Shown: positions 1 through 64,000 of the stretch, piece by piece | Position numbering within the stretch: position 1 is the first letter of the stretch | Layout: each line of letters begins with the position of its first letter | Source of the DNA: Janthinobacterium tructae | GTDB lineage: Bacteria; Pseudomonadota; Gammaproteobacteria; Burkholderiales; Burkholderiaceae_D | Direction of reading: 5' to 3' | DNA length: 64,000 bases | Assembly: GCF_006517255.1 (NCBI RefSeq) | Contig: NZ_CP041185.1 | Span: 4,526,001-4,590,000 of the forward strand | Notes under the pieces: generated by a model | What the model was told of the DNA's origin: nothing | The model's input: the letters and a program-made list of their open reading frames with translations, nothing else | Database searches by the model: none | Position numbers and translations under genes: made by a program

Positions 1-528
1 CGCTACTTCTACAAGCTGATGGCTTACAAGGACGAGTACGAAGTGGCGCGGCTGTACACGGACGGCGCCTTCCAGGCGAAGATCGCCGCCATGTTCGAAG
101 GCGACATCAAGCTCAAGTTCCATCTGGCGCCGCCGATCATGGCGAAAACGGACGCCCAGGGCCATTTGATCAAGAAGGAATATGGCCCGTGGATGCTGAA
201 GGCGTTCGGCGTGCTGGCCAAGTTGAAAGGCTTGCGCGGCACGGCCTTCGACGTGTTCGGCCATACGGCCGAGCGCAAGACGGAGCGCGCGCTGATTCTT
301 GAATACCGCGCGACGGTGGGCGGCTTGCTGCCGAAACTGACGACGGCCAAGCTGGCGCAAGCCGTGGCCATTGCCAGCATCCCGGAAGACATCCGCGGCT
401 ATGGTCACGTGAAGGAGCGTCATTTGAAGGCGGCGAAAGAGAAGGAAGCCAGTTTGCTGATCGCCTTCAACGCGCCGACGCCGCTGCCGCCCGTCGTGGC
501 AGCGCCCGTGGCGGCCAGCGTGGCGTGA
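1..528 (+). CDS. Indolepyruvate ferredoxin oxidoreductase, C-terminal fragment (5' end outside window)
   Basis: The reading frame is open from base 1 and ends at 526-528, so only about the last 175 residues are present. They resemble the C-terminal region (DUF6537) of the large fused indolepyruvate:ferredoxin oxidoreductases: tract FYKLMAYKDEYEVARLY, then FHLAPPIM and the IRGYGHVKE segment near the end. These cytoplasmic thiamine-diphosphate/iron-sulfur enzymes decarboxylate aryl-pyruvates from aromatic amino acid breakdown. The catalytic domains lie upstream of the window, so the assignment rests on the tail alone. The last 20 residues are Ala/Pro rich and probably disordered. The Met at 19 is internal, not a start. 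A strong terminator follows at 552. Confidence 0.8.
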   Translation, partial: RYFYKLMAYKDEYEVARLYTDGAFQAKIAAMFEGDIKLKFHLAPPIMAKTDAQGHLIKKEYGPWMLKAFGVLAKLKGLRGTAFDVFGHTAERKTERALILEYRATVGGLLPKLTTAKLAQAVAIASIPEDIRGYGHVKERHLKAAKEKEASLLIAFNAPTPLPPVVAAPVAASVA

Positions 529-551
529 TGGAGTGAACTCCACGCTGTAGC

Positions 552-579
552 AATGGCGCCTGCGGGCGCCATTTTTTTT
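552..579 (+). terminator. Rho-independent terminator
   Basis: Stem AATGGCGCC / GGCGCCATT with loop TGCG (552-573), followed by a run of T to 579. It lies 24 bases after the upstream stop codon and separates that gene from the S41 peptidase. Confidence 0.9.
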
Positions 580-652
580 GTGTCAAAGAAAACAACGCCT
601 GTTTGAAAAAACTATTATAATTTTTTGATAATTTCTTTTCGGAAAGTTTATC

Positions 653-2176
653 ATGCGTTCGCTGCGCTTTTCTTCCTTGCCTGTGCCCCTTGCTCGTCCT
701 GTTGTCCTTTCCATTGCGTTGCTGTTGAGTGCCTGCGGCGGCGGAGGTGGCGGCAGCGACAGCGCGGCCGTCGTGCCGCCCGTCACGCCGACGGATCCTG
801 CGGCGCTGGTCGCTGCATCGACGGTGGCGAACCGCTGCGAGGCACCGCGCAGCGGCAGCAGCATCGACAAGCCGGGCACCTTGCTCGATGAACTGACGTG
901 GGTGCGCAGCTGGATCGATGAAACGTATCTGTGGTACCGCGAAGTGCCGACCACGTACCAGCCGCAAAGCTTCACCACGCCCATCGCGTATTTCGACGTG
1001 CTGAAAACAACGGCCACGACGGCGTCCGGCAAGCCCAAGGACCAGTTCCATTTCACGACTCCAACGGCAGAGTGGGAGAATGCGCAGAATGGCATCGAAC
1101 TGGGCTATGGCATGCTGCTGGCGCAGACGCGTAACACGCCACCGCGCAAGGCGGTGATCTCGATCGTCGAACCAGGCTCGCCGGCGGCCCTGGCGGGCTT
1201 GCAGCGGGGCGATCTGCTGCAAACCGTCGATGGCGTCGATTTCGTCAATGCCGCAGACACGGCCAGCGTGAAGGTCATCAACGCGGGCCTGTTCCCCGAG
1301 GCGCAAGGCACGCATGCCCTCAGTTTCAGCCGTGACGGAACGGTGCGAAACGCCACCCTGCAGGCGGTCGAGGTCAGCACCAGCGCCGTGCAGAACGAGC
1401 GCATCATCGACACGCCCACGGGCAAGGTGGGCTATCTGACCTTCAACACCCACAATAATGTCGCCGAGCGTCAGCTGGTCGAGACCATGCGCCGCTTCCA
1501 GGCGGCCGGCATCAGCGACCTGGTGCTCGACGTGCGCTACAACGGCGGCGGCTATCTGGATGTCGCCAGCGAACTCGCTTACATGATTGCCGGCCCGCAG
1601 GTCACCACCGGCAAGACCTTCGAGCAGGTGCTCTTCAATGACAAGACCCGGCCGAAAGCGCCCGTGCCATTCCATACGCAAAGCCAGGGTTTTCCCGGCC
1701 CGAATCCCCTCCCCAAGGGCACGCCCTTGCCCTCGCTGGGGCTGACGCGGGTGACCTTGCTGACAACGGGCAATACCTGCTCGGCCAGTGAAGCCATCAT
1801 CAACGGCTTGCGCGGCGTGAATGTGCAAGTCAACCTGATCGGCGGCACGACGTGCGGCAAGCCCTACGGTTTTTACCCTGCACCGAATTGCGGCACCACC
1901 TATTTCGCGGTGCAGTTCCAGGGTGTCAACGCCAAGGGCTTTGGTGACTTTGCCGACGGCATGGCGCCGACCTGCGACGTGACGGATGATTACCAGCACC
2001 AGCTGGGCGACGCGGCGGAAGGCATGCTGGCGGCGGCGCTGCGCTACCGCAGCAGCGGCAGCTGCACGCCGGCCACAGGCGCGACCAGGCTGTTGAGTTC
2101 GATGCAGAGTCCGGTCGACACGGCGGCGCGACTGCTGCGCCCGGGCTACAAGGAAATTGCCCTCATTCGCCAATAA
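653..2176 (+). CDS. S41 family (C-terminal processing type) peptidase, lipoprotein
   Basis: 507 residues. The N-terminus is a lipoprotein signal ending in LLSAC with Cys28 as the lipidated residue, followed by a Gly-rich linker, so the protein is probably membrane-tethered in the periplasm or at the outer membrane. A PDZ domain spans about 165-245 (GSPAALAGLQRGDLL). The S41 protease core spans about 255-445: LDVRYNGGG, then TCSASE at 375-380 with Ser377 the expected nucleophile. The start at 653 is supported by GGAAAG at 641-646, 6 bases upstream. A TATAAT at 616-621 could be a -10, but no good -35 is seen. The TonB receptor follows 163 bases later on the same strand, which suggests a joint role in peptide handling (inference). 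Confidence 0.88.
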   Translation: MRSLRFSSLPVPLARPVVLSIALLLSACGGGGGGSDSAAVVPPVTPTDPAALVAASTVANRCEAPRSGSSIDKPGTLLDELTWVRSWIDETYLWYREVPTTYQPQSFTTPIAYFDVLKTTATTASGKPKDQFHFTTPTAEWENAQNGIELGYGMLLAQTRNTPPRKAVISIVEPGSPAALAGLQRGDLLQTVDGVDFVNAADTASVKVINAGLFPEAQGTHALSFSRDGTVRNATLQAVEVSTSAVQNERIIDTPTGKVGYLTFNTHNNVAERQLVETMRRFQAAGISDLVLDVRYNGGGYLDVASELAYMIAGPQVTTGKTFEQVLFNDKTRPKAPVPFHTQSQGFPGPNPLPKGTPLPSLGLTRVTLLTTGNTCSASEAIINGLRGVNVQVNLIGGTTCGKPYGFYPAPNCGTTYFAVQFQGVNAKGFGDFADGMAPTCDVTDDYQHQLGDAAEGMLAAALRYRSSGSCTPATGATRLLSSMQSPVDTAARLLRPGYKEIALIRQ

Positions 2177-2232
2177 AGCGCATGCTTCTGCCTTGGCATC
2201 TCCGTGGCGCCTGACGTTTTCCTGCTCAATAA

Positions 2233-2266
2233 TCTTTCTATATAACAATTTTGATATATAGAAAGA
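2233..2266. repeat. 12-bp perfect AT-rich inverted repeat upstream of the TonB receptor
   Basis: Arms TCTTTCTATATA (2233-2244) and TATATAGAAAGA (2255-2266) pair perfectly around a 10-base loop. There is no T-tract, so it does not look like an intrinsic terminator of the S41 gene. Its place 74 bases before the receptor start would suit an operator or a 5'-UTR hairpin. Confidence 0.6.
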
Positions 2267-2339
2267 TGAATCCATTCGTTCTGGAATGACTGGCATTTTG
2301 CTATCGTCCCGCTTTTCTCCCACCTTGAGAAGCGCAACG

Positions 2340-5060
2340 ATGTCGAAACAGTTCAAGTTAACCCCGCTCAGCCTTGGCGTACTGGCCATCCTGGGCGGCA
2401 CCGCATGGCAGGCGCACGCGCAAACGCAAGCGCCCGCAGCGGCTCAGCAGGCAGCGGCCACCCCGCCAGCCGTCGTGGTCACCGGTTCGCGCATTCCCCG
2501 CGCCAGCCTGGAAGGCCCGTCTTCCGTCACCATCCTGACCGGCGATGAAATCACCAAGCAGGGCTACAAGAACGTCTTCGACGCGCTGACCAACCAGGTG
2601 CAGAACAGCGGCTTTACGCAGGGCGAAGATTACGGCAACACCTTCACGCCATCGGCCAATACCATCAGCCTGCGCGGCCTGGGGCCGAACCACACCTTGA
2701 TCCTGCTGAACGGCCGCCGCCTGGCCGACTTTCCCATCGCCTATGACGGCGCGGTCAACTTCACCAACCTGGCGAACATCCCGGCTAGCATCGTCGAGCG
2801 CATCGAGATTCTGAACGGCGGCGCCTCGGCCATCTATGGCTCGGACGCGATCGCCGGCGTGGTCAACGTGATCCTGAAAAAACAGGCGGAAGGTTTCGAT
2901 ATCAACGTCAAGGTCGGCGGCACCTCGCGCGGCGGCGCCGGCAACCAGCGCGTGCAACTGACGGGCGGCGGCAATTTCGACAAGCTGCATACTCTGTTCA
3001 GCGTGGAGCTGAGCCAGCGCGACCCGCTGTGGAGCATGGAGCGCGACTTCATGACCAGCCGTTCCGGCGTGCCGACCACGGTTGCCTCGCGCCGCGTGAT
3101 GGCGTCAGGCACGTCCGGCCGCTATGTGGACCTGGGCGATACCTGCAGCCAGTTTGGTGACATGTTCGGCGGCAGTGTCAGCAAGTACACGGCGAAGAAT
3201 GGCAGCTATTGCGCCAGCCCGAAAGCCCGTCCGACCTACTGGACCACGCAGACCAAAAATAGCAGCCAGAACGTGTTTGGCAGCGCCAATTACGAGCTCG
3301 ATGCCGATACGACCTTGTTTGCCGACTTTCTGATCGGCAAGAACAAGACCGTCAATACGACGCGCGGCCCATCGTGGACCTCGGCCTCGCTGGGCAATGG
3401 CTACTTCCTGAACCAGAACAGCGGCGCCTACGAAGAGTGGACCCGCTTCATGTCGCCCGAGGAAATCGGCGGCGTGCAGCGCTACAAGCGCAGCTGGGAT
3501 GACCTGGCCACCGCCATCTCGCTGGGCGCCAAGGGCCGTATTCCCGGCACCGCCTGGCAGTATGAAGCCAACTACAACGCCTCGATCTACAAGAGCGAAG
3601 GCCACACGCCGCGCATATTGTCGAACATCGACAGCTTTTTCCTGGGCCCCAAGCTGGGCACGGATGCCAAGGGCGTGGCCATCTACGCACCGGATGCGGC
3701 GCGCCTGTCGCGCCGGCTGACGGCTGCCGAATTCGACAGCATCAGCGGCTACAGCGACAGCCATGACAAGGCCTGGACGAATACGCTAAGCCTGGCCACG
3801 AATGGCGATCTGTTCCAGCTGCCTGCCGGCACCGCGAAGATCGCCACGATAGCCGAAGCGAGCAAGCAGGGTTTCAGCAACGAACCCGACGCGCGCATCG
3901 ACCAGGGCTATTTCAATATCGCCACCGGTTCGGGCACCACGGCCGGCACCCGTTCGCGCTATGCGCTGGGCGCGGAATTGAATTTGCCCTTGCATGAAAC
4001 GCTGACGGGCACCCTGGCCGGCCGTTATGATCGCTACAGCTTTGCCGGCCGCAAGGAAGGCAAGTTCACCTACAACGGCGGTCTGGAATTGCGTCCCGCG
4101 CCCGAGCTGCTGTTCCGCGCCAACTACGCCACCAGCTTCCGCGCGCCGGACATGAATTACATCTACCAGGCGCGCGGCAAGGGCTATTATTCGAGCACCA
4201 CCGATTACTACCGTTGCGACGCCGCCGGACAGGCCATCGACGGCTGCGAGTATGCCAATAAATCGCCTGGCGCCGATTACGTGCAGAACGGCAGCCGCGA
4301 CCTGCAGTCGGAAAAGGGCAAGTCCTTCGGCGTGGGCGCCGTCTGGTCGCCGAGTGCCAATTTCGACGTCTCCGTCGACTACTGGAACATCAAGATCGAC
4401 GACCTGGTGACGAACCTGAGCGCCGACAAGCTGCTGCGTGACGAAGCCGATTGCCGCCTGGGCAAGGCCGATATCAGTTCGCCGACCTGTATCGATACCC
4501 TGGGCCGCATCGAGCGCTACGCAGCCAATGCCTTGAACAAGGCGGGCGAGATCAAGACCATCACCGTCAACCCGATCAACGCAGCCAAGCAAAGCAGCAG
4601 CGGCATCGACGTCAGCCTGAAGTATGTGCTGCGCACGACGGACTATGGCCGCTTCGCCTTCAAGACCAACTACGCGCGGGTGCTGAGCAAGAAATCGCAG
4701 CAATTCGCCGGTGACGCAGAGACCGACGAAACCAAATCGCTGACCAACATGGATTGGCCCGACAAGCTGAACCTGAGCGTCAACTGGGCTGCGGGCGACT
4801 GGTCGAATACCTTGCTGGTCAGCCGCTACGGCAAGGTGCCGAATGCCGCCGGCACGGGCTACCTGACGCCGACGGCGCTGGCCAACATCAGCACCGTGTA
4901 CCGTATCAGCGACCGCGCCACCGTTTCGCTGATCGTCAACAACGTGTTCGACAAGATCAAGCGCGATACCAGCAATGGCTGGCCGTACTACCCGATCGGC
5001 AACTACAGCCCGCAAGGCCGCCAGGGATGGGTAGAATTCAACTACCACTTTGGCTCATGA
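2340..5060 (+). CDS. TonB-dependent outer-membrane receptor
   Basis: 906 residues from the ATG at 2340. A Sec signal (MSKQFKLTPLSLGVL...AHA) is followed by a short Gln/Ala-rich linker. The plug domain begins near residue 40 (VVVTGSRIPR) and contains SLRGLGPNHTLILLNGRR and ERIEILNGGASAIYGSDAIAGVVNVI, the typical plug signatures. The rest is the 22-strand barrel, with a C-terminal aromatic strand (WVEFNYHF) ending GS. An upstream in-frame ATG at 2286 would put 18 residues before a good signal peptide and is not preferred; GAGAAG about 8 bases before 2340 is a weak ribosome site. No SusD, sigma/anti-sigma or siderophore gene is adjacent. The S41 and M14 peptidase neighbours suggest a peptide or peptide-like ligand (inference only). 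Confidence 0.93.
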   Translation: MSKQFKLTPLSLGVLAILGGTAWQAHAQTQAPAAAQQAAATPPAVVVTGSRIPRASLEGPSSVTILTGDEITKQGYKNVFDALTNQVQNSGFTQGEDYGNTFTPSANTISLRGLGPNHTLILLNGRRLADFPIAYDGAVNFTNLANIPASIVERIEILNGGASAIYGSDAIAGVVNVILKKQAEGFDINVKVGGTSRGGAGNQRVQLTGGGNFDKLHTLFSVELSQRDPLWSMERDFMTSRSGVPTTVASRRVMASGTSGRYVDLGDTCSQFGDMFGGSVSKYTAKNGSYCASPKARPTYWTTQTKNSSQNVFGSANYELDADTTLFADFLIGKNKTVNTTRGPSWTSASLGNGYFLNQNSGAYEEWTRFMSPEEIGGVQRYKRSWDDLATAISLGAKGRIPGTAWQYEANYNASIYKSEGHTPRILSNIDSFFLGPKLGTDAKGVAIYAPDAARLSRRLTAAEFDSISGYSDSHDKAWTNTLSLATNGDLFQLPAGTAKIATIAEASKQGFSNEPDARIDQGYFNIATGSGTTAGTRSRYALGAELNLPLHETLTGTLAGRYDRYSFAGRKEGKFTYNGGLELRPAPELLFRANYATSFRAPDMNYIYQARGKGYYSSTTDYYRCDAAGQAIDGCEYANKSPGADYVQNGSRDLQSEKGKSFGVGAVWSPSANFDVSVDYWNIKIDDLVTNLSADKLLRDEADCRLGKADISSPTCIDTLGRIERYAANALNKAGEIKTITVNPINAAKQSSSGIDVSLKYVLRTTDYGRFAFKTNYARVLSKKSQQFAGDAETDETKSLTNMDWPDKLNLSVNWAAGDWSNTLLVSRYGKVPNAAGTGYLTPTALANISTVYRISDRATVSLIVNNVFDKIKRDTSNGWPYYPIGNYSPQGRQGWVEFNYHFGS

Positions 5061-5085
5061 TGTCACGCTATAAACCTACTGCGCA

Positions 5086-5180
5086 GCCCGCTTTCGGGCA
5101 TCCGTTGCTCGCTGTACCTTCCGTACAGCTGCGCTACTCAACCCGATATCGGGCTTGCTCGCTACGGTTTCTAGCGCAAC
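5086..5180. repeat. Cluster of three small hairpins with a duplicated TTGCTCGCT
   Basis: Within about 70 bases there are three palindromes: GCCCG-CTTT-CGGGC (5086-5099), GCTGTAC-CTTCC-GTACAGC (5111-5129) and CCCGATATCGGG (5142-5153). Two copies of TTGCTCGCT follow the first and third. No ORF uses the stretch. It looks like a repetitive extragenic structured element placed between the receptor stop and its terminator. Confidence 0.5.
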
Positions 5181-5208
5181 ATCAGCCGCGGGTAGGCATC
5201 TGAAACAC

Positions 5209-5246
5209 GCCGGGACAGCAATCGCTGTCCCGGCTTTTTTGTTTTT
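5209..5246 (+). terminator. Rho-independent terminator of the TonB receptor gene
   Basis: Perfect 10-bp stem GCCGGGACAG / CTGTCCCGGC (5209-5218 / 5225-5234), then two T runs (5235-5240 and 5242-5246). Confidence 0.93.
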
Positions 5247-5274
5247 AGGCGCGGTTTTCCGATGACCGCCACTC

Positions 5275-5280
5275 TATAAT
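5275..5280 (+). promoter_or_regulatory. Probable -10 box (TATAAT) for the M14 peptidase gene
   Basis: Exact TATAAT 33 bases before the start codon, directly downstream of the previous gene's terminator. No convincing -35 lies 16-18 bases upstream, so only the -10 is called. Confidence 0.55.
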
Positions 5281-5313
5281 TGCCCGCTTGTCCCTCTTGA
5301 TGGAGCTAGCCCG

Positions 5314-7110
5314 ATGCTACGCCATGCCCTGCTGTCCGCTGCCGTGTTTTCCCTGTTTGCCGTCAACGCGCATGCCGCGCGCGATATGCGGCTGTTTTCC
5401 CTGAAAACGGCGGCCGAGTACTCAGGTTTCAAGAGTACGGGCCGCTACGAGGAAGTGGAAGCCTTGTGCCGGCGCTTCGAGGAGCACCACCCGAAACAGG
5501 TGCGCTGCTTTGAATTTGGCCGCACGCCGGAAAACCGCCCCATGCTGGCGCTGGCCGTTTCCAACTCGGGCGCGCTGACGCCGGACGTGGCCAGGCTGCG
5601 CAAGATACCCGTGCTGCTGGTACAGGGCGGCATCCATGCGGGGGAAATCGACGGCAAGGACGCGGGTTTCCTGGCCCTGCGCGAAGTTTTGGAAGGCAAG
5701 GCAGCGCCTGGCGCGCTGGACAAGCAGGTGCTGCTGTTCGTGCCCGTGTTCAATGTCGACGGCCATGAGCGCTTCGGTAACTGGAACCGCCCGAATCAGC
5801 GCGGTCCCGTGGAAATGGGCTGGCGCAGCACGGCGCAAAACTACAATCTGAACCGTGAATACATGAAGGCCGATACGCCCGAGATGCAGCACATGCTGGC
5901 GCTGGTGAACGCCTGGGATCCGCTGGCGTATGTCGACTTGCACGTGACGGACGGCGCGCAGTTTGAACCCGATATCTCGATTCAGGTCGAACCCGTGCAT
6001 GCGGGCGATGCGGCCTTGCGCGCGGCGGGAACGGCGCTGCGCGACGGCGTGCTGGCCGACCTGGCAAAGCAGGGTTCCGATCCGAAGCCGTTCTACATGT
6101 CGTTTGCCGAGGAAGACAATCCGCAGTCGGGTTTTGTCGATTCGACGCCGAACCCGCGCTTTTCGCACGGCTATTTCCTGTTGCGTAACCGTTTCGGCGT
6201 GCTGGTGGAAACCCACTCGTGGAAGGACTACGCGACCCGCGTGCGCATCACGCGCAACACCATCGTCTCGCTGCTATCGCAAGTGGCCCAGCATGGAGCG
6301 CAGTGGCGGCAAACGGCGCTCGAGGCGGACGCGCGCGCCGCGCAGATGGCCGGCAGCACCTTGCCGCTCACGTATAAAACCACTGAGAAAAGCCGCATGA
6401 TCGCATTTCGCGGCTATGCCTATACGCGCACGCCGTCCGAAGTGTCAGGCGCGCTGATGACGCGCTATGACGAAAAGACGCCGCAAATCTGGAACGTGCC
6501 GCTGCGCGACGAGATCGTGCCTGACCTGCAGGTGGCCGCGCCGAAGGCTGGCTATCTGGTGCCATGCGCGCAGGCGAAGATGGTGGGCGCCAAGTTGCGC
6601 CAGCACGGCATCGCCTACAATGAAATGACCGGCTTCCTCTCCCGGCAGAATGTGGAAATCTTCCGCGCCACGCAAGTGAAGTTCGGCGCGCAGTCGTTCG
6701 AGGGACGCCAGACGGCGGCGGTACAGGGCGAATGGCAGAAGGCAGTGCGCCTGGTCGACAGCTGCGTGCTGTACGTGCCCGTCAACCAGCCGAAGGCGCG
6801 CCTGGTGGTGGCGCTGCTCGAGCCGCGCGCGCCGGACTCGCTACTGGCCTGGGGCAGCTTCAATACGGCGTTCGAGCGCAAGGAATACATGGAGGACTAC
6901 GTGGCCGAGGATGTGGCGCGCGCGCAACTGGCGGCCGACCCGGCGCTGGCGGCGCAGTTCCGGCAGAAGCTGGCCGACGAACCGGAGTTTGCCAAGAATC
7001 CGCATGCGCGCCTGGAGTTTTTCGCCCGCCGCCACGCCTCGTGGGATGAGCGCTTGAACTTGTATCCGGTCATGCGCGTCGACGTGGCGCCCGTCAGTTT
7101 CATGGATTGA
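5314..7110 (+). CDS. Secreted M14 family zinc carboxypeptidase
   Basis: 598 residues with a Sec signal peptide (MLRHALLSAAVFSLFAVNAHA), so periplasmic or secreted. The M14 zinc site is visible: H108 and E111 in GGIHAGEIDGKD, H210 in VDLHVTDG, and the likely catalytic Glu299 in VLVETHSWK. NYNLNREYMK carries the Asn/Arg substrate-carboxylate signature. After about residue 330 there is a C-terminal extension rich in beta segments, typical of long bacterial M14 enzymes. GGAG at 5302-5305 is correctly spaced for the ATG. It cleaves C-terminal residues from peptides; the upstream TonB receptor and S41 protease suggest a peptide-utilisation neighbourhood. The downstream glycosyltransferase starts within about 10 bases, so the two may be co-transcribed. 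Confidence 0.88.
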   Translation: MLRHALLSAAVFSLFAVNAHAARDMRLFSLKTAAEYSGFKSTGRYEEVEALCRRFEEHHPKQVRCFEFGRTPENRPMLALAVSNSGALTPDVARLRKIPVLLVQGGIHAGEIDGKDAGFLALREVLEGKAAPGALDKQVLLFVPVFNVDGHERFGNWNRPNQRGPVEMGWRSTAQNYNLNREYMKADTPEMQHMLALVNAWDPLAYVDLHVTDGAQFEPDISIQVEPVHAGDAALRAAGTALRDGVLADLAKQGSDPKPFYMSFAEEDNPQSGFVDSTPNPRFSHGYFLLRNRFGVLVETHSWKDYATRVRITRNTIVSLLSQVAQHGAQWRQTALEADARAAQMAGSTLPLTYKTTEKSRMIAFRGYAYTRTPSEVSGALMTRYDEKTPQIWNVPLRDEIVPDLQVAAPKAGYLVPCAQAKMVGAKLRQHGIAYNEMTGFLSRQNVEIFRATQVKFGAQSFEGRQTAAVQGEWQKAVRLVDSCVLYVPVNQPKARLVVALLEPRAPDSLLAWGSFNTAFERKEYMEDYVAEDVARAQLAADPALAAQFRQKLADEPEFAKNPHARLEFFARRHASWDERLNLYPVMRVDVAPVSFMD

Positions 7111-7118
7111 CAAGGCCC

Positions 7119-8285
7119 ATGATGAGCAAAAAGCAGAAAAGAATTCTCCTGTTGAGCGTCTCGGCCGGCGCCGGCCATCTGCGCGCGGCGCAAGCCATCG
7201 AGGCGTATGCCACGCAGGATGACGGCGAGGGTAGTGCCGCCATCGCCAGCCACCTCGATGTGATGGATTTCGTCACACCTGCGTTCCGCAAGCTGTACAC
7301 GGATTTTTACATCAAGCTGGTCAACAAGGCGCCCGCGCTGTGGGGCTATCTGTATCACGCCACCTATGATGCGCCGCGCGACAGCTCGATGCAGCGTTTG
7401 CGCCGTGGCATCGAGCGCCTCAACACGCGTGCCCTGATGGCGCAGATCGCCGCCTTCCAGCCCGACGCCATCATCTGCACGCATTTCCTGCCGGCCGAAC
7501 TGCTGTCGCGCGCGCTGCGCCAGGAACAGCTGGCCTGCCCCGTGTGGGTGCAGGTCACCGACTTCGACTTGCACCGCATGTGGGTGCACGAACGGATGCA
7601 CGGTTATTTTGCTGCCACCGACGAGGTGGCGTTCCGCATGCGCCACGAAGGCATTCCCGCCGACCGCATCCACGTGACGGGCATCCCCATCATGCCCGCG
7701 TTTGCGCAGGTGCCCGAGCGCGTGCAGTGCGCGCAGGCGTTCGGGCTCGATCCACGGCGCACGACGATTCTGCTGATGGGCGGCGGGGCGGGCCTGGGCA
7801 GCCTCGATACCGTCGCCGCGCGCCTGCTGGCGCTGGACGGCGACTTCCAGCTGATCGTGCTGGCGGGGAAAAACGCCGCCGCGCTGACGGCGCTGCAGGC
7901 ACTGGCCGGTCAGTATCCGGGCCGCCTGCTGGCGCAGGGCTTTACCGGCGAAGTGGAGCGCCTGATGGCGTGCGCCGACCTGGTGATCACCAAGCCGGGC
8001 GGGCTGACCACCTCGGAATGCCTGGCGCTGGGCTTGCCCATGATCGTCAATGCGCCGATTCCCGGCCAGGAAGAGCGCAACGCCGATTACCTGCTGGAGC
8101 AGGGCGTGGCATTGAAAGCGTTTGACGCCGTGACGCTGGAATACCGCGTGCGCCTGTTGCTCGACCATCCGCAGCAGTTGCAAGCCATGCGCGCGAAAGC
8201 CCTGGCGCTGGGCCGCCCGCGCGCCGCCCTGGACGTACTGGCGCAGGTGCTGGACGATGGCCGCGCTGGCGCCGTTCTTCGATAA
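7119..8285 (+). CDS. MGDG-synthase-like (UgtP-type) glycosyltransferase
   Basis: 388 residues from the ATG at 7119 (a second ATG at 7122 is equally possible; AAGG lies at 7112-7115). The N-terminal domain has the LSVSAGAGHLRAAQAIEAY signature of monogalactosyldiacylglycerol synthase N-domains. The C-terminal GT28-like nucleotide-sugar site reads TKPGGLTTSECLALGLPMIV near residue 290. Family members transfer glucose or galactose from a UDP-sugar to diacylglycerol at the inner face of the membrane, making glycolipids. In Gram-negatives such lipids often replace phospholipids during phosphate limitation; acceptor and sugar cannot be read from sequence. It starts 8 bases after the M14 stop and is followed 13 bases later by a phosphatase. 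Confidence 0.82.
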   Translation: MMSKKQKRILLLSVSAGAGHLRAAQAIEAYATQDDGEGSAAIASHLDVMDFVTPAFRKLYTDFYIKLVNKAPALWGYLYHATYDAPRDSSMQRLRRGIERLNTRALMAQIAAFQPDAIICTHFLPAELLSRALRQEQLACPVWVQVTDFDLHRMWVHERMHGYFAATDEVAFRMRHEGIPADRIHVTGIPIMPAFAQVPERVQCAQAFGLDPRRTTILLMGGGAGLGSLDTVAARLLALDGDFQLIVLAGKNAAALTALQALAGQYPGRLLAQGFTGEVERLMACADLVITKPGGLTTSECLALGLPMIVNAPIPGQEERNADYLLEQGVALKAFDAVTLEYRVRLLLDHPQQLQAMRAKALALGRPRAALDVLAQVLDDGRAGAVLR

Positions 8286-8298
8286 CAAGGAAGCCATG

Positions 8299-8868
8299 AT
8301 GTTGCATGCAGTACTTTTGACCCTCGCCCTGGGGCTGGCCGCCGCGCCGGCCGGGGCACAACCATCGCCGCCACGCCATCCGGACTGGGCGACGCCGCTG
8401 CCGCAGGTGTCGAACCTGCACCAGGTCACGCCCGTCCTGTACCGCAGCGCCAGGCTCGATAGTGCCGACGTGGCCCAGTTGCAGGCGCTGGGCGTGAAGA
8501 CGGTGATCAGCCTGCGCGCCTTCCACTCCGATACGCAGGTGCTGGAGGGCAGCGGCATTCGCGCTGTGCGCATTCCCATCAATACCTGGGCCATCGGCGA
8601 CCGGCAGGTGATAGCGACCATGCGTGCCATCCGCGCCGCCGGGCAGGATGGGCCAGTATTGCTGCACTGCCTGCACGGCGCCGACCGCACGGGCATGATG
8701 GCCGCCATGTACCGCATGCTGTACCAGGGCTGGCCGCGCGAGAAGGCGATCGATGAGCTGAAAAATGGCGCTTACGGCTACCACGCCGTGTGGAAAAACA
8801 TCGAACGCTATCTGTCGCGCGTGAATCTCGATGAACTGCGCGCGCGCATCGACGCTCCGCAGCCCTGA
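8299..8868 (+). CDS. Exported dual-specificity/tyrosine-type phosphatase
   Basis: 189 residues. The start at 8299 is favoured over 8296 because AAGGAAG (8287-8293) leaves 5 bases to it. The N-terminus MLHAVLLTLALGLAAAPAGAQ is a signal peptide. The cysteine phosphatase P-loop is HCLHGADRTG, with Cys124 and Arg130, in a protein that otherwise matches the small DSP-like fold (YRSARLD...GVKTVISLR). It removes phosphate from a protein, lipid or sugar substrate in the periplasm. The tight spacing after the glycosyltransferase suggests co-expression, so a lipid phosphate substrate is possible (inference). It lies ahead of the antiporter gene with a 62-base gap. Confidence 0.83.
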   Translation: MLHAVLLTLALGLAAAPAGAQPSPPRHPDWATPLPQVSNLHQVTPVLYRSARLDSADVAQLQALGVKTVISLRAFHSDTQVLEGSGIRAVRIPINTWAIGDRQVIATMRAIRAAGQDGPVLLHCLHGADRTGMMAAMYRMLYQGWPREKAIDELKNGAYGYHAVWKNIERYLSRVNLDELRARIDAPQP

Positions 8869-8930
8869 CCCCCGCCGGCGCGCCACTTCAGGCATGATTG
8901 CGATTCCAATCACGTTTTTCCGGAATTCGC

Positions 8931-10754
8931 ATGGAACACCACAGCTTTCTCATCAACATACTGTTTTACCTGGTGGCGGCCATCATCATGGTGCCGCTGG
9001 CCAAGCGCCTGGGCATGGGCGCCGTGCTGGGCTACCTGGTGGCCGGCGTTGTCATCGGTCCCTGGGGCCTGGGCCTGATCAAGAATGTCGAGGTGATCCT
9101 CAGCTTTTCCGAATTCGGCGTGGTGCTGCTGCTGTTTTTGATCGGCCTGGAGCTCGAACCGAAGCGTTTGTGGCTGTTGCGCCGTCCCATTTTCGGCTGG
9201 GGCGGGGCACAGGTGGGCGTCGTCAGCGCGGGGCTGTGCGCCGTGGCCATGGCCTTTGGCGTGGACTGGCGCACGGCGCTGGTGGGCGCGCTGGGGCTGT
9301 CGCTGTCGTCGACGGCCATCGTGCTGGCCACCCTGGGCGAACGAAAATTGATGAGTACGCCGGCCGGTTCCGCCGGCTTTTCCATTTTGCTGTTCCAGGA
9401 TATCGCCGCCATTCCCATGATCGCGCTGGTGCCGCTGCTCGGTGGCCTGGTCACGCATAGCGGTGAGCCGGGCTGGCTGCGCGTGGCCAAGCTGGCCGCC
9501 GTGCTGGCGGCGCTGGTGATCGGCGGGCGCTTCCTCGTCAACCCCATCCTGCGCTTCATCGCCAAGACGGACTTGCGCGAAATCTTCACGGCCTTCGCCC
9601 TGCTGCTGGTGATCGCCATCTGCGTGCTGATGGAATCGGTGGGCCTGTCGATGGCGCTGGGCACCTTCATGGCGGGCGTGCTGCTGGCCGATTCCGAATA
9701 CCGCCATGAGCTCATTTCCGACCTGGAGCCGTTCAAGGGCCTGTTATTGGGTCTGTTTTTCATCGCCGTGGGCATGTCCGTCGATTTCGGCGTGCTGCGC
9801 GCGCAGCCCTTGCTGATCCTGGTCCTGGTGGCCGGGCTGCTGGCGGTGAAGATCGCCTTGCTGTACGTGCTGTCGAAGTTTGTCGACATTCCCCGCGGCC
9901 AACAGCTGTTCTTTGCGCTGCTGCTGTCGCAGGGCGGCGAATTTGCCTTCGTCGTGTTTGCCGCCGCCGAGGCCGCGCACGTGTTTGCGCCGCAGACGGC
10001 CGCGCTGCTGGTCGTGGTGGTGACCCTGTCGATGGTGGCCACGCCCTTGCTGCTGCTGGCGCACGACAAGTTCGTCGCGCCGCGCCTGCAAGGCGACAAG
10101 AAGCGTCGCCCGGACGACCATATCGAGGCGCAGGACAATCCCATCGTCATCGCCGGCTTTGGCCGCTTCGGCCAGATTATCGGGCGCCTGCTGGCGGCGA
10201 ACAAGATCGGCGTGACGGTGCTCGACCACGATCCGGACCAGATCGAGTTGCTGCGCAAGTTCGGCTTTAAAGTGTTTTATGGCGACGCCACACGCGTGGA
10301 TTTATTGGTGGCGGCCGGCATCGAGAAGGCGAAGGCGCTGGTGATCGCCATCGACAATGTGGACGACAGCCTGGCCCTGGTCGACGCCGTGCGCCTGCGC
10401 CTGCCACAGCTGACGATTCTGGCGCGCGCGCGCAACGTCACGCATTACTATGAATTGATGAAGCGCGGCGTGACCCTGATCGAGCGCGAGACCTTCGCCG
10501 CCGCGCTGCTGCTGGGCGAGCAGACCTTGCAGCAGGTGGGCTACAGCGCGGAACGGGCGCAGCGCGCGGCCGGCATCTTCCGTGCGCATAACCTCAAGAC
10601 CCTGCTGGAAGTGGCGCCGCACTTCCAGGACCAGCAAAAAGTCATGTCCCTCACGCGCCAGGCGCGCGAAGAGCTGGAAGACATGTTCGAGAGCGATGCG
10701 GCGGCATTTGCGGCCGCGGAAGCGGCAGAACCGGGGTCAGACCTTCGGGTCTGA
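8931..10754 (+). CDS. KefB/KefC-type CPA2 cation/proton antiporter with TrkA-N domain
   Basis: 607 residues. The ATG at 8931 has GGAA 5 bases upstream; a TTG at 8898 in frame is not needed. Residues about 1-380 form the Na+/H+ exchanger membrane domain with about 12 helices and family signatures FSEFGVVLLLFLIGLELEP and LLLSQGGEFAFV. Residues about 403-520 are a Rossmann RCK/TrkA-N domain (VIAGFGRFGQIIG, then GDATR). This is the layout of glutathione-gated potassium efflux systems KefB/KefC, inner membrane. No KefF/KefG ancillary flavoprotein is adjacent, so glutathione gating is not certain. The last codons (GSDLRV-stop) are encoded within a 26-base hairpin, so the native C-terminus may have been extended or replaced by insertion of that element. 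Confidence 0.9.
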   Translation: MEHHSFLINILFYLVAAIIMVPLAKRLGMGAVLGYLVAGVVIGPWGLGLIKNVEVILSFSEFGVVLLLFLIGLELEPKRLWLLRRPIFGWGGAQVGVVSAGLCAVAMAFGVDWRTALVGALGLSLSSTAIVLATLGERKLMSTPAGSAGFSILLFQDIAAIPMIALVPLLGGLVTHSGEPGWLRVAKLAAVLAALVIGGRFLVNPILRFIAKTDLREIFTAFALLLVIAICVLMESVGLSMALGTFMAGVLLADSEYRHELISDLEPFKGLLLGLFFIAVGMSVDFGVLRAQPLLILVLVAGLLAVKIALLYVLSKFVDIPRGQQLFFALLLSQGGEFAFVVFAAAEAAHVFAPQTAALLVVVVTLSMVATPLLLLAHDKFVAPRLQGDKKRRPDDHIEAQDNPIVIAGFGRFGQIIGRLLAANKIGVTVLDHDPDQIELLRKFGFKVFYGDATRVDLLVAAGIEKAKALVIAIDNVDDSLALVDAVRLRLPQLTILARARNVTHYYELMKRGVTLIERETFAAALLLGEQTLQQVGYSAERAQRAAGIFRAHNLKTLLEVAPHFQDQQKVMSLTRQAREELEDMFESDAAAFAAAEAAEPGSDLRV

Positions 10755-10758
10755 CCCC
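10733..10758. repeat. Perfect hairpin overlapping the antiporter stop codon
   Basis: GGGGTCAGACC-TTCG-GGTCTGACCCC, an 11-bp perfect stem with a UUCG-type tetraloop. The antiporter stop codon TGA (10752-10754) lies in the right arm. No T-run follows directly, so it is listed as a repeat-type element rather than a terminator, although it could act with the next hairpin between the convergent genes. Confidence 0.75.
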
Positions 10759-10776
10759 AGCTTTTGTTTGGGGTTG

Positions 10777-10810
10777 CGTCGGCTTACGCGCCGTGCGCTA
10801 AGCCGACCTA
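10777..10810. repeat. Dispersed hairpin repeat, copy A
   Basis: GTCGGCTTA (10778-10786) pairs with TAAGCCGAC (10799-10807) around a GC-rich loop. Read on the minus strand it aligns over its full length with copy B at 63652-63686, including the flanking AGG and GCGCG. It sits between convergent genes. Confidence 0.75.
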
Positions 10811-10825
10811 CGCCTCGTCCCGGCT

Positions 10826-12709
10826 TTACTTTCCCCGCTTCGCTTCAATCGCCTCGATCTGGTCCATGATGCCGTTCATGCGCGCCACCAGCGCCTGGTA
10901 CGGTTTCGGCGAGGCCAGGTCGACGCCGGCCGCCTTCACCAGCTCATACGGGTAGGCCGAGCCGCCCGCGCCGAGCATCTTCAGGTAGGCGGCCAGCGCA
11001 CCCGGTTCCTTGTCGAGGATGCGCTGCGCGAAATCCTGCGCCGCCGCGATCGAGGTGGCGTACTGGAACACGTAGAAGCCGTGATAAAAATGCGGCACAT
11101 ACGCCCATTCCAGCGCGTAGGCGGGATCGATGGTCATGACGCCCTGCGCTTCGCCGTGGTAGCGCTTGAGGATGCCGGCATAGATGGCCGTGATCTCTTC
11201 GCCCGTCAGCGATTCTCCTTTATCCACCTTGCCGTGGATGGCCGCCTCGAATTCGGCGAACATGGCCTGGCGGAAGAAGGTGCCGCGCAGGTTTTCCAGC
11301 GCCGCGCCCAGGTACAGCAGGCGCTCGTCGTCGTCCCTGGCCTGTTTCAGGCGCGCGTCGAGCAGCAGCGCTTCGTTCGTCGTGGAGGCGATTTCCGCCA
11401 CAAAGATGCTGTACGGCGCATAGATCGATGGCTGCGCCTTGTTGGCCAGCACCGAGTGCATGGCGTGGCCCCATTCGTGCGTCAGGGTGCTGACGGCTTC
11501 GTAATTGTCCGTGTAATTGAGCAGCACGAACGGATGCACGTCGTACGCGTCGCCATTCATGTAGGCGCCCGCCACCTTGCGCGGACGCGGGTACACATCC
11601 ATCCAGCGCGCGTCCACGGCGGCCGTGAGCGCCTTGACGTAGTCGGGTCCCAGCGGCGCGACGGAAGCGAGCATCATCTGCTTGCCTTCGGCCAGCGGGA
11701 AGCTGCGCTCGCTTTTCAGCAACGGCGCATAGATGTCGTAATACGCCAGGTCTTTCACGCCCAGCATGCGCGCGCGCAGTTTGAAGTAGCGGTGCAGGGT
11801 GGGCAGGTTGGCATTGGTTTGCGCGATCAGGGTCTGGTAGACGGCCGGCGGCAAATGGTCGGCGTCCAGCGCGGCGCTCTGCGAATCGGTGTAATGGCGT
11901 ACTTTCGCGTACGCGGCATCTGTTTTCAGCTGGCCGTACAGGGTTTCGCCGAACGTGCGTTCATACTCTTTCCACTTGCCGAAAAAGGCGTCGAACACCA
12001 GCTTGCGGTCGGCGCGCTGGTCGTCGCCCCGGTATTTGGTATACGCCGCCTGATCGAGCCGTACTTGCGTGCCATTCGATAATGTGACGGTCGGCCACGG
12101 GATTTCCGCATTGGCCAAGGTGCGGTAGACGCTGGCGGCCGAGCTTGTCGCCAGGCCGAACTGCGCCACCAGTTGTTCGCCGGCCGCGTCGAGCGTGTGC
12201 GGCGCGCTGCGCAGCATGTTACTCAATTGAAAACGGTACAGCTGCAAACCCTGGTCCTTGGCCAGCATGGCATCGATGCGCTTGGCGCCCAGGGCGAGGA
12301 TTTCCGGCTGCAGAAAGGTCGTCGCCTGGGTGAAGTCGTTGCCCAGCAGGGCGGCGCGCTGGTTCAGCTGGTTACCCTTGCTGTCGCCCGTATCCTGGTC
12401 GTAGTACTGCGCCGCATAGGTGGTGAGCGTGTTGACGCGCTTGCGCGCCTCGGCGACCAGGTCCAGGCAGCTTTTCAGGCGGGCCGGCGAGGCTGCCAGT
12501 TGCCCCTTGCAGGCGCCCAGTTGCTGCAACTGGGACGACAGCTTTTTCGCGTCGGCGTCGAATGCGGCGTCGCTGGCGTACAGCGCCGTCAGGTCCCAGC
12601 GGTCGGCCTGGCGGTCGGTGGGCGCGGGGTCAGGCGCAGCGAAGGCGCTGGAGAGGCCAAGGGCCAGCAGGGAGAACAGCAGGGGGCGCTTGAGCGCGGA
12701 TGGCGTCAT
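10826..12709 (-). CDS. pepF: Exported M3 family oligoendopeptidase F (PepF-like)
   Basis: 627 residues. Zinc site HEWGH at 411-415 with the downstream glutamate E439 in FVAEIASTTNE, the M3 arrangement, and the typical M3B segment ALEWAYVPHFYHGFYVFQYATS near the C-terminus. Classical PepF is cytoplasmic, but this protein begins MTPSALKRPLLFSLLALGLSSAFAAPDP, a clear signal peptide, so it should act in the periplasm on short oligopeptides. GGAA lies about 6 bases before the ATG. It converges with the antiporter gene; ttcA lies upstream on the same strand with a 166-base gap containing a hairpin at 12839-12861. Confidence 0.9.
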   Translation of the reverse strand: MTPSALKRPLLFSLLALGLSSAFAAPDPAPTDRQADRWDLTALYASDAAFDADAKKLSSQLQQLGACKGQLAASPARLKSCLDLVAEARKRVNTLTTYAAQYYDQDTGDSKGNQLNQRAALLGNDFTQATTFLQPEILALGAKRIDAMLAKDQGLQLYRFQLSNMLRSAPHTLDAAGEQLVAQFGLATSSAASVYRTLANAEIPWPTVTLSNGTQVRLDQAAYTKYRGDDQRADRKLVFDAFFGKWKEYERTFGETLYGQLKTDAAYAKVRHYTDSQSAALDADHLPPAVYQTLIAQTNANLPTLHRYFKLRARMLGVKDLAYYDIYAPLLKSERSFPLAEGKQMMLASVAPLGPDYVKALTAAVDARWMDVYPRPRKVAGAYMNGDAYDVHPFVLLNYTDNYEAVSTLTHEWGHAMHSVLANKAQPSIYAPYSIFVAEIASTTNEALLLDARLKQARDDDERLLYLGAALENLRGTFFRQAMFAEFEAAIHGKVDKGESLTGEEITAIYAGILKRYHGEAQGVMTIDPAYALEWAYVPHFYHGFYVFQYATSIAAAQDFAQRILDKEPGALAAYLKMLGAGGSAYPYELVKAAGVDLASPKPYQALVARMNGIMDQIEAIEAKRGK

Positions 12710-12838
12710 GGTTCATTCCAGTGAGGTTGTCGGAAGAATGCGTGCTGACCGCCGGGCAGGAATGCGCGCGTGACACATCGCGTACCGGCAGAGCTGACTA
12801 CGGTACATCAAATGGACGCAGGGGGAAAGAGGAGGGAT

Positions 12839-12861
12839 GCCGCCACCTGGACGGTGGCGGC
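12839..12861. terminator. Candidate terminator hairpin downstream of ttcA
   Basis: GCCGCCACC-TGGAC-GGTGGCGGC, a 9-bp perfect GC-rich stem 15 bases beyond the ttcA stop codon (minus strand). There is no T-tract on the minus side, so it may be a weak or Rho-assisted terminator. Confidence 0.45.
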
Positions 12862-12875
12862 GAAAACAACAGGAC

Positions 12876-13847
12876 TTACAGCGCTTGCAGCGGGATCGTG
12901 CCGAACGTGGTCGGCGTCGAGCACGGCTCTTCGTCAAACGCGATGTCGCCCATCGGGTTGGCCAGGCCATCGGCCTTCAAGTCCTTGAAGCCGAACAGTT
13001 TCGGGTCCATCAAATGCGACGGCGCCACGTTCGACAGCGCCGAGAAGATGCTTTCCACGCGGCCGGGGAATTTCTTGTCCCATTCGCGCATCAGGCCCTT
13101 GATCTGCTTGCGCTGCAGGTTTTCCTGCGAACCGCACAGGTCGCATGGGATGATGGGGAAGCCCTTGACTTCCGCATAGCGCTGCGTGTCTTCTTCCTTC
13201 ACGTACGCCATCGGGCGGATGACGATGTGCTTGCCGTCGTCCGATTGCAGCTTGGCCGGCATGCCCTTCAGTTTTCCACCGAAGAACATATTCAGGAAGA
13301 ACGTTTCCAGGATGTCATCGCGATGGTGGCCCAGGGCGATCTTGTTGGCGCCCAGCTCGTCGGCCACGCGGTACAGGATGCCGCGGCGCAGGCGCGAGCA
13401 CAGCGAGCAGGTGGTCTTGCCTTCCGGGATCAGGCGCTTGACGATGCTGTAGGTATCCTGGTTTTCGATGTGGAAGGCCACGCCCAGTTCCGTCAGGTAG
13501 GCGGGCAGGATTTCCGGTGGGAAGTTCGGCTGCTTCTGGTCGAGGTTGACGGCGACAATATCAAAATGAATCGGCGCGCGTTCGCGCAAGGTCATCAGGA
13601 TGTCCAGCAGCGCGTAGCTATCCTTGCCGCCGGACAGGCACACCATCACCTTGTCGCCGTCTTCGATCATATTGAAGTCGCCGATGGCTTGCCCCACCAG
13701 GCGGCACAAGCGCTTGTGCAGCTTGTTGTTTTCCAGGGCGATCTTTTCCGCCTTCTTGCGCGCCAGTTTCTGCGCTTCCACATTGGCCGGGAATTCCACG
13801 GCCGTGGTCGTCGTTTCCATCACTGCGGCATTGCTCATGTTGTTCAT
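12876..13847 (-). CDS. ttcA: tRNA 2-thiocytidine biosynthesis protein TtcA
   Basis: 323 residues, cytoplasmic. The PP-loop SGGKDS is at 72-77. Cysteine pairs C147/C150 (CSLC) and C235/C238 (CDLCGS) bind the [4Fe-4S] cluster. [27 protein letters not shown] is the TtcA family core. The enzyme activates cytosine 32 of certain tRNAs with ATP and inserts sulfur. Its start codon overlaps the stop of folB by 4 bases (13844-13847), which implies translational coupling. The first 20 residues are Met/Thr-rich and poorly conserved in the family, so a slightly later start cannot be excluded. Confidence 0.96.
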
Positions 13848-14242
13848 GCTTCATCCTTGATCTTGAATACTTCCACGCCCACGCCTTCGCAGTCGGGATA
13901 CACGTCCGGCTTCATGCTCGACACGCGCGCGGCGCGCACGCGCGGGTGCGCCAGCATGGCGGCGAGCACGTCGTCGACCAGGCTTTCCTGCAGTTGCACG
14001 TGGCCTTGCGCCATGCGCTTGGCGATGGTTTCGCGCATGAAGTCGTAGTCGACCACTTCTTCCAGCTGGTCATCCTTGGGTGTCGACAGGGCCAGGGGAA
14101 TATACAGGTCGACGTTGATGAGGACGCGCTGCTCGCCCTTTTTCTCGAAGTCGTAGACGCCGATGTTGATGAGGATTTCGTAATTACGCAGGAACAGGCG
14201 GCGGCAATCGGCCAGGCGAGGGTGGTACAGGGCGGACGACAT
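13844..14242 (-). CDS. folB: Dihydroneopterin aldolase FolB
   Basis: 132 residues, the usual length for FolB. Core segments are [17 protein letters not shown] and the conserved E-region [11 protein letters not shown], then [11 protein letters not shown] and the [20 protein letters not shown] tail. It converts 7,8-dihydroneopterin to 6-hydroxymethyl-dihydropterin in folate synthesis, in the cytoplasm. It overlaps ttcA by 4 bases and is preceded at 53 bases by a pteridine-reductase-like gene, so folB sits in a small pterin operon (14296 gene, folB, ttcA). Confidence 0.93.
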
Positions 14243-14295
14243 AGTTTTACCTTTTAGGGGATGCTGGAATGCTGGTTGTTTGGCAGGACTGCTGA

Positions 14296-15084
14296 TTATT
14301 TGGTCAAAAACATGACGTCGCGCGGCAAGCCGATCAAATGCTGGCCGCCATCGACCAGCAGGGTCGTGCCCGTCAGCGCGCGCGCACCGGCCACGTAACA
14401 GACGCAGTCGGCCACATCCTCGGGCGTGCTGGAGCGTCCCAGCGGCGTGTTTTCATGCGCCTTGGCAAAGTTCGCTTCCGTCTGCTCGCCGGAGACCATG
14501 GTGATGCCGGGGGCAATGCCCACCACGCGCACTTTCGGCGCCAGCGCCTGGGCCAGCATGGTGGTCGCCGACAGCAGCGCCGCCTTGGACAGGGTGTACG
14601 ACAAAAAATCAGGATTGAGATTGTACAGTTTTTGATCGAGCAAGTTGATGACTACGGCTTGCTCGCCTGCCGGGGTGGCCTGGTACAGCGCCTGCGCCAG
14701 CAGGATGGGGGCGGCCAGGTTGGCGTGCATGTGGGCGTCGAGCGCCATGACGGAAAAATCGCCCGCATTGTCGTATTCAAACAACGATGCGTTGTTGACC
14801 ACGCAAGTAACTGGCCCCAGCGCCGCCTGCGCCTGCGGCAATAGCTGGCGCACGGCGTCTTCCTGCGCCAGGTCGCAGGGGAACGCTTGCGCGCGGCGGC
14901 CCAGCGCGACGATTTCCGCCACCAGGCTGAGTGCTTCCTCGTGCGAGTGGCGGTAGTGGACGGCGATATCCCAGCCGTCGCGCGCCAGGCCCAGCGCGAT
15001 GGCGCGGCCGATGCGGCGCGCCGCGCCCGTGACGAGGGCGACGCGGGGAGTGCTGTCGAATGGCGTTGTTGTTGCTTCTGTCAT
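14296..15084 (-). CDS. FolM/PTR1-like SDR (dihydromonapterin or pteridine reductase)
   Basis: 262 residues from the ATG at 15084; a longer in-frame reading back to 15174 adds 30 unlikely residues. Short-chain dehydrogenase fold with the N-terminal motif T19-G-A-A-R-R24-I-G26. The TGxxxRxG form, rather than TGxxxGxG, marks the pteridine reductase group. The catalytic set also fits that group: Asp150 in INLLDQK where ordinary SDRs have Ser, then Tyr163 and Lys167 (YTLSK). It probably reduces dihydromonapterin or dihydrofolate with NADPH. Location just upstream of folB supports a pterin substrate. It is divergent from midA. Confidence 0.82.
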   Translation of the reverse strand: MTEATTTPFDSTPRVALVTGAARRIGRAIALGLARDGWDIAVHYRHSHEEALSLVAEIVALGRRAQAFPCDLAQEDAVRQLLPQAQAALGPVTCVVNNASLFEYDNAGDFSVMALDAHMHANLAAPILLAQALYQATPAGEQAVVINLLDQKLYNLNPDFLSYTLSKAALLSATTMLAQALAPKVRVVGIAPGITMVSGEQTEANFAKAHENTPLGRSSTPEDVADCVCYVAGARALTGTTLLVDGGQHLIGLPRDVMFLTK

Positions 15085-15146
15085 GTCTTTGCTATGGTTG
15101 AGATATTCGGTGGATGCCACACTGGCGGCATGCGCCGTCGATTCGC

Positions 15147-15152
15147 TACAAT
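15147..15152 (+). promoter_or_regulatory. Candidate -10 box for midA
   Basis: TACAAT lies only 7 bases before the ATG at 15159. If it is used, the midA message would be almost leaderless, which agrees with the absence of a ribosome site. The 74-base gap to the divergent reductase gene must hold both promoters. Confidence 0.4.
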
Positions 15153-15158
15153 GCGGGT

Positions 15159-16310
15159 ATGTCTCTTCCCGCACCCGATAGCGACGCGCTGGCCGCGTCC
15201 CATGCCTTGCAGCACCAGATTGCCGCCGAAATCGCGCGCAATGACGGCGCCATTCCCTTTGCCCGCTTCATGGAGCTGGCGCTGTACGCGCCTGACCTCG
15301 GCTATTACAGCGGCGGCGCCGCCAAGCTGGGCAAAGATGGCGATTTTACAACCGCGCCGGAGATCTCGCCCTTGTTCGGCGCCACCCTGGCTCATGTGGC
15401 AGCCGCTATTATGGCGCAAACGGCCCCGTGCATCCTCGAATTCGGCGCCGGCACAGGCAAGCTGGCTTTCGATATCCTGACGGAAGCGGCCAGCGCCGGC
15501 ATCCTTATAGAACAGTATGCGATCGTCGAGTTATCCGGCGAATTGCGCGCGCGCCAGGAACTGGCGCTGGCCGCCTTCCCGCAAGTGGTGTGGTTCGACG
15601 GCTTTCCCGACGCTTTTGAAGGCGCCGTGTTCGGCAATGAGGTGCTGGACGCCATGCCCGTCAACCTGATCAGCAAGACCCCCGCCGGCTGGTGCGAGCT
15701 CGATGTCAGCATCGCCGATGGCCAGTTCGTGTTTGTCGAGCGCCCGGCCGGTGCCGACGTGGCCGCGCAGATCGCCGCCCAGGTGCCAGGCGCCGATGCC
15801 TTGCCGGTCGGCTATGTCAGCGAAATCCACGGCGTCGCCTGCGGCTTCATGCGCTCGCTGGCGCGCATGCTGAGCAATGGCAAGGGCGGCGCGGCCGTGC
15901 TGTTCGATTATGGCTTCCCTGCGCACGAGTATTACCTGGACTTGCGCGCCACGGGCACCCTGATGTGCCATTACCGCCACCACGCCCATGCGGAACCGTT
16001 TTATCTGCCCGGCTTGCAAGACATCACGGCCCACGTCGACTTCACGGCCATGGCGGTGGCGGCGCAGGACGCCGGCCTCGATGTGCTCGCGTACATGAAC
16101 CAGGCGTCCTTCCTGCTGGGCGCTGGCATCGGCGACTTGCTGCTACGTACCGATCCTGAACAGGTCAAAACGTACTTGCCGCAGGCCAGCGCCGTGCAAA
16201 AGCTGGTCTCGCCGGCCGAGATGGGGGAATTGTTCAAGGTGCTGGCGGTGGGGCACTGTGTGGAGTTGCCGGAAGCGCTGTTGTCCGCTGACCGCAGTCA
16301 TCGCCTGTAA
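15159..16310 (+). CDS. MidA/NDUFAF7-family SAM-dependent methyltransferase (DUF185)
   Basis: 383 residues from the ATG at 15159. The family N-terminal segment IPFARFMELALYAPDLGYYS leads to FTTAPEISPLFG, and the SAM site is LEFGAGTGKLAFDIL. VVWFDGFPD...FGNEVLDAMPV is the conserved central block. The mitochondrial homologue NDUFAF7 methylates an arginine in a complex I subunit; the bacterial substrate is not established. It is a single-gene unit, divergent from the pterin operon and followed by a hairpin at 16327. An in-frame ATG at 15114 would overlap the promoter region and is rejected. Confidence 0.9.
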   Translation: MSLPAPDSDALAASHALQHQIAAEIARNDGAIPFARFMELALYAPDLGYYSGGAAKLGKDGDFTTAPEISPLFGATLAHVAAAIMAQTAPCILEFGAGTGKLAFDILTEAASAGILIEQYAIVELSGELRARQELALAAFPQVVWFDGFPDAFEGAVFGNEVLDAMPVNLISKTPAGWCELDVSIADGQFVFVERPAGADVAAQIAAQVPGADALPVGYVSEIHGVACGFMRSLARMLSNGKGGAAVLFDYGFPAHEYYLDLRATGTLMCHYRHHAHAEPFYLPGLQDITAHVDFTAMAVAAQDAGLDVLAYMNQASFLLGAGIGDLLLRTDPEQVKTYLPQASAVQKLVSPAEMGELFKVLAVGHCVELPEALLSADRSHRL

Positions 16311-16326
16311 GCGCTGCAATATCAAG

Positions 16327-16346
16327 GCAGGGCAGTGTCGCCCTGC
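16327..16346 (+). terminator. Candidate terminator after midA
   Basis: GCAGGGC / GCCCTGC with a 6-base loop, 17 bases beyond the midA stop, followed by AATTT only. A weak intrinsic terminator at best. Confidence 0.45.
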
Positions 16347-16377
16347 AATTTCCTGTCCGCTGGTGGTTATTAACTTG

Positions 16378-16392
16378 TCATATCGTATATGA
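16378..16392. promoter_or_regulatory. Inverted repeat, candidate operator/promoter of the J-domain gene
   Basis: TCATAT-CGT-ATATGA, a perfect 6-bp inverted repeat with a 3-base spacer, 67 bases before the next start codon. The TATGAT inside it could serve as a -10. Size and symmetry suit a dimeric repressor site. Confidence 0.4.
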
Positions 16393-16458
16393 TGACCGAC
16401 ACAGCACGGTTCCATCCTGCAAGAACCCGTCGCCGCGCACCGATTTCAAGATAGAACG

Positions 16459-17535
16459 ATGGGAAAGATACATACACACTATGACAACCTGAAGGTGGCG
16501 CGCCTGGCGCCGCAGGAAGTCATACGTGCCGCGTACAAAGCCCTCAGCCAGAAATACCACCCGGACAAGAATCCCGGCGATGAAAAGGCCGCCCGCATCA
16601 TGGCGATCCTCAACAGCGCCTATGGCACCTTGTCCGATCCGCAACGCCGCAGGGAACACGACGAGTGGATCGCTGCCGAGGAGTGGGAAATCGAATGGCT
16701 GGAAAGCACCCATCACGAAGAAGGCAAGGGCCGCGATGGCCGCGCGAAAAGCCATGCCCAGTCGCATGAGCACGCCTGGGCGCAGGATGTGCCGCCATCC
16801 AGGGGCAAGCCGCGACGCGGCCTGCAGCCCGTCTGGCGCAACTGGCGCTGGTGGCTGAGTCTGCTTGTCTGCCTGTTGCTGGGCTGGTTGGGGGCCTTGC
16901 TGATGCTCGATACCTCCCAGCCCGTGCCGGCCGCGCTGGCAACGGCCTGGAGCGGGCTGGCCCGCGATGGCGCCCAGCCCCATGCGCCAGCGGCCAGCGC
17001 CGCGCCGCCGTCATCGAAAGGCGAGGCCGTGGCAGTCGACAGCTGGGCGGTGGGCAAGCCGTATGCACCGGAACCCCGGGAAGCGAAGACGCCCGAGATC
17101 CGCGTGCTGGCCGTTTCCCAGCTGAGCTTGAAAGCCATCCAGCCTGCCTGCGATGGCGCAGGCAAGACCGAGCCGGCATCGCTGGTGGCGCCGAATGGCG
17201 AGCCCTGGCCGACGCATTCCGGCTATGTCGATGGGTTCCTGATCGGTAACAAGGGCGAAGAGCTGGCCATCAGCATCGACAACAGCCACAATGCCGCGCC
17301 CATGTTCGTCAAACTGTATGACACGGAGCGGCGCTCGAATGTGCGCTATCTGTACATCCTCGCGAACGACAAACTGCTGGTGGAACAGCTCAGCGCTGGC
17401 AAGTATGAAGTGCGCTACCAGGCAGTCGGGCCGGGCCAGGACAATTGTGGCGGCAGCACGCGGGGCGGTGCATCGGCGCCGGCGCCCGCCGTTGGCGAAG
17501 AGAGCGCGAAGAATCCTGTTGTAAGCAGCATCTAA
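16459..17535 (+). CDS. Membrane-anchored J-domain (DnaJ-like) protein
   Basis: 358 residues. The N-terminal J domain spans about 6-68, with the HPD motif at 34-36 (KYHPDKNPGDEKAAR) and NSAYGTLSDPQRRREHDEW. There is no G/F region, zinc centre or DnaJ C-terminal domain, so it is a type III J protein. A charged His-rich linker precedes one transmembrane helix at about 131-150 (WWLSLLVCLLLGWLGALLML). The J domain faces the cytoplasm and a roughly 200-residue Pro/Ala-rich then folded region, including LYDTERRSNVRYLYIL, faces the periplasm. It would recruit DnaK to a membrane site; the partner is unknown. A 63-base gap separates it from the HD-GYP regulator. Confidence 0.8.
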   Translation: MGKIHTHYDNLKVARLAPQEVIRAAYKALSQKYHPDKNPGDEKAARIMAILNSAYGTLSDPQRRREHDEWIAAEEWEIEWLESTHHEEGKGRDGRAKSHAQSHEHAWAQDVPPSRGKPRRGLQPVWRNWRWWLSLLVCLLLGWLGALLMLDTSQPVPAALATAWSGLARDGAQPHAPAASAAPPSSKGEAVAVDSWAVGKPYAPEPREAKTPEIRVLAVSQLSLKAIQPACDGAGKTEPASLVAPNGEPWPTHSGYVDGFLIGNKGEELAISIDNSHNAAPMFVKLYDTERRSNVRYLYILANDKLLVEQLSAGKYEVRYQAVGPGQDNCGGSTRGGASAPAPAVGEESAKNPVVSSI

Positions 17536-17598
17536 TCTGATTATGCTTGATATGCGTCAACGCAGCGTCCACATCGACCTTATCCATTAGGAGTATTC

Positions 17599-19194
17599 AT
17601 GACCGACCTCACAGCCGATGCAGATGATAACTGGCTGCTCGACGAAGATGAGCCGGTGGCCAGTCCTGCCGGGCTGGCCGCGCCTGACCAGCGCCTGTGG
17701 CGTGTCCTGATCGTCGATGATGATGTCGATGTGCATGCGGTCACGCGGCTGGCGCTGCGCAATGTCAGTTTCAAGGGCCGCGAACTGGAATTGTTCTCCG
17801 CCTACAGCGGCCGCGAAGCGTATGACATCTTGCGCGACACGCCCGATATCGCGCTGGTGCTGCTCGACGTGGTGATGGAAACGGACGATGCCGGCCTGAT
17901 CCTCGCCAAGCGCATCCGCGCCGACCTGAACAACGCCATCGTGCGCGTCGTGCTGCGCACGGGCCAGCCGGGCCAGGCGCCCGAGCAGCGCGTCATCATC
18001 GAATACGACATCAACGATTACAAGGCCAAGACGGAACTGACGACGCAGAAGCTGTTTACCACCGTCATTTCGGCGTTGCGTGCCTACGAGAGCCTGATGA
18101 TGCTCGAGCGCAGCCGCATCGGCCTGGGCAAGATCCTCGCCGGCGCCACCAATCTGTACCAGATCCATTCGCTGCGCGAATTCGCTTCCGGCGTGCTCAA
18201 CCAGGTCAGCGCCATCCTCGACGTGGGTGCCGACGGCGTGCTGTGCCTGATGCAGGGCGGTGCCGGGCGGCCTGAGGTGGTCGCCGCCACGGGCACTTAT
18301 GCCATGCTGGCCGAGTCGGAAGCCATGCCGGCCGAGCATGCGCTCACCGCCACCATCGCCAAGGCGTTTGCGGAAAAGCGCAGCCAGTTCGAGCATCCGG
18401 CCAATGTCCTGTTCATCCATACGGAAGGCAACCGCGAGCTGGCCATCTCCGTCACGCCGCCGTGGCCGCTGGCGCAGATCCAGCGCGACTTGCTGGAAGT
18501 ATTTTGCCAGCGCATCGCCGCCGCCTTCGACAACCTGTACATGTTCGGCCAGCTGCGCAAGGCGCAGGAAGCGACCGTGGTGGCACTGGCCGACCTGGCC
18601 GAGTTCCGCGACAGCGACACGGGCGGTCATGTGCGGCGCGTGCAGCTGCTGTCCGAGGCGATCGCCCGGCGCATGCAGCAGCGCGCCGTGTACCCGGATG
18701 AGCTGACGCCGCAGCTGCTCGACATGATCGGCCTGGCCAGCATCTTGCACGACGTGGGCAAGGTAGCCACGCCGGACGCCGTGCTGCTCAAGCCGGGCAA
18801 GCATACGGACGAGGAACGCACACAGATGCAGCTGCATGCCAGCGTCGGGCGCACCATCCTCGAGCGTGCCGCCAACATGGTCGACGGCGTCAGCTACCTC
18901 ACGTATGGCGCGCAGATCGCCGGCGGCCACCACGAACACTTCGATGGCGCCGGCTACCCGAATGGCCTTGTGGGACGCGATATTCCCGTGGCCGCGCGCA
19001 TCGTTGCCGTGGTCGATGTCTTCGATGCTTTGCTGCACGAGCGGCCCTACAAGGAGCCATGGCCGTATCCGCAGGTGCGTGAATACATCGAACAGCGCAG
19101 CGGCAGCCAGTTCGATCCGGAAGTGGTGACGGCGTTGCTGGACCTGATCGACCACGAGCCGCAACTGTGGCATCCGGAGCGCGCCACCACCTGA
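17599..19194 (+). CDS. Response regulator with DUF3369 and HD-GYP c-di-GMP phosphodiesterase domains
   Basis: 531 residues. Receiver domain at about 35-160 with phospho-acceptor Asp90 (LVLLDVVMETDD) and Lys in NDYKAKTEL. A GAF-like DUF3369 region follows at about 170-320. HD-GYP domain at about 325-520: H384-D385 in SILHDVGKVATPDAVLLKPG, then GGHHEHFDGAGYP at 442-454 and VVDVFDALLHERPYK. All metal-binding and GYP residues are present, so it should hydrolyse cyclic di-GMP. It is cytoplasmic. AGGAG at 17589-17593 supports the ATG. No histidine kinase is adjacent. The next gene is another receiver protein, so the two may share a phosphorelay. Confidence 0.93.
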   Translation: MTDLTADADDNWLLDEDEPVASPAGLAAPDQRLWRVLIVDDDVDVHAVTRLALRNVSFKGRELELFSAYSGREAYDILRDTPDIALVLLDVVMETDDAGLILAKRIRADLNNAIVRVVLRTGQPGQAPEQRVIIEYDINDYKAKTELTTQKLFTTVISALRAYESLMMLERSRIGLGKILAGATNLYQIHSLREFASGVLNQVSAILDVGADGVLCLMQGGAGRPEVVAATGTYAMLAESEAMPAEHALTATIAKAFAEKRSQFEHPANVLFIHTEGNRELAISVTPPWPLAQIQRDLLEVFCQRIAAAFDNLYMFGQLRKAQEATVVALADLAEFRDSDTGGHVRRVQLLSEAIARRMQQRAVYPDELTPQLLDMIGLASILHDVGKVATPDAVLLKPGKHTDEERTQMQLHASVGRTILERAANMVDGVSYLTYGAQIAGGHHEHFDGAGYPNGLVGRDIPVAARIVAVVDVFDALLHERPYKEPWPYPQVREYIEQRSGSQFDPEVVTALLDLIDHEPQLWHPERATT

Positions 19195-19316
19195 GTTGGC
19201 GTTTTTCGGCGGCACACCATTCCCTTGCGCGCGGCGCCGTCATATACTCGGCTGCCTCATGCTGGCTGGCGCCACGCACCAGTGTGGCGCGCCGCGGAGT
19301 TTTCGGACATTACGAC

Positions 19317-20963
19317 ATGAAAGAACTCAAGGGCCTCAGCGCACTGATCATCGAGCCGCATCCGGGCATGCGCGCCAGCCTGCACAATATGCTCAACCTG
19401 TGCGGCCTGGCGAAGATCGATGACGCGGCCAGCTCGGGCCAGGCGATCCGCATGCTGGGCAGCAAATCGTACGATTTGATCCTGTGCGAATACGACCTCG
19501 ACGGCGGGCAGGATGGCCAGCAGATGCTGGAAGACTTGCGCCATCACAAATTGATGCATGCGTCGACCATGTTCTTCATGGTCACGGGCGAAGGCAGCTT
19601 TGCCAAGGTGGTCAGCGCCGTCGAGCTGCTGCCCACCGATTACATCCTCAAACCTTTCACCGCTGAGAACATGCTCGAGCGCATCGGCCGCGCGCTGGAC
19701 AAGCGCAATGCCTTCGTGCCCGTGTATGCACTGATCGACGTGGGCAATGAGCGTGCGGCGATTGCCGCCTGCGCCGAGGGCGCCAGCCTGTATCCCCGCT
19801 ACGCCACCGATTTCCTGCGCCTGCGCGCGGAATTGCATTTGCTGCTGGGCGAGGCGGCCGATGCCGAGCCGATCTACGCAGCCCTGTACCAAGCCAAGTC
19901 CATTGGCTGGGCGCGCCTGGGGCAGGCCAAGACGCAATTCCTGCTGGGCGAGTATGCAGCGGCGCAGGGCACGCTGGAAGGGTTGTTGGAAAACAATAAG
20001 CGTTTTCTTGACGCGTATGACTGGCTGGCGCGCACGCACCTGGCACAAGGCAAGCCGGAACTGGCGCAGGCGACCCTGAGCGAGGCGGTGGCTCTGTCGC
20101 CGCATGCCGTGCGCCGCTTGCGCCGGCTGGGCGAGGCGGCCCTGGCGGCCGACGACATCGAGATGGCGGAAAAAGCCCTGAAGCTGGTGGTCAGCAAGGC
20201 CAAGTATTCGGAGTTCCGTGACCCGGAAGACCATGTGCGCCTGGTGCAGACCCTGGTGCGCAAGGGCGACCCGCTACAGGTGGGCGCCGTGATCCGCGAC
20301 CTCGACAAGTCGATGGGCGGACAAAAGAATGCGGAGCTGTGCAGCGCCCTGTGCAGCGCCATGCTGCATGCGCATACGGGCAACGAGGAACGCCTGCAGC
20401 AATCGCTGGACGCCGCCCTGGCCGCCAACCGGCATAGCGTGGGCGGCTCGAATACGCTGAAAACGGAACTGGCGCGCCACTGCCTGGCGCACGGGCGCGA
20501 AGACGGCGCCGCCGAGGTGATGCGTGAAGTCATGCGCAATGCGCCCGACAGCGCGGCCATGACGCGCGCCATGGCCGTGTTCGAGCTGGCGGGGCGCGAG
20601 GAGTTGGCCAAGGCGCTGGCGCGGCAAAGCCGCCAGGAAGTGGCCGATATGGTGGCAGCGGGCGCCGCCAGGGCGGGAGACGGCGATTTCCGCGGCGCCG
20701 TCGATCTGATGGGCGAAGCCGTCACGCGCCTGCCCGATAATCCGCAAGTGGTCTTCAATGCGGCCGTGGCGGTACTGAAATGCCTGGAACACGAAGGCTG
20801 GGATGAGCGCATGGGGCAGCAGGCGCTGACGTTTATTGCCGGTGTGCGCCGCCTGGACCCACGCAACCCCAAATTGCCCGTGCTATCGGGCTTGCATCAG
20901 CAGTTGTTGCGTAAATATAAGCCCCTTGGCAACTCCTGGATGCATCCGCCTGACGCCCGGTGA
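19317..20963 (+). CDS. Receiver-TPR protein with a non-canonical receiver
   Basis: 548 residues from the ATG at 19317. An in-frame ATG at 19167 would overlap the HD-GYP gene and adds a non-conserved leader. Residues about 7-125 form a CheY-like receiver: acidic pocket Glu13 after the first strand (LIIEPHPGMR), then DLILCEYDLDGGQDGQQ, where the phospho-acceptor position is Glu58, and Lys in YILKPF near 118. From about 140 to the end are tandem TPR-like helices, for example AAQGTLEGLLENNKRFLDAYDWLARTHLAQGKPELAQATLSEAV. The role is probably scaffolding or output by protein interaction. Because Glu replaces Asp it may be fixed in an active-like state. It follows the HD-GYP regulator by 122 bases. 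Confidence 0.82.
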   Translation: MKELKGLSALIIEPHPGMRASLHNMLNLCGLAKIDDAASSGQAIRMLGSKSYDLILCEYDLDGGQDGQQMLEDLRHHKLMHASTMFFMVTGEGSFAKVVSAVELLPTDYILKPFTAENMLERIGRALDKRNAFVPVYALIDVGNERAAIAACAEGASLYPRYATDFLRLRAELHLLLGEAADAEPIYAALYQAKSIGWARLGQAKTQFLLGEYAAAQGTLEGLLENNKRFLDAYDWLARTHLAQGKPELAQATLSEAVALSPHAVRRLRRLGEAALAADDIEMAEKALKLVVSKAKYSEFRDPEDHVRLVQTLVRKGDPLQVGAVIRDLDKSMGGQKNAELCSALCSAMLHAHTGNEERLQQSLDAALAANRHSVGGSNTLKTELARHCLAHGREDGAAEVMREVMRNAPDSAAMTRAMAVFELAGREELAKALARQSRQEVADMVAAGAARAGDGDFRGAVDLMGEAVTRLPDNPQVVFNAAVAVLKCLEHEGWDERMGQQALTFIAGVRRLDPRNPKLPVLSGLHQQLLRKYKPLGNSWMHPPDAR

Positions 20964-21058
20964 CAGGGAGAAATACGGGGCGAATGACGGAAAAATGCGG
21001 CTTGCAGCCGGGGGTGATAAAAAAATGCGAAAAAAAGTCGACTTTTTCGCGCCAACCC

Positions 21059-21088
21059 TTGCACATTCTCAAATCGGGAGCTTATAAT
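21059..21088 (+). promoter_or_regulatory. Promoter P1 upstream of the tRNA cluster
   Basis: TTGCAC (21059-21064), 18-base spacer and TATAAT (21083-21088). It lies just after a long A/T palindrome at 21027-21050. Confidence 0.65.
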
Positions 21089-21154
21089 CACGCCCCGAAG
21101 CAGCCAACTTCTTCTTTATACGCAAATGCAGCAGTCAGGCATCAGTAAATAAGG

Positions 21155-21183
21155 TTGACAGTTGTGAGTAGATGCTTCATACT
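21155..21183 (+). promoter_or_regulatory. Promoter P2 immediately upstream of tRNA-Tyr
   Basis: Consensus TTGACA (21155-21160), 17-base spacer and CATACT (21178-21183), 14 bases before the mature tRNA-Tyr 5' end. Probably the main promoter of the tRNA-tuf transcript. Confidence 0.75.
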
Positions 21184-21196
21184 CTGCGGTTCCCGC

Positions 21197-21281
<85 letters not shown>

Positions 21282-21340
21282 AGTTTTTGCAAGGAAAACT
21301 GGGTAGTAGCAAGTAAGTGAAGATAAGTGAACGATACCTC

Positions 21341-21414
21341 GCGGGTGTAGCTCAATGGTAGAGCAGAAGCCTTCCAAGCTTACGACGAGGGTTCGATTCC
21401 CTTCACCCGCTCCA
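21341..21414 (+). tRNA. tRNA-Gly (anticodon TCC)
   Basis: 74 bases including CCA. Acceptor GCGGGTG / CACCCGC, anticodon loop CTTCCAA with TCC at 21373-21375, T-arm GGTTCGATTCC, discriminator T. Confidence 0.97.
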
Positions 21415-21457
21415 GTTTCCGTTCAGATGCTTGATGCATCGCATGCAACAAATTACA

Positions 21458-21532
<75 letters not shown>

Positions 21533-21620
21533 GAATTCGCAGCAGGCAGCACAGAAGCAATTCAAACCAGACCGTCGGGCGTGTGCCTGAGCAATCTAAT
21601 CAAATCATTAGGAGTTCAAA

Positions 21621-22811
21621 ATGGCAAAAGGTAAATTCGAACGGACCAAGCCGCACGTCAACGTCGGCACCATCGGCCACGTCGACCACGGTAAAACCAC
21701 GCTGACCGCTGCAATCGCAACGGTTCTGTCGAAGAAATTCGGCGGCGAAGCTAAAGCATACGACCAGATCGATGCAGCACCGGAAGAAAAAGCGCGCGGT
21801 ATCACGATTAACACCGCCCACGTCGAGTACGAAACGGCATCGCGTCACTACGCGCACGTTGACTGCCCAGGCCACGCCGATTACATCAAAAACATGATTA
21901 CCGGTGCCGCGCAGATGGACGGCGCGATCCTGGTATGCTCCGCAGCTGACGGCCCAATGCCACAGACCCGCGAACACATCCTGCTGGCCCGCCAAGTTGG
22001 CGTTCCATACATCATCGTGTTCCTGAACAAGTGCGACCTGGTCGACGACGCAGAGCTGCTGGAACTGGTTGAAATGGAAGTGCGCGAGCTGTTGTCGAAG
22101 TATGAGTTCCCTGGCGACGACGTGCCTATCATCAAAGGTTCGGCACGTATGGCGCTGGAAGGCAAAGAAGGCGAAATGGGCGTAGATGCAGTGTTGCGTC
22201 TGGCCGATGCCCTCGATTCCTACATCCCAACGCCAGAGCGCGCTGTTGACGGTGCTTTCCTGATGCCAGTGGAAGACGTGTTCTCGATCTCGGGTCGCGG
22301 TACCGTGGTCACCGGTCGTATCGAGCGCGGCATTGTCAAAGTCGGCGAAGAGATCGAAATCGTTGGTATTATCGATACCGTCAAAACGACTTGCACCGGC
22401 GTGGAAATGTTCCGCAAACTGCTGGATCAAGGTCAAGCAGGCGACAACGTTGGTCTGCTGCTGCGCGGCACCAAGCGTGAAGACGTGCAACGTGGTCAAG
22501 TTCTGGCCAAGCCAGGCTCGATCAAGCCGCATGCGCACTTCACCGGCGAGATCTATGTTCTGTCGAAAGACGAAGGCGGCCGTCATACGCCATTCTTCAA
22601 CAACTATCGTCCACAGTTCTACTTCCGCACGACGGACGTGACTGGTTCGATCGAGTTGCCAGCAGACAAAGAAATGGTTATGCCAGGCGATAACGTGTCG
22701 ATCACCGTCAAGCTGATCAACCCGATCGCGATGGAAGAAGGCCTGCGCTTCGCTATCCGTGAAGGCGGTCGTACCGTCGGCGCCGGCGTGGTTGCAAAAA
22801 TCCTCGCATAA
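21621..22811 (+). CDS. tuf: Translation elongation factor Tu
   Basis: 396 residues, full length. GTPase motifs GHVDHGKT (19-26), DCPGHADY and NKCD are intact, followed by the two beta-barrel domains. It carries aminoacyl-tRNA to the ribosome. TAGGAG at 21608-21613 lies 7 bases before the ATG. Codon use is the highly expressed type (many CCA, GCA and GTT codons), unlike the more GC-biased flanking genes. It lies between tRNA-Thr and tRNA-Trp, the classical beta-proteobacterial tufB context; a second tuf copy elsewhere in the genome is likely. Confidence 0.99.
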
Positions 22812-22848
22812 GGAAATGTTATGCTTCCACCTGGGGCGTCCTGGGTGG

Positions 22849-22854
22849 TAGAAT
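22849..22854 (+). promoter_or_regulatory. Candidate -10 box for the tRNA-Trp/secE/nusG transcript
   Basis: TAGAAT 24 bases before tRNA-Trp. A hairpin at 22827-22848 (CCACC...GGTGG) directly precedes it and may end the tuf message. No good -35 is visible, so confidence is limited. Confidence 0.4.
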
Positions 22855-22877
22855 AGCACTCCTCGAAAGTTTTACGT

Positions 22878-22953
22878 AGGGACGTAGCTCAATTGGCAGA
22901 GCGTCGGTCTCCAAAACCGAAGGTTGGGGGTTCGATGCCCTCCGTCCCTGCCA
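22878..22953 (+). tRNA. tRNA-Trp (anticodon CCA)
   Basis: 76 bases including CCA. Acceptor AGGGACG / CGTCCCT, anticodon loop with CCA at 22911-22913, T-arm GGTTCGATGCC, discriminator G. It lies 32 bases before secE and is probably processed from the same transcript. Confidence 0.97.
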
Positions 22954-22985
22954 CCGTCAAGGTGCAGGGCACCGAAAGTAGAAAA

Positions 22986-23369
22986 ATGTCAAATCAATCC
23001 GTGCAAACCGTTAGCACGTCGAGTGACAAGATAAAAGTCGCGCTGGCAATAGTGGCTGCGATTGCAGGAGTAGTCGGGTTTTATTACCTGGCAGGCCAAC
23101 CAGCTCTGGTGCGTGCAAGCGCGCTTGTGGCTGGTTTGGTTATTGCTGTTGCACTCTTGTATATCTCGACGACCGGCCGTGAATTTCTCAATTTCGCCAA
23201 AGAAGCTGTGCGCGAAACCAAGAAAGTCGTTTGGCCTACCCGCAAAGAAGCCACGCAGATTACTGCGATCGTGTTTGCCTTTGTGCTGGTCATGGCGATT
23301 TTCCTGTGGGGCACGGATAAATTGCTCGAGTTTTTGTTGTATGACGTAATTCTGGGTTGGAAAAAATAA
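22986..23369 (+). CDS. secE: Preprotein translocase subunit SecE
   Basis: 127 residues from the ATG at 22986. Three predicted membrane helices: about 17-36 ([19 protein letters not shown]), 41-61 ([16 protein letters not shown]) and the conserved 95-120 segment ([20 protein letters not shown]). The family motif [20 protein letters not shown] precedes the last helix. SecE stabilises SecY in the inner membrane. Its stop overlaps the nusG start by one base (TAATG at 23367-23371). A longer in-frame reading from 22893 runs through tRNA-Trp and is not real. Confidence 0.97.
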
Positions 23370-23995
23370 TGAGCGAAAATGTGCATGATGAAGCAGCGGA
23401 CGAGTCCGTTCCGGGCGACGCTCCGGTAGCGGACACTGGTGCAGCGCTGAGCGTGCCAGTGAGCAGCAAGCGCTGGTATGTCGTGCATGCTTATTCCGGC
23501 ATGGAAAAAAGCGTCATGCGCGCGCTGACCGAGCGCATCGAGCGCGCGGGCATGCAAGACCAGTTCGGCCAGATCCTGGTGCCGATCGAAGAAGTGGTCG
23601 AAGTCAAGAATGGTGTGAAGTCCGTCACCGAACGTCGTTTCTATCCTGGCTATGTGCTGGTTGAAATGGAAATGACGGACGAGAGCTGGCACTTGGTCAA
23701 GAACACCAGCAAGGTTACCGGTTTCATTGGTGGCAAGTCGAACAAGCCGACGCCGATCTCCGCGCGCGAAATCGACGGCATCATGAAGCAGATGCAGGAA
23801 GGTGTTGAAAAGCCCCGTCCTAAAACCTTGTACGAGGTGGGCGAGCAAGTGCGCATCAAGGATGGTCCGTTTACCGATTTCAACGGCAATGTCGAAGAAG
23901 TCAATTACGAGAAATCCAAAGTGCGCGTCTCGGTCACCATTTTCGGTCGCGCTACTCCGGTGGAGCTCGAATTCGGCCAGGTCGAAAAAGTTTAA
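23369..23995 (+). CDS. nusG: Transcription termination/antitermination factor NusG
   Basis: 208 residues. An acidic extension of about 30 residues precedes the NGN domain ([20 protein letters not shown]), which binds RNA polymerase. The C-terminal KOW domain reads [38 protein letters not shown]. It couples transcription with Rho or the ribosome. The start overlaps the secE stop. An upstream in-frame ATG at 23357 lies inside secE and is less likely. Confidence 0.97.
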
Positions 23996-24053
23996 GTATT
24001 ATCAAGCGCCACCAGGAGCGTCACGGCAGTCTCAGTGAAATCCGGTCAGAGGA

Positions 24054-24080
24054 GCCCCGCCAGGGTAGGATCGGCGGGGC
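24054..24080 (+). promoter_or_regulatory. Leader hairpin before rplK (candidate L1-responsive element)
   Basis: GCCCCGCC (24054-24061) pairs with GGCGGGGC (24073-24080), in the 115-base nusG-rplK gap and 30 bases before the rplK start. In enterobacteria L1 represses translation at the rplK leader, so this structure is the natural candidate for autogenous control. The link is inferred from position, not from a matched binding motif. Confidence 0.5.
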
Positions 24081-24110
24081 GCTACTACTCAATCCAAGAT
24101 AGGAGCCATC

Positions 24111-24545
24111 ATGGCAAAGAAAATCATTGGTTTTATCAAGCTGCAAGTACCAGCTGGTAAAGCAAACCCATCCCCACCAATCGGTCCAGCTCTGGGTCAA
24201 CGTGGTCTGAACATCATGGAATTCTGCAAAGCCTTCAATGCACAGACCCAAGGTCTGGAAGCAGGCATGCCGATTCCAGTCGTGATCACCGCGTTTGCGG
24301 ACAAGTCCTTCACGTTCGTGATGAAGACGCCTCCAGCAACCTACCTGATCAAAAAAGCTGCTGCGATCACCAAAGGTTCGCCGAAGCCACATACCGACAA
24401 AGTCGGTACGCTGACCCGCGCACAAGCTGAAGAAATCGCTAAATTGAAAACCCCTGATCTGACCGCTGCCGACATGGATGCTGCTGTACGCACCATCGCT
24501 GGTTCCGCTCGTTCGATTGGTATCACGGTGGAAGGTGTTGTATAA
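24111..24545 (+). CDS. rplK: 50S ribosomal protein L11
   Basis: 144 residues, full length. Begins [32 protein letters not shown], the canonical L11 N-terminus; the C-terminal rRNA-binding domain ends [13 protein letters not shown]. It is part of the GTPase-associated centre and is needed for RelA sensing. TAGGAG sits about 8 bases before the ATG. Its stop overlaps the rplA start by one base (TAATG), so L11 and L1 are translationally coupled. Confidence 0.99.
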
Positions 24546-25240
24546 TGGCTAAGTTATCCAAACGTATCAAGGCTTTGAAAGCCAAAGTCGACCGTACCAA
24601 AGTGTACGCTTTCGACAACGCTGTCGCTCTGATCAAAGAGTGCGCAACGGCCAAGTTCAATGAATCGATCGACGTATCGGTACAACTGGGTGTTGATCCT
24701 AAGAAATCCGACCAAGTGGTGCGCGGCTCCGTCGTGCTGCCAGCTGGTACCGGCAAAACCGTACGCGTGGCAGTCTTCGCGTCGGGCGAAAAAGCAGAAG
24801 CCGCTAAAGCAGCTGGCGCCGACATCGTTGGTATGGAAGACCTGGCTGAGCGTATCAAAGCCGGCGACATGCCTTTCGATATCGTTATCGCTTCGCCAGA
24901 TACCATGCGTATCGTTGGTACCCTGGGTCAGATCCTGGGCCCGCGCGGCATGATGCCTAACCCGAAAGTTGGCACTGTTACTCCTGACGTCGCTACCGCC
25001 GTGAAAAACGCGAAAGCCGGTCAAGTACAGTACCGTACCGACAAATCCGGTATCATCCACGCTACCATCGGCCGTAAATCGTTCGCTGACGCAGATCTGA
25101 AATCGAATCTGGTCGCACTGATCGACGCACTGAACAAAGCCAAGCCAGCATCGAGCAAAGGCGTGTACCTGCGCAAAGTTTCGCTGTCGTCGACCATGGG
25201 CGCTGGCGTCCGTGTTGACCAGACTAGTCTGGCAGCTTAA
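24545..25240 (+). CDS. rplA: 50S ribosomal protein L1
   Basis: 231 residues. [21 protein letters not shown] start, [18 protein letters not shown] central signature and [21 protein letters not shown] end. It builds the L1 stalk that guides deacylated tRNA out of the ribosome and, in relatives, represses its own operon. It overlaps rplK by one base. Confidence 0.99.
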
Positions 25241-25259
25241 GTAAAGAATCAAGTCCTGT

Positions 25260-25559
25260 GGCGCCTCCGGGCGCTGCGGGCGCATCTTTGGGCTGTCTGT
25301 CCGGTGTTCGCACCAGGCAGGCAGACAATCAAAGACCGTTGGGCCGACTGCGATCGCACATGCAGAAGGTTAATAGGCTTGCCGGCAACGGCAAGTGCCC
25401 AACGCAGATGGTGTACCCGAACAAGTTTTGTAGTCCTCATGCTGCGTGAATCCATCCGCTCAGTTTAGTACTTCTTGACTTCGGACGCCGTGTTCGAACC
25501 GATGCAAGGCGCTCAACCACTCGGTTGTGATTGCCGAACATCATTTAAGGAGGTTGACC
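25260..25559 (+). promoter_or_regulatory. Ribosomal protein L10 leader
   Basis: A roughly 320-base gap between rplA and rplJ holds no gene but is dense in pairing: CTGTCTGTCC...GGCAGGCAGAC near 25293-25326, AGGCTTGCCGGCAACGGCAAG around 25375-25395, and CAACC-ACTC-GGTTG (25514-25527) shortly before the ribosome site. Position and layout match the leaders where the L10-L12 complex represses rplJL translation. Exact boundaries and the kink-turn were not modelled. Confidence 0.7.
25547..25553 (+). promoter_or_regulatory. Strong ribosome binding site that fixes the GTG start of rplJ
   Basis: AAGGAGG, 6 bases before GTG at 25560. It decides against the longer in-frame ATG at 25527, which would lie inside the leader and lacks such a site. 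Confidence 0.9.
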
Positions 25560-26099
25560 GTGAGTCTCAATCTGAATGACAAAAAGGCCGTCGTCGCCGA
25601 AGTTTCCGCACAAGTAGCAAATGCGCAAACGATCGTCGTGGCCGAATATCGTGGCATCCAGGTTGGTCACTTGACGCAACTGCGTGCTAAAGCGCGTGCC
25701 CAAGGCGTGTACCTGCGTGTGTTGAAAAACACTCTGGCTCGTCGCTCCGTTGAAGGTACCGCATTCGCCAGCCTGGCAGATGCCATGACCGGCCCGTTGA
25801 TCTACTCGATCTCGGCCGATGCCGTTGCAGCAGCTAAAGTCATCGCTGACTTCGCTAAAACCAACGACAAACTGGTCATCAAAGCAGGTAACTACGCAGG
25901 CAAGCCGCTGGATACAGCTGCTGTCACCGCGTTGGCGAGCATTCCTAGCCGTGAAGTCCTCATTGCGCAGTTGTTGGGCGTTATGCTGGCTCCGGTTTCG
26001 GGCTTTGCACGTGGTCTGGCTGCCCTGGCAGCGAAAAAAGGCGAAGGCGCCGAAGCTCCTGCAGAAGCAGCAGCAGAAGAAGCCCCAGCAGCCGCTTAA
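25560..26099 (+). CDS. rplJ: 50S ribosomal protein L10
   Basis: 179 residues with a GTG start ([32 protein letters not shown]). The central [16 protein letters not shown] and [33 protein letters not shown] blocks are canonical. The Ala/Glu-rich tail [18 protein letters not shown] is a low-complexity C-terminus beyond the L12-binding helix. L10 anchors L7/L12 dimers to the stalk base and, with them, represses its own message. Confidence 0.98.
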
Positions 26100-26166
26100 T
26101 TGCGCGCGCTTTTTTCTCTCAGTACCAATCTGATGTAACTAACGTAATAAATTTAGGAGTTTCAAA

Positions 26167-26538
26167 ATGGCAATTAGCAAAGACGATATCCTGGAAGCAG
26201 TTAGCGCCATGTCCGTAATGGACCTGAACGACCTGGTTAAAGCATTCGAAGAAAAATTCGGCGTGTCCGCAGCAGCAATGGCTTCGGCCGGTCCTGCAGC
26301 AGGCCCAGCAGCAGCTGCTGAAGAACAAACCGAATTCAACGTCATCCTGGACAGCTTCGGCGCAAACAAAGTTGGCGTCATTAAAGCAGTTCGCGAAATC
26401 ACCGGCCTGGGCTTGAAAGAAGCTAAAGACCTGGTCGATGGCGCACCAAAAACTGTGAAAGAAGCAGTGTCGAAAGCTGACGCTGAAGCAGCACAGAAGA
26501 AACTGGTAGAAGCCGGCGCAACCGCTTCGATCAAGTAA
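26167..26538 (+). CDS. rplL: 50S ribosomal protein L7/L12
   Basis: 123 residues. The N-terminal dimerisation domain ([36 protein letters not shown]), an Ala/Gly/Pro-rich hinge at about 38-55, and the C-terminal factor-binding domain ([39 protein letters not shown]) are complete. It recruits EF-Tu, EF-G and other GTPases. TAGGAG precedes the ATG. Confidence 0.99.
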
Positions 26539-26566
26539 TATCTGTACCGGCGGCAGTTAGCGCCCG

Positions 26567-26616
26567 AGTCAAAGTCTGAGGTTTCCCCTCGCAAGGGGGG
26601 AAATCCGACTTTGGCT
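26567..26616 (+). promoter_or_regulatory. Long two-tier hairpin in the rplL-rpoB gap (attenuator/processing site)
   Basis: Outer arms AGTCAAAGTC (26567-26576) and GACTTTGGCT (26607-26616) pair over 10 positions with one G-U. An inner stem GTTTCCCC / GGGGAAAT (26581-26588 / 26597-26604) caps it. Only a short internal loop separates the tiers. It lies 29 bases after rplL, where enterobacteria have the partial terminator and RNase III site that lower rpoBC relative to rplJL. No T-run follows, so processing or partial attenuation is more likely than full termination. Confidence 0.7.
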
Positions 26617-26782
26617 CCTTTGTCGTCTGCATCGTATTTGTCATGTAGTTGCAGCAGCAGTTTTTATTCGATTCAAGCCGGAAAGCAGAGCCTTGAGGTT
26701 TCGTCTGTGTCACACGCAGCGGTGCAAACGAACACTTGCAAAACCTGAATTTTCTATCCTTTCTGTCACTCACGGAGTGTCC

Positions 26783-29700
26783 ATGCACTACTCATTTACT
26801 GAGAAGAAACGCATTCGCAAATCATTCGCGAAGCGCGCCAACGTTCACCACGTTCCGTTCCTGCTGGCGACCCAGCTCGAGTCTTATCATAGCTTCTTGC
26901 AAGAGGACATAGCACCGTCCGGCCGCAAGAATGATGGCCTGCAGTCGGCTTTCACTTCGATTTTCCCTATCGTGTCGCACAATGGTTTTGCGCGTCTCGA
27001 ATTCTTGTCGTACGTTCTGGGCGATCCTGCCTTTGACGTCAAAGAATGTCAACAACGTGGCCTGACGTTCGCGTCGCCGCTGCGCGCGAAAGTGCGTCTG
27101 GTGATCCTGGACAAGGAATCGCCAACCAAGCCTGTCGTCAAAGAGATGAAGGAACAGGAAGTCTACATGGGCGAATTGCCGCTCATGACGACCACCGGTT
27201 CGTTCGTGATCAACGGCACGGAGCGGGTTATCGTTTCCCAGCTGCACCGTTCGCCTGGCGTGTTCTTCGAGCACGACCGCGGCAAGACTCACTCGTCCGG
27301 TAAACTGCTGTTCTCCGCGCGTATCATTCCTTACCGCGGTTCGTGGCTGGACTTCGAGTTCGACCCGAAAGACATCCTGTTCTTCCGCGTCGACCGCCGC
27401 CGCAAGATGCCAGTAACGATCCTGCTCAAAGCCATCGGCATGTCGCATGAGCAAATCCTGGCCAATTTCTTTGTCTTCGACAATTTCAACCTGCGCTCCG
27501 AAGGCGCGGAAATGGAATTCGTCGCCGAACGTCTGCGCGGCGAAGTGGCGCGCTTTGACATCGTCGACAAGTCGGGCAAGACCCTGGTGCTGAAAGACAA
27601 GCGTATCAACGCCAAGCACGTGCGTGATATCGAAGCTGCCGGCATCAAGCACATTTCGGTACCGGAAGATTACCTGCTGGGCCGCGTATTGGCGAAGAAC
27701 ATCGTCGATGGCGACACCGGTGAAGTCGTCGCTTCCGCGAACGATGAGCTGACGGAAGATCTGCTGGGTCGCCTGCGCGACGCCAACATTTCCGAAATCC
27801 AGACCTTGTACACCAACGACCTGGATCAAGGCGCCTACATCTCGCAAACCCTGCGTATCGACGACACCGCCGATCAGATGGCTGCGAAAGTGGCGATCTA
27901 CCGCATGATGCGTCCAGGCGAACCGCCAACGGAAGACTCCGTTGAAGCGCTGTTCAATGGCCTGTTCTACAACTCGGACCGCTACGACCTGTCGGCCGTG
28001 GGCCGCATGAAGTTCAATCGCCGCATTGGCCGCGATGAACTGACCGGCGCCATGACCCTGTCGAACGAAGACGTGCTGGCCGTGATCAAGATCCTGGTGG
28101 AACTGCGCAATGGCCGCGGCGAAGTCGACGATATCGATCACCTGGGTAACCGTCGCGTACGTTGCGTGGGCGAACTGGCCGAGAATCAATTCCGCGCCGG
28201 CCTGGTGCGTGTTGAGCGCGCCGTCAAGGAACGCCTCGGCCAAGCCGAAGCGGACAACCTGATGCCGCACGACCTGATCAACTCGAAGCCGATTTCGGCT
28301 GCGATTCGCGAGTTCTTCGGTTCGTCCCAGCTGTCGCAGTTCATGGACCAAACCAATCCTCTGTCGGAAATTACCCACAAGCGCCGTGTATCGGCTCTGG
28401 GACCCGGCGGTCTGACACGCGAACGCGCCGGCTTTGAAGTGCGCGACGTGCATCCGACCCACTACGGCCGCGTCTGCCCGATCGAGACACCGGAAGGTCC
28501 GAACATTGGTCTGATCAACTCGCTGGCTCTGTATGCCCGCCTGAATGAATACGGCTTCCTGGAAACCCCGTACCGCAAGGTCGAAGGTTCCAAGATTACC
28601 GATCAGATCGACTACCTGTCCGCCATCGAAGAAGGCCGCTACATCATCGCTCAGGCGAATGCGACCATCAGCGATGAAGGTACGCTGTCCGATGAACTGG
28701 TCTCGGCCCGTGAAGCCGGCGAAACCATCCTGGTCTCCCCGGAGCGCATCCAGTACATGGACGTGGCACCAGGCCAGATCGTTTCCGTCGCTGCCTCGCT
28801 GATTCCGTTCCTCGAACACGATGATGCAAACCGTGCATTGATGGGCGCCAACATGCAACGCCAGGCTGTGCCTTGCTTGCGTCCTGAAAAAGCGCTGGTC
28901 GGTACCGGTATCGAACGCACCGTTGCGGTCGACTCGGGCACCACCGTGCAAGCCTTGCGTGGCGGTATCGTCGATTACATCGATGCGGGCCGTGTCGTGA
29001 TTCGCGTGAACGATGACGAAGCGACCGCTGGTGAAGTGGGCGTCGACATCTACAACCTGATCAAGTACACCCGTTCGAACCAGAACACCAACATCAACCA
29101 GCGTCCTATCGTGCAAGTGGGCGACCGTGTTGCCAAGCGCGACGTGATCGCCGATGGCGCATCGACCGACCTGGGTGAATTGGCGCTGGGCCAGAACATG
29201 ACCGTGGCTTTCATGCCATGGAATGGTCTGAACTTCGAAGATTCGATCCTGATCTCGGAAAACGTCGTCAAGGACGACCGCTACACCTCGATTCACATCG
29301 AAGAGTTGTCGGTGGTTGCGCGTGACACGAAACTGGGCGCGGAAGAAATTACGCGCGACATCTCGAACCTGGCTGAAAATCAGCTGGCACGTCTGGATGA
29401 GTCCGGTATCGTCTACATCGGCGCTGAAGTCCAGGCCGGCGACACCCTGGTTGGTAAAGTGACGCCTAAAGGCGAAACCCAGCTGACCCCGGAAGAGAAG
29501 CTGCTGCGCGCGATTTTCGGCGAAAAAGCTTCGGACGTAAAAGATACGTCGCTGCGCGTGCCTTCGGGCATGATCGGTACCGTGATCGACGTGCAAGTCT
29601 TCACGCGTGAAGGCATCGTGCGCGACAAGCGTGCCCAGCAAATTATCGATGACGAACTGAAACGCTTCCGTCTGGATCTGAACGACCAGATGCGTATCGT

Positions 29701-30889
29701 CGAAGGCGATGCCTTCCAGCGTCTGGAAAAAATGCTGATCGGCAAAGTTGTCAACGGCGGCCCTAAAAAGCTGGCCAAAGGCGCCAAGATCACCAAGGAA
29801 TACCTGGCCGATCTGGACAAATACCACTGGTTCGACATCCGCCCTGCGGACGACGATGCAGCCGTAGCGCTCGAAGCGATCAAGGAATCGATCAACGAGA
29901 AGCGTCACCAGTTCGACCTGGCCTTCGAAGAGAAGCGCAAGAAACTGACGCAAGGCGATGAGCTGCAACCAGGCGTGCAAAAAATGGTCAAGGTGTACCT
30001 GGCCGTGAAACGCCGCCTGCAGTCGGGCGACAAGATGGCAGGTCGCCACGGTAACAAGGGTGTGGTTTCCCGTATTGTTCCTGTGGAAGACATGCCATAC
30101 ATGGCCGACGGTACGCCAGCCGACGTTGTGCTGAACCCGCTGGGTGTTCCTTCACGGATGAACGTTGGTCAGATTCTCGAGACTCACTTGGGCTGGGCTG
30201 CCAAGGGTCTGGGTATCCGCATCGGCGAAATGCTGAAGGCGCAAACCAAGGTCGAGCAAATGCGCAAGTATCTGACGACGATCTACAACGACAATGGCCG
30301 CGCGGAAGATCTGGACAAGTTTGATGATGAAGAGATCATGAAACTGGCCGAGAATCTGAAAAAAGGTGTGCCATTCGCCACGCCAGTGTTTGACGGCGCG
30401 AACGAAGAAGAGATCCGCCGCATGCTGGACCTGGCGTATCCGGACGACATCGCCAAGAACCTGGGCATGACCCCGTCGAAGAACCAGGTGACCATGTATG
30501 ACGGTCGCACTGGTGAAGCGTTCGAACGCAAGGTCACTGTCGGCGTGATGCACATGCTGAAACTGCATCACTTGGTCGATGACAAGATGCATGCGCGTTC
30601 GACCGGTCCTTACTCGCTGGTGACGCAACAGCCGCTGGGTGGTAAAGCCCAGTTCGGTGGTCAGCGTTTCGGTGAGATGGAAGTCTGGGCACTGGAAGCG
30701 TATGGCGCGTCGTATGTCTTGCAAGAGATGTTGACCGTCAAGTCCGATGACGTGAATGGCCGTACCAAAGTGTACGAGAACCTGGTCAAGGGCGATCACG
30801 TGATCGACGCCGGCATGCCGGAATCGTTCAACGTGCTGGTCAAGGAAATCCGTTCGCTGGGTATCGATATCGACCTCGAACGCAACTAA
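26783..30889 (+). CDS. rpoB: DNA-directed RNA polymerase subunit beta
   Basis: 1368 residues from the ATG at 26783 ([18 protein letters not shown]), with CGGAG 5 bases upstream. An in-frame ATG at 26693 precedes it without a ribosome site. The rifampicin region reads [33 protein letters not shown] and looks wild type. [21 protein letters not shown] and [26 protein letters not shown] in the C-terminal clamp are intact. Core catalytic subunit together with RpoC. Confidence 0.99.
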
Positions 30890-30926
30890 AAGACAGCTAC
30901 CTGTCATTTGGTTTGGGAAACACAAA

Positions 30927-30951
30927 GCCCGGCTGGGAAACCACGCCGGGC
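30927..30951 (+). other. Small hairpin in the rpoB-rpoC gap
   Basis: GCCCGGC / GCCGGGC, a 7-bp perfect stem with an 11-base loop, in the 109-base intercistronic region. No T-run, so unlikely to terminate; may affect rpoC translation or message stability. Confidence 0.4.
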
Positions 30952-30998
30952 AATGTAGTCTCAGGAATATAGAAATTTAATCACCTCTGGAGTGATAC

Positions 30999-35240
<4,242 letters not shown>

Positions 35241-35261
35241 TCTACGCTGCTAGCTGACAAG

Positions 35262-35288
35262 AACGGCACCTTCGGGTGCCGTTTTTTT
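35262..35288 (+). terminator. Rho-independent terminator of the rpoBC operon
   Basis: AACGGCACC-TTCG-GGTGCCGTT stem-loop (35262-35283) followed by seven T in all (35282-35288). Confidence 0.97.
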
Positions 35289-35880
35289 ATGCCTGATCGC
35301 ATTAACTAGTACACACATACAAACAGATTGGAACGCGATAAATCATAGTGCTCGGGCTATATCCGGTGATGTCTTCACCATAGATTATCAATTGTGCGAT
35401 GTATTGAAAACGATGTGGTCATCGGATGTTGTCTACTCATGCCCGGTATTTTCTATTGGCGGTATAAGTAAAGGGGGGCATGAATCAGGTATTAAAACTC
35501 CTGCTGAGTCATGCTGTTATTAATGGCTGAGATTAAAAATAAAACCTATATGCCGATATTCACCCTGTTTGGTTTTTGAATAAATATGGTCGAGCTACTG
35601 TTACGTCGTGCATGCTTGAATTGATGGGCTAGATCTGGAGATGCGTAGCGTCAGACCGAGGGTTGCGATAGGCAGGGATATTTGGCCGGCACGCCAGCGT
35701 ATCTGAAGTGAGCGCTCACAAGGAATGTGGCTGCAAACTGCCTGTCGCTGTGTCATCGCCATGCGTTGCGCATGGGCTCGCCGAATTGCCGGTGACGGCG
35801 CGACACCGCGTTGTTGTGGCGTCACGCCCTATTGCCCTCGCCACGCCAGTTTTCAGTTTATTCATGCTAAGATTTGGCGC
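35289..35880. other. AT-rich gene-free region after rpoC
   Basis: About 590 bases with no supported gene. The first 350 bases are much more AT-rich than the rest of the window. A hairpin GCATGA-A-TCAG / CTGA-G-TCATGC lies at 35478-35514 (10 of 11 pairs), preceded by AAAGGGGGG. From about 35640 the composition returns to normal, and TAAGAT near 35868 may be the -10 of the next gene. A small RNA or remnant of inserted DNA is possible; nothing is certain. Confidence 0.5.
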
Positions 35881-36513
35881 ATGATTGCCCAAGCCCTGTT
35901 TACTCCCGCCCAGCAGAAACTGCTGGGCTTGCTCTTTGTCCGCGTGAATGAAGGCTTTCACTTGAACGAGATCATGCGCTTGACGGGCCTGGGCAGCGCG
36001 TCGGCGCAGCGCGAACTGCGCCGCCTGCATGATTCCGGCCTGATCACTTCGGAGCGGATTGGCAATGTGCGGCGCTTCTGGCCTAACAAGGAAAGCCTCG
36101 TGTATCCCGAGTTGAGCGGACTGGTGCAGAAAACCTTCGGCATCGTCGGCGTGCTCAGTGCGACCCTGGCGCCCTTGCGAGCCCAGTTGCACCTGGCCTT
36201 CGTGTCTGGTGCCACAGCGAAGGGACAGGACATGCCCGGTAGTGCCATCGACTTGCTGCTGGTGGGCGAGGACGCCAATTATGGCGATCTGTTGACAGGA
36301 TTGGCCCCGGCGGAGCGAACCTTAAGGCGTAAAATCAATCCCAACTTATATACGCTGGCCGATTATCGCCGGCGCCTGCGTGAAGGTCAGCCATTTCTGC
36401 TGCAGGTATTACAGCAGCCGAAGTTGTTTGTCATCGGCGATGAATCGCTATTGCAGGCGCTGGCATTACCAGACGCTTCCTTGCAAGTGAATGACTTGCC
36501 ATCTGTATTCTAA
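35881..36513 (+). CDS. Winged-helix regulator fused to a degenerate nucleotidyltransferase-like domain
   Basis: 210 residues from the ATG at 35881; a longer in-frame reading to 35725 is not preferred. Residues about 5-75 are a winged helix of the ArsR/MarR kind (QQKLLGLLFVRVNEGFHLNEIMRLTGLGSASAQRELRRLHDSGLI). The second half resembles a minimal nucleotidyltransferase domain: SGATAKGQDMPGSAIDLLLVGE takes the place of GSxARG...SDIDLLVV. The first Asp of the usual Asp-x-Asp pair is Ala and the Gly-Ser start is altered, so catalysis is doubtful. No conventional toxin partner is adjacent. Function unknown; probably transcriptional control. Confidence 0.7.
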   Translation: MIAQALFTPAQQKLLGLLFVRVNEGFHLNEIMRLTGLGSASAQRELRRLHDSGLITSERIGNVRRFWPNKESLVYPELSGLVQKTFGIVGVLSATLAPLRAQLHLAFVSGATAKGQDMPGSAIDLLLVGEDANYGDLLTGLAPAERTLRRKINPNLYTLADYRRRLREGQPFLLQVLQQPKLFVIGDESLLQALALPDASLQVNDLPSVF

Positions 36514-36586
36514 AGGCCGGGTCTGGCATTCACTTTCTGCTGCATGAAATTGTTAGCTAGCAAAAACTCTGAGGCGGATTGATCGT

Positions 36587-37429
36587 ATGATGAATAAACT
36601 ACAGGCTTTCGGTTTAATTGTTTCCCAGGCAGTGCGCGGTGAATTAACGTTTCCCACGAGTGTTAATTCAGCGCTGCAATTGCAATTGGCCCTGGCCGAA
36701 CCGGACTGCCATATCGATCATGCCATCAAGCTGGTGCTGGCCGAGCCCTTGCTGGCGGCGCGCACGGTGGCCCTGGCCAATTCGGCCGTGTACAGCCGTG
36801 GCGATGCGGCGCCCGTGACCAGCGTGCGCGCCGCCGTCATGCGCATGGGTTACCGCAATCTGTATGCGCTGGTGGCGGCCATGGTGGTGCGCCAGTTCGG
36901 CAGCAAGATCATCGACCCCGTGCTGCGCCAGAAGGCGACACAGCTGTGGGAGCACACGGCCCACGTGGCGGCGCTGGCGCACGTGCTGGCCCGCCGCGTG
37001 ACGCACGTCGATGCGGACACGGCGCTATTCGCCGGCATCGTGCATGAGGTGGGCGGTTTTTACTTGTTGTCGCGTGCCGATGAATTTCCTGGCCTGCTCG
37101 ACGACGATGCGGATCACTGGATGGAGTCCGCCGAAGAAATCATTTCCCGCGAAGTCATGAAGAAGCTGCTGATACCGCTGGCCGTGAGCGACGCCATCGA
37201 AGGCTTGCGCGATGGCTTGCTGTCCATTCCGCCCGATTCCCTGCTCGATACTTTATTGTTGGCCAAGCAACTGTCGCCCGTGCCGTCGCCGTTGCAGGTG
37301 ACGTACGTGGAAATGCTCACGCCTTCCGATTCTGTCATCGATTTCATTATTGATAACGAAACCCTGCAAAGCGTCCTGGCCGAGTCAAACGAGGAAGTGC
37401 GCTCGATGAGTGCGGCGTTGCTGGTGTAA
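36587..37429 (+). CDS. HDOD domain signalling protein
   Basis: 280 residues (a second ATG at 36590 is possible). The HDOD fold spans about 20-215: FPTSVNSALQLQLALAEPDCHIDHAIKLVLAEPLLAARTVALANSAVYSR and VTSVRAAVMRMGYRNLYALV are characteristic. At the position related to the HD dyad the sequence is GIVHEVGGFYLL, that is His-Glu, as often seen in these catalytically inactive relatives of HD phosphohydrolases. HDOD proteins act in regulation of motility, biofilm and stress by protein interactions. Cytoplasmic, monocistronic, ending at a bidirectional terminator. Confidence 0.85.
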   Translation: MMNKLQAFGLIVSQAVRGELTFPTSVNSALQLQLALAEPDCHIDHAIKLVLAEPLLAARTVALANSAVYSRGDAAPVTSVRAAVMRMGYRNLYALVAAMVVRQFGSKIIDPVLRQKATQLWEHTAHVAALAHVLARRVTHVDADTALFAGIVHEVGGFYLLSRADEFPGLLDDDADHWMESAEEIISREVMKKLLIPLAVSDAIEGLRDGLLSIPPDSLLDTLLLAKQLSPVPSPLQVTYVEMLTPSDSVIDFIIDNETLQSVLAESNEEVRSMSAALLV

Positions 37430-37449
37430 CTGAAAACGCCGGCGGCAAA

Positions 37450-37482
37450 AAAACGGCAGCGCCATCGAGGCGCTGCCGTTTT
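37450..37482. terminator. Bidirectional terminator between convergent genes
   Basis: AAAACGGCAGCGCC-ATCGA-GGCGCTGCCGTTTT. A-run on the left and T-run on the right make it functional on both strands, for the HDOD gene (+) and the DUF885 gene (-). Confidence 0.93.
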
Positions 37483-37500
37483 GTCTTCAGGCCTTGCGTT

Positions 37501-39312
37501 TTACTTCTGCTGCGCGATCCACCGGTCGACCTTGGCTTCCAGCAGTTTCAAAGGCAGGGTACCGTCGCCGAGCACGACTTCATGGAACTTCGGCAGGCTG
37601 AACTTGTCTCCCAAGGCAGCTTGCGCGCGCTGGCGCAGTTCGACGATCTTCAGCGCACCGATCTTGTAGCCCAGCGCCTGGCCCGGCCAGGCCATGTAGC
37701 GTTCCGTTTCGCTTTTCGCCACGGCGTCATAGCCGAGGGTGTCGCGCATGTACTTGATGGTCTGCTCGCGCGTCCAGCCCTTGGTGTGCAAGCCCGTGTC
37801 GACCACCAGACGCACGGCGCGCAGCATCTCGTCGTTCAAGTGGCCGAAGTATTGGGCCGGATCCTCGAACAGGCCCATTTCCTTGCCCAGCGTTTCCGCG
37901 TACAGGGCCCAGCCTTCCGTGAAGGCATTGTTGCCGCCGAAACGGCGGAAGTTCGGCAAGTCCATCTCTTGCACCAGCGCCAGGTGAAAATGGTGGCCAG
38001 GCTTGCCTTCGTGCAGGAACAAGGTGGTCATGCCCGTATCGCCATACTGTTTCGGGTCGGTGACGACGGACCAGAACACGCCGGGGCGCGAACCGTCGGC
38101 GGCCGGGGCCGTGTAGTGGTCGGCAGCCGTGTCGCGGCTCAGTTCAGGCTCCAGGCGCAAGTCCAGCGGCGCTTTCGGCACCAGGGTGAACAGCGCGGGC
38201 AATTTGCTGTCGAGCAGCACGTTCAACTTGCGGTAGACGTCGAGCACTTCCTGCTCCGTCTTGAACGGGCGGTATTTTGCCTGCTCCGAGACCCACACGG
38301 GCAAGCCGGCGGCCGGGCCGGTGTAGCCCATTTTCGGGCCCACGATCGCGTACTGTTCCTGGATGCGCGCCACTTCCTTCAAGCCGATGGCGTGGATCTG
38401 CTCCGGCTTCAAGTCCGTGGTGGTGCTGCTGGCCACGCGCGCCTGGTACCAGGCAGGGCCATCGGGCAGGGCGCTCCAGCCGCTGCTCGTGCGGCCGGCC
38501 GGCAGGTAATCGCGCTCCATGAAGGTGGACAGGCGCTGCAGCGCGGGCATCAGCTTGGCCGCGATGATGACGGTGTACGTTTGCGTCAGGCGCGCCTTGT
38601 CGGCCTCGGAAAAGCTGGCCGGCAAGTTCTTGATGGGCGTGTAATAGACGCTGTCCTGCGGCGTGGTGCTGACGAGCTTTTTGAATTGCGGCAGGGCCGA
38701 CTCCGTCAGCGCCTTCGGCAGCACGATGCCCTTTTGCATGCCGACCTTCATGTTGGCGATGGCCTGGTCTATCCAGCCGGGCAACTGGCCGATACGGCTC
38801 AGGTAAGCGTCATACTGCTTGACCGTGGTCAGCGGTTGCGATGCCTCGCCGCCCGCATAATTGGCCAGGGTGACGGGCATGCTGTCCATCTGGTTCAGTG
38901 GCAGCAGGTATTCGGGGAAGCGCTCGAAGCTCAGCGCCGTCGCCAGTTCATAGTCGAGGATATCGTAGTTGATCTGGTCCTGGTGCGACAGCTGCGCGCG
39001 GGCAATGCTGCGCAGGGTCTTCTGACACTGGCGGTACAGGGCAAACTGTTTTGCGCGCGCGGCGGGCACGATGGCTGAACCGAGCTGGTCGTCAAAACGG
39101 TTGTCGCCGCTTTCGGTGGCGTTGATCGGCTCGAAACGGGCCAAGGCATCGTAATACTGGTCGGCCAGCACTTGCAACTGCTGCCTGGCTTTCGGCGCAC
39201 TGACGGCCACGCTTTTGGCAATGGGCTGGACTGCTTGCGCCATGGGCGCGTAGGCGAGCAACAGGGAGATGGCCAGGGTGCCGAGGGTGCCGGCGGCAAA
39301 ACGATGCTTCAT
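37501..39312 (-). CDS. Secreted DUF885 family metallopeptidase-like protein
   Basis: 603 residues from the ATG at 39312, preceded by AAAGGA about 8 bases away. An open frame back to 39591 adds 93 unlikely residues. Signal peptide MKHRFAAGTLGTLAISLLLAYAPMAQA. The zinc motif HEGKPGHH is at 434-441, the DUF885 form of HExxH, with FTEGWALYAETLGKE (third ligand region) about 25 residues later. Family members are uncharacterised zinc peptidases, usually exported. Monocistronic, with its own terminator downstream. Confidence 0.88.
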   Translation of the reverse strand: MKHRFAAGTLGTLAISLLLAYAPMAQAVQPIAKSVAVSAPKARQQLQVLADQYYDALARFEPINATESGDNRFDDQLGSAIVPAARAKQFALYRQCQKTLRSIARAQLSHQDQINYDILDYELATALSFERFPEYLLPLNQMDSMPVTLANYAGGEASQPLTTVKQYDAYLSRIGQLPGWIDQAIANMKVGMQKGIVLPKALTESALPQFKKLVSTTPQDSVYYTPIKNLPASFSEADKARLTQTYTVIIAAKLMPALQRLSTFMERDYLPAGRTSSGWSALPDGPAWYQARVASSTTTDLKPEQIHAIGLKEVARIQEQYAIVGPKMGYTGPAAGLPVWVSEQAKYRPFKTEQEVLDVYRKLNVLLDSKLPALFTLVPKAPLDLRLEPELSRDTAADHYTAPAADGSRPGVFWSVVTDPKQYGDTGMTTLFLHEGKPGHHFHLALVQEMDLPNFRRFGGNNAFTEGWALYAETLGKEMGLFEDPAQYFGHLNDEMLRAVRLVVDTGLHTKGWTREQTIKYMRDTLGYDAVAKSETERYMAWPGQALGYKIGALKIVELRQRAQAALGDKFSLPKFHEVVLGDGTLPLKLLEAKVDRWIAQQK

Positions 39313-39446
39313 GCGCGATGTCCTTTGTAAGGAGGGAATGAATGGAGGCGTTGAGGGTCGGGGTGGCCGGTCGGGAAGGAACAGCCGGGGCGTAAGCATA
39401 CGCCATTGCCCAGTGCGTTTGGATAAATTGTAGGGAGGGAATGTTG

Positions 39447-40544
39447 CTATTTCGCTGTAGGCGGCAGGGCCGCTTTCATCGCCTGCCAGTACTGGCTGGT
39501 CAATGGGGTGCAGACGGGGCAGGGCGTGGCGGCGATCAGGCTCTCGATCTGCTGCGCGCGCGCCGCCGTTTGCGGGTGCGAGGAAATCCATCCGGGTACG
39601 CTGGCCTTGTCCTTGTCATCGAGCTCCTGAAAAAAGCGCAGCATGCCGTCGGGACGGATCTGCGCGCGCTGCAAGGCGAGCAAACCCAGACGGTCCGCTT
39701 CCTCTTCCATGTCGCGGCTGAAATACAGGGTGCCGGCCTGGTGCGCCAGCATGGCGGCCACGGCGCTGATGTCGCCGATGGTCACGCCCACCAGGGCGCC
39801 CCAGCCCAGGCTGCTGATCATTTGCCGCAGCGAATGGCGCTGTTCCACATGCTGCACTTCATGCGCGAGCACGCCGGCCAGCTCGCCCGGATCGCCCGCC
39901 TGGCGCAGCAAGCCCGTATGCACGACGATGATGCCGCCCGGCATGGCAAACGCGTTGACCGTGTCATCCTGCTTGACCAGCCAGCGGTACTGGTAGCGCG
40001 ACCCCGCCGTCAGCTTGCGGCCGATCTCCTGCACCGTCTGCTGCGCCACGCCGTGCTCGCTGATGCCGCCCTGCGCGCGCACTTGCGCCAGGGCCAGTTC
40101 ACCCAGCTGTTTTTCCGTCGACACGGGGATCCAACCCGCCAGCGCGCCGATGGCATGGCCGCCCTGCCACCACAGCAGGGCGGCAGCGATGACGGCCGCG
40201 CCCGTCAAGCCGGCCAGCCAGCCCGACACTTGCCGCCGGTTGCGCTGGCGCTCGCCCCACAGGCGCTGCAGTTGCGGCTGTAGCGCGGGTGGGGCTTCTT
40301 TTAAAACGATGGCGATGTCGCCCGCTGTCAGCGGCTTGAGCGAGGCTTGCCGTCCTTGTGCGTCGAGCCAGTTCAGGAACAGTTCCGGTCCGTCGACACC
40401 GCCCACGCTGACGACCAGCTGCGCCACATCCACGCTATGGCCGGGCGCGTCGATGGCCAGTTGCCGGCCGAAAAAATGCGCGCCGACGGGTGTGCCGGCG
40501 GCGCCGCCCTCGGGGCCGGTCAGCAGTGCCTGGAATGGCATCAT
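39447..40544 (-). CDS. M48 family metallopeptidase with N-terminal membrane anchor
   Basis: 365 residues. A roughly 100-residue N-terminal domain precedes a single membrane helix at about 106-126 (VSGWLAGLTGAAVIAAALLWW). The peptidase domain follows, with HEVQH at 228-232 and the third zinc ligand in SRDMEEEADRLG near 281. TPGGIIVVHTGLL-type segments (MPGGIIVVHTGLL) are typical of M48. The catalytic part should be periplasmic. Its ATG overlaps the stop of the upstream HPP-CBS gene by 4 bases (40541-40544), indicating translational coupling. Confidence 0.87.
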   Translation of the reverse strand: MMPFQALLTGPEGGAAGTPVGAHFFGRQLAIDAPGHSVDVAQLVVSVGGVDGPELFLNWLDAQGRQASLKPLTAGDIAIVLKEAPPALQPQLQRLWGERQRNRRQVSGWLAGLTGAAVIAAALLWWQGGHAIGALAGWIPVSTEKQLGELALAQVRAQGGISEHGVAQQTVQEIGRKLTAGSRYQYRWLVKQDDTVNAFAMPGGIIVVHTGLLRQAGDPGELAGVLAHEVQHVEQRHSLRQMISSLGWGALVGVTIGDISAVAAMLAHQAGTLYFSRDMEEEADRLGLLALQRAQIRPDGMLRFFQELDDKDKASVPGWISSHPQTAARAQQIESLIAATPCPVCTPLTSQYWQAMKAALPPTAK

Positions 40545-41707
40545 GCTGCCGCCTCGGCAAAGCGGCTTTCGTACAGCGCCGCCATCAGGTCGGACTGGCT
40601 GATGATGCCGGCCAGGCGCTCGTCATCGTCGAGGATGGGAATATGGTGATAGCCGGCGTCGGCCATCAGGGGCACCAGGTCGATGATGGGCGTGCCCAGG
40701 CGCGCCGTGTGCGGCGACGGCGTCATCAGCTGGCCCACCACCTCGGGCTTATCGCTGTGGGAAAGCCCGCTGCGCTGCAGCAAGCCGCGCAGGCGCTGGC
40801 GCATGCCCTGATAATCGTCGAGGCCGCCGTGGCGCAGGAAATCCGTCTGCGTGATGATGCCGATGACGCGGCGCGCCCGGTTCAGCACGGGCAAGGCGCC
40901 CACGTCGTGCTCGCGCATGGTGCGCCAGGCAACATCGAGCGGCGTGCCGAATTCCACGCTGAGCACATCCTTCGACATGATGTCGGCGCAGGTGACGACG
41001 CCGAAGCGGCGCTGGTAGGCGCGCATTTCCGTCTGCAAGAAGATGGCTTGCAAATCGTCGCGGCTGATGTCGAGCACTTCGCTGTGCTGGCGCAAGACGG
41101 CATCGAGGTCGTCCGGCGAAAAGCCCAGGCGGTTGCTGGGCACGTCATCCCTGGTGGCGTGCGGATGCGGCGCGACCAGTTGCTGGATGTGCGGGTAGCG
41201 GCGTCCCGTCAGGTTGTTGTACAGCACGGCGCAGGCGACCAGCACGGCGGAATTGAACAGCACGGTGATGAAGACGAATTCAAAGCCGGCCGCATGCACG
41301 CTGGCACCACCGACCACGGTGGTGAGCGCCACGGCGCCGCCCGGCGGATGCAAACAGCGCAGGGCAAACATGGCGCTGATGGCCAGGCAGGCCGCCAGCG
41401 CCGCCACGCCCACGCTGGGCCCCAGCCATTTGACGCAGGCCATGCCGACCAGGCCGGAGACGACATTGCCGCCCACCACCGACCACGGTTGCGCCAGCGG
41501 GCTTGCTGGCAGGCAGAACAGCAGCACGGCCGAGGCGCCCATGGGCGCGATCAGGTAGACGCTGGCGCTGTCCGGGGCCAGCAGGAAATGGCAGATGAGA
41601 CCAGTGAGTAACAGGCCGCAGATGGCGCCCGCGCAGGCGCGCAATTGTTCGCGGCGGCTGCCGTTGTTCGGTTGCGGCAGCCAGCGTGCCAGGAAAGAAG
41701 TCGTCAT
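40541..41707 (-). CDS. HPP family membrane protein with C-terminal CBS domain pair
   Basis: 388 residues. Four or more membrane helices in the first 165 residues, with the HPP motif H120-P-P in FALRCLHPPGGAVALTTVVGG and APMGASAVLLFCLPASPLAQPWSVVGGN. Two CBS domains follow (about 240-300: CADIMSKDVLSVEF...VGALPVLNRARRVIGIITQTDFL; about 315-375: VGQLMTPSPHTARLG...HHIPILDDDERLAGIISQSDLM), which likely bind adenine nucleotides. Cyanobacterial HPP proteins are implicated in nitrite transport; the substrate here is unknown. It overlaps the M48 peptidase gene, so the two are probably made together. Confidence 0.88.
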   Translation of the reverse strand: MTTSFLARWLPQPNNGSRREQLRACAGAICGLLLTGLICHFLLAPDSASVYLIAPMGASAVLLFCLPASPLAQPWSVVGGNVVSGLVGMACVKWLGPSVGVAALAACLAISAMFALRCLHPPGGAVALTTVVGGASVHAAGFEFVFITVLFNSAVLVACAVLYNNLTGRRYPHIQQLVAPHPHATRDDVPSNRLGFSPDDLDAVLRQHSEVLDISRDDLQAIFLQTEMRAYQRRFGVVTCADIMSKDVLSVEFGTPLDVAWRTMREHDVGALPVLNRARRVIGIITQTDFLRHGGLDDYQGMRQRLRGLLQRSGLSHSDKPEVVGQLMTPSPHTARLGTPIIDLVPLMADAGYHHIPILDDDERLAGIISQSDLMAALYESRFAEAAA

Positions 41708-41782
41708 GGGGAGGGCGCGTTCGGGCCGCGTTGCTCAGTGTGAGCCCGAGATTATCCCATGCGTTGCATTTCGCTGCCGGCG

Positions 41783-42079
41783 TTACTCTTCCGCGCAGAT
41801 CGCCTGCAAGCCGTGCCGCTCCAGCAGGCGCCTGGCGGTTGCAATGGCGGACGCCTCCGGCTTGCTGCTGGCGCAGGCATAGATGTCATTGAGAACCGCC
41901 GCCGCATCCTTGCCCGTGACGGCGGCCATCAGTTCGCTCAGGTTGCGGTCGGAAAAGTGTTCATACAGCAGGGCCAGCACGGGGGCATACGCCGTCTCTG
42001 GCATGCCGCCGGGGTAGGCGCTGTGCAGCATGCGCGCGGCGCCGGACAGTGTTGGGGGCAGGGCATCTGGCATGTTCAA
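41783..42079 (-). CDS. Small DUF3349-like protein
   Basis: 98 residues if it starts at TTG 42079, which has AAGGAG 7 bases upstream. The alternative ATG at 42073 is 13 bases from that site. SAARMLHSAYPGGMPETAYAPVLALLYEHFSDRNLSELMAAV resembles the DUF3349 helical domain, better known from actinobacteria (YPxGVPxxDxxPLLALLxxxLSDxE pattern). No signal peptide, no catalytic motif. Function unknown. It lies 75 bases upstream of the HPP-CBS gene on the same strand. Confidence 0.6.
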   Translation of the reverse strand: MNMPDALPPTLSGAARMLHSAYPGGMPETAYAPVLALLYEHFSDRNLSELMAAVTGKDAAAVLNDIYACASSKPEASAIATARRLLERHGLQAICAEE

Positions 42080-42238
42080 GCGGCTACTCCTTGGTGGTGC
42101 TGATACGCGCTTAGACGTTTTCCGCATAAGCACAGTGCAATTAAATGGTGGATATTTCCCTCAAGCAGGCATATTCTAGACAATCACGCCCGCTGGCAGC
42201 TGTTCAGCTGGCCTCACGATTTCTCTCAGGAGTCCCGT

Positions 42239-42739
42239 ATGCGCCTTTCCATTCTTCTTGCCAGCCTGCTGCTTGCCGGCACCGCCGTTGCCGCCGCGCC
42301 AACGCCAAGCAACCCTGTCGCCACGCCGCACTTGCCGTACAACGCGGCGGCCGACGCCAAGGCCGACGTGGCCCGCGCGCTGGCCGAAGCCAAGGCGGCG
42401 CACGTGCCTGTCTTGCTGATCTTTGGCGCCAACTGGTGCGAGGATTGCCGCGCGCTCGATAAGGCATTGAAGGAAGGCAAGAACGCCGAGTTGATGCAAC
42501 AGCAGTTCAAGGTCGTCAAGGTCGATGTTGGCAACTTCGACCATAACCTGGACGTGGCGCACGCCTATGGTAATCCGCTCAAGAAAGGCATCCCGGCTGC
42601 CGTGCTCGTATCGAGCGACAACAACCAGGTGCTGTACGCCACCAAGGGCGGCGAATTGGCGAATGCGCGCCGCATGAGTGAAAGCGGCATTTATGATTTC
42701 TTCAAGCAAGCGGCGAGCGTGAAAGCGCCGGCGATCTAA
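42239..42739 (+). CDS. Periplasmic thioredoxin-fold protein
   Basis: 166 residues. Signal peptide MRLSILLASLLLAGTAVAAA, then a thioredoxin-like domain with redox motif W-C67-E-D-C70 (LLIFGANWCEDCRAL) and the cis-proline region KGIPAAVLV. It resembles the thioredoxin_7/DUF953-type proteins that reduce disulfides in the periplasm. No DsbD-like reductant is adjacent. CAGGAG lies 8 bases before the ATG. It converges with the chemoreceptor gene with only 6 bases between stops. Confidence 0.85.
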   Translation: MRLSILLASLLLAGTAVAAAPTPSNPVATPHLPYNAAADAKADVARALAEAKAAHVPVLLIFGANWCEDCRALDKALKEGKNAELMQQQFKVVKVDVGNFDHNLDVAHAYGNPLKKGIPAAVLVSSDNNQVLYATKGGELANARRMSESGIYDFFKQAASVKAPAI

Positions 42740-42745
42740 TCGCCT

Positions 42746-44749
42746 TTAAAACTCTTCCCACGCATCGCTGTCCGGCGCTGTCGGGCGCGCGGCGGGTATC
42801 GCCGCTTTTGCCGTTACTATGCGCGCCGGCTTGGGCAGTACGGGCTTGTGGGGCGCTTGCTGCGGCACTGCATGCCCCGTTTCTTCCAGCTTGAAGACGC
42901 TGACCACCTGCGCCAACCGGCCTGCCTGGTCTTGCAAGGATTGGGCCGCTGCAGCCGCTTCTTCCACCAGGGCCGCATTTTGCTGGGTCGCGTCATCCAT
43001 CTGCGTGACAGTGGCATTGACTTGCGCGATGCCCTGGCTTTGCTCCTGGCTGGCCGAAGCGATCTCTCCCATCAGGTCGGCGACCCTCTGGACGGAAACG
43101 ACGATGTCCTGCATGGTGGCGCCGGCCGAGTCGACCAGCTTGCTGCCAGCTTCCACCTTGCTGCCCGAGTCGACGATCAAGTCCTTGATTTCCTTCGCCG
43201 CCGCTGCCGAGCGTTGCGCCAGGTTGCGCACTTCTGTCGCCACCACGGCAAAGCCGCGGCCTTGTTCGCCCGCGCGCGCCGCCTCGACCGCCGCGTTCAG
43301 GGCGAGGATATTGGTTTGAAAGGCAATACCGTCGATCACGCCGATAATGTCGGCGATCTTGCGCGAACTTTCTGTAATCGCGCCCATCGTCTGCACGACT
43401 TGTCCGACCACCTCGCCACCCTTGACGGCGTGGCTCGAGGCCGACACCACCAGCTGGTTCGCCTGGCGCGCATTATCCGCGTTCTGTTTCACGGTCGACG
43501 TCAGTTCTTCCATGGCCGCCGCCGTTTCTTCCAGGCTCGACGCCTGGGCTTCCGTGCGGGCCGACAGGTCCAGGTTGCCCGACGCGATCTGGCTCGATGC
43601 ACTGGCAATCGCCCCGGTACTGTCGCGAACTTCGCGTATCGTCACGTTCAGTGAGGCGACGAAACGGTTGAAGGCGGCAGCCAGCGCGCCAACTTCGTCT
43701 TCCGATTCGACGGGCATGCGGCGGCTCAGGTCGCCGTTCCCGCTGGCGATCTCGCTGAGCATGTCCGCTGCGCGCGCGACGGGGGCGGCGATGGCGCGGC
43801 TGATGACATAAATGATGAGCAGGGCGATGCCGCCGCCGACGAGGCCGGCGATCAGGGCGGCGATCAGGGCCGAACGCGTGACATTGCCCAGCACTTCCGC
43901 TTCCGGCACTTCGGCCATCACATATAAATTCAGTTCCGGCACGAAGGAAGCGGCGACGAACTGGCGTCCCGCAGGCGCGTCGTAGATGGCGTACGCGTAT
44001 TTGTTGCCCGTCAACAGGCTCTTGCTCAGGGTATCGCTAAAGCCCGGCAAATCCTTGAGTGGATGCTTGCCATCGGCCAGGGCCGTGTCGCGGTGCACCA
44101 GCAGCACGCCGTTGGCGCGCGCCAGGTAGACATGGCCCGTCTGGCCGATCTTGTAGCTGCGGATGGTGTCGGCCAGCGCATTGATGGACAGGCCCAGGCC
44201 GGCCGCGATCTGCTTGCCGCCCGCCGTCTGGCCGCGCGCATTCAGGTACAGCATCAGGTCGCTGGAGTTTTCCGCCTTGTCGATGTCGAGCGTGTAGGCC
44301 TTGTCGCCGGCCAGCAAGCCATAAAACCACTGGTCGGCCGCCTGGTGCTTGTCCAGGGTGCGCAGCAAGCCCTCCGTGGTGAAGTATTTGCCCGTGCTGG
44401 CGGAAGCCCAGTTGATCGAGGCCGCCTTGTTCTTTTCCTTGACCACGGTGGCGTAGCGCTGGAAGGTGGCGATGCCGCTGTCGGGCAAGCCAGCGTCTTC
44501 CCAGTCTTGCAGGTAGACATCGTTGGCCATGGTCTGCACCACGGACAGGGGCTGGCTGATCTGGCGCAGCACGTCGTTGCGGATCTCGCCCACTTGCGCC
44601 GGCAATTCCTGGCTGACGACGCGCTCGCGCACGTAATCGCTGCTCATGCGCACGCTGAGGAACGACGAGATCGCCATGAAGAGCAGCAGGCACAAGCCCA
44701 TGCTGAACAGGAGTTTTTTCTGGATGGAGAGGCGGCGGAGCAGAGACAT
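42746..44749 (-). CDS. Methyl-accepting chemotaxis protein
   Basis: 667 residues from the ATG at 44749, with AAGG 6 bases upstream; the open frame back to 44869 is not preferred. Membrane helix at about 12-33, a periplasmic dCache-type sensor at about 34-300 ([18 protein letters not shown]), a second helix at about 305-332 and HAMP at about 333-385 ([19 protein letters not shown]). The signalling hairpin includes [43 protein letters not shown]. The protein ends DAWEEF, matching the C-terminal xWxxF pentapeptide that tethers CheR/CheB. The ligand cannot be told. No che genes are nearby. Confidence 0.94.
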
Positions 44750-44906
44750 GAAAGACCTTGGACGATGGCCTGCACAAGGGGCAGACAAGCGGGCAGTATA
44801 CCGGCCGCGCTGCGCGTCCCGCCGCACCATTGCTGCTTCCCGTTCATTTATGTTGCATTGCGGCAACATGATTTTCCACAGCGGTCCCGCATGGCCGGAA
44901 AACGCC

Positions 44907-45404
44907 TCAGGCAGGCAAGCCGTGGGCGATCAATTCCAGCGGCAATTCCGTGCTGCATTTGATTTGCTCCATGGAAAAGGCGGACGACACCCCCGTCAGC
45001 TGCACGGCCTTGATGAGCTTTTTATAGAAGGTGTCGTAGCCCTTGATGTCGGTGGTGACGACTTTCAGCAGGTAGTCGATGTCGCCGCTCATGCGGTGAA
45101 ATTCCTGTACCTCGGGCAGGACGATGACGGCGGCGGCGAAGCGGCGCAGCCATTTTTCATCGTGCTGGCCCGTGCGCACGCTGACGAAAACCGTGACGGG
45201 CAAGCCCACTTTTTGCCGGTTGACGATGGCCACGCGGCTCTCGATATAGCCCTCTTCCTCCAGGCGCTTGACGCGCTTCCAGCAGGGCGTGCTGGACAGG
45301 CCGATCTTCTCGCTGAGGGCGGCGATCGACAGGGTACCGTCCTGCTGCAGGGCGGCCAGGATGGCGCAGTCGAATTTGTCGAGCGAGGTGTTGGGTGAAT
45401 TCAT
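44907..45404 (-). CDS. Lrp/AsnC family regulator, DecR-like (probable cysteine responsive)
   Basis: 165 residues from the ATG at 45404. N-terminal helix-turn-helix ([47 protein letters not shown]) and C-terminal RAM ligand domain. TPCWKR in the recognition helix and the C-terminal [18 protein letters not shown] closely resemble E. coli DecR (YbaO), which activates cysteine detoxification genes. This comparison is from memory of the family, not a search. It is divergent from the desulfurase-rhodanese fusion, with 153 bases between, and a 14-base palindrome lies 21 bases before its start. Confidence 0.87.
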
Positions 45405-45424
45405 TTTACTATTCCAGTTTTTAT

Positions 45425-45438
45425 AGCATGAACATGCT
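45425..45438. promoter_or_regulatory. Palindromic candidate operator in the divergent intergenic region
   Basis: AGCATG-AA-CATGCT, a perfect 6-bp inverted repeat flanked by AT-rich sequence (TAT on the left, TGCATA on the right). Its position near the regulator start and upstream of the fusion gene suits an Lrp-type autoregulatory site. Confidence 0.5.
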
Positions 45439-45517
45439 GCATAGTAGCCTAGTTGCAGTGTCTTTTGGCATATCTTCACGGCAGCGTGCCGGTAAACTAT
45501 CCATACGTTCCAGCCAC

Positions 45518-45545
45518 TTGCGCTGCCCCCTTTTTATAGAATACT
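45518..45545 (+). promoter_or_regulatory. Candidate promoter of the desulfurase-rhodanese fusion
   Basis: TTGCGC (45518-45523), 16-base spacer and AATACT (45540-45545), 12 bases before the ATG. Both boxes are imperfect, as expected for an activator-dependent promoter. Confidence 0.4.
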
Positions 45546-45557
45546 CAGACGGTCATC

Positions 45558-47597
45558 ATGAAAGAAATCTACCTCGACAGCAATGCCACCACTTGCGTGC
45601 TGCCCGCCGCCGTTGCCGCCGCCCGGCAAGCGATGGAGCAGGGCTATGGCAATCCCAGCAGCACTCACGCCACGGGATTGCAGGCCAAGGCCATGATGGA
45701 TGGCGTGCGTCAGCGCGCCAGCGGCTTGCTGGGCGTGGGCGACGGCCGCTTGATGTTCAATAGCGGCGCCACCGAAGGCATCCAGACGGCCGTGCTGTCG
45801 GCCCTGTGCGCGCTGCGCGAACGGCGCGATGCGGGCAAGCGCATCGGCAGCCTGCTGCTGTATGGCGCGACCGAGCACAAGGCCGTGCCGGAAAGCCTGG
45901 CGCACTGGAACCGTTTATTGGGCCTGAACCTGGAAGTGCGCAAGCTGCCCGTCGATGCACACGGGCGCCACGATCTGCAGGCGCTCGATGCGCTGATCGG
46001 CGACACAGCCATGCTGTGCACGATGGCGGCGAATAATGAAACAGGCGTCATCAGCGACCTGTCCGCCATCGCGCAACTGCTGCAGGAGCGCGGTGCCGAT
46101 GCCTACTGGATGGTCGATTGCGTACAGGCGCTGGGCAAGCTGAAACTGAACCTGGCCGCCACGCGCATCGATTACGCGCCGTTCTCCGGCCACAAGCTGT
46201 ATGCGCCGAAGGGCATCGGCATGCTGTATGTGCGCGCCGGTGCGCCATTTACACCGTTGATGATGGGCGGCGGCCAGGAAGCGGGCCTGCGCTCGGGCAC
46301 GGAGAACATGGCCGGCATCGCCGCCCTGGGCGCCGTGCTGGTTGCGCTGGACGATGGCAAGACCTTCCGCAGCCACGCGGAGCTGGTCGCTTTCCGCGCG
46401 CAGCTGGTGAGCAGCCTGGAGCGCGCTTTCCCCGGCATCGTGTTCAATATGCCGTTTGACTTGTCGCTGCCGACCACGCTCAATTTTTCCGTGCCGGGCT
46501 TGTCCTCGAAAGAGCTGCTGGACCTGTTCGACGCGGCGCGCGTGCGCGTCAGCTCGGGCAGCGCCTGTTCCGCCGCCAAGGCCCTGCCCAGTTATGTGCT
46601 CGAAGCGATGCACGTGCCGCAATGGCGTGCCAGCTCGGCCATCCGTTTGTCGTTTGGTCCCCTGATCGATGCGGCGACGATAGCGGCCGCCTGCGCGCGC
46701 ATCGAGCGCTGCGGCGAAGCGCTGCGCAGCAGCTGTTTGCTGCCGTCGGCGCTGGCGCCATCGCCGCTGGACGGCGCGCAGGACGGCGTAATCCAGCTGA
46801 GCGTCGATGGCCAGTGCACCTGGCTGCTCAGCGACGCTGCCAGCGCCAGTTGCGTCGTTATCGATCCCGTCGCCGCGCTCGTGCCGCGCCTGGCCGCCTT
46901 CATCCGTTGCCAGCACCTGGCCTTGCGCGCCATCGTGCATACGACGGCGCCAGCCGACCATGGCGTGGCGCGCCTGGCCTTGCTGCAGGAACTCGTTATC
47001 GAACAAGTCGGTCACGTCGATATCGACGGTGAGCTGGCACTGGGCCAGCAGCGTTTGCGCCGCGTCGAGTGTGGCGAAAACCATGTGTATCTGCTGGGGC
47101 AGCGCTTCGCTTTCATCGGCACCCTGGCGCCCGAGGCGCTGACGCCCTTGCTCGATGCGGCGCTGCTGACGCCGGGCACCGTGCTGTGCGGCGCACGCGA
47201 CGATGGCAGCATCTGCTGCACCGTGCGCACGGCGCAGGAAGGCATCGTACCGGCGGCCGACCTGCAGCTCGATGCGGCCAGCTTGCCCGCCTTCCTGCGC
47301 CAGCATCCCGACGCCATCCTCGTCGACGTGCGTGAAGCGTATGAACACGCGGCCTGCGCCGGAACCGTGTTCGAGGGCTGCGCCGTGCACAGCGTACCGC
47401 TGAGTCGCCTGGCGGGGCAGGTGGCCGCATGGCTGCAGCAGCCTCAATGCCCGCTGGTCTTTTTCTGCCGCAGCGGCAACCGCAGCGCGCGCGCTAGCGC
47501 CTGTCTGCGCCGCCTGGGCCATGCTGCGGCATGGCAGCTCAACGGCGGCATGGCGATGGCGGAAGCGACGCGCCACCCGCTGGCCATCGCGGCTTGA
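45558..47597 (+). CDS. Tripartite fusion: cysteine desulfurase + decayed metallo-beta-lactamase fold + rhodanese
   Basis: 679 residues. Residues 1-385 are a class V aminotransferase/IscS-NifS fold: YLDSNATT start, GATEHKA, PLP Lys213 (SGHK), SGTEN and catalytic Cys337 in SGSACSAAK. Residues about 410-565 resemble a metallo-beta-lactamase (persulfide dioxygenase-like) domain: CVVIDP, then H-T-T463-A-P465-A-D-H468 where active enzymes have T-H-x-H-x-D-H, and a LLTPGTVLCGARDDG end. Two metal ligands are lost, so it is probably structural. Residues about 570-670 are a rhodanese (ILVDVREAYEH, active Cys637 in CRSGNRS). One chain could thus form a persulfide from cysteine and hand it to the rhodanese site. 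No signal peptide. Divergent from the DecR-like regulator. Confidence 0.85.
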   Translation: MKEIYLDSNATTCVLPAAVAAARQAMEQGYGNPSSTHATGLQAKAMMDGVRQRASGLLGVGDGRLMFNSGATEGIQTAVLSALCALRERRDAGKRIGSLLLYGATEHKAVPESLAHWNRLLGLNLEVRKLPVDAHGRHDLQALDALIGDTAMLCTMAANNETGVISDLSAIAQLLQERGADAYWMVDCVQALGKLKLNLAATRIDYAPFSGHKLYAPKGIGMLYVRAGAPFTPLMMGGGQEAGLRSGTENMAGIAALGAVLVALDDGKTFRSHAELVAFRAQLVSSLERAFPGIVFNMPFDLSLPTTLNFSVPGLSSKELLDLFDAARVRVSSGSACSAAKALPSYVLEAMHVPQWRASSAIRLSFGPLIDAATIAAACARIERCGEALRSSCLLPSALAPSPLDGAQDGVIQLSVDGQCTWLLSDAASASCVVIDPVAALVPRLAAFIRCQHLALRAIVHTTAPADHGVARLALLQELVIEQVGHVDIDGELALGQQRLRRVECGENHVYLLGQRFAFIGTLAPEALTPLLDAALLTPGTVLCGARDDGSICCTVRTAQEGIVPAADLQLDAASLPAFLRQHPDAILVDVREAYEHAACAGTVFEGCAVHSVPLSRLAGQVAAWLQQPQCPLVFFCRSGNRSARASACLRRLGHAAAWQLNGGMAMAEATRHPLAIAA

Positions 47598-47616
47598 CGG
47601 GGCTGAAATTTCTCAT

Positions 47617-47662
47617 CTGAAATGTTGCACCGTGCCATCATTGGCACGGTGTTTCAGTTTAT
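47617..47662 (+). terminator. Rho-independent terminator of the fusion gene
   Basis: Core stem CACCGTGCCA / TGGCACGGTG (47628-47637 / 47642-47651), extended by CTGAAA / TTTCAG outer pairing, followed by a T-rich stretch. Confidence 0.85.
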
Positions 47663-47764
47663 TTTCTCCCCTTCATTTCCTCCCGGCATTTTTCTACCCT
47701 GAACGGGCTGATTTCTTTGCCTGCACGTCCCTAAAACCTCGGGTATGTACGCTAGCGCACGGTC

Positions 47765-50700
47765 TTGCGCGCAGTGCGCACCTACGATGAAGTTCAGAAA
47801 ATCTCCCTGCACCCTGAGATTCATCGCAACGCTCCGGCGCTTCGCTTTCCGTTTTCGCCAGTGTCCGATCGTGTTCTTCCAGACTTGGCCAGCGTGACGG
47901 TGGCCGCTGGCTGCCTGCGCGCACCTAGCGAGGCCAAGTTGAAAGAGTACACCGCAGTCGTCACGCAGCAGATCAAGGAACAGATTTCCAAATTCAAGGA
48001 AATCTTCCGCGACCATCCCCTTGCACCGGACAGTTTCGACGCTGCGCGCGACGATGCCTTGCCCCTGCGTTCCGAGTTATTCAGCGCCATGCAGATGGCC
48101 GCCCACGGCAAGCACGTGGCCGCCGGCCACGCGGTGGGCAAGCACCATGGCCGCGACCGCCTGCTGGCGCGCCTGGCCGACAATGCGGCCCTGATCACGG
48201 CCACCGTCAACGAGCTGACGGCCACGGTGAAAAGCGGACGCCAGGTTACGCCCGCCTCGGAATGGCTGCTGGATAATTTTTACCTGATCGAAGAGCAGAT
48301 CCGCACCACGCGGCGCCACCTGCCGAAGAACTACAGCAAGGAATTGCCACGGCTGACGTCGGGCGTGGACGCGGGCTGCCCGCGCGTGTATAAAATTGCG
48401 CTGGAAATCATCTCGCATGGCGACGGCCGGGTCGACCTGGAAAACCTGTGCCACTTCGTCGAGGCTTACCAGGATGTCGCCACGCTCACGCTGGGCGAAT
48501 TGTGGGCCGTGCCCATCATGCTGCGCCTGGCCCTGATCGAAAACCTGCGCCGCGTCGCTGCGCGCGTGGCCGACGACCGCATGCAGCGCGACCTGGCCAA
48601 TACCTGGGCCGACCAGATGATGGACATCGCCGAGCGCAATCCCAGCGGCTTGATCCTGCTGGTAGCCGACATGGCCCGTTCGAATCCGCCGATGACCAGC
48701 GCCTTCGTGGCCGAATTGTCGCGCCGCCTGCAGGGACAAAGTTCATCGCTGACCCTGGCCCTGTCGTGGCTGACGCACAAGCTGGCCGAGTCGGGCCTCA
48801 CCATCGAGCAGCAGATCCAGTCCGAGATCGGGCAGCAGGCGGCCGACCAGGTGTCGATCGCCAACAGCATCGGCAGCCTGCGTTTTCTCGGCACCATGGA
48901 TTGGCAGGAATTCGTCGAGACCATGAGCGTCGTCGAGCAAACCTTGCGCCTGGACCCGGCCGGCACGTATGGCTTGATGGATTTCGCCACGCGCGACAGC
49001 TACCGCCACGCCATCGAGCGCATCGCCAGGCGCAGCGCGCGCAGCGAAGTGGACGTCGCCGAGATGGTGGTGCAGCTGGCGCATACGCACGGCAATGGCA
49101 ATGACGCGCGCCGTGGCCACATCGGCTTTTACCTGGTGGGACGCGGCGTGCTGGTGCTGGAAAAGCAGGCCGGTGCAAAGCTGCCTTTCATCGAAGCGCT
49201 GCAGCAAACGGCGCGCGCCGCGCCGCTGGCCGTCTACCTTGGGGCCATCTCGTTCCTGACCCTGGCGACGAGCGCATTGCTGCTCGAGCGCGCCGTGCGC
49301 CATGGCGTGCAGGGCTGGCCCCTGGCGGCACTGGGCGTGCTGGCGCTGCTGGGCAGCAGCCAGCTGGCCGTGGCCGTGGTGAACTGGCTGGCGACCCTGA
49401 TGACGTCGCCCCATCCGCTGCCGCGCATGGATTACCAGGCCGGCATTCCGTCGGACGGGCGCGGCATCGTGGTGGTACCGACCCTGATCTACAGCGAGGA
49501 CAACGTGGCCGCCCTGTGCGAGGCGCTGGAAGTGCGCTACCTGGCCAACCGCGATCCGAACCTGCGTTTCTGCCTGCTGACGGATTTTGTCGATGCGTCC
49601 GCGCAAACGATGCCGGGCGACGAAGCCTTGCTGCGCCAGGCGCAGGACACCATCCGTGGCTTGAACGACAAATACCGCGTGGAGGGCAGCGAGCTCAAGG
49701 ACAATGGTGAGCCGGCCGACCCCGACGAACTGGGCCAGGTGGCGCCGTTCCTGCTGCTGCACCGTCCGCGCCTGTGGAATTCGCAGCAGAATGCGTGGAT
49801 GGGGCAGGAGCGCAAGCGCGGCAAATTGTCCGATCTGCACGCGTTTTTGCGCGGCGGGGCACGCGACAAATTCTCGCTGGTGGAAGGCGAGCTGCGCGGC
49901 CTGCGCACGATCAGATATGTGATCACGCTCGACACCGATACGCAGCTGCCGCGCGACGCGGCGCGCGAATTCATCGCCACCATGATGCACCCGCTGAACC
50001 GTCCCGTGCTGGACGCGGCCGGCACGCGGGTGGTGGCCGGCTATGGCATCCTGCAGCCGCGTGTGGCCGTGGCGCTGCCCAGCGCGAATGCCTCGCGCTA
50101 CGAACTGCTGTGCGGTGGCGAGCCGGGCATCGACCCCTACACGCGCACCGTCTCCGACCTGTACCAGGACGTGTTTTATGAGGGCTCCTTCATCGGCAAG
50201 GGCATCTACGACCTCGACATGTTCGAGCGCGTGCTGGGCCAGCGCCTGCCCGACAATAAAATCCTCAGCCACGACCTGCTCGAAGGCTGCTACCTGCGCG
50301 CCGGCTTGCTCAGCGACTCGCAGCTGTATGAGGAATACCCGGCCCGCTACGACGCCGACGTGAGCCGCCGCCAGCGCTGGATACGCGGCGACTGGCAGCT
50401 GATCGGCTGGTTGCTGGGCCGCGTGCCGGGCCGCGCCGGCAAGCGCGAACGCAATCCTCTGTCGATGCTGTCGCGCTGGAAGCTGTTCGACAACCTGCGC
50501 CGCAGCATCGTGGCACCGGCCACCACCGTGTCGTTGCTGCTGGTGTGGGGTTTCTTGCCGCACGTGGTTTTCTGGAGCGTGGCGGTGCTGGCCATCATCT
50601 TCCTGCCGCCCGTTTTTTCGGCCCTGTACGATCTGCTGCGCAAACCGCGCGACACTCTGTGGCGCCAGCATCTGACCGCGTTCGAGCGGCGCTGCGGCGT

Positions 50701-53700
50701 GCAGTTTTCGCATGCCATGCTGACCCTCGTCTTCCTGCCGTACGAGGCGTGGATCAGCCTCGATGCCATCGCCCGCACCCTGTGGCGTCTGGGCGTGTCG
50801 CACAAGCATTTGCTCGACTGGCGTGCCTCGAACCTGCATACGTCTTCCGGCTCGCAGGCAGACAGCTGGCGCGCCATGTGGTGCTCGCCCGCGCTGGCGC
50901 TGGCCACCTTTGCCGCCTTGCTGCACTGGCGCCCGGCAGCGTTGCCGGCCGCCGCCGTGGTGCTGCTGTTATGGCTGGCCGCACCCGCCATCGCCTGGTG
51001 GATCAGCCGCCCCATCGAACGGGCCGTGGCGCGCCTGTCGGCCGAGCAGGGGCGTTTCCTGCATGGCGTGGCGCGCAAGACCTGGGCCTATTTCGAGACC
51101 TTCGTCGGACCGGACGACCACTGGCTGCCGCCCGATAACATGCAGGAGCATCCGAACCTGGTGGTGGCGCACCGCACCTCGCCGACGAATATCGGCCTGG
51201 CCCTGCTGGCCAACCTGACGGCCTACGATTTCGGCTATGTCACCATGGGCCAGTTGATCGAGCGCAGCCGCGCCACCTTGCACAGCATGGGGGAACTGGA
51301 GCGCTTCCAGGGGCATTTCTACAACTGGTACGACACGCAAACGCTCAAGGCGCTGCAGCCCATGTATATCTCGACGGTCGACAGCGGCAATCTGGCCGGC
51401 CATCTGCTGACCTTGCAGCCCGGCCTGGTGGAACTGTACGACGCTCCCATCATGGGGCCACAGATCGTGGACGGCATCCGCACGACGGCGCAGGTACTGC
51501 AGGAATTCATTGCCGCGGAAGGCGAAGACAAGGCGGTGCGCGCATCGCTGGCGTTGCTGCAGATGCCGGCCGCGCCAGCCAGCCTGCCCGAATGGCATGC
51601 CTACCTGAGTGCCGCGAATGGTGCGGCCGACGCGCTGCTGTCGCTGACTCTGCAAAGCGACGATAGCGAGCTGGCCATGTGGAGCGGCGCGCTGGCGCGC
51701 CAGTGCCGCGCGGCGCTGGCCGAGTTGCTGCAACTGGCGCCGTGGGCGGCACAGGCGGGCCTCGATGCGGCGTGGCTGCGCGTGCCGACCCTGCGCGAAC
51801 TGGCCAATCTGGAGACGCCGGAAGGCTTGCCTTCCGAGCTGGCTGCATGGCTGGCGCAAGGCCGCGAACAGGCGGGCCGTCACATGCGCGACATCGCCCA
51901 CGCGGCGGGCCAGGCGCGCGACTTCGCGCAGATCGAATACGCGTTTCTGTACAACCCGTCGACCAAACTGCTGGCCATCGGCTACAACGTCAGCGAGCGG
52001 CGCCTCGACCCCAGCTATTACGATTTATTGGCTTCCGAAGTGCGCCTGGCCAGCTTCATCGCCATCGCGCAGGGCCAGCTGCCGCAGGAGCACTGGTTCG
52101 CGCTGGGCCGCCAGTTGTGCATGGTGGCGGGTCAGCCCGTGCTGCTGTCGTGGAGCGGCTCGATGTTCGAGTATCTGATGCCGCTGCTGGTGATGCCGAA
52201 CTATCCGAACACCTTGCTTGACCAGACCTACCACTCCGTCATCGAGGCGCAGATCGACTATGGCCGCCAGCGCGACGTGCCGTGGGGGATTTCCGAATCC
52301 GGCTACAACACGGTCGACGCCAGCCTGAATTACCAGTACCGCGCCTTTGGCGTGCCGGGGCTGGGCCTGAAGCGGGGCCTGGCCGACGACCTGGTGGTGG
52401 CGCCATACGCCAGCATGATGGGTTTGATGGTGCAGCCGGAAGCGTCGTGCCAGAACCTGCAGCGCATGCAGGCGGCCGGCTACATGGGCCGCTACGGCTT
52501 CTTTGAAGCCATCGATTTCACCACCGCGCGCCTGCCGCGCGGACAGGTCAGCGCCGTCATCCGCTCGTTCATGGTGCACCACCAGGGCATGGGTTTCCTG
52601 GCTCTCAGCTACCTGTTGCACGACCGCCCGATGCAGCGCCGTTTCGAGTCCGATCCGCTGCTGCAATCGGCCTTGCTGGTGCTGCAGGAGCGTACGCCGC
52701 AAGCGGGCGCGTTTTATTCGAACACGGCCGAACTGGCGGTGCTGCGCAGCGGCGCGTCCGAGCAGGCCATGCCGATGCGCATCCTCACCCAGGCCAACAG
52801 CGCCGTGCCCGAAACGCAGTTGCTGTCGAATGGCCGCTACCACGTCATGGTGAGCAATGCGGGCGGCAGCTACAGCCGCTGGAAAGACTTGTCCGTGACG
52901 CGCTGGCGCGAGGACAGTACGCGCGATAACTGGGGCAATTTCTGTTATTTGCGCGACCTCGACGACGGTGCCGTCTGGTCCACCATGTATCAGCCGACCC
53001 TGGTCGAACCGAAGAAGTACGAAGTGATTTTCTCCGAGGGGCGCGCGGAATTTCGCCGTGCCGACCATGGCCTCGACCTGTACACGGAAATCGTCGTCTC
53101 GCCCGAGGACGACATCGAAATCCGCCGCACGCGCATCAGCAACAATTCGAACCGCCAGCGGCGCATCGAGATCACCAGTTTTGCCGAAGTGGTGATGGCG
53201 CCGGCGGCGGCCGATGCGGCGCATCCCGCGTTCAGCAAGCTGTTCGTGCAGACGGAAATCCTGGCGCATGAAAATGCGATTTTATGCACGCGCCGGCCCC
53301 GCTCGAAAGACGAGCAGATGCCGTGGCTGCTGCATGTGATGACGGTGCACGATATCGAACACTATGCCGTGTCGTTCGAGACGGACCGCGCGCGCTTCAT
53401 CGGCCGCGGCAACACGGCGCAGCTGCCGCTGGCGTTGCAGGAGAGTGGTCCGCTGAGTGGCGGCCACGGTTCCGTGCTCGACCCCATCGTGGCCATCCGT
53501 TACGTGATCACGCTCGAACCGGACCAGGCGGTCACGGTCGACAGCGTGACCGGCATGGTGGAACAGCGCGAGGCGGCGCTGCACCTGATCGACAAATACC
53601 AGGATCGCCACCTGGCCGACCGCGTGTTCGAACTGGCCTGGACGCACAGCCAGGTGGTGCTGCGTCAGTTGAATGCCAGCGAAGCGGACGCGCAGTTGTA

Positions 53701-56629
53701 TGCACGCCTGGCCAATGCCGTGATCTACCCGAATGCGACCCTGCGTGCCGAGGCCGGCATCCTGATCAAGAACCAGCGTGGCCAGTCCGGCCTGTGGGCG
53801 TATGCCATTTCCGGCGACTTGCCCATCGTGCTGCTGCAGATACGCGACGTGGCCAATATCGAACTGGCGCGCCAGATGGTGCAGGCGCATGCCTACTGGC
53901 GCCTGAAAGGATTGATAGTCGATCTGGTGATCTGGTACGAGGACCAGTCGGGCTACCGCCAGCTGCTGCACGACCAGATCATGGGCTTGATCGCCTCGGG
54001 CATCGATGCGCAGGCGATCGACCGCCCTGGCGGCATTTTCGTGCGCCTGGCCGAGCAAATTGCCAACGAAGACCGCATCTTGCTGCAATCGGTGGCGCGC
54101 GCCATTATCAGTGACCTGCGCGGCACCCTGGCCGAACAGGTCAAGCGCCCGCCCAGCCCCGTGCTGCGCATGCCGCCGCTGCTGCAGGATTCTGCCCGCG
54201 AACAGGGCGGCGTGCCGTACCAGGCGCCAAAGCGCGCGCTGATCCTGGAAAATGGCCTCGGTGGTTTTACGCCCGACGGGCGCGAATACGTGATCACCAC
54301 GGGCGAAGGCACACAGACGCCGGCGCCCTGGTCGAACGTGCTGGCCAATGCGCAATTCGGCACGGTGGTGTCGGAAGGCGGCCAGGCGTATACGTGGAGC
54401 GAGAATGCGCATGAATTCCGCCTCACGCCATGGCAGAACGACCCTGTCTCCGACCTGTCCGGCGAAGCGTTTTATGTGCGCGACGAGCAAACCGGCCAGT
54501 TCTGGTCGCCGTCGGCCCTGCCGGCGCGCGGCAGCGGCGACTACGTGACGCGCCACGGCTTTGGCTACAGCATTTTTGAACACAGCGAGGGCGGTATCGC
54601 CACCGAACTGTGCACCTATGTGGCGCTCGACGCGGCCGTCAAATACGCCGTCATCAAGGTGCGCAACGACAGCGGCGTGCCGCGCCGCCTGTCCGTCACA
54701 GGCTACGTGGAATGGGTGATGGGCGACCTGCGCGCCAAGTCCTGCATGCACGTCGCGACCGAGGTCGACACCATCAGCGGCGCGCTGTTTGCGCGCAATA
54801 ACTACAACACGGAGTTTTCAGGCCGTGTCGGCTTTTTCAATACCGACGCCAGCATCCGCTCCATCACCTGCGACCGCAATGAATTCATCGGCCGTAACGG
54901 CAGTCTCGCGCAGCCGGCGGCGCTGCGGCGCGTGCGCCTGTCCGGCAAGGCGGGTACGGGGCTGGACCCGTGCGCAGCGATCCAGGTGCCGTTTGAACTG
55001 CAGCCGGGGCAGGAGCGCGAAATCGTCTTCATCCTCGGCGTGGGCGGGCGCCGCAACGCCGACGCCAGCACCATGGTGCAGCGCCATGCGGGCAAGGACG
55101 CGGCCCGCATGGCGCTCGACGCGGTGCGCGCGCACTGGGAGAGCACGCTGGGCGCCGTGCGCATCGAAACGCCCGATCCATCGCTGGACGTGATCGCCAA
55201 TGGCTGGCTGATGTACCAGACCATCGCCTGCCGTTTGTGGGCGCGCAGCGGCTATTACCAGTCGGGCGGCGCGTATGGCTTCCGCGACCAGTTGCAAGAT
55301 GCGATGGCCATGATCCACACGGCGCCGCAACTGCTGCGCGGCCATTTGCTGCTGTGCGCGGCGCACCAGTTTGTCGAAGGCGACGTACAGCATTGGTGGC
55401 ATCCGCCGTCGGACCGGGGCGTGCGCACGAACTGCTCCGATGATTACCTGTGGCTGCCGCTGGCCGCCTGCCGCTATGTGATTGCCACGGGCGACGTCAA
55501 CGTGCTGTCCGAAGTGGCGCCCTTCATCGAGGGACGCGCCGTCAAGCCGGAAGAGGATTCCTATTACGACTTGCCCGTGCGCTCAGGCGAGTCCGCCGAC
55601 CTGTACGAGCACTGCGTGCGTGCCATCCGCCACGGCTTGCGCCTGGGCGTGCACGGCTTGCCCCTGATGGGCTCCTGCGACTGGAATGACGGCATGGACA
55701 AGGTGGGCGAACACGGCAAAGGCGAGAGCGTGTGGCTGGCCTTCTTCCTGTATGAAGTGCTGCAGCGCTTTGCCGAGGTGGCCGTGCTGCGCGGCGATGC
55801 GGCGTTCGCCCAGTTCTGCCGCGACGAAGCCGTGAAACTGGCGGCCAATGTCGAGGAACATGCATGGGATGGCGAGTGGTACCGGCGTGCCTACTTCGAC
55901 GACGGCACGCCTTTGGGATCGCATACGAACGAGGAATGCCAGATCGATTCGATTTCGCAAAGCTGGGGCGTGCTGTCGGGCGCGGCCAACAAGGAGCGCG
56001 TGGCCGGCGCCATGCGCCAGGTCGATGCGCGCCTGGTGCGCCGAGATTCCGGCGTGATCCAGCTGCTCGATCCGCCGTTCGACAAATCCGATCTCAATCC
56101 CGGCTACATCCGCGGCTATGTGCCGGGTGTGCGCGAGAACGGCGGTCAGTACACGCATGCGGCCATCTGGACGGCGATGGCGTTTGCCCGCATGGGCGAT
56201 GGCGAAAAGGCGTGGGAACTGCTGCGCATGATCAATCCCGTACGCCATGGCGTGGATGCGCAGGCGGTGCAACGCTACAAGGTCGAGCCGTATGTGGTGA
56301 CGGCCGACGTGTATGCCGTGGCGCCGCATGTGGGGCGCGGCGGCTGGAGCTGGTACACGGGATCGTCGGGCTGGCTGTACCGGCTGATTGTCGAATCCCT
56401 GCTCGGCTTGACGCGCGAAGCGAACGTGCTGCGCCTGCTGCCGACCATGCCGGCCGAATGGGACAGCTTCAAGCTGCATTACCGCTTCGGTGCCAGCAGC
56501 TATGCCATCACGGTGGAAAAGGCACAGGGGCGGCCCGCAGGACTGTCGCTCGATGGCGTGGCGCAGGAGGGCAACAGCATCGCCCTGCGCGACGAGGGCC
56601 GCGAGTATGCGGTGCTATTGCTGGTGTAG
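47765..56629 (+). CDS. ndvB: Cyclic beta-1,2-glucan synthase (NdvB/ChvB type)
   Basis: Up to 2954 residues, the usual size. Inner-membrane, multidomain. An N-terminal region (EWLLDNFYLIEEQIRTTRRHLPKNYSKELP near residue 165) is followed by membrane helices near 480-545. The GT84 glycosyltransferase has TLDTDTQLPRDA near 720 and RRQRWIRGDWQ near 868. More helices lie at about 912-1082. A glycoamylase-like domain is near 1465-1650 (MFEYLMPLLVMPNYPNTLLD). The C-terminal half has two carbohydrate-binding/GH94 modules ending in a GH94 phosphorylase domain (NCSDDYLWLP, with the acid Asp, near 2560), which sets ring size. The start is uncertain: 47765 is TTG without a clear ribosome site, and TTG 47939 is an alternative. 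No ndvA exporter lies nearby. The product is an osmoregulated periplasmic glucan. Confidence 0.93.
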   Translation: MRAVRTYDEVQKISLHPEIHRNAPALRFPFSPVSDRVLPDLASVTVAAGCLRAPSEAKLKEYTAVVTQQIKEQISKFKEIFRDHPLAPDSFDAARDDALPLRSELFSAMQMAAHGKHVAAGHAVGKHHGRDRLLARLADNAALITATVNELTATVKSGRQVTPASEWLLDNFYLIEEQIRTTRRHLPKNYSKELPRLTSGVDAGCPRVYKIALEIISHGDGRVDLENLCHFVEAYQDVATLTLGELWAVPIMLRLALIENLRRVAARVADDRMQRDLANTWADQMMDIAERNPSGLILLVADMARSNPPMTSAFVAELSRRLQGQSSSLTLALSWLTHKLAESGLTIEQQIQSEIGQQAADQVSIANSIGSLRFLGTMDWQEFVETMSVVEQTLRLDPAGTYGLMDFATRDSYRHAIERIARRSARSEVDVAEMVVQLAHTHGNGNDARRGHIGFYLVGRGVLVLEKQAGAKLPFIEALQQTARAAPLAVYLGAISFLTLATSALLLERAVRHGVQGWPLAALGVLALLGSSQLAVAVVNWLATLMTSPHPLPRMDYQAGIPSDGRGIVVVPTLIYSEDNVAALCEALEVRYLANRDPNLRFCLLTDFVDASAQTMPGDEALLRQAQDTIRGLNDKYRVEGSELKDNGEPADPDELGQVAPFLLLHRPRLWNSQQNAWMGQERKRGKLSDLHAFLRGGARDKFSLVEGELRGLRTIRYVITLDTDTQLPRDAAREFIATMMHPLNRPVLDAAGTRVVAGYGILQPRVAVALPSANASRYELLCGGEPGIDPYTRTVSDLYQDVFYEGSFIGKGIYDLDMFERVLGQRLPDNKILSHDLLEGCYLRAGLLSDSQLYEEYPARYDADVSRRQRWIRGDWQLIGWLLGRVPGRAGKRERNPLSMLSRWKLFDNLRRSIVAPATTVSLLLVWGFLPHVVFWSVAVLAIIFLPPVFSALYDLLRKPRDTLWRQHLTAFERRCGVQFSHAMLTLVFLPYEAWISLDAIARTLWRLGVSHKHLLDWRASNLHTSSGSQADSWRAMWCSPALALATFAALLHWRPAALPAAAVVLLLWLAAPAIAWWISRPIERAVARLSAEQGRFLHGVARKTWAYFETFVGPDDHWLPPDNMQEHPNLVVAHRTSPTNIGLALLANLTAYDFGYVTMGQLIERSRATLHSMGELERFQGHFYNWYDTQTLKALQPMYISTVDSGNLAGHLLTLQPGLVELYDAPIMGPQIVDGIRTTAQVLQEFIAAEGEDKAVRASLALLQMPAAPASLPEWHAYLSAANGAADALLSLTLQSDDSELAMWSGALARQCRAALAELLQLAPWAAQAGLDAAWLRVPTLRELANLETPEGLPSELAAWLAQGREQAGRHMRDIAHAAGQARDFAQIEYAFLYNPSTKLLAIGYNVSERRLDPSYYDLLASEVRLASFIAIAQGQLPQEHWFALGRQLCMVAGQPVLLSWSGSMFEYLMPLLVMPNYPNTLLDQTYHSVIEAQIDYGRQRDVPWGISESGYNTVDASLNYQYRAFGVPGLGLKRGLADDLVVAPYASMMGLMVQPEASCQNLQRMQAAGYMGRYGFFEAIDFTTARLPRGQVSAVIRSFMVHHQGMGFLALSYLLHDRPMQRRFESDPLLQSALLVLQERTPQAGAFYSNTAELAVLRSGASEQAMPMRILTQANSAVPETQLLSNGRYHVMVSNAGGSYSRWKDLSVTRWREDSTRDNWGNFCYLRDLDDGAVWSTMYQPTLVEPKKYEVIFSEGRAEFRRADHGLDLYTEIVVSPEDDIEIRRTRISNNSNRQRRIEITSFAEVVMAPAAADAAHPAFSKLFVQTEILAHENAILCTRRPRSKDEQMPWLLHVMTVHDIEHYAVSFETDRARFIGRGNTAQLPLALQESGPLSGGHGSVLDPIVAIRYVITLEPDQAVTVDSVTGMVEQREAALHLIDKYQDRHLADRVFELAWTHSQVVLRQLNASEADAQLYARLANAVIYPNATLRAEAGILIKNQRGQSGLWAYAISGDLPIVLLQIRDVANIELARQMVQAHAYWRLKGLIVDLVIWYEDQSGYRQLLHDQIMGLIASGIDAQAIDRPGGIFVRLAEQIANEDRILLQSVARAIISDLRGTLAEQVKRPPSPVLRMPPLLQDSAREQGGVPYQAPKRALILENGLGGFTPDGREYVITTGEGTQTPAPWSNVLANAQFGTVVSEGGQAYTWSENAHEFRLTPWQNDPVSDLSGEAFYVRDEQTGQFWSPSALPARGSGDYVTRHGFGYSIFEHSEGGIATELCTYVALDAAVKYAVIKVRNDSGVPRRLSVTGYVEWVMGDLRAKSCMHVATEVDTISGALFARNNYNTEFSGRVGFFNTDASIRSITCDRNEFIGRNGSLAQPAALRRVRLSGKAGTGLDPCAAIQVPFELQPGQEREIVFILGVGGRRNADASTMVQRHAGKDAARMALDAVRAHWESTLGAVRIETPDPSLDVIANGWLMYQTIACRLWARSGYYQSGGAYGFRDQLQDAMAMIHTAPQLLRGHLLLCAAHQFVEGDVQHWWHPPSDRGVRTNCSDDYLWLPLAACRYVIATGDVNVLSEVAPFIEGRAVKPEEDSYYDLPVRSGESADLYEHCVRAIRHGLRLGVHGLPLMGSCDWNDGMDKVGEHGKGESVWLAFFLYEVLQRFAEVAVLRGDAAFAQFCRDEAVKLAANVEEHAWDGEWYRRAYFDDGTPLGSHTNEECQIDSISQSWGVLSGAANKERVAGAMRQVDARLVRRDSGVIQLLDPPFDKSDLNPGYIRGYVPGVRENGGQYTHAAIWTAMAFARMGDGEKAWELLRMINPVRHGVDAQAVQRYKVEPYVVTADVYAVAPHVGRGGWSWYTGSSGWLYRLIVESLLGLTREANVLRLLPTMPAEWDSFKLHYRFGASSYAITVEKAQGRPAGLSLDGVAQEGNSIALRDEGREYAVLLLV

Positions 56630-56702
56630 TCTTGCCCATGTCTCTGGAAAGCGCGCTGACCGTTCAGGATCAGCGCGCCGGTATGCATGTTGCCGACATT
56701 GG

Positions 56703-57278
56703 TCAGAAGCCCAGGGCCGCGCCCGCACCCAGCAGGGTCGCCACGCCCAACGCGGCAAAGACCAGCGCCGCGATGCCGTGTACCAGTCGCAGTGACACGC
56801 GGTTGGCGATCTTGTCGCCCAGGTACACGGCCGGCACGTTGGCCAGCATCATGCCGAAGGTGGTGCCCAGCACGACGGAAACAATGTCGTGGTAGCGCGC
56901 CGCCAGCGCCACGGTCGCCACCTGCGTTTTATCTCCCATTTCCGCCATGAAGAAGGCGATCAGGGTGGTCAGGAAGACGCCATACTTGGCCAGCTTCGTT
57001 TCGTCTTCATCGAGCTTGTCGGGGATCAGGGTCCAGGCGGCCATCGCCAGGAACGATACGCCAAGTACCCAGCGCAGCACGTCGGGCCCCAGCATGCTGG
57101 TGATCCAGGCGCCGACGGCGGCGGCAAACGCGTGGTTGGCGACGGTGGCGACGAAAATCGCCAGCACGATGGGCAAGGGTTTGCGGAATTTGGCCGCCAG
57201 CAGAAAGGCCAGGAGTTGGGTTTTGTCGCCGATTTCAGCGAGACCGACGATGCCGGTGGAGATGAGGAATGCTTCCAT
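56703..57278 (-). CDS. UPF0016/TMEM165-family manganese exporter (MneA-like)
   Basis: 191 residues from the ATG at 57278. Two inverted copies of the family motif E-x-G-D-K-T: GLAEIGDKTQLLAF near residue 15 and MAEMGDKTQVATVAL near 115, each in a three-helix bundle, giving six or seven membrane helices. Family members export Mn2+ (or exchange Ca2+/Mn2+) across the inner membrane. The function is strongly supported by a yybP-ykoY manganese riboswitch upstream at 57350-57470. No good ribosome site precedes the ATG (CTCTTGCAATCTC), which fits translation control by the leader. Confidence 0.92.
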   Translation of the reverse strand: MEAFLISTGIVGLAEIGDKTQLLAFLLAAKFRKPLPIVLAIFVATVANHAFAAAVGAWITSMLGPDVLRWVLGVSFLAMAAWTLIPDKLDEDETKLAKYGVFLTTLIAFFMAEMGDKTQVATVALAARYHDIVSVVLGTTFGMMLANVPAVYLGDKIANRVSLRLVHGIAALVFAALGVATLLGAGAALGF

Positions 57279-57313
57279 GAGATTGCAAGAGGTACGCGGG
57301 CCGGACGAATTAA

Positions 57314-57363
57314 CCAATGATCCATGGGCGACTCCGGCCCATGCGGCCGCCCTGGATCAATGG
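57314..57363 (-). promoter_or_regulatory. Candidate expression-platform hairpin of the Mn riboswitch
   Basis: On the minus strand CCATTGATCCAGGGCG (57363-57348) pairs with CGCCCATGGATCATTGG (57330-57314) with one mismatch and one bulge. Its 5' arm includes the CCATTGATC that closes the aptamer P1 helix, so aptamer and hairpin exclude each other. There is no clear T-run; control of antitermination or translation is possible. Confidence 0.6.
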
Positions 57364-57470
57364 TCTCGTCAAGTTCTGCAACCACCTGCACCATGGCCTG
57401 CGGGCCAATTATGTTGATACAGGTTCCCGCGGCAGGACCGCAGGACGACTACTCCCCAATGTTCGAGGCG
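57345..57470 (-). ncRNA. yybP-ykoY manganese riboswitch
   Basis: Minus-strand sequence carries the three conserved blocks in order: GGGGAGTAG (57457-57449), ATCAACATA (57419-57411) and GAGACC (57367-57362). P1 forms between GAACATTGG just before the first block and CCATTGATC at the end, with two mismatches. The yybP-ykoY class binds Mn2+ and switches on manganese exporters, and the gene downstream is a UPF0016 exporter, the classical partner. Confidence 0.9.
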
Positions 57471-57614
57471 CATCATACGCCAATGCCCGTGCTGGCGCCA
57501 GTGCTGCCGGGGCATGGCGCTGGCTGGTGTGTGGGACTTCCACAACAATGAGCGATTTGCAAACAGACTCGACTTAGAATGCAGTCTGTCCACGACTCCC
57601 AGATGGAATGCGCC

Positions 57615-60008
57615 ATGCCGGTCCTTGTCCGCTTGCTTGCCTTGTGTTTGACCTTGCTTATCCCCTTGCCCGGCCTGTGCGCCGCCGCGCCCTTCGACGA
57701 CAAGTTCCGCCAGCTGGAAGAATTGCTGCCCACGCCAAATAACTACCGCACGGCGTCCGGCGCGCCGGGCCAGGCCTACTGGCAGCAGCGCGCCGATTAC
57801 GTGATCCGCGCCACCTTGGACGAAGCGCGCCGCGAAATCACGGCCAGTGAGCAGATCACCTATCACAACCGCTCGCCGGACAGCCTCGCGTATCTGTGGC
57901 TGCAACTGGACCAGAATGGCTTGCGCCACGATGCCGACCAGCGCCGCGTATTGAGCGCGCCGTCGCGCCAGGCCTGGCTCAGCGGCACCGAAGAGGAAGC
58001 GCTGAAATTCGAAGACTTGCGCGCCCTCCATGCGGGCCGAGAATTCGACGGCGGCTTCAAGCTCACCGCCGTGAAAGCGGCCAGCGGCAAGCCGCTGCCG
58101 TATGTGGTCAACCAGACCATGCTGCGCATCGATTTGCCGGTGGCGCTGGCGCCCGGCCAGAGCATCAGCTTTGGCATCGACTGGTCCTATCAAATCAATG
58201 ACCAGAAGGTGCTGGTCGAGCGCTCCGGCTATGAATATTTTGAAGACGACAAGAACACGATTTTCCAGATCGCACAGTGGTTTCCGCGCATGGCCGCGTA
58301 TTACGACGCCGTTGGCTGGCAACACAAGCAATTCCTCGGCTCCGGCGAATTCACGCTGGAATTTGGCGACTACGAGCTGTATCTGACGGTGCCGGGCGAC
58401 CATGTGGTGGCCGCCACGGGCGAGCTGCAAAATCCTGCCAGCGTGTTGAGCGCGGTGCAGCGCGAGCGCCTGGCGCGGGCGAAAAACAGCAATACGCCGC
58501 TGCTGGTGATCACGCCCGCCGAAGCGCTGGCGGCGGAAAAGGGCCGCGCGGCGGGGATGAAAACCTGGCACTTCAAGGCGGCCAATGTGCGCGACGTGGC
58601 GTGGGCGTCGAGCCGCAAGTTCATCTGGGATGCGCAGGGGCTCGACAGCGGCGGCAAGCGCGTGATGGCCATGTCCTACTATCCGAATGAGGGCAACCCG
58701 CTGTGGCAGCAGTACAGCACGCGCGCCGTCGTGCACGCGATCGAGCAGTACAACAAGTACAGTTTCGACTATCCGTATCCGAACGCGATTTCCGTCAATG
58801 GCGCCGTGGGCGGCATGGAGTATCCGATGATTGCGTTCAATGGCGGGCGTCCCGTGAAGGACAAGAAGACGGGTGAACTCACGTATTCGAAGACGGCGAA
58901 ATATGACCTGATCGGCGTGATCATCCACGAAGTGGGACACAATTACTTCCCCATGATCGTCAACTCGGACGAGCGCCAGTGGACGTGGATGGACGAAGGC
59001 CTCAATTCCTTCCTGCAGTACCTGGCCGAGCAGGCGTGGGAAGAGCATTTCCCGTCCTGGAATGGCGAGCCGCGCAAGATCGTCGACTACATGCGCAGCC
59101 AGAACCAGGTGCCCATCATGACCAATTCCGAGTCCTTGTTGCAGTTCACGGCGAACGCCTACGACAAGCCGGCCACGGCGCTCAACATCCTGCGCGAAAC
59201 TATTTTAGGGCGCGAGCTGTTCGACTTCGCCTTCAAGCAGTACGCCTTGCGCTGGAAGTTCAAGCGTCCCACGCCGGCCGACTTTTTCCGCACCATGGAA
59301 GACGCTTCCGGCACTGACCTGGACTGGTTCTGGCGCGGCTGGTTCTATACCACCGACGCGGTCGACATCAGCATCGACGGCATCAGCGAATATGGCGTGA
59401 GTACGAAAAATCCGGAGGTCGAAAAAGCGTGGAAGAAGGCGCAGAAGGCCGCGCAGCCGATTTCGATCTCGGACCAGCGCAACCAGGCGCTGCCGAAGAA
59501 GGTGGAGCTGGACCCCGCGCTGAAGGATTTCTATAACCGGCACGATGAATTCACGGTCACCAACAAGGACCGCAACAGCTATGCGGAAGAACAGGAAACG
59601 CTGGAGCCGTGGGAGCGAAAGCTGCTGGAGCAGCGCAACATGGGCAAGCATCTGTACCTGGTCGATTTTTCGAATCTCGGCGGCCTGGTGATGCCGCTGA
59701 TCCTGGAAATTGAACTGAAAAGCGGCAAGAAGATCATCGAGCGCGTGCCGGCCGAAGTGTGGCGCTATGCGCCGCACAAGATCAGCAAGGTCATCGTCAC
59801 CGACGAGCCGATGGTGGGGCTGGTGCAAGACCCGTACTGGGAGACGGCCGACATCGACACCAGCAACAACGCCTGGCCGCGAAAAATCACGCCATCGCGC
59901 CTGGAGTTGTTCAAGCTGGACCGCGACAAGAACAACCTGATGAAGGATTTTAATACGCCGCTGAAGGCACCCGAGGCCAAGGCCGAAGTCCGGCCAGATA
60001 CGAAATAG
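57615..60008 (+). CDS. Secreted M1 family metallopeptidase
   Basis: 797 residues from the ATG at 57615 (GGA 7 bases upstream; in-frame ATGs at 57579 and 57603 are alternatives). Signal peptide MPVLVRLLALCLTLLIPLPGLCAA. The gluzincin site HEVGHN is at 438-443 with E461 in WMDEGLN, the HExxH-x18-E spacing. GAVGGMEYPM replaces the GAMEN exopeptidase motif. A long C-terminal beta/helix region follows. It acts in the periplasm, probably as an aminopeptidase. TAGAAT at 57575-57580 may be its -10. A perfect terminator follows. Confidence 0.88.
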   Translation: MPVLVRLLALCLTLLIPLPGLCAAAPFDDKFRQLEELLPTPNNYRTASGAPGQAYWQQRADYVIRATLDEARREITASEQITYHNRSPDSLAYLWLQLDQNGLRHDADQRRVLSAPSRQAWLSGTEEEALKFEDLRALHAGREFDGGFKLTAVKAASGKPLPYVVNQTMLRIDLPVALAPGQSISFGIDWSYQINDQKVLVERSGYEYFEDDKNTIFQIAQWFPRMAAYYDAVGWQHKQFLGSGEFTLEFGDYELYLTVPGDHVVAATGELQNPASVLSAVQRERLARAKNSNTPLLVITPAEALAAEKGRAAGMKTWHFKAANVRDVAWASSRKFIWDAQGLDSGGKRVMAMSYYPNEGNPLWQQYSTRAVVHAIEQYNKYSFDYPYPNAISVNGAVGGMEYPMIAFNGGRPVKDKKTGELTYSKTAKYDLIGVIIHEVGHNYFPMIVNSDERQWTWMDEGLNSFLQYLAEQAWEEHFPSWNGEPRKIVDYMRSQNQVPIMTNSESLLQFTANAYDKPATALNILRETILGRELFDFAFKQYALRWKFKRPTPADFFRTMEDASGTDLDWFWRGWFYTTDAVDISIDGISEYGVSTKNPEVEKAWKKAQKAAQPISISDQRNQALPKKVELDPALKDFYNRHDEFTVTNKDRNSYAEEQETLEPWERKLLEQRNMGKHLYLVDFSNLGGLVMPLILEIELKSGKKIIERVPAEVWRYAPHKISKVIVTDEPMVGLVQDPYWETADIDTSNNAWPRKITPSRLELFKLDRDKNNLMKDFNTPLKAPEAKAEVRPDTK

Positions 60009-60009
60009 G

Positions 60010-60040
60010 AAAAAAGCGCCGGCCAGCCCGGCGCTTTTTT
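60010..60040 (+). terminator. Rho-independent terminator between the two M1 genes
   Basis: AAAAAAGCGCCGG-CCAGC-CCGGCGCTTTTTT, a 13-bp perfect stem starting 2 bases after the stop codon; T-run 60035-60040. Confidence 0.95.
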
Positions 60041-60126
60041 ATGCCGGCCTGCGCCGGAAGTGCTATTCTGCGCGACGCCCCGGCGCACACGGACCGGGGC
60101 TTTCGCAAATCATTCAAAAGACGACC

Positions 60127-61986
60127 ATGCAAACTTTGACCTTCCTGCGCGCGCTGGGCTGTGCGCTACTTTGCCAGGTGACCCTGGCAGCGCACGCCGA
60201 TCCCCTCAGCTACGCGCGTTACGACCAGGTGCGCACGCGCGACCTGCAGCTGGACCTGAAAGCCGATTTCAAGCAAAAGACGCTCTCCGGCTATGCCGAG
60301 CTGTCCTTGAACTGGATCGACCCGGCGGCGCGTACCCTGGTGCTCGATACGCGCGATCTGTCGATCGCGAAAGTGCAGGTACAGGACAAGCGCGGCGCAT
60401 GGCAGATGGCGCCGTACCAGCTGGACAAGGCCGACCCGGAAAAAGGCCAGGCGCTGCGCATCACCACCACGGGCCAGCCGGGCAAGGTGCGCGTCTACTA
60501 TCACACGGCGCCGAACGCCATTGCGCTGCAGTGGCTCACGCCGCAGCAGACCATGTCGGGCAAGCTGCCTTTCATGTTCAGCCAGTCGCAAAGCATCAAT
60601 GCCCGCTCGTGGGTGCCATCGCAGGACACGCCGGCCGTGCGTTTTACCTACAGCGCGCGCATCGATGCGCCAGCGGGCATGCGCGTCGTGATGAGCGCCG
60701 AGAATGACGACAAGGCGACGGGCAAGGGTGGCTGGAAATTCAGGATGCCGCAGCCGATTCCATCGTACTTGCTGGCCATCGCCATCGGCGAACTGGAAGT
60801 GCGCAAACTCGGTCCCCGTTCCGCCGTGTATGCCGAACCGCCGCGCATCAAGGCGGCCGAATACGAGCTGGCCGATACGGAAAAGATGATCCAGGCCGCC
60901 GAAGCGCTGTATGGGCCGTATGGCTGGGGACGCTACGACATGATCGTGCTGCCGCCATCGTTCCCCTACGGTGGCATGGAAAACCCGCGCCTGACCTTCC
61001 TCACGCCGACCATGATCGCGGGCGACCGCAGCCTGGTCGACCTGATCGCGCATGAACTGGCCCACTCGTGGTCGGGCAACCTGGTCACCAACGCCTCGTG
61101 GAAGCACATGTGGCTCAACGAAGGCTTTACCACCTACGTCACCACGCGCATCGTCGAGCAGCTGTATGGCAGCGACGTGGCGCAGATGGGCGTGCAGGTC
61201 GACCAGGAAGAACTGGCCGCCTCGATCAAGACATTGCCGGCGGCGAAAACGGCGCTGATCACGCGCGATGCGGACGCCAACCCGGCCGAAACGTACACGG
61301 ATGACGGCATCATTTATCCGAAGGGCGCCTGGTTCCTGGCCACCATGGAACGCCGCGCCGGCCGTGCCGTGTTCGATCCTTTCCTGCGCGGCTGGTTCGA
61401 CCAGCACGCGTTCCAGAGCGTGACGACGGAGCAGTTCATCGCCTACCTGCGCAAGAACCTGCTGGCGCAGCATCCGGACGTGATGCCGCCAGCGGAACTC
61501 GATGAATGGCTGTATGGCACCGGCGTGCCGGCCAGCGCGCAGCGCGTTGTCTCGCCGCGCCTGGCGCTGCTCGACCAGCACCGCGACGCCTGGCTCAAGG
61601 GCGAGCTTGCCACCAAGGACCTGGGCATGGACAAGTGGATTGCCATCGAATCGATGCACTTCCTGAACGACATCAACAACAAGGCCAGCGCGGCGCAATT
61701 GCGTGAGCTGGACCAGGTCTACGGCGTGGGCAAGAGCGGTAATAATGAAGTCGCCTACCGCTTCTATCTGGCCTCCGTGAATGCCGGCTACGACGTGCGC
61801 CAGCCCTTGCAGGCATTCCTGCTGAGCGTGGGTCGCCAGAAGTTCGTCGTGCCCCTGTACAGCGCCTTGATGAAGACGCCGCAGGGCCATGCCTGGGCCA
61901 AGGACGTGTATGCGCAGGCGCGCGAACGCTACCACCCGGTGACGCAGGAAAGCGTCGATAAATTGATGGCCGCGCAAGCGCATTGA
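60127..61986 (+). CDS. Secreted M1 family aminopeptidase, leukotriene-A4-hydrolase-like
   Basis: 619 residues. Signal peptide MQTLTFLRALGCALLCQVTLAAHA. The N-terminal beta domain leads to the exopeptidase motif YGGMENPR near 280. The zinc site is HELAHSW at 309-315 with E332 in WLNEGFTTY. The C-terminal helical domain (LDQVYGVGKSGNNEVAYRFY) is the LTA4H-type C-domain. It is a periplasmic or secreted aminopeptidase on short peptides. It follows the first M1 gene in the same direction but after a terminator, so it needs its own promoter in the short gap. The serine hydrolase gene follows 22 bases after its stop. Confidence 0.92.
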   Translation: MQTLTFLRALGCALLCQVTLAAHADPLSYARYDQVRTRDLQLDLKADFKQKTLSGYAELSLNWIDPAARTLVLDTRDLSIAKVQVQDKRGAWQMAPYQLDKADPEKGQALRITTTGQPGKVRVYYHTAPNAIALQWLTPQQTMSGKLPFMFSQSQSINARSWVPSQDTPAVRFTYSARIDAPAGMRVVMSAENDDKATGKGGWKFRMPQPIPSYLLAIAIGELEVRKLGPRSAVYAEPPRIKAAEYELADTEKMIQAAEALYGPYGWGRYDMIVLPPSFPYGGMENPRLTFLTPTMIAGDRSLVDLIAHELAHSWSGNLVTNASWKHMWLNEGFTTYVTTRIVEQLYGSDVAQMGVQVDQEELAASIKTLPAAKTALITRDADANPAETYTDDGIIYPKGAWFLATMERRAGRAVFDPFLRGWFDQHAFQSVTTEQFIAYLRKNLLAQHPDVMPPAELDEWLYGTGVPASAQRVVSPRLALLDQHRDAWLKGELATKDLGMDKWIAIESMHFLNDINNKASAAQLRELDQVYGVGKSGNNEVAYRFYLASVNAGYDVRQPLQAFLLSVGRQKFVVPLYSALMKTPQGHAWAKDVYAQARERYHPVTQESVDKLMAAQAH

Positions 61987-62008
61987 ACCTTATTTGGACA
62001 TCCTGACC

Positions 62009-63646
62009 ATGCATACCATGAACCGCATTGCCGCCGCCATCGTGCTGGCGTTTTCCAGCATCGCCGTGCCGGCGCTGGCCTTTGATGCCGCCCCCGTCGT
62101 TGCCGCTGCGCCTGCGCCCGCGCCGGCCTTCGATCTTGAGCGCGACGTCGCCACCGCCCTGAAAGTGTTCGACGTACCCGGCATGGCGATCGCCATCGTC
62201 AAGGATGGCAAGGTCATCACCGCCAGGGGTTTCGGCGTACGCAAGCTGGGCGAACCGGCATCCGTCGACGCCAAGACGCTGTTTGAAGTGGCATCGAATT
62301 CGAAGGGTTTCACGGCTGCCGCGCTGGCCATGCTGGTCGACGATGGCAAGCTGGCATGGGACGATCCCGTCACCAAACATTTGCCCGGCTTCCAGATGCA
62401 CGATTCGTACGTGACGGGCGCCATGACCATCCGCGACTTGCTGACGCACCGCAGTGGCCTTGGCCTTGGAGCGGGCGACTTGCTGTGGTGGCCCACCACC
62501 ACGTTTTCCACCGACGAGATCATCGAGAAGCTGCGCTACATCCGTCCGGCCACGAGTTTTCGCAACAGCTATGCCTACGATAACCTGCTGTATATCGTGG
62601 CCGGCAAGATCATCGCCGACAAGGCGGGCAAGAGCTGGGGCGAGGCGATGCATGAGCGCATCCTGGCGCCGCTGGGCATGACGGCTACCACCACCAGTCT
62701 GGCGGAAAACGTGGGTAATCCCGACGTCGCCAATGCACACAGCAAGATCGACGGCAAGATCGCCGCCGTCAAATCGATGCCGGTGCCGAACGCCGTGGGC
62801 GCCGTCGGCATCAACACGAATGCGGAAGATATCGCCAAGTGGATGATGGTGTTGCTCGACGAAGGCAAGATCGCCGGCGTGAAAGACAAGGATGGCAAGG
62901 ACGCGCGCCTGTTCAGCGAAAAGCAGGGCCGCGAAATGTGGACGGCGCAAACGCCGATCAAGATTGCCGAGCCTAAACCGCCGCTTGCCGCGACGAAACC
63001 GAACTTCAGCGCGTATGGCCTGGGCTTCCAGCTGCGCGACTACAAGGGCATGAAAGTGGCCATGCACGGCGGCGCGCTGCAGGGATTTTATTCGCGCGTG
63101 GTGATGGTGCCGGAAGCGAAACTGGGTGTGGCCATACTCACCAATGCGGAAAATGGCGGCTCCATGACGGCACTGCAATGGCGCATCCTCGACCATTACC
63201 TGCAGGCGGCGCCGTCGGACTGGTTGGCGCTGGTGGCCAAGGTGGAGCAGGACCAGCATGCCGAAGAAGTCAAAAAACAGGGCAAGGCGTCGAGCGCGCG
63301 CGCGGCCAAATCAGAGCCATCGTTGCCGCTGGCCGCGTATGACGGCGAGTATGAGGACGCCTGGTATGGCAAGGTCGTCATCAAGCCGGAAGGGAAAAAG
63401 CATATCCTCAGCTTCACGCGCACGCCGGACCTGACGGGCGAGCTGGAACACTGGCAGCACGATACCTTCATCGTGCGCTGGAATGAGCGCAATTTCAACG
63501 CCGATGCCTACGTGACGTTCTCGCTCAATCCCGATGGCAGCATCGACAGGGTCAAAATGGCGCCCGTGTCGGCCGAGACGGATTTCAGCTACGACTTCCA
63601 GGACCTGAACCTGGCGCCGGTAAAGCCGAAGGAAACGAAGAAATAA
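62009..63646 (+). CDS. Exported serine hydrolase of the class C beta-lactamase/S12 family
   Basis: 545 residues from the ATG at 62009 (ATG 62018 also possible). A hydrophobic signal (AAIVLAFSSIAVPALA) precedes an Ala/Pro linker. The active-site set is present: S96-N-S-K99 (FEVASNSKGFTA), Y190-D-N192 and HGGALQGF as the third motif in place of KTG. The last 100 residues resemble the C-terminal DUF3471-like beta domain of these enzymes. Substrates may be D-amino acid peptides or esters; true beta-lactamase activity is not implied. Just 22 bases after the M1 aminopeptidase, so probably one transcript. Confidence 0.88.
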   Translation: MHTMNRIAAAIVLAFSSIAVPALAFDAAPVVAAAPAPAPAFDLERDVATALKVFDVPGMAIAIVKDGKVITARGFGVRKLGEPASVDAKTLFEVASNSKGFTAAALAMLVDDGKLAWDDPVTKHLPGFQMHDSYVTGAMTIRDLLTHRSGLGLGAGDLLWWPTTTFSTDEIIEKLRYIRPATSFRNSYAYDNLLYIVAGKIIADKAGKSWGEAMHERILAPLGMTATTTSLAENVGNPDVANAHSKIDGKIAAVKSMPVPNAVGAVGINTNAEDIAKWMMVLLDEGKIAGVKDKDGKDARLFSEKQGREMWTAQTPIKIAEPKPPLAATKPNFSAYGLGFQLRDYKGMKVAMHGGALQGFYSRVVMVPEAKLGVAILTNAENGGSMTALQWRILDHYLQAAPSDWLALVAKVEQDQHAEEVKKQGKASSARAAKSEPSLPLAAYDGEYEDAWYGKVVIKPEGKKHILSFTRTPDLTGELEHWQHDTFIVRWNERNFNADAYVTFSLNPDGSIDRVKMAPVSAETDFSYDFQDLNLAPVKPKETKK

Positions 63647-63651
63647 AGCGG

Positions 63652-63686
63652 CAGGTCGGGTTGGCGCGCAGCGCGTAACCCGACAC
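63652..63686. repeat. Dispersed hairpin repeat, copy B
   Basis: GTCGGGTT (63655-63662) pairs with AACCCGAC (63677-63684). Aligned with the reverse complement of copy A (10777-10810), the stem differs as GGCTT/AAGCC against GGGTT/AACCC, a paired change that keeps base pairing. It lies between convergent genes and may also end both transcripts. Confidence 0.75.
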
Positions 63687-63691
63687 TCTCA

Positions 63692-64000
63692 TTATGGCTT
63701 GACGAACTTCAAGGTCATGCGGTCGCTCTCGCCGATGGCCGTGTATTTGGCCCTGTCCACATCCTTGTTGGCGTAGGTCGGCGGCAACGCCCAGACGCCG
63801 CCCTGGTGGTCGGCATGGTCTTTCGGATTGGCGTTGATCTCCGACCTGGCCGCCAGCTTGAAGCCAGCATTTTCCGCCAGCTTGATCACATACGCTTCGT
63901 GCATGTAGCCGCTGCTGGCCGTGGCATCTTGCGCCTTGCTGGCCGGCAGGCGGTGCTCGACGACGCCGAACACGCCGCCCGGTTTCAGGCTGTCATACAC
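63692..64000 (-). CDS. SAM-dependent methyltransferase, C-terminal part (start outside window)
   Basis: At least 102 residues with the stop codon at 63692-63694. The frame stays open to the window edge, so the start lies beyond it. YDSLKPGGVFGVVEHRLP is the post-motif III strand of class I methyltransferases (LKPGG-hydrophobic-xxDH type), followed by AYVIKLAENAGFKLAARSEI, the usual next helix-strand. The SAM-binding motif I is not in view. Homologues are exported proteins of about 270 residues, but this cannot be checked here. Confidence 0.75.
   Translation of the reverse strand: MYDSLKPGGVFGVVEHRLPASKAQDATASSGYMHEAYVIKLAENAGFKLAARSEINANPKDHADHQGGVWALPPTYANKDVDRAKYTAIGESDRMTLKFVKP

Follow-up and report, generated by a model that had tools for sequence, protein, structure and literature searches.

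Organization of the locus

The fusion gene occupies positions 45558–47597 on the forward strand of the window, the 64,000-nucleotide stretch of the Janthinobacterium tructae genome (a single contig of 6.3 Mb) that was analyzed here. It encodes a protein of 679 amino acids in which a cysteine desulfurase is followed by a degenerate persulfide dioxygenase (PDO)-type metallo-β-lactamase (MBL) domain and a rhodanese. This three-part arrangement on one chain was proposed in a first-pass annotation and is confirmed by the open reading frame, by Pfam for the outer parts and by the fold for the middle part. A divergent Lrp/AsnC-family regulator (166 amino acids; 44907–45407, reverse strand) adjoins the fusion gene. 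Further upstream lie genes for a methyl-accepting chemotaxis protein (42746–44869, reverse strand), a thioredoxin-like protein (42239–42739, forward strand) and an HPP transmembrane protein with CBS domains (40541–41707, reverse strand). A giant downstream ORF of 2954 amino acids (47765–56629, forward strand) comprises GH94 supersandwich, GH94 catalytic and Glycoamylase domains and presumably resembles cyclic β-glucan synthases. The isc and nif genes are absent among the scanned neighbours of the fusion gene. Outside the bacterial family of the window, crude ORF calls give varying neighbours, and no conserved operon partner common to these genera was found.

The N-terminal desulfurase domain (residues 1–391; 45558–46730, forward strand) carries the PLP lysine Lys213 and the persulfide cysteine Cys337. 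Pfam places Aminotran_5 at residues 4–371 (E 3e-54; 184.9 bits compared with a gathering score of 21.5). The domain shares the PLP lysine and the loop cysteine with the NifS/IscS group I desulfurases, from which the fusion differs by its additional C-terminal domains and its sub-cut-off NifS score. The best NCBIfam model is TIGR03402 (NifS), with 273.5 bits against an equivalog cut-off of 530.75; the cut-offs of DndA (231.5 against 480) and IscS (186.3 against 643.2) are also missed. The C-terminal rhodanese domain (residues 575–668; 47280–47561, forward strand) contains a CRSGNR loop with Cys637. It is detected by Pfam at residues 583–665 (E 2e-5; 25.7 bits compared with a cut-off of 22.2), and its sole PDB match among the 60 matches listed is BpPRF (5ve3). 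The columns of Lys213, Cys337 and Cys637, the catalytic residues named in the first-pass annotation, read K, C and C in all 140 aligned rows, the third letter being meaningless in row L076, in which the rhodanese end is out of frame. A full-length model was predicted with a pLDDT of 83.3 and a pTM of 0.84, with low confidence at residues 236–248, 336–339 and 398–405.

Homologues of the fusion were found in 81 of the 245 genomes of the family, with the own genome counted (E ≤ 1e-60), and proteins with the same domain order also occur outside the family. This recurrence indicates that the fusion is neither a chance event nor an assembly artefact. The named loci among the closest relatives all belong to Janthinobacterium (18/18). 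Seven of the 81 homologues contain a single stop codon within the match, which suggests that some copies may be broken. Both the fusion architecture and the decay of the middle domain, described below, are nearly certain.

The middle domain retains a dioxygenase-like fold but lacks the iron site

The middle domain (residues 406–565; 46773–47252, forward strand) has no match to Lactamase_B or any other Pfam family, either within the whole protein or as a single domain, so that of the domains expected in the first-pass annotation only Aminotran_5 and Rhodanese were detected. When residues 400–573 were used as a single query, the matches were weak, with PDOs first (ETHE1, E 0.0056; MxPDO1, E 0.056; BpPRF, E 0.21). 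A profile built solely from 29 decayed family members aligned with the greater part of MxPDO1 (4ysb) at an E-value of 1.4e-8. AlphaFold2 modeled the domain with a mean pLDDT of 88.3; the underlying alignment (A3) contained intact relatives, and the model is therefore not independent of them. In agreement with the MBL fold predicted in the first-pass annotation, every one of the top eleven chains in Foldseek is a PDO or a PDO-rhodanese fusion. The top chain is ETHE1 (4chl, E 1.4e-9), followed by 4ysb and 5ve4, and the others come from BpPRF (5ve3–5ve5), the Beggiatoa PDO (8zbd) and the P. aeruginosa PDO (9g8t). A chance likeness of this region to an MBL is ruled out by the fold and the decayed-only profile.

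The iron triad of PDO comprises two histidines and one aspartate, which are described as H57, H113 and D130 in AcPDO (PMC6060420); this numbering is used for all ligands below, including the GSH-contacting arginine R139. The equivalents of the triad in the fusion are T463, a gap and T522, the last at the position of the GD-motif aspartate, and the whole triad is gone. The segment bearing the GSH-contacting arginine is deleted. Residues 461–468 read HTTAPADH, where a PDO reads THxHADH in the same register. Thr463 and Pro465 were indeed found at the first two histidine positions of HxHxDH, as first annotated, and D467 and H468 are retained. The PG-containing end noted previously is probably the TPG near residue 540 and not a PGH motif; the PGHT stretch corresponds to a gap in this protein. 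Taken together, the alignments and the model show a PDO-type MBL fold that has lost both the iron triad and the GSH-contact segment.

Relatives with an intact iron triad

Proteins with the same domain order and open frames of 747–801 residues are present in families f53, f70, f71 and f74, which belong to other taxonomic orders of the same class (which we take to be Gammaproteobacteria in the GTDB sense), and in G543, a genome of the taxonomic order of the window. Motifs of the PGHT, GD and HD types occur in these proteins, of which only two lack the full HxHxDH motif. Among three triad-keeping proteins scanned with Pfam, Lactamase_B scored above the cut-off in L105 and just below it in L098, and was absent in L101. 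At E ≤ 1e-90, homologues were found in 53 of the 116 f71 genomes, 49 of the 147 f53 genomes and 1 of the 10 f21 genomes. The triad is kept in 21/21 rows of f71 and 28/37 rows of f53, the remaining f53 rows being decayed (seven) or reduced (two), and in one row each of f70, f74 and f21.

Broader profile searches matched at least nine of 399 genomes of the order, with rhodanese-size frames in two of these, and at least ten of 398 genomes of the phylum. Five candidates were scored per genome in the order, phylum and class searches, and the counts are therefore lower bounds. In the class-wide sample (369 genomes), the hits outside the own genome were frames of 224–429 residues, as long as PDOs that stand alone or are fused to a rhodanese, apart from one frame of 627 residues. 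The named matches in the plasmid collection, seen as tblastn alignments, were three Pseudoalteromonas replicons, including NZ_CP045419.1 of Pseudoalteromonas sp. THAF3. A cysteine-synthase-like gene, labeled by eye, is located near and upstream of the intact fusion gene at L191 and L193.

The 52 rows classified as intact among the 140 aligned rows were defined by the triad. At positions outside this definition, H59 and H171 are present in 52/52 of them, R139 in 50/52, D61 in 41/52 and H62 in 38/52. The D/H pair of HxHxDH is altered while the triad is kept in L101, L102, L161, L163 and L166–L173. Retention of the mono-iron triad while D61 and H62 drift is easier to reconcile with a PDO than with a two-zinc hydrolase. 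AcPDO is reported to lose activity after a change of D61 or H62 (PMC6060420), so the drifting proteins, such as L101 and L102, may be weak or altered.

The decayed family rows exhibit a different pattern. Sequence was retrieved for 70 of the 81 loci of the family; one of these, L089, had no frame of sufficient length and was left out of the alignment. The thinned counts exclude the frame-broken L076, the window row with its fragment L111, and 16 Janthinobacterium rows that are nearly identical. None of the 49 thinned decayed rows has the full triad: H113 is absent from all of them, H57 is present in 7/49 and D130 in 1/49, L058 being the one row with both. D61 remains in 16/49 rows and H62 in 4/49, and the R139 position is a gap in 48/49 and alanine in 1/49. 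Four partly worn rows (L075, L078, L086 and L087) all retain D130 and H171.

Homologues that keep all of the ligands, and putatively the activity, were thus found as the undecayed relatives that are predicted by the first-pass proposal, in which a desulfurase was fused to a PDO-rhodanese protein whose dioxygenase then died. This proposal is supported by the intact homologues of the same domain order together with the PDO-like fold. The relatives keep the iron site, which identifies the window protein as the worn-down form.

Decay and removal of the dioxygenase

A tree of the desulfurase domain was built from 74 of the 140 rows, an earlier quick tree having comprised 108 of them. The tree splits the taxonomic order of the window from the other families. 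The decayed rows from genera g658 and g659 are grouped among intact relatives, intact L098 adjoins partly worn L075, and the two-domain proteins, which lack the middle domain, fall inside the clade of decayed proteins from the family of the window. The tested groups were defined by ligand state, and the quick tree was already known before the tests. A single clade for all non-intact rows, and with it one decay event for all of them, was rejected by the AU test (p 5.8e-7), as was a single clade for the seven two-domain rows (p 0.0148). Within the order of the window, one decay was not rejected (p 0.118), and several independent decays are therefore not established there. Iron-site decay and domain removal each occurred more than once, and removal produced two-domain proteins resembling CD-Rhd, the chimera published from Pseudorhodoferax.

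The intact homologues of the same domain order outside the family suggest that the ancestor was probably a desulfurase-PDO-rhodanese chain, which in principle could have turned cysteine sulfur into sulfite or thiosulfate. The converse history, insertion of an MBL into a two-domain ancestor, is unsupported; the two-domain members lie inside the decayed clade and their monophyly is rejected by the test given above. A two-domain query of 200 genomes of the order (E ≤ 1e-100) matched two, both within the family. In L182 and L183, the middle domain is a short remnant, with 218–222 residues between the desulfurase and rhodanese cysteines; both were labeled as domain-absent in the 108-row tree although this remnant persists.

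A divergent Lrp/AsnC regulator accompanies the fusion gene

The regulator contains both an AsnC-type HTH and a ligand-binding domain (HTH_AsnC-type and AsnC_trans_reg) and matches PDB 3i4p with an E-value of 1.8e-53. A divergent Lrp/AsnC gene adjoins 64 of the 70 family fusion loci, including 7/7 two-domain loci. The six loci without it are L083, which has no upstream sequence, L021, with only 1.5 kb, and L075, L078, L086 and L087, in which the gene is absent from 2.9–3.4 kb. No Lrp/AsnC neighbour was observed at the 78 non-family loci, some of which repeat the same gene and ten of which have fewer than 400 bases upstream; the regulator is likewise missing beside the intact-triad relatives.

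A perfect palindrome, AGCATGAACATGCT, is located at 45425–45438 in the 150-bp region between the two genes and is a possible operator. Its exact form occurs once in the window, and no other site was found there at up to two mismatches. The pattern AGNAN6TNCT, picked after inspection of the same sequences, is present in 21 of the 33 intergenic regions of the family, compared with a mean of 0.7 and a maximum of 4 in 500 shuffles. We take the palindrome to resemble Lrp-type sites. By analogy with DecR of E. coli, as described in PMC11588850, the fusion would serve to detoxify cysteine under the control of an Lrp-type regulator, with cysteine as a candidate effector.

A proposed sulfur relay and the role of the dead domain

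Both active domains are homologous to enzymes of known type, and the fusion should therefore run a transfer from Cys337 to Cys637. The PLP domain would desulfurate L-cysteine and leave a persulfide on Cys337. This sulfur would then move to Cys637 of the rhodanese, which may pass it to small or protein acceptors, such as GSH, sulfite (yielding thiosulfate) and protein thiols; cyanide, listed with sulfite and a thiol in the first-pass annotation, is a further candidate. Excess cysteine would thereby be cleared under the divergent Lrp/AsnC regulator. This relay and its cysteine-clearing role are likely from the sequence. The dead middle domain may act as a spacer between the two ends that is tolerated and perhaps mildly useful; in the intact-triad relatives, this domain would oxidize the persulfide formed on its own chain to sulfite. 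We consider it probable, taken as a whole, that the protein is a worn-down desulfurase-PDO-rhodanese whose Lrp-controlled relay clears excess cysteine across a tolerated spacer.

The dead domain is relaxed but still constrained. In 20 core Janthinobacterium rows, the ratio of median dN to median dS reaches 0.283 in the middle domain, against 0.075 in the desulfurase and 0.105 in the rhodanese, and the dead domain evolves approximately four times faster than the desulfurase. At a desulfurase identity of 75–80%, the mean middle-domain identity is 58% in intact pairs (134) compared with 39% in family pairs (567), and the mean rhodanese identity is 67% compared with 61%; this comparison used 68 family rows, partly worn ones included. 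A plausible, if somewhat doubtful, alternative is that the middle domain is a functionless spacer nearing elimination and that the protein works exactly like a two-domain CD-Rhd. The faster evolution of the domain, its removal on more than one occasion and the Lrp neighbour shared by the two-domain loci are consistent with this alternative. However, its dN/dS of 0.28 is well under 1, although this could reflect folding constraint only, its length is confined to 158–163 residues in the 20 Janthinobacterium rows, and W422, D436, G496 and F519 are retained in at least 96% of the 49 decayed rows. The scaffold role suggested in the first-pass annotation is no more than putative: relatives have lost the domain altogether and it is dispensable, though some purifying selection still acts on it.

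Cys544 and Cys553 (47187–47216, forward strand) raise the possibility of a thiol module, in which the middle domain was rebuilt after loss of the iron site as a persulfide carrier or disulfide switch. C544 is present in 49/49 thinned decayed family rows, and C553 in 39/49 compared with 0/50 intact rows; the purifying selection on the domain also agrees with such a role. Yet C544 is already present in 41/50 intact rows, C553 is missing from ten of the 49 decayed rows and from the seven decayed rows of the other family, and the two-domain relatives dispense with the domain, making this rebuilding unlikely. The wider scenario, in which the intact relatives convert cysteine to sulfite or thiosulfate on one chain with no release of sulfide and the Janthinobacterium-family dioxygenase became a thiol relay or redox switch, appears similarly improbable. 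A live metalloenzyme with other ligands, such as a hydrolase, is highly improbable, for despite the surviving D467 and H468 and the scattered H57 (7/49) and D130 (1/49; both in L058), H113 is lost in all 49 decayed rows and D61 and H62 remain in only 16 and 4.

In the own genome (L229 and L230), a separate gene encodes a protein with the intact PDO motifs ETHAHADH, PGHT and GD, which suggests that the host probably does not lack a PDO. The genome also has a region with an SQR-like FAD protein, rhodanese-type proteins and YeeE-like proteins, as named by eye.

Relation to known systems

BpPRF of Burkholderia phytofirmans is described as an active PDO. As in the fusion, its PDO domain precedes a rhodanese (PDB 5ve3–5ve5); it is the sequence match of the fusion rhodanese and among the best fold matches of the middle domain, but it has no desulfurase. 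Stand-alone PDO/ETHE1 proteins (4chl, 4ysb and AcPDO) share the MBL fold and sequence kinship with the middle domain, whereas the fusion has none of their three iron ligands and has lost the GSH-contacting arginine together with its segment.

Desulfurase-rhodanese and PDO-rhodanese chimeras are each already known. No report of the three-domain architecture was found in the titles and abstract openings of the papers listed from the open-access literature searched, and the intact chain seems to be a previously undescribed enzyme that takes cysteine to sulfite on a single chain. Such a chain would cover the whole path from cysteine to sulfite by itself. The intact, partly worn, dead and removed states form a natural series for how a multidomain enzyme sheds a step, and the loss of the dioxygenase suggests an origin for the very active two-domain desulfurase-rhodanese proteins.

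The characterized example of the latter is CD-Rhd of Pseudorhodoferax sp. Leaf274 (WP_056898193.1; Selles et al., 2022, PMC8931425). The first-pass statement that no described system exists holds for the three-domain form in the literature searched, but goes too far for the wider family, given this two-domain chimera. CD-Rhd is reported to persulfidate acceptors using cysteine, and its authors describe it as the most efficient desulfurase characterized so far (PMC8931425). It resembles the fusion, by its description rather than its sequence, in combining desulfurase and rhodanese on one chain, and differs in having no middle domain. Both active cysteines of the fusion lie on one chain, which is the criterion for a natural CD-Rhd chimera. 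The catalytic cysteines of CD-Rhd are given as Cys334 and Cys466 (PMC8931425), 132 residues apart, which is near the 140–152 residues observed in six two-domain members of the family.
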